DNA from: Mariprofundus sp. | Lineage (GTDB): Bacteria; Pseudomonadota; Zetaproteobacteria; Mariprofundales; Mariprofundaceae | DNA length: 13,142 bases | Assembly: GCA_030951095.1 (NCBI GenBank) | Contig: JAUZQI010000099.1 | Location: 1-13,142 of the forward strand | Direction of reading: 5' to 3' | In this document: piece after piece, positions 1-13,142 of the stretch | Numbering within the stretch: position 1 is the stretch's first letter | Layout of the letters: each line of letters starts with the position of its first letter | Notes under the pieces: model-generated | The model's database searches: none | Told to the model about the DNA's origin: nothing | The model's input: the letters and a program-made list of their open reading frames with translations, nothing else | Translations under genes and position numbers: made by a program

Positions 1-405
1 GATCCGGTTAATTATGGTGGCATAACCGCTGGTCTGGTTCCAGCTAAAAACCTTCTGATGTTCAAACAGCTCGGCGATCTGGTGGTTCCCAATACTGCCA
101 CCGATGCTCTGGCTGCGGCCTTTGGCATGAAACAGGTTGCCGCATCGCCAGCTGCTGCGATATGGCCACTGGGTGTGGTTCCATCCCCATTCATGGGCAA
201 CGGTTTTACTTTCTTCACCAATGGTACGCATTCATCATTCCTGAAACCTGATCCACCGGCACCAAGTCTTGTCGGACTGGATGTGATTACTGAAATGCAG
301 ACCGAAACTGCAACTTATCTGGGCAGCGCTTTGATAGGGCCTGCAACTGTCGTGATTAGTGGCGCTACCGCCAGTGCTGCGGCCATTACGACAATCATGC
401 AATGA
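1..405 (+). CDS. C-terminal part of a VolA / Pla-1-cef type extracellular lipase (5' end outside window)
   Basis: The frame is open from base 1 to the TGA at 403-405, so this is the last 134 residues of a longer protein whose start lies upstream of the window. Seen: a GDLVVPN stretch (Asp at visible residue 26) and a later NGTHSSFL stretch (His at 77), with the spacing expected of the acid and histidine of an alpha/beta-hydrolase triad; the nucleophile Ser would be upstream. Known: surface lysophospholipases such as VolA of Vibrio are encoded beside fadL and release fatty acids that FadL imports. The stop lies 14 bp before the fadL start, so the two are almost certainly co-transcribed. The lipase family is inferred from the two motifs and the fadL neighbour; another secreted alpha/beta hydrolase is possible. 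Any signal peptide or lipobox would be in the missing part. Confidence 0.75.
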   Translation, partial: DPVNYGGITAGLVPAKNLLMFKQLGDLVVPNTATDALAAAFGMKQVAASPAAAIWPLGVVPSPFMGNGFTFFTNGTHSSFLKPDPPAPSLVGLDVITEMQTETATYLGSALIGPATVVISGATASAAAITTIMQ

Positions 406-419
406 GGGGGGAGATGAAT

Positions 420-1673
420 ATGCGTAGATTTACTTTATTCACAGCATCAGCGCTGATGGGGCTGATGAGTTTGCAAGCCCATGCCAGTGGATTCCAGATT
501 GGTGAGCAGGGGGCCAGGGCGATGGGTATGGGCAATGCGTTTACCGCAGTTGCCGATGATCCCTCCGCCCAGTGGTTTAATCCGGCCGGGTCGGCATTTC
601 AGCCGGGTACTCAGATTATGGCAGGAGGCGAGATCATCATTGTTCCGAGTAGTGATTTCACCACCAATGCACTGAATCCGGCTCATCCGGCCACGACATC
701 ATCAAACAGTAAGGTGATAGGCATCCCACATTTTTATGTCAGCCACGGCTTTGAAAACAGTCCAATTACGATAGGTATGGGTATCAATGCACCCTTTGGT
801 CTGGAAACGGACTGGCCTGGAAATTCGCCGTTTGCGACATCCAATACCTTTTCACAACTCAAAACGATTAATTTCAATCCCAACATTACATGGAGAATCA
901 ATGATAACCTCGCCATTGCAGCAGGATTTGACTACGTTTTTCTGGATAAGGTGAGGCTGAATAATTCGGCCCAACTACTGGAAGGTGATGGTGATGGCTG
1001 GGGTGGTAATGTGGCTCTGATGTATCGTAATGATCAGTTCCGTTTTGGCGTATCATATCGCAGTCGCGTCAGCCTGGATATTAATAATGGAACGGTGATT
1101 GGTGGTGCCGCTTTGGCCAGGCTGGGTGCGCCATTTGCAGTAGGCGCGGTTGGAACGGCCAGCACCAAGGTTGTATTGCCGGATCAAGTGAATGTTGGCC
1201 TGGCTTATTCCCCCAACGAGGACTGGATTTTCTCACTGGATGTCGATTGGGTGAACTGGGCAACATTCGATAATCTGGATTTTCATTATGCACCTTCAGT
1301 TGTGGCGACTGCGTTAACCGGAGGTACGAATTTTCGTACTCTACCGGAAAATTGGAGCGCCCAGGTTGCAATACGTGCAGGAGCACAATGGCAATTTTCT
1401 CCTGATATTAGTTTGCGGGGTGGCTATACCTTTGATCCGACACCTGTCGATGATCGATTCTTTACCCCCGGCATTCCTGACCGCGACAGGCATTTATTTA
1501 CGGTCGGTGCCGGTTATAACGTCAGCCAGGCACTGACACTCGATATGGCTTATATGTTTGTTTATTTCGTTGATCGGGATCAAACGGCATCGACAGGTAC
1601 GAATGCAGTGCGCAATGGTAATTATTCAGGCACTGCTCATATCGTTGCCGGGTCGCTGGTTTATCGGTTTTAG
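420..1673 (+). CDS. fadL: FadL-family outer-membrane long-chain fatty acid transporter
   Basis: Predicted 417-residue outer-membrane beta-barrel that takes up long-chain fatty acids or other hydrophobic compounds. The start at 420 is chosen over in-frame ATGs at 402 and 414 because a GGGGAG ribosome site ends at 413, 6 nt before 420 but abutting 414. Seen: a signal peptide of about 22 residues ending AHA before SGFQIGEQ, which matches the mature FadL start; an ADDPSAQWFNPAG segment corresponding to the conserved NPA of the N-terminal hatch; many alternating aromatic strands; and a C-terminal ...LVYRF, with the terminal Phe recognised by the BAM machinery. Length is slightly below the usual 420-450. 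It follows the lipase gene by 14 bp and is closed by a strong terminator. The family is secure; the substrate is not, since aromatic-hydrocarbon transporters share this fold, but the neighbouring lipase and fadE favour fatty acids. Confidence 0.93.
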   Translation: MRRFTLFTASALMGLMSLQAHASGFQIGEQGARAMGMGNAFTAVADDPSAQWFNPAGSAFQPGTQIMAGGEIIIVPSSDFTTNALNPAHPATTSSNSKVIGIPHFYVSHGFENSPITIGMGINAPFGLETDWPGNSPFATSNTFSQLKTINFNPNITWRINDNLAIAAGFDYVFLDKVRLNNSAQLLEGDGDGWGGNVALMYRNDQFRFGVSYRSRVSLDINNGTVIGGAALARLGAPFAVGAVGTASTKVVLPDQVNVGLAYSPNEDWIFSLDVDWVNWATFDNLDFHYAPSVVATALTGGTNFRTLPENWSAQVAIRAGAQWQFSPDISLRGGYTFDPTPVDDRFFTPGIPDRDRHLFTVGAGYNVSQALTLDMAYMFVYFVDRDQTASTGTNAVRNGNYSGTAHIVAGSLVYRF

Positions 1674-1729
1674 CTTGTGCGGATACATGAAGAGTATTTT
1701 TTACCATCATGAACTCTTCTGAATGATGA

Positions 1730-1755
1730 AAAGAGGCTCTTTGGAGCCTCTTTTT
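1730..1755 (+). terminator. Rho-independent terminator after fadL
   Basis: A perfect 7-bp GC-rich stem (GAGGCTC at 1733-1739, GAGCCTC at 1744-1750) with a 4-nt loop is extended by AAA/TTT pairs and followed by a T run. It lies about 57 bp after the fadL stop and separates the lipase-fadL unit from fadE. Confidence 0.9.
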
Positions 1756-1756
1756 G

Positions 1757-1786
1757 TTGGTTTGATGAAAGATAAACAGCTATACT
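1757..1786 (+). promoter_or_regulatory. Candidate promoter of fadE
   Basis: A good -10 hexamer TATACT (1781-1786) lies 18 bp after TTGGTT (1757-1762), a weak -35. It directly follows the fadL terminator and is about 31 bp before the fadE start, so fadE probably has its own promoter. No FadR-type operator of the E. coli kind was recognised. Confidence 0.45.
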
Positions 1787-1817
1787 GAGGACAAAACAGG
1801 TATTGATGGAGGTTGCT

Positions 1818-4235
1818 ATGTTCTGGATTCTGTTGCTCATTGTTGTGTTTGGACTGTTGTTTCTGCTGACTCGAGGCGGTATTGGATTGCAGGCATGGCT
1901 TGGAATATTGGCGATGGCCGATGTGGTGTTGATGGTTGCCGGCATGAGTGGATGGATTGGTTTTGTGCTGTTGCTGATGATTGCCGCAGCCTTTGTCTTT
2001 TTTGCGGTGGATGATATTCGCAAGAAATGGGTGACTGCACCGGTTAAAAACCTCATAGAGAAATCACTGCCGCCGATGTCCGATACAGAAAAAGCAGCCA
2101 TTGAGGCAGGAACCGTGTGGTGGGATGCGGAGCTGTTTCAGGGGAATCCGGACTGGGATGTACTCCTGAAAACTAAAGTTCCGAAATTAACAGAAGAGGA
2201 ACAGGCGTTTGTCGATGGTCCGACCGAGGTGCTTTGTGGCATGCTGGATGACTGGCAGATCAATCATGAATTGCGTGATCTACCGCAGTCGGTCTGGGAT
2301 TTTATCAAACAGAATGGCTTTTTCGCCATGATTATTCCGAAATTTTATGGGGGACTGGAATTTTCTGCCTACGCGCATTCGTGCGTGATTCAGAAAATTG
2401 CCAGTCGTAGTTCAGCTGCTGCGGTCACCGTGATGGTACCCAATTCATTGGGCCCGGCAGAGTTGTTGATTGCTTACGGTACGGAAGAGCAAAAGGCTTA
2501 TTACCTGCCGCGTTTGGCCAGTGGCAAGGAGGTGCCCTGTTTCGCTTTAACCGCTCCGTCGGCAGGTTCAGATGCGGGGGCGATTCCGGATACAGGAATT
2601 GTGTGCAAGGCTGAGTTCGAGGGTAAGGAGGCGCTTGGTCTGCTGTTGAATTGGGAAAAACGTTATATCACGCTTGGTCCGGTGGCTACGGTGCTTGGGC
2701 TGGCATTTCATGTCTACGACCCTGAACATTTACTGGGTGAAAAAGATGATCTTGGTATCACCTGCGCCTTGATTCCGGTCGGGATACCCGGGGTGGACAT
2801 TGGGCGAAGGCATGACCCGTTGAATATCGCTTTCCAGAACGGCCCCAATTCAGGCAAGGATGTGTTTATTCCGATGGATCGGGTGATCGGAGGGCAGGAT
2901 ATGATCGGCAAGGGCTGGCGTATGCTGGTCGAACGGTTATCGATCGGGCGCGGCATTTCACTGCCATCGCTGAGTGCTGCGGCAGGTAAAATGGCCTGCG
3001 ATACGACCGGTGCTTATGCGCGTTTGCGCAAGCAGTTTAAAACCTCCATTGGTCGTTTTGAAGGCGTGGAAGAAGCATTGGCTCGCATCGGCGGTTTGAC
3101 TTATATGGTAGATGCGGGCGTACGGCTGACGACTTCAGCGCTGGATGCCGGTGAAAAGCCGGCTGTGGTGACGGCGATTGCCAAGCGCTATCTCACTGAA
3201 TCCATGCGGCAGGTCATCAATGATGCCATGGATGTGCATGGTGGTCGGGGGATATGCATGGGGCCGTCGAATTATCTCGGGCGTACTTATCAATCTATTC
3301 CAGTGGCGATTACAGTGGAAGGTGCCAATATCCTGACCCGCAGCATGATGGTGTTCGGACAAGGGGCGATGCGGTGCCACCCATACCTGCAGGAGGAGAT
3401 TGAAGCAGCTTCCATAGACGGAGAAGAGGGTGTGAATCGCTTCGACAAGGCGCTGATGTCACATCTTGCCTATACCATCGCCAATGCGGCACGGGCTGTG
3501 CTTTATGGCGTTTCAGGAGGCTGGTTGGCTCCATCTCCGGTGGCAGGTGTGACAGCACGGTATTATAAGCAGATCGCCCGTTTTAGTGCAGCTACCTCGG
3601 CCATGGCTGATCTGGCTTTACTGGTTCTGGGGGGCAGCTTAAAACGCAAGGAATCGATTTCAGGGCGGTTTGCTGATGCACTGGCCTATCTGTATCTCTG
3701 CTCGGCTGTGTTGAAACGTTTTGAAGATGATGGACGCCCGAAAGCGGATTTACCATTGGTACACTGGGCTTGCCAGTTCTGTCTATATCAGGTGCAACAG
3801 GCACTGGATGGCGTGATCAGGAATTTCCCTGTTCGCCCGGTGGCCTGGAAGATGCGGGTCTGGGCTTTTCCTTTGGGACGTCGGTTACATTTGCCCGGGG
3901 ATCATTTGACACATCAGGTGGCCAGCATGCTGATTGAGCCCTCTGCTTCACGCGATCGCTTGATTGCAGGGATTTACGCACCGGATTCCGAGGATGATTT
4001 AACCGGTCGATTGCACCATGCCATGACCATGAGCATCCGCGCAGAACCTGTTGAACGCAAACTGCGCAACAACGGTAAAATACACGGGCCGGATCAATCT
4101 TATGATGTTTGGATAGAGAACCTGGTAAACGAACATGCATTAAGCAGGGAAGAAGCCGATCTTCTGAAAGCTACGCGATCAGCCGTAAGAGCTGCGATTA
4201 TGGTAGATGATTTTTCAGTCGATGAGTGGGGCTGA
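1818..4235 (+). CDS. fadE: Membrane-associated acyl-CoA dehydrogenase FadE
   Basis: FAD-dependent enzyme that oxidises acyl-CoA to trans-2-enoyl-CoA, the first step of beta-oxidation. The predicted 805 residues match the usual FadE length (E. coli about 814). The start at 1818 has GGAGG at 1808-1812 with a 5-nt spacer; upstream in-frame TTG (1803) and ATG (1806) lie in front of or within that site. Seen: hydrophobic N-terminal helices (about residues 2-17 and 23-66) that anchor the protein; the hallmark WWDAELFQGNPDW; PNSLGPAELL near 208; CFALTAPSAGSDAGAIPDTG near 241-260; IGRRHDPLN; GRGISLPS; and ITVEGANILTRSMMVFGQGA, followed by the C-terminal FadE-specific domain containing LGGSLKRKESISGR. 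Each reads closely on E. coli FadE. The gene stands alone with its own promoter and ends convergent with bamD. The 137 bp between the two hold no clear terminator hairpin. Confidence 0.97.
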   Translation: MFWILLLIVVFGLLFLLTRGGIGLQAWLGILAMADVVLMVAGMSGWIGFVLLLMIAAAFVFFAVDDIRKKWVTAPVKNLIEKSLPPMSDTEKAAIEAGTVWWDAELFQGNPDWDVLLKTKVPKLTEEEQAFVDGPTEVLCGMLDDWQINHELRDLPQSVWDFIKQNGFFAMIIPKFYGGLEFSAYAHSCVIQKIASRSSAAAVTVMVPNSLGPAELLIAYGTEEQKAYYLPRLASGKEVPCFALTAPSAGSDAGAIPDTGIVCKAEFEGKEALGLLLNWEKRYITLGPVATVLGLAFHVYDPEHLLGEKDDLGITCALIPVGIPGVDIGRRHDPLNIAFQNGPNSGKDVFIPMDRVIGGQDMIGKGWRMLVERLSIGRGISLPSLSAAAGKMACDTTGAYARLRKQFKTSIGRFEGVEEALARIGGLTYMVDAGVRLTTSALDAGEKPAVVTAIAKRYLTESMRQVINDAMDVHGGRGICMGPSNYLGRTYQSIPVAITVEGANILTRSMMVFGQGAMRCHPYLQEEIEAASIDGEEGVNRFDKALMSHLAYTIANAARAVLYGVSGGWLAPSPVAGVTARYYKQIARFSAATSAMADLALLVLGGSLKRKESISGRFADALAYLYLCSAVLKRFEDDGRPKADLPLVHWACQFCLYQVQQALDGVIRNFPVRPVAWKMRVWAFPLGRRLHLPGDHLTHQVASMLIEPSASRDRLIAGIYAPDSEDDLTGRLHHAMTMSIRAEPVERKLRNNGKIHGPDQSYDVWIENLVNEHALSREEADLLKATRSAVRAAIMVDDFSVDEWG

Positions 4236-4372
4236 TCGGGTCAAAAAACTTACTGGCTCGGCGCACTCGTACATCTGCGGCATTCCATTACTGCAGGTAC
4301 AAAGTTGTGCAGAGAAAATTTTGCTATGGGGAGGCGCTGATTTATTGCATCCAGCAAGAATGCAGTGAAATA

Positions 4373-5110
4373 TCAGAGATATCGTTTGGCTTTTGAACTC
4401 CATGAGCTGTTCGGGTAATTATGCCGGAGCAATAAGGCAATTTGATGAGCATCCGTTGCCAGTCCCATTTTGGCATAGGATGCAGCAAGATAATACAATG
4501 ACTCCTCAATGGAGGGTGTTGTCTGGTATAAACGAACTACACCCTGGAAACGATTGGCGGCAGCTACGAAATGATCTTTATCATAATAAAATTTACCAAC
4601 TGTCAATTCGTGTTTGGCCAGTGAATTGTACAGCAATTGCAAGCGGCTTTTACCGTCTTTGGCATAGGCGCTTTCGGGATGCTCATTAAGCAGTCGTTTG
4701 AAGGCGTCGATAGCCAACTGGTTCATGCTTGCATCCTTTTCAGCTGATGAACGTTGCTTGTAATAGCTCATCGCCAACATGTATTTGGCATAGTCCACAT
4801 TTGTATGGCGTGGATGGCTTTCAATAAAACGCTTACTTAGCGTTTCAGACAGAATATATTGAGTATCTTTGTAGGCCGCAAAAATACGCAGCAGATCAGC
4901 CTGGGTAGCGTAGCGGCTATAAGGATATTTGGTGCTGAATTTTTCCAAATCCATGGCTACGATACCATAACTGCCTTTCTTCATGAGAAGTTTAGCTTCC
5001 TCATACTTTTGCTGGGCACCACTCTTGTATTGTTTGTCATTGCTAGCGCAGCCATTCATCAGGGCGATAGCGAGAAGGGCCAGGATCAATTTGGAAAGGT
5101 TCAGGTTCAT
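4373..5110 (-). CDS. bamD: Outer-membrane assembly lipoprotein BamD
   Basis: TPR lipoprotein of the BAM complex that with BamA inserts beta-barrel proteins into the outer membrane. The predicted 245 residues match the family (E. coli 245). Seen: a lipoprotein signal ending ALMNGC with lipidated Cys21 (the -3 position is Met rather than the usual Leu); an AQQKYEEAKLLMKKGSYGIVAMDLE first TPR; the family signature FIESHPRHTNVDYAKYMLAMSYY; then KSRLQLLYNSLAKHELTVGKFYY and a final helix pair. The ATG at 5110 lies 9 nt after the pgeF stop, with only weak Shine-Dalgarno complementarity, so it is probably translated as the last gene of rluD-pgeF-bamD. In E. coli bamD instead diverges from rluD-pgeF, so the gene set is conserved but the orientation differs. 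Confidence 0.93.
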   Translation of the reverse strand: MNLNLSKLILALLAIALMNGCASNDKQYKSGAQQKYEEAKLLMKKGSYGIVAMDLEKFSTKYPYSRYATQADLLRIFAAYKDTQYILSETLSKRFIESHPRHTNVDYAKYMLAMSYYKQRSSAEKDASMNQLAIDAFKRLLNEHPESAYAKDGKSRLQLLYNSLAKHELTVGKFYYDKDHFVAAANRFQGVVRLYQTTPSIEESLYYLAASYAKMGLATDAHQIALLLRHNYPNSSWSSKAKRYL

Positions 5111-5119
5111 CGGCGAAGC

Positions 5120-5884
5120 TTACGTGCTGGGTGGGGTGGCGACAATGGCAAGGTGACGACCAGAGTTTTTGCCATCACGTCTAAAGGAGAAAAAACGTTC
5201 AGGGTCACATGCCGTACAGGCTCTGATTGTTTCAATATGAACGCCGGTTATACCGGACTCGATCAGTTGTAGCCGGTTAATCTCCTGCAGATCAGCGTGG
5301 ATCTCCGGTGTGTGAAAAATACAGTTTGCTGCGCCTGCCGTGCTTTCCTTCAGGGCAGTGGCTGTTTCATTATCAATGGCGAAACAGCAGGGGCCTATAC
5401 AGGGGCCAAGTGAGGCCAACAGGTTTTTCCGTTTTGCGCCATATTCAAGCATGGATTGGATCGCGTGTTTGACGATGCCAGCGACTGTACCGCGCCAGCC
5501 GGCGTGCACGGCTGCAATCATTCCTGTTTTTGGATCAGCCAGCAGGACAGGCAGGCAATCTGCCACGCGTACGGCGATTGCTGTATTGGGCTGATTGCTC
5601 ATTAAAATATCTGCATGCTGTTGATGCATGTGCCCCTGTCCGCTACACCATAGCCGATCTGTTTGGTGAACCTGAATGGCCTGATGTGGTATGGATGGCA
5701 GTGCAGCAGCTATGATTAGTCGATGCAGGTTATGTTCGATATTGTTATCCGAATCTCCAAGCCCGCTACCAAAATTCTGTTTATCAAATGGAGCAGGACT
5801 GATGCCGCCATGCCGCAGCGTAAAAATTCCATTAAAGCCATGGTTGGACAGTATTTTCGAGTGTATAAAAGCGGGGTCAGCCAT
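5120..5884 (-). CDS. pgeF: Peptidoglycan editing factor / YfiH-family (laccase-domain) protein
   Basis: Predicted 254-residue member of the YfiH/DUF152 family. In E. coli PgeF corrects misincorporated L-Ser in the UDP-MurNAc peptide precursor; other relatives act as purine nucleoside phosphorylases or adenosine deaminases, so substrate assignment stays open. Seen: the metal-site residues His73 (QVHQTD), Cys110 (RVADCLPVLL) and His127 (AAVHAGWRG), the GPCIGPCCF segment, and the C-terminal FFSFRRDGKNSGRH signature. All are intact, so the enzyme should be active. The start at 5884 gives an 8-nt overlap with the rluD stop (ATGGCTGA), indicating translational coupling; the stop is 9 nt before bamD. 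The rluD-pgeF pairing is the E. coli arrangement and supports the assignment. Confidence 0.93.
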   Translation of the reverse strand: MADPAFIHSKILSNHGFNGIFTLRHGGISPAPFDKQNFGSGLGDSDNNIEHNLHRLIIAAALPSIPHQAIQVHQTDRLWCSGQGHMHQQHADILMSNQPNTAIAVRVADCLPVLLADPKTGMIAAVHAGWRGTVAGIVKHAIQSMLEYGAKRKNLLASLGPCIGPCCFAIDNETATALKESTAGAANCIFHTPEIHADLQEINRLQLIESGITGVHIETIRACTACDPERFFSFRRDGKNSGRHLAIVATPPST

Positions 5885-6851
5885 AATTTTCAGTCAGTGC
5901 ATTGGTGAGTCGCTTTAAATCATCCGGCAGGGGAGCCTTGAAACTAAGGAGCTGACCGCTGAGCGGGTGTGAAAATTCCAGTAGTTGCGCATGAAGAGCC
6001 TGATGATTGAGGGAACGAATGGCTGTTCGTGTTGGTTCTGGGATATCCATGGCGGGGTTGTAGCTGCGGGCATAGACCGGGTCTCCGAGAATGGGCAGTT
6101 TTTCATAAGACAGGTGTACGCGAATCTGGTGTGTGCGACCAGTATGCAAGCGCAAACGTAACCGACTGAATGGGCCGAACGACTGTTCGACCTCGGCATC
6201 TGTAATTGCGTCGCGCCCATTTTCATTCACTGCCATTTTCTGACGATGTTGCGGATGGCGGCCAATGGGCAGTTCGATGCGCTTTTTATGCCAGCGAGGA
6301 TTGCCTCTGCACCATGCGATGTATTGGCGGTTCAGGTCATGCTTTGCAAACATCTCGGTGAGTTGACGATGGGCGATTTCACTTTTGGCGATCACAAGAC
6401 TGCCGGACGTACCTTTATCCAGACTGTGAACGATGCCGGGTCGTTGCATGCCATTGATGCCGGGCAGTGATTCACAGTGGTGCAGCAGTGCATGTACCAG
6501 TGTGCCATGATCATGGCCATGGGCCGGATGCACTACCATGCCTGCTGGTTTATTCAGCACAATCAGGTGCTCATCTTCAAACAGAATATCGAGCGGGATA
6601 TCTTCTGCCTCGAGCTTGAGTGGTACCAGGGCCGGAATATTCAACAGATAGGTTTCATTTTCTCTGACGCGTAACGAGGCCTGTCTCATGATTTTGCCCG
6701 CCATGTTTTGAACATTTTCATTTTTCAGCAACTGCTGAATATGATTTCGGCTCAGGCCACTGAGTTTGGTCAATGCAGCATCGAGGCGTTGGCCATCCTG
6801 AGTTTCATCAATTGTGAAACGCAGTTGTTCATTGTATGCCGATTCGTTCAC
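5877..6851 (-). CDS. rluD: 23S rRNA pseudouridine synthase RluD with an altered catalytic motif
   Basis: RluA-family pseudouridine synthase; RluD makes the pseudouridines of 23S helix 69. The chosen GTG start at 6851 gives 324 residues (E. coli 326) and begins just before the S4-like domain (RFTIDETQDGQRLD). The frame stays open to an ATG at 7013, but that extra 54-residue Cys-rich stretch has no family counterpart. Seen: S4 domain about residues 10-70; LDILFEDEHLIVLNKPAGMVVHP (motif I); motif II RPGIVHSLDKGTSGS with catalytic Asp145; motif III LRLRLHTGRTHQIRVHL. Motif II is normally HRLD; here Arg is Ser (codon at 6423-6425), and the usual hydrophobic residue after TSG is also Ser (6399-6401). 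The stop overlaps pgeF by 8 nt. The order rluD-pgeF supports RluD over other RluA members. The start codon is the least certain point. Confidence 0.88.
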   Translation of the reverse strand: MNESAYNEQLRFTIDETQDGQRLDAALTKLSGLSRNHIQQLLKNENVQNMAGKIMRQASLRVRENETYLLNIPALVPLKLEAEDIPLDILFEDEHLIVLNKPAGMVVHPAHGHDHGTLVHALLHHCESLPGINGMQRPGIVHSLDKGTSGSLVIAKSEIAHRQLTEMFAKHDLNRQYIAWCRGNPRWHKKRIELPIGRHPQHRQKMAVNENGRDAITDAEVEQSFGPFSRLRLRLHTGRTHQIRVHLSYEKLPILGDPVYARSYNPAMDIPEPTRTAIRSLNHQALHAQLLEFSHPLSGQLLSFKAPLPDDLKRLTNALTENYG

Positions 6852-7123
6852 CAGGATCTGGTTACACTTATTCTGGCTGTAGCGATATAGCCATTTTTGT
6901 TGCGTTTCAAGGCATTTTGAGCGAAGTGTGCTGAATGCACATAAGCGAGAAACAACGTTGCAGCCGTGCATTGTGGCATATCCCGCAGGGCTGTGACCGA
7001 AGGAAATATCCATGGTGCGCCCCAGCCTAGTTCAAAAAAATCGAGGCCATTCAGCGTTGCCTGTCGTTTATTTGGAATAACCAACAACGCTCCTTGCATC
7101 TTGACTGGCCCAGATTGTTCCAA
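6848..7123 (-). CDS. Doubtful small ORF between rne and rluD
   Basis: This 91-codon frame (TTG at 7123; an ATG at 7099 would give 83) lies between rne and rluD. I do not recognise the product. The frame is actually open from the rne TAG at 7169-7171, in phase with rne, to the TGA at 6848-6850, 107 codons in all. That TGA overlaps the proposed rluD GTG (GTGA), as in coupled genes. Against it: no good Shine-Dalgarno site, no conserved domain visible, and the rluD frame is also open over part of the stretch. Without it, 6852-7168 (317 bp) is a gene-free spacer or rluD leader in which I see no terminator and only weak promoter-like sequence. Confidence 0.22.
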   Translation of the reverse strand: MEQSGPVKMQGALLVIPNKRQATLNGLDFFELGWGAPWIFPSVTALRDMPQCTAATLFLAYVHSAHFAQNALKRNKNGYIATARISVTRSW

Positions 7124-7168
7124 AAACCGGGGCAGCAGCGCTTCAATCAGAATAAACGTGAACAGGCC

Positions 7169-9223
7169 CTAGCTCTTGGCGGTGTTCTCAGGAGTAGCAG
7201 CTTTGGGAGCTGTTGCTGGTGTTTCCTGATTCTGAATTGGCGCAGCTGCAGCATTATTAGCTGCTGCAGGACGTCTGCGTCTGCGCCTGCGTCTACGTTT
7301 TTTTACTTCACCGGGTGCGGCATCACCATTGTTTTTATCGGCTGCAGCCGTTTCTTTTACCTTGACCGTTTTTTGCTTTTTGTTGTTCTGCTGCAGATCT
7401 TTATCACCGGTTGTTTTAACAGCGGTGTTTTTTTGCCCTGATGGACGCTTGCGGTTTTTGTTACCGCCACGTTTGCGTCGTTTTGGCTGCCCTTCTTGTT
7501 TCTGCGTTCCTTCTTTCGTGGCAGTTTTGTCTCCTACAGGTTTCTTTTTCTTTTGCCCGGTAAAAAATCCAATCAGGGAGTTCAAAGGACTGGCCTTTTT
7601 TTCTTCCTTGCTTGTGGGCGATGGCACCGGTGTAGGAATTCCAACAACAGGTTTGACAGGTTTTAATTTTTTAGCATTGCGCGGTGGCTTGATGCGTCTG
7701 CTGGTATCTTCAAGCACTTCAATACGTTGCTGATTATTTTCACTCCATTGTCGTTCAATCCTGTAGTGGGGAATATCCAGATCGGGACGAATCTGTAACG
7801 TAATCTGTATTTCATAGGCTTCTTCAATGCGGGCAAGATTGGCGCGTTTGTTGTTCATCAGGTATTCGCCGGTATCTGATGGTACCTGCACTACCAGCGT
7901 CGGTTTCTTGTCTCTTTCAGCCCAATCTTCCATTCGGGTGAGCATTTGCAGTGCCATTGAGTCCACAGTGCGGATCGAGCCGCGACCCTGACAACGGGGA
8001 CATACTTCGGTGGTGGATTCACGGACGGACGGGTGCAGTCGCTGGCGAGACATTTCCAGCAGGCCAAAGCGTGAAATACGGGCGAACTGGATGCGTGCTT
8101 TATCGCGCTTGCATGCCTTCCGCAGCAATTCTTCTACTTGTTGACCGTGTTTGCGATTGGCCATATCGATAAAATCGATCACGATCAGGCCGCCGATATC
8201 ACGGATACGTAATTGCCGTGCAATTTCTTCAGCCGCTTCCAGATTAATGGCCAGCGCTGTATCATCAATATGTTTGCCTTTGGTGGCGCGTGCAGAATTG
8301 ACATCAATGGCGGTTAGCGCTTCGGTTGGGTCAAGAACAATCGATCCGCCTGTGCGTAAGCGGACTTCATGATCGTGAACCTCTTCGCATTGCGATTCGA
8401 TACCGAAATGACGGAACAGCGGCTTTTTCCCTCGATATAATTTAACCAGTTTTTCCTTGCCCGGCAGCACGGCATGCACAAAGGCTTTGGTGCGACTGTA
8501 CACCTCGTGATTATCCACCCAGATTTCCTGAATATCATCGGAAAAGTGATCGCGAATGGCACGTGTGGCCAGATCGCCCTCGAGATAAATCAGGGCAGGG
8601 GAATCGGTCGTTTCACTGGTGATGCGAATTTCATCCCACAGGCGGCGTAGATAATTATAATCGCGCTGCAGAGCTTCCAGTGTCTGATCTTTACCTGCTG
8701 TGCGGATGATCAAACCCATATTGTCCGGCACTTCCAGTTGCTTGAGGATCTCTTTCATCGAGCGCCGCTCATCATCGGAGAGTTTGCGTGAAACGCCGCC
8801 TCTGGATGTGTTTGGACTTAGAACCAAATAACGACCAGCCAGTGAAATGTTGGTGGTTAACGCTGCGCCCTTATTGCCACGTTCTTCTTTGACAACCTGC
8901 ACCAGAATTTGCTGTTTGGATTCAAGCACATCCTGAATGGACAGGTTTCGCGGATTGGTGGATTTATCGACGCCATCTTTCCAGTAGTCCGGGTGAATTT
9001 CACCCAGAGGTAAGAAACCCTGACGGGCAGCGCCGTATTCGACAAAGGCAGCCTGCAGGCTAGCTTCAACCTTGGTTATTTTGCCTCTGTATATATTGCT
9101 TTTGGTCAGTGCTTTATGCGCTGATTCGATATCAAGCTCATGCAGGTATTCATCTTCAGCAATTGCCACACGACTTTCTTCATCATGTAACGCGTTGATA
9201 AGCATGCGTTTTTTTGCAGTCAT
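7169..9223 (-). CDS. rne: Ribonuclease E
   Basis: Essential 5'-end-dependent endoribonuclease for mRNA decay and rRNA/tRNA maturation. The ATG at 9223 (684 residues) has AAGGA with a good spacer and yields MTAKKRMLINA, matching the E. coli start. Seen: S1 domain about residues 39-125; AIDVNSARATKG with catalytic Asp307 and IVIDFIDM with Asp350 (E. coli D303 and D346, a constant shift of 4); the zinc-link CPRCQGRG with Cys408 and Cys411 (E. coli C404 and C407). After about residue 515 comes a disordered tail: an amphipathic PLNSLIGFFTGQKKKK (546-561), at the place of the E. coli membrane-targeting helix; KRRKRGG and NRKRP clusters; and a run of nine Arg (643-651) before an Ala/Pro-rich end. 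The tail is far shorter than in E. coli (1061 total), so a full degradosome scaffold is uncertain. The divergent neighbour rluC matches the E. coli layout. Confidence 0.95.
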   Translation of the reverse strand: MTAKKRMLINALHDEESRVAIAEDEYLHELDIESAHKALTKSNIYRGKITKVEASLQAAFVEYGAARQGFLPLGEIHPDYWKDGVDKSTNPRNLSIQDVLESKQQILVQVVKEERGNKGAALTTNISLAGRYLVLSPNTSRGGVSRKLSDDERRSMKEILKQLEVPDNMGLIIRTAGKDQTLEALQRDYNYLRRLWDEIRITSETTDSPALIYLEGDLATRAIRDHFSDDIQEIWVDNHEVYSRTKAFVHAVLPGKEKLVKLYRGKKPLFRHFGIESQCEEVHDHEVRLRTGGSIVLDPTEALTAIDVNSARATKGKHIDDTALAINLEAAEEIARQLRIRDIGGLIVIDFIDMANRKHGQQVEELLRKACKRDKARIQFARISRFGLLEMSRQRLHPSVRESTTEVCPRCQGRGSIRTVDSMALQMLTRMEDWAERDKKPTLVVQVPSDTGEYLMNNKRANLARIEEAYEIQITLQIRPDLDIPHYRIERQWSENNQQRIEVLEDTSRRIKPPRNAKKLKPVKPVVGIPTPVPSPTSKEEKKASPLNSLIGFFTGQKKKKPVGDKTATKEGTQKQEGQPKRRKRGGNKNRKRPSGQKNTAVKTTGDKDLQQNNKKQKTVKVKETAAADKNNGDAAPGEVKKRRRRRRRRRPAAANNAAAAPIQNQETPATAPKAATPENTAKS

Positions 9224-9329
9224 GCTAGTTCCTTTGGGCGTTTGAGGAACCTGTCGATTCGAACGTAACAATGAAACCATTGTCGCAAACAGTATGATCG
9301 AACGTATGAACAACCTGTCTGTTGATTAC

Positions 9330-9369
9330 AAAAAAACTTCACAGCGATGATTTTTCGAAGCCGTGAAGT
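9330..9369 (-). terminator. Terminator-like hairpin upstream of rne (possible attenuator or end of a small RNA)
   Basis: On the minus strand a 10-bp stem (9360-9369 with 9336-9345, one G-U pair) and a 14-nt loop are followed by seven T residues (9330-9336). This is the form of an intrinsic terminator and it lies about 105 nt before the rne start codon, pointing toward rne. It would stop transcripts entering from the right, or act as an attenuator in the rne leader. Confidence 0.6.
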
Positions 9370-9621
9370 CAGGTTAATTCAATTATTGTATTGGCTGATG
9401 TCACCGGGTTATCGGGGTATCAGCTCAAGTCACCAAACGCAGTTTATTTATGCAGGCTCAACGTTAGAGGCATCCACAGAACAGGTTCGCGTCCAGACAA
9501 GGTATCGGGATAAATGCTGTTCCTGCCATCTCATTATTGTCACTTCGATGTTGCTGTCGACTTTATCGTCTCGATTTTAACACATCGACTGTTGGAGGCT
9601 GGGATTCCCGGCTACAAATCA

Positions 9622-9650
9622 TTACCATTGCTTGTGCGTTGCATTGTTAT
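9622..9650 (+). promoter_or_regulatory. Weak candidate promoter for rluC
   Basis: TTACCA (9622-9627) and TGTTAT (9645-9650) are separated by 17 bp, about 70 bp before the rluC start. Both hexamers are only partial matches to sigma-70 consensus, so this is a weak suggestion based mainly on spacing and position. Confidence 0.25.
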
Positions 9651-9722
9651 GCGATGCAGGAAAACACGGAGCTCACTGCATATGGCAGGGACTCTATCCA
9701 GCAAAGGCGGTTTGGCAAGAAA

Positions 9723-10661
9723 ATGCATCATAATGATATCTTAACAGTTGATGATAGCGAAGATGGCAGTCGTCTTGATCGGGTGCTGATTCGCCATCTG
9801 GGTTCCTCACGCCGAACATTAATACTTCGTCTGATTCGCAAAGGGAATGTGCGGGTCAATAAAAAACGGAGCAAACCTGAGTCTCGTGTCAGTAGCGGTG
9901 ACCGAATATTTTTACCGTTCAGTCTGAGAGAACCGGATCAACAGAGTAATGCTCACATCCCTGCATCATTACTTGGCAAAGCTGAAGCGCTGGCTGTCCT
10001 GTATGAAGACAAATATTTGTTGGCTGTGAATAAACCGACCGGGATCGTGGTCCACGGCGGTTCCGGTCATGATGCGGGGCTTATCGAAGCGCTCAAAGCA
10101 TTGCATCAGCAGCCCGAATTGCGTTTGGCTCACAGACTCGATCGTGATACCTCCGGCGTGCTGCTAATGGCCAAGAACCTGGAGGCATTGAGAACCATTA
10201 ACGAGTCATTTCGTAAGCGTGACATGCAGAAAACATATTTTGCCTTGGTTTCCGGGCACCCGTTTTCCCATGCCGGACGCATGACATCAAAACTGGCCAA
10301 AGGTGTGATGCGTGGTGGTGAGCGCATGGTGATTGACGTGAAAGAGGGTAAGGAATCGGTGACCGATTATCAGGTGATGATCGAGTTTGAACGTGACGGG
10401 TTCGACTATGCCATGGTCTCCCTGAATCCGCACAGTGGGCGCACCCATCAGCTGCGCGTGCAGTTACAGAACGAAGGTCACGCGATCCTCGGAGATAATA
10501 AATATGCAGACCGGGATACAATAGCCGCCTATAAAGCCCTCGGAGGCCATGGTCTGATGCTGCATGCCTGGCGTTTGCGTTTCGATCACCCGGTCACTGG
10601 CGAATTGCTTGAGCTCAGGGCGTCATGGCCGCATAACTGGAGTATGCTTTTTCAGAGGTGA
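9723..10661 (+). CDS. rluC: 23S rRNA pseudouridine synthase RluC
   Basis: RluA-family enzyme; RluC makes pseudouridines 955, 2504 and 2580 of E. coli 23S rRNA. The ATG at 9723 gives 312 residues (E. coli 319); its ribosome site is weak, but the frame upstream to 9537 has no protein character. Seen: S4 domain about residues 14-65, with the RluC-like LIRKGNVRVNKKRSKPE; LYEDKYLLAVNKPTGIVVHGGSG (motif I); AHRLDRDTSGVLLMAK with catalytic Asp140 and an intact Arg138 (motif II); and LNPHSGRTHQLRVQ (motif III). KGNVRVNKKR-KPE and the HGGSG glycine turn distinguish RluC from RluD. The divergent position next to rne repeats the E. coli arrangement. It converges on the Tim44 gene with a shared hairpin between. 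Confidence 0.95.
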   Translation: MHHNDILTVDDSEDGSRLDRVLIRHLGSSRRTLILRLIRKGNVRVNKKRSKPESRVSSGDRIFLPFSLREPDQQSNAHIPASLLGKAEALAVLYEDKYLLAVNKPTGIVVHGGSGHDAGLIEALKALHQQPELRLAHRLDRDTSGVLLMAKNLEALRTINESFRKRDMQKTYFALVSGHPFSHAGRMTSKLAKGVMRGGERMVIDVKEGKESVTDYQVMIEFERDGFDYAMVSLNPHSGRTHQLRVQLQNEGHAILGDNKYADRDTIAAYKALGGHGLMLHAWRLRFDHPVTGELLELRASWPHNWSMLFQR

Positions 10662-10709
10662 TTTGCTGGAACCTGACCAGAGAACGCAACCCGGAGAACT
10701 GAAACAAGT

Positions 10710-10736
10710 AAGCTGACCGGAAAATCCGGCCAGCTT
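10710..10736. terminator. Hairpin between convergent rluC and the Tim44-domain gene
   Basis: AAGCTGACCGGA (10710-10721) faces TCCGGCCAGCTT (10725-10736) around a 3-nt loop. The pairing is complete on the minus strand (one G-U) and has one A/C mismatch on the plus strand. The T tract is interrupted (ACTTGTTT) on the minus side and poor on the plus side. It probably ends the leftward operon and may help end rluC. Confidence 0.6.
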
Positions 10737-10755
10737 CAGTTAGATTGCAAAATGT

Positions 10756-11652
10756 TTAGCTGTTCTGCTGGATACCAGTCAGGTACCAGGTCGGATCATC
10801 CGATTTCGGAGCATGCTGGAATATCCATACCTCGTTCACTTCGGCGGTTTTGTCATCGAGTGTGGTGCCGGAATCATCCAGTGTTTTTTCGCGCAGCATG
10901 GCCGTGTAGTTCACCGCGACCCACTCCAGGTCGGACTCAATCCAGCTATCAGCAATATCTGCATTCAGTGTGGCAACTTCAGTGATATTTGTTTCGCCGG
11001 GTTTCATGTCGCGACCAATACGTTTGGCTATTTCAGCAGTACAAAACTTGCGGATATCTTCAATATCATTGCCGTCCCATGCTTTTTGCATGCGTACATA
11101 AATTTCTTTGGCAGCTGGGATAAAATGCTTCTCGTTAATTTCCGGGCGCAGGGCAGCGCCGACAGGTTCACGTGGTGTGGTATCAATAATATCATCTTCT
11201 TCATGAGTATGATCAGGCGTCGATAAATCCGCAGTATAGCCGTGTGAAGATGATGATTGGCTACCTGCGTAAGAGGGTTGTCGGGTCGGGGCGCGTTTGC
11301 GCAAAAACATGAATACCAGAGCGATGATGCCACCGATCATCAGAATATCGAACAGGTTGATACCCTCAAAGGCACCACCAAAAAACAGTGACCCCAGCAA
11401 CCCACCCAGAGCCAGACCGCCTAGCATACCCATCATGCCGGTTCGCGCCGATCCACGCTGACCTGCAGCAGTCGATTTTTGCGGTGTGGCCTGCCGCTGG
11501 TTGAACATGCGTGATTGCGATGGTGGGCTCACCGAGCGATGTTTTCCAAAACTCATGCCCCCGCCAAAGCGGCGCGCATCAGCATCATCCACTAACGCCA
11601 GCATGGACAGGCCAAAACCGGCAATCATGGTAAACAGGATCAATTTTTTCAT
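10756..11652 (-). CDS. Tim44-domain membrane protein of unknown function
   Basis: Predicted 298 residues. Seen: an N-terminal signal peptide (MKKLILFTMIAGFGLSMLAL) with likely cleavage after ADA at 24-26; the RRFGGGMSFG motif often found at the mature start of bacterial Tim44-like proteins; a Gly/Leu/Met-rich hydrophobic stretch (72-96) and a second membrane segment (about 100-117) followed by RKR; an acidic Ser-rich linker (130-165); and a C-terminal Tim44-like domain (about 165-296) with AAKEIYVRMQKAWDGNDIEDIRKFCT. Known: the bacterial members share a fold with the matrix domain of mitochondrial Tim44, but their role is unsettled; I assign none. ATG 11652 has GAGG 9 nt upstream and lies 16 nt after the dciA-like stop, so it is the last gene of hinT-dciA-tim44. 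A hairpin follows the stop. Confidence 0.85.
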   Translation of the reverse strand: MKKLILFTMIAGFGLSMLALVDDADARRFGGGMSFGKHRSVSPPSQSRMFNQRQATPQKSTAAGQRGSARTGMMGMLGGLALGGLLGSLFFGGAFEGINLFDILMIGGIIALVFMFLRKRAPTRQPSYAGSQSSSSHGYTADLSTPDHTHEEDDIIDTTPREPVGAALRPEINEKHFIPAAKEIYVRMQKAWDGNDIEDIRKFCTAEIAKRIGRDMKPGETNITEVATLNADIADSWIESDLEWVAVNYTAMLREKTLDDSGTTLDDKTAEVNEVWIFQHAPKSDDPTWYLTGIQQNS

Positions 11653-11668
11653 TTATCAAAACCTCATG

Positions 11669-12184
11669 TCAGTCTGTAGATATCGAACCTTCATGCGAAT
11701 CGTCATACATCACTTGTGACATACGCGCCTGAAAGGCCGCTTTTCTGAGCGTGCGATCCTTAATACTTGCTACGTCATGTGCAAGCCTACGCTTTTCCGT
11801 CAAAGATAACGGTGCCGGCTTACGGGGTATTTGTTTCGCCTTGATGCCGGCACCGGGCTGTACCCGGGATCGAATCCGGTACAAATCAGTCATACCGGCG
11901 TGTTTATAGCAGGCTTTGCGGATGTCATCCCTGAGGAAGCGAATTTGTTGCGCCATGATGGAGTGATCCACTGCGACCCATAGGCATATGCCACCATCAG
12001 CCAGAGCTTCGATCTGCAAGGGTTCTGTGCGCGCGGACATCATGGCTCCGACAACCTGCGGCCAGGCACGGCGAAGGCGGGCGATACCAATGAGTTTTTG
12101 CATGGATTCTTCGCCCAGAATCCCGGCCAGATTATCGTGCAGTCCGGTTAGCTGTGAACGGGAACGTTTGTTTCGTCTGCTCAA
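11669..12184 (-). CDS. dciA: DUF721 / DciA-like protein (putative replicative helicase loader)
   Basis: Predicted 171-residue basic protein of the DUF721 family. Members called DciA help load DnaB helicase in bacteria lacking the phage-derived loaders DnaC or DnaI. Seen: LRRAWPQVVGAMMSARTEPLQI (Trp41, VVG 44-46, Thr53), then LWVAVDHSIMAQQIRFLRDDI, the two core blocks of the domain, then a VYRIRSR-like strand (LYRIRSRVQ) and a long charged C-terminal extension rich in Lys/Arg. The start is a TTG at 12184 sharing bases with the hinT stop (TTGA), which implies translational coupling; internal ATGs (such as Met28) would cut into the domain. It lies between hinT and the Tim44 gene on one transcript. 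The domain assignment is good; the helicase-loading role is inferred from the family. Confidence 0.8.
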   Translation of the reverse strand: MSRRNKRSRSQLTGLHDNLAGILGEESMQKLIGIARLRRAWPQVVGAMMSARTEPLQIEALADGGICLWVAVDHSIMAQQIRFLRDDIRKACYKHAGMTDLYRIRSRVQPGAGIKAKQIPRKPAPLSLTEKRRLAHDVASIKDRTLRKAAFQARMSQVMYDDSHEGSISTD

Positions 12185-12510
12185 AACGGAAGCGTTTTAC
12201 CACCAAGGATGTGGACATGCAGATGGAATACTTCCTGTCCTCCGCCGGCTCGCACGTTGACAATAACACGGTAACCACTCTCAAGTTTGAGCACTTCATC
12301 AGCAATATGCTGCACACGGCTCATGAGCATGCCGAGCAGGGCAGGGTCTTTTGCATCACTGAGTGTTGCCACATGATCCTTCGGGATCACCAGCACATGC
12401 GTTGGTGCCTTGGGATGGATATCCTTGAATGCAAAAACATCCTCATCTTCATAAACCTTGCCGGAAGGTATTTCCCCTGCAGCTATCTTACAAAACAGGC
12501 AGTCACTCAT
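12181..12510 (-). CDS. hinT: HIT-family purine nucleoside phosphoramidase (HinT-like)
   Basis: Predicted 109-residue histidine-triad protein; HinT enzymes hydrolyse AMP-lysine type phosphoramidates and aminoacyl-adenylates. The ATG at 12510 is chosen because AAGGA sits 7-8 nt upstream; an in-frame TTG at 12531 precedes that site. Seen: CLFCKIAAGEIPS at the N-terminus (Cys4, Cys7); APTHVLVIPKDHV near 35-47; and GGQEVFHLHVHILGG with the triad His96, His98 and His100 intact. It ends KTLPF, about ten residues shorter than E. coli HinT, which has a longer C-terminal tail that influences specificity. It is the first gene of an apparent hinT-dciA-tim44 operon, with a candidate promoter at 12571-12600. 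Confidence 0.93.
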   Translation of the reverse strand: MSDCLFCKIAAGEIPSGKVYEDEDVFAFKDIHPKAPTHVLVIPKDHVATLSDAKDPALLGMLMSRVQHIADEVLKLESGYRVIVNVRAGGGQEVFHLHVHILGGKTLPF

Positions 12511-12520
12511 GGTATGATCC

Positions 12521-12545
12521 TTCGGTTCCAAATCTGTGGAACGAA
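12521..12545 (-). promoter_or_regulatory. Hairpin in the hinT leader
   Basis: TTCGGTTCCA (12521-12530) pairs with TGGAACGAA (12537-12545) except for one bulged G, with a 6-nt loop. It starts immediately upstream of the hinT Shine-Dalgarno site, so it could affect access to that site or mRNA stability. No T run follows, so it is not a terminator. Confidence 0.4.
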
Positions 12546-12570
12546 GCTAGCGCAGAGGTGCGGATATGCA

Positions 12571-12600
12571 ATTATGAATCCCGGCGAGAAGGTGGAGCAA
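12571..12600 (-). promoter_or_regulatory. Candidate promoter of the hinT operon
   Basis: On the minus strand TTGCTC (12595-12600) and CATAAT (12571-12576) are 18 bp apart, about 60 bp before the hinT ATG. The -10 is a good match, the -35 moderate. The rest of 12601-12774 holds no gene I can support; an 8-bp inverted repeat ACTTGAGG/CCTCAAGT (12615-12622, 12646-12653) is its only visible structure. Confidence 0.4.
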
Positions 12601-12774
12601 AGAAGGAGATTGGCACTTGAGGCGGAGTAATTAGTCAGGTTGGGTCCTCAAGTCTGCTGGAAAATTTGAGCGGATAGAATCTGGAAGCTGTGCCAAGTAA
12701 GTTGGAAAAGTACAATGCATGCGGGTGGAATAGAAGTGATCCCGATGAGGTCAATGGGCACAGGGTTTTTCGTA

Positions 12775-12814
12775 ATAAAAAAGGCCTTGATAAACGCAAT
12801 GTTATCAAGGCCTT
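12775..12814 (-). terminator. Rho-independent terminator downstream of the tRNA-fMet remnant
   Basis: A perfect 13-bp stem (TTATCAAGGCCTT at 12802-12814 with AAGGCCTTGATAA at 12781-12793) and an 8-nt loop are followed on the minus strand by six T residues. It begins 5 nt after the CCA end of the tRNA fragment, so it is most likely the native terminator of that tRNA gene and marks the chromosomal side of the junction. Confidence 0.9.
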
Positions 12815-12819
12815 ATGTT

Positions 12820-12866
12820 TGGTTGCGGGGGCTGGATTTGAACCAACGACCTTCGGGTTATGAGCC
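12820..12866 (-). pseudogene. 3' half of an initiator tRNA-Met(CAU) gene; probable integration (att) site
   Basis: Read on the minus strand, 47 nt match the 3' half of tRNA-fMet: GG, the loop CTCATAA with anticodon CAT (12860-12862), stem CCCGA, variable loop, a complete T arm (GTTGG/CCAGC around TTCAAAT, with a compensated pair relative to E. coli) and the acceptor strand to GCAACCA. A72 and the CCC of the anticodon stem are initiator hallmarks. Upstream of GG the sequence (…AAATGT) no longer pairs with CCCGA and no D arm or 5' acceptor strand follows within the window. The gene is therefore broken at about position 29-30 of the tRNA. This is the fragment left at the distal end of an element that integrated by crossover at the anticodon region. 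Confidence 0.85.
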
Positions 12867-12940
12867 ACATTTAGCACTATAGAATCCCTTTATTTTCAAC
12901 AGTTTATGTGGTGTTCAAATTCTGTTTTCAGGCTGACTAA

Positions 12941-12959
12941 GTCACAATAATGTCACAAT
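12941..12959 (+). repeat. Tandem GTCACAAT octamers, 11 bp apart
   Basis: GTCACAAT occurs at 12941-12948 and again at 12952-12959, one helical turn apart, about 75-93 bp from the tRNA breakpoint. Paired short repeats on one face of the helix near an att site are compatible with integrase arm-type or accessory-protein sites, but two copies are little evidence. Confidence 0.4.
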
Positions 12960-12986
12960 CAATTTCCATAGAGCACGATCACATGT

Positions 12987-13042
12987 GAATGACTGCTTCC
13001 GGCCAAACCCGGACAGTCGATATTCAGTTAACGGTTGAACTG
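12987..13042. repeat. Bulged imperfect hairpin followed by a second short hairpin
   Basis: GAAT-GACTG-(CT)-TCCGG at 12987-13002 pairs with CCGGA-CAGTC-(GAT)-ATTC at 13009-13025 around a 6-nt loop: 14 bp with a 2-nt and a 3-nt bulge on opposite arms. It is followed at once by CAGTT/AACTG (13025-13042). The form resembles a REP-like or other dispersed hairpin repeat; the family is not identified. Confidence 0.45.
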
Positions 13043-13120
13043 AGTTGCCGTTTAGAGCGACAAGCGCAGCGCCTACACGGTCAGCTCGAGTGATTTGGTA
13101 TAGAGTAATTTTTCTCTTCT

Positions 13121-13140
13121 TACTCATACTCCGATGAGTA
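13121..13140. repeat. 7-bp inverted repeat at the window edge
   Basis: TACTCAT (13121-13127) and ATGAGTA (13134-13140) flank a 6-nt spacer. It could be an operator or small hairpin, or part of something cut by the window end; nothing more can be said. Confidence 0.25.
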
Positions 13141-13142
13141 GG

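Follow-up and report, generated by a model that had tools for sequence, protein, structure and literature searches.

Genomic islands that sit in a tRNA gene, leave its displaced 3' half at one end and cross over in the anticodon loop form a large known class: the accessible text of the Islander report (PMC4383910) counts 3760 islands with a 3' tRNA fragment and 2083 with an anticodon-centred site. In the accessible part of PMC9897764, tRNA fragments of island origin are called pervasive. Such a fragment can also end up away from its partner, as in SPI-19 of Salmonella, for which the available text of PMC2907695 describes a truncated serX copy parted from the intact one by an inversion.

Here we describe a broken initiator tRNA gene (tRNA-fMet) in a stretch of 13,142 bp, referred to as the window, from a Mariprofundus-like MAG related to iron-oxidising bacteria of the sea. 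Like the Islander-class tRNA islands, as presented in the accessible text of PMC4383910, it shows a displaced 3' half at one end and a break at the anticodon loop; unlike them, it is known from one end, the other end, the integrase and the body lying outside the assembly. Islands found in four congeners (G012, G013, G016 and G020) use the same gene as the window, are broken at most two bases from the same point and follow the same orientation logic, but the DNA at their ends differs from that of the window. The metV gene of Escherichia coli is one that we take to be an initiator tRNA gene. PAI-metV of uropathogenic E. coli, named in the accessible text of PMC2907695, is likewise an island called after such a gene, a likeness by island name alone, and it differs from the window in organism, element and cargo. 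In a literature search of mainly open-access papers, no report of tRNA-fMet islands in this genus was found.

The contig and the tRNA-fMet fragment

The window is the whole of contig C193, whose sequence ends at position 13142, and comes from an assembly of 193 contigs and 1.65 Mb that is 78% complete. The contig carries ordinary chromosomal genes, encoding a FadL-like porin, an acyl-CoA dehydrogenase, a YfiO-type lipoprotein, a laccase-domain protein, two pseudouridine synthases, RNase E/G, Tim44-like, DciA and HIT proteins. The last of these, the product of hinT (12181 to 12531, minus strand), which lies on the other side of the tRNA fragment from the contig end, is nearest to that of Mariprofundus erugo and other Zetaproteobacteria.

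The displaced 3' part of tRNA-fMet occupies positions 12820 to 12866 on the minus strand. Its 47 nt begin two bases ahead of the anticodon loop and extend as far as the encoded CCA, and the match to the initiator tRNA is far beyond chance. The loop itself starts at 12864; the two G's at 12865–12866 also match the stem, and these, like the one extra matching base in G016, may be there by chance. ARAGORN called no tRNA in the window, nor in its last 1.14 kb when introns of up to 1 kb were allowed, and Rfam gave no match in the window at the gathering score. Three sub-threshold Rfam matches (E 0.77–7.8) in 12600–13142 were dismissed, none of them being a tRNA or an intron. When the sequences of relatives were aligned to the window, nearly all alignments that reached the tRNA stopped at 12866 or within two bases of it. 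These results confirm the claim of the earlier note that only the 3' 47 nt of a tRNA-fMet are present: the 45 nt from loop to CCA fit the pattern of the genus and the 5' half is missing. The fragment ends at the edge of the anticodon loop, a known crossover sublocation of tRNA islands.

Bare tRNA-fMet halves and islands in congeners

We compared the window with 22 relatives of the same genus (23 genomes together with its own MAG). A degenerate 45-nt pattern running from the loop to the CCA gave 32 matches in 19 of the 23 genomes (18 of the 22 relatives and the window genome), and the same pattern extended 13 nt into the 5' half gave 27 matches in 18 genomes, none of them from the window genome. 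Five of the 32 matches are thus bare halves with no 5' part, one each in the window, G012, G013, G016 and G020. All five retain the complete anticodon loop CTCATAA, are preceded by differing bases and diverge no more than two bases away from the loop's 5' edge. More than one tRNA-fMet 3' half was found in 11 of the 22 congeners. The surroundings were analysed in 20 stretches from 17 relatives, two copies at contig ends of G006 being left out, and intact copies in these stretches were called by ARAGORN.

In all four congeners an intact tRNA-fMet of the same orientation is found upstream of the bare half on the same contig, at a distance of 27,563 bp in G012, 11,730 bp in G020, 10,672 bp in G013 and 28,211 bp in G016. 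The four genomes are all rated 99% complete, and that of G012 is a single contig. In each island, a protein that exceeds the Pfam cut-off for PF00589 is encoded no more than about 300 bp from one of the ends. The gene starts 232 bp from the bare half in G012 (353 aa), 227 bp from the bare half in G020 (363 aa) and 206 bp from the intact tRNA in G013 (354 aa), and in G016 the C-terminal end of a 739-aa protein lies 265 bp from the intact tRNA. This layout is the picture expected of a crossover near the anticodon loop with regeneration of the tRNA. The initiator tRNA, which had been regarded as an uncommon target, is not so in this genus, since a clean displaced half was present in 4 of the 22 relatives.

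The islands differ in content and in the structure of their ends. That of G020 has genes for a relaxase (TrwC) and a coupling protein of the TrwB type and, because of these two predicted products, is probably mobilisable by conjugation. In G016 two large recombinase-like proteins follow one another, the one of 739 aa above and one of 801 aa below the Pfam cut-off, together with a 226-aa frame that has no Pfam match; a GInt-type element, as characterized in the accessible part of PMC5385486, was considered for this island. Short direct repeats are common to both ends in G012 (GGTTTGCAA) and G020 (GGGTTTCA), with a sharing of 7- to 9-mers above that in all 300 shuffles. The sharing in G013 (TTTGTCACA) is weaker, being reached by 12 of 300 shuffles for 9-mers, 57 for 8-mers and 199 for 7-mers, and the ends of G016 had nothing in common beyond chance in the same kind of test. 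G016 carries only TGTGCCCA, repeated four times, at the intact-tRNA end.

Several further observations concern the same loci. A motif resembling TGCCCGA(T/A/G)GGTC was seen by eye near the element ends of three islands, G012 (L110), G016 (L115/L116) and G020 (L112). Just past the bare half of G020 (L112 15758–16967), behind a pair of TTGCTCCA repeats, lies a second tyrosine recombinase gene that begins at L112:15861, which suggests a tandem second element or a remnant of one. Tandem tRNA-fMet pairs with starts 133–138 bp apart occur in six congeners, G013, G003, G002, G010, G017 and G019 (L113, L114, L119, L120, L128 and L129). The T-arm of a third tRNA-fMet copy in G010 (L120 7060–7186) is interrupted by a palindromic AAGCTGAAGCTTGCC-like insert, and a decayed tRNA-fMet piece in G003 (L114 13927–13990) carries an insert similar to it.

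Proposed origin of the fragment

Because four congeners show a broken half together with an intact copy and a recombinase, and the breaks coincide, the feature in the window is very probably the distal (attR-type) junction of a genomic island put into tRNA-fMet by a tyrosine recombinase, with crossover in the anticodon loop. By analogy with these islands, we infer that the window copy has the same origin, and the same applies to the class of recombinase, the direction of the body and the question whether the element is whole. A tyrosine recombinase would have acted in the anticodon-loop region of tRNA-fMet, and the element's own tRNA 3' half would restore a functional tRNA at the opposite end, beyond the contig. 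Displaced to the far end of the element, the older 3' half and its terminator would remain at 12777–12866, and the body of the element would run to the right of 12866, missing as the contig ends.

The claim that an integrase had made this boundary holds in part. The comparison with the four same-genus islands argues for it, including the break at the anticodon-loop edge, the placement of the body right of 12866 and the expectation of an intact tRNA-fMet on the minus strand farther on, but neither that copy nor an element integrase is present in the assembly.

Search for the other end

The block pattern, searched with up to two mismatches across the window's own assembly, returned only the copy in the window. 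A congener's whole tRNA-fMet with its upstream DNA, used as a query against the same assembly, returned only 12805–12866, and the 5' tRNA half was not found in contig C193. A search of the window's genome for Phage_integrase (PF00589) gave two proteins, in frames of 307 and 300 aa, which by eye look like XerC/XerD. The 78% complete assembly thus yielded no intact tRNA-fMet and no element integrase. When the other end was sought through the genes that flank tRNA-fMet in relatives, the matches were partial, the best being 42% (247 of 1047 residues) and 25% (180 of 251). No bacterium can do without an initiator tRNA, which means that this repeat cannot have been fully assembled; the missing partner is therefore not evidence against an element.

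Phage sequences were also compared. Pseudomonas phage Y6 has a 100% match to the 47-nt block but was rejected as an attP half, since ARAGORN calls a complete tRNA-Met and a tRNA-Leu there; PfAn1 was rejected likewise, being annotated with a full tRNA-Met. The best 20 of the 33 phage records matched cover only the tRNA part of the query. Phages described in the accessible text of PMC12429752 are integrated in other tRNA genes and bring additional fMet tRNAs with them, and extra fMet tRNAs in phage-related sequences are mentioned in the accessible part of PMC11476347.

The hinT side of the fragment

The earlier note had predicted an empty site in which hinT, the terminator and a whole tRNA-fMet are contiguous. 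This arrangement was not seen among the 16 same-genus genomes in which both genes were matched, in none of which does hinT lie beside tRNA-fMet, although most of them are drafts whose contigs may adjoin in the chromosome; the comparison bears on the left flank and not on integration. The two genes are on different contigs in 14 of the 16 genomes, and in the two single-contig ones (G008 and G012) some 0.9 Mb separates them. In G018, the relative with the most similar hinT, this gene is preceded by hisE. In the window genome hemL-hisI-hisE are found on contig C159, followed by EamA-like and YajQ-like frames (genes named by eye in both genomes), so the hisE-hinT order of G018 is not kept here. 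No end of an element showed up behind hemL-hisI-hisE on C159. The genes around hinT thus vary, and a rearrangement or the loss of an older element is possible.

SPI-19, in the accessible account of PMC2907695, is a precedent for a truncated tRNA piece far from its partner, as may be the case with the odd hinT neighbourhood of the window. It differs in that the gene is serX, the scar holds 15 nt of the gene's 3' end and the inversion is large; no inversion is shown in the window.

A variant of the attR-type reading, which shares part of its probability, is that the element has been lost or has decayed and that the displaced half was left behind after a deletion or rearrangement near hinT. Degenerate tRNA-fMet remnants in G002, G003 and G010 are consistent with such a course, as is the departure from the hisE-hinT order of G018, but the fragment keeps all 45 nt of the pattern exactly, unlike the decayed remnants, and its right flank, described below, is unmatched and low in G+C. 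We consider an old scar of this kind rather unlikely.

The odd neighbourhood also bears on whether the contig is chimeric, with a real tRNA-fMet locus joined, across the repeated 3' half, to a half that is followed by foreign DNA elsewhere. That hinT was seen beside tRNA-fMet in no relative would agree with such a join, as would the multiple tRNA-fMet 3' halves in 11 of the 22 congeners, the division of the MAG into 193 contigs and the end of this one 276 nt beyond the fragment. However, the right-hand join, in which other DNA directly precedes a bare 3' half, would still be an att-type junction, and the same bare-half architecture is found within single contigs in four congeners that are all 99% complete. 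An assembly chimera thus appears very unlikely.

The right flank

The 276 nt to the right of 12866 (12867 to 13142), at the right end of the contig, would be the inner end of the integrated element. In a search of 41 genomes, in 4 of which a few candidates were left unscored, this stretch matched 4 of 40 relatives (E ≤0.001), always in just a 32–44 bp motif at about 12985–13028. Its G+C content is 0.42, whereas stretches of the same length further left average 0.50, and 1.6% of them are as low. The DNA beside the fragment is thus foreign to the relatives, as is that of tRNA islands. It gave no match to plasmids, and against the fetched congener loci no match below E 0.1 except for the short motif in contig C113 of its own genome; the exact 21-nt junction had no match in viral contigs.

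Within this flank, a direct repeat pair of ATTGTGAC with 11-nt spacing (12941 to 12959, minus strand) may form an arm-type pair comparable to those spaced by 12 nt in the elements of relatives. This likeness is weak: the repeat content of the flank is not above chance, 125 of 300 shuffles having at least as many repeated 8-mers, and an 8-mer pair with a spacing of 11–12 nt, a feature picked after being seen, occurred in 20 of 2000 shuffles. A 61-aa open frame (12942 to 13127, minus strand) gave no relative when searched against viral contigs, phages, plasmids and a large protein collection, where it matched only itself, and it may not be a gene.

The motif shared with relatives is palindromic (approximately GACTGCTTCCGGCCAAACCCGGACAGTC, window 12986–13018) and recurs once in the window's own genome, on contig C113 (L007 3339–3370). 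Among the relatives, G001 has three copies of it, G012 and G019 have two apiece and G011 has one, and two of the G001 copies (G001:C2:382667–385160) are inverted and about 2.5 kb apart. As a repeat dispersed across the genus, the motif tells us little about the element. Its recurrence on C113 and in 4 of 40 relatives is what would speak for a transposon insertion, or an unrelated rearrangement, that broke the gene at the loop by chance; yet the motif lies about 120 nt away from the break, and the break falls at the loop edge as in four congeners with different flanking DNA, which makes an accident of this sort highly improbable.

Group I introns are known in the anticodon loop of cyanobacterial tRNA-fMet, and those in tRNA anticodon loops split the loop. 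Least probable of all, and hardly to be entertained, is a self-splicing intron of this group with its 5' exon past the contig end: the break does sit at the loop, but the fragment keeps the whole 7-nt loop, no group I intron was matched in 12600–13142 at E ≤10 (a range that covers only 276 nt of the putative intron), uninterrupted copies of tRNA-fMet are present in 18 of 22 congeners, and the bare halves of congeners are island ends.

Terminators next to tRNA-fMet

The fragment is followed, just after the CCA, by an intrinsic terminator recognized by eye (about 12777 to 12814, minus strand), in which AAGGCCTTGATAA and TTATCAAGGCCTT are followed by a T run. Similar hairpins follow tRNA-fMet in relatives. 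Beyond it, CCTGTGCCCA (12755 to 12764, minus strand) extends the alignment into the post-terminator sequence, so that terminator and CCTGTGCCCA together align with the sequence after the tRNA in G004 and G016, in the latter on the island side. In G016 a terminator like that of the window stands with CCTGTGCCCA beside the intact tRNA, and the displaced half has another terminator. The window terminator, taken in the earlier note for the gene's own, may accordingly not be so.

The post-terminator sequence of G004 and G016 contains repeats of TGTGCCCA, which we propose as candidate arm-type sites for the integrase of an older element; G005 has a closely similar terminator without TGTGCCCA. This motif, picked after being seen, was obtained in 6 of 2000 shuffles of a 242-nt stretch. 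A second type of terminator, GGGCTYRCRG, stands after the displaced half in G012, G016 and G020 and after the tRNA in G001, G008 and G018. In G012, G016 and G020 the nearest intact copy has a different terminator from that of the displaced half, which is most simply explained if each element arrives with a terminator of its own along with the tRNA half. The GGGCTYRCRG type also precedes element-like repeats, at another intact copy of G012 (at 708068), in G003, in G019 and behind the bare half of G020, and G013 breaks the pattern, so it is not certain which type of terminator is that of the chromosome.

Because the window terminator and CCTGTGCCCA resemble an element-borne end, we see about an even chance that the displaced half of the window derives from an earlier element. 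A wider model is that tRNA-fMet is a hotspot throughout the genus, where elements carry, besides the tRNA 3' half, a swappable terminator and element-specific repeats and with each new integration the tail of the gene is replaced like a cassette, the window being a nested case whose earlier element was lost. We put this forward tentatively, as somewhat less probable than its opposite.

Significance

The window is most likely an ordinary genomic-island boundary and marks one end only; the interest of the finding lies mainly in the genus-wide hotspot and in a possible exchange of terminators. Since tRNA-fMet is needed to start proteins, every integration must rebuild a working gene and terminator. 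With this finding, the tRNA genes that mobile elements repeatedly use as docking sites come to include the initiator tRNA gene of a genus of marine bacteria.
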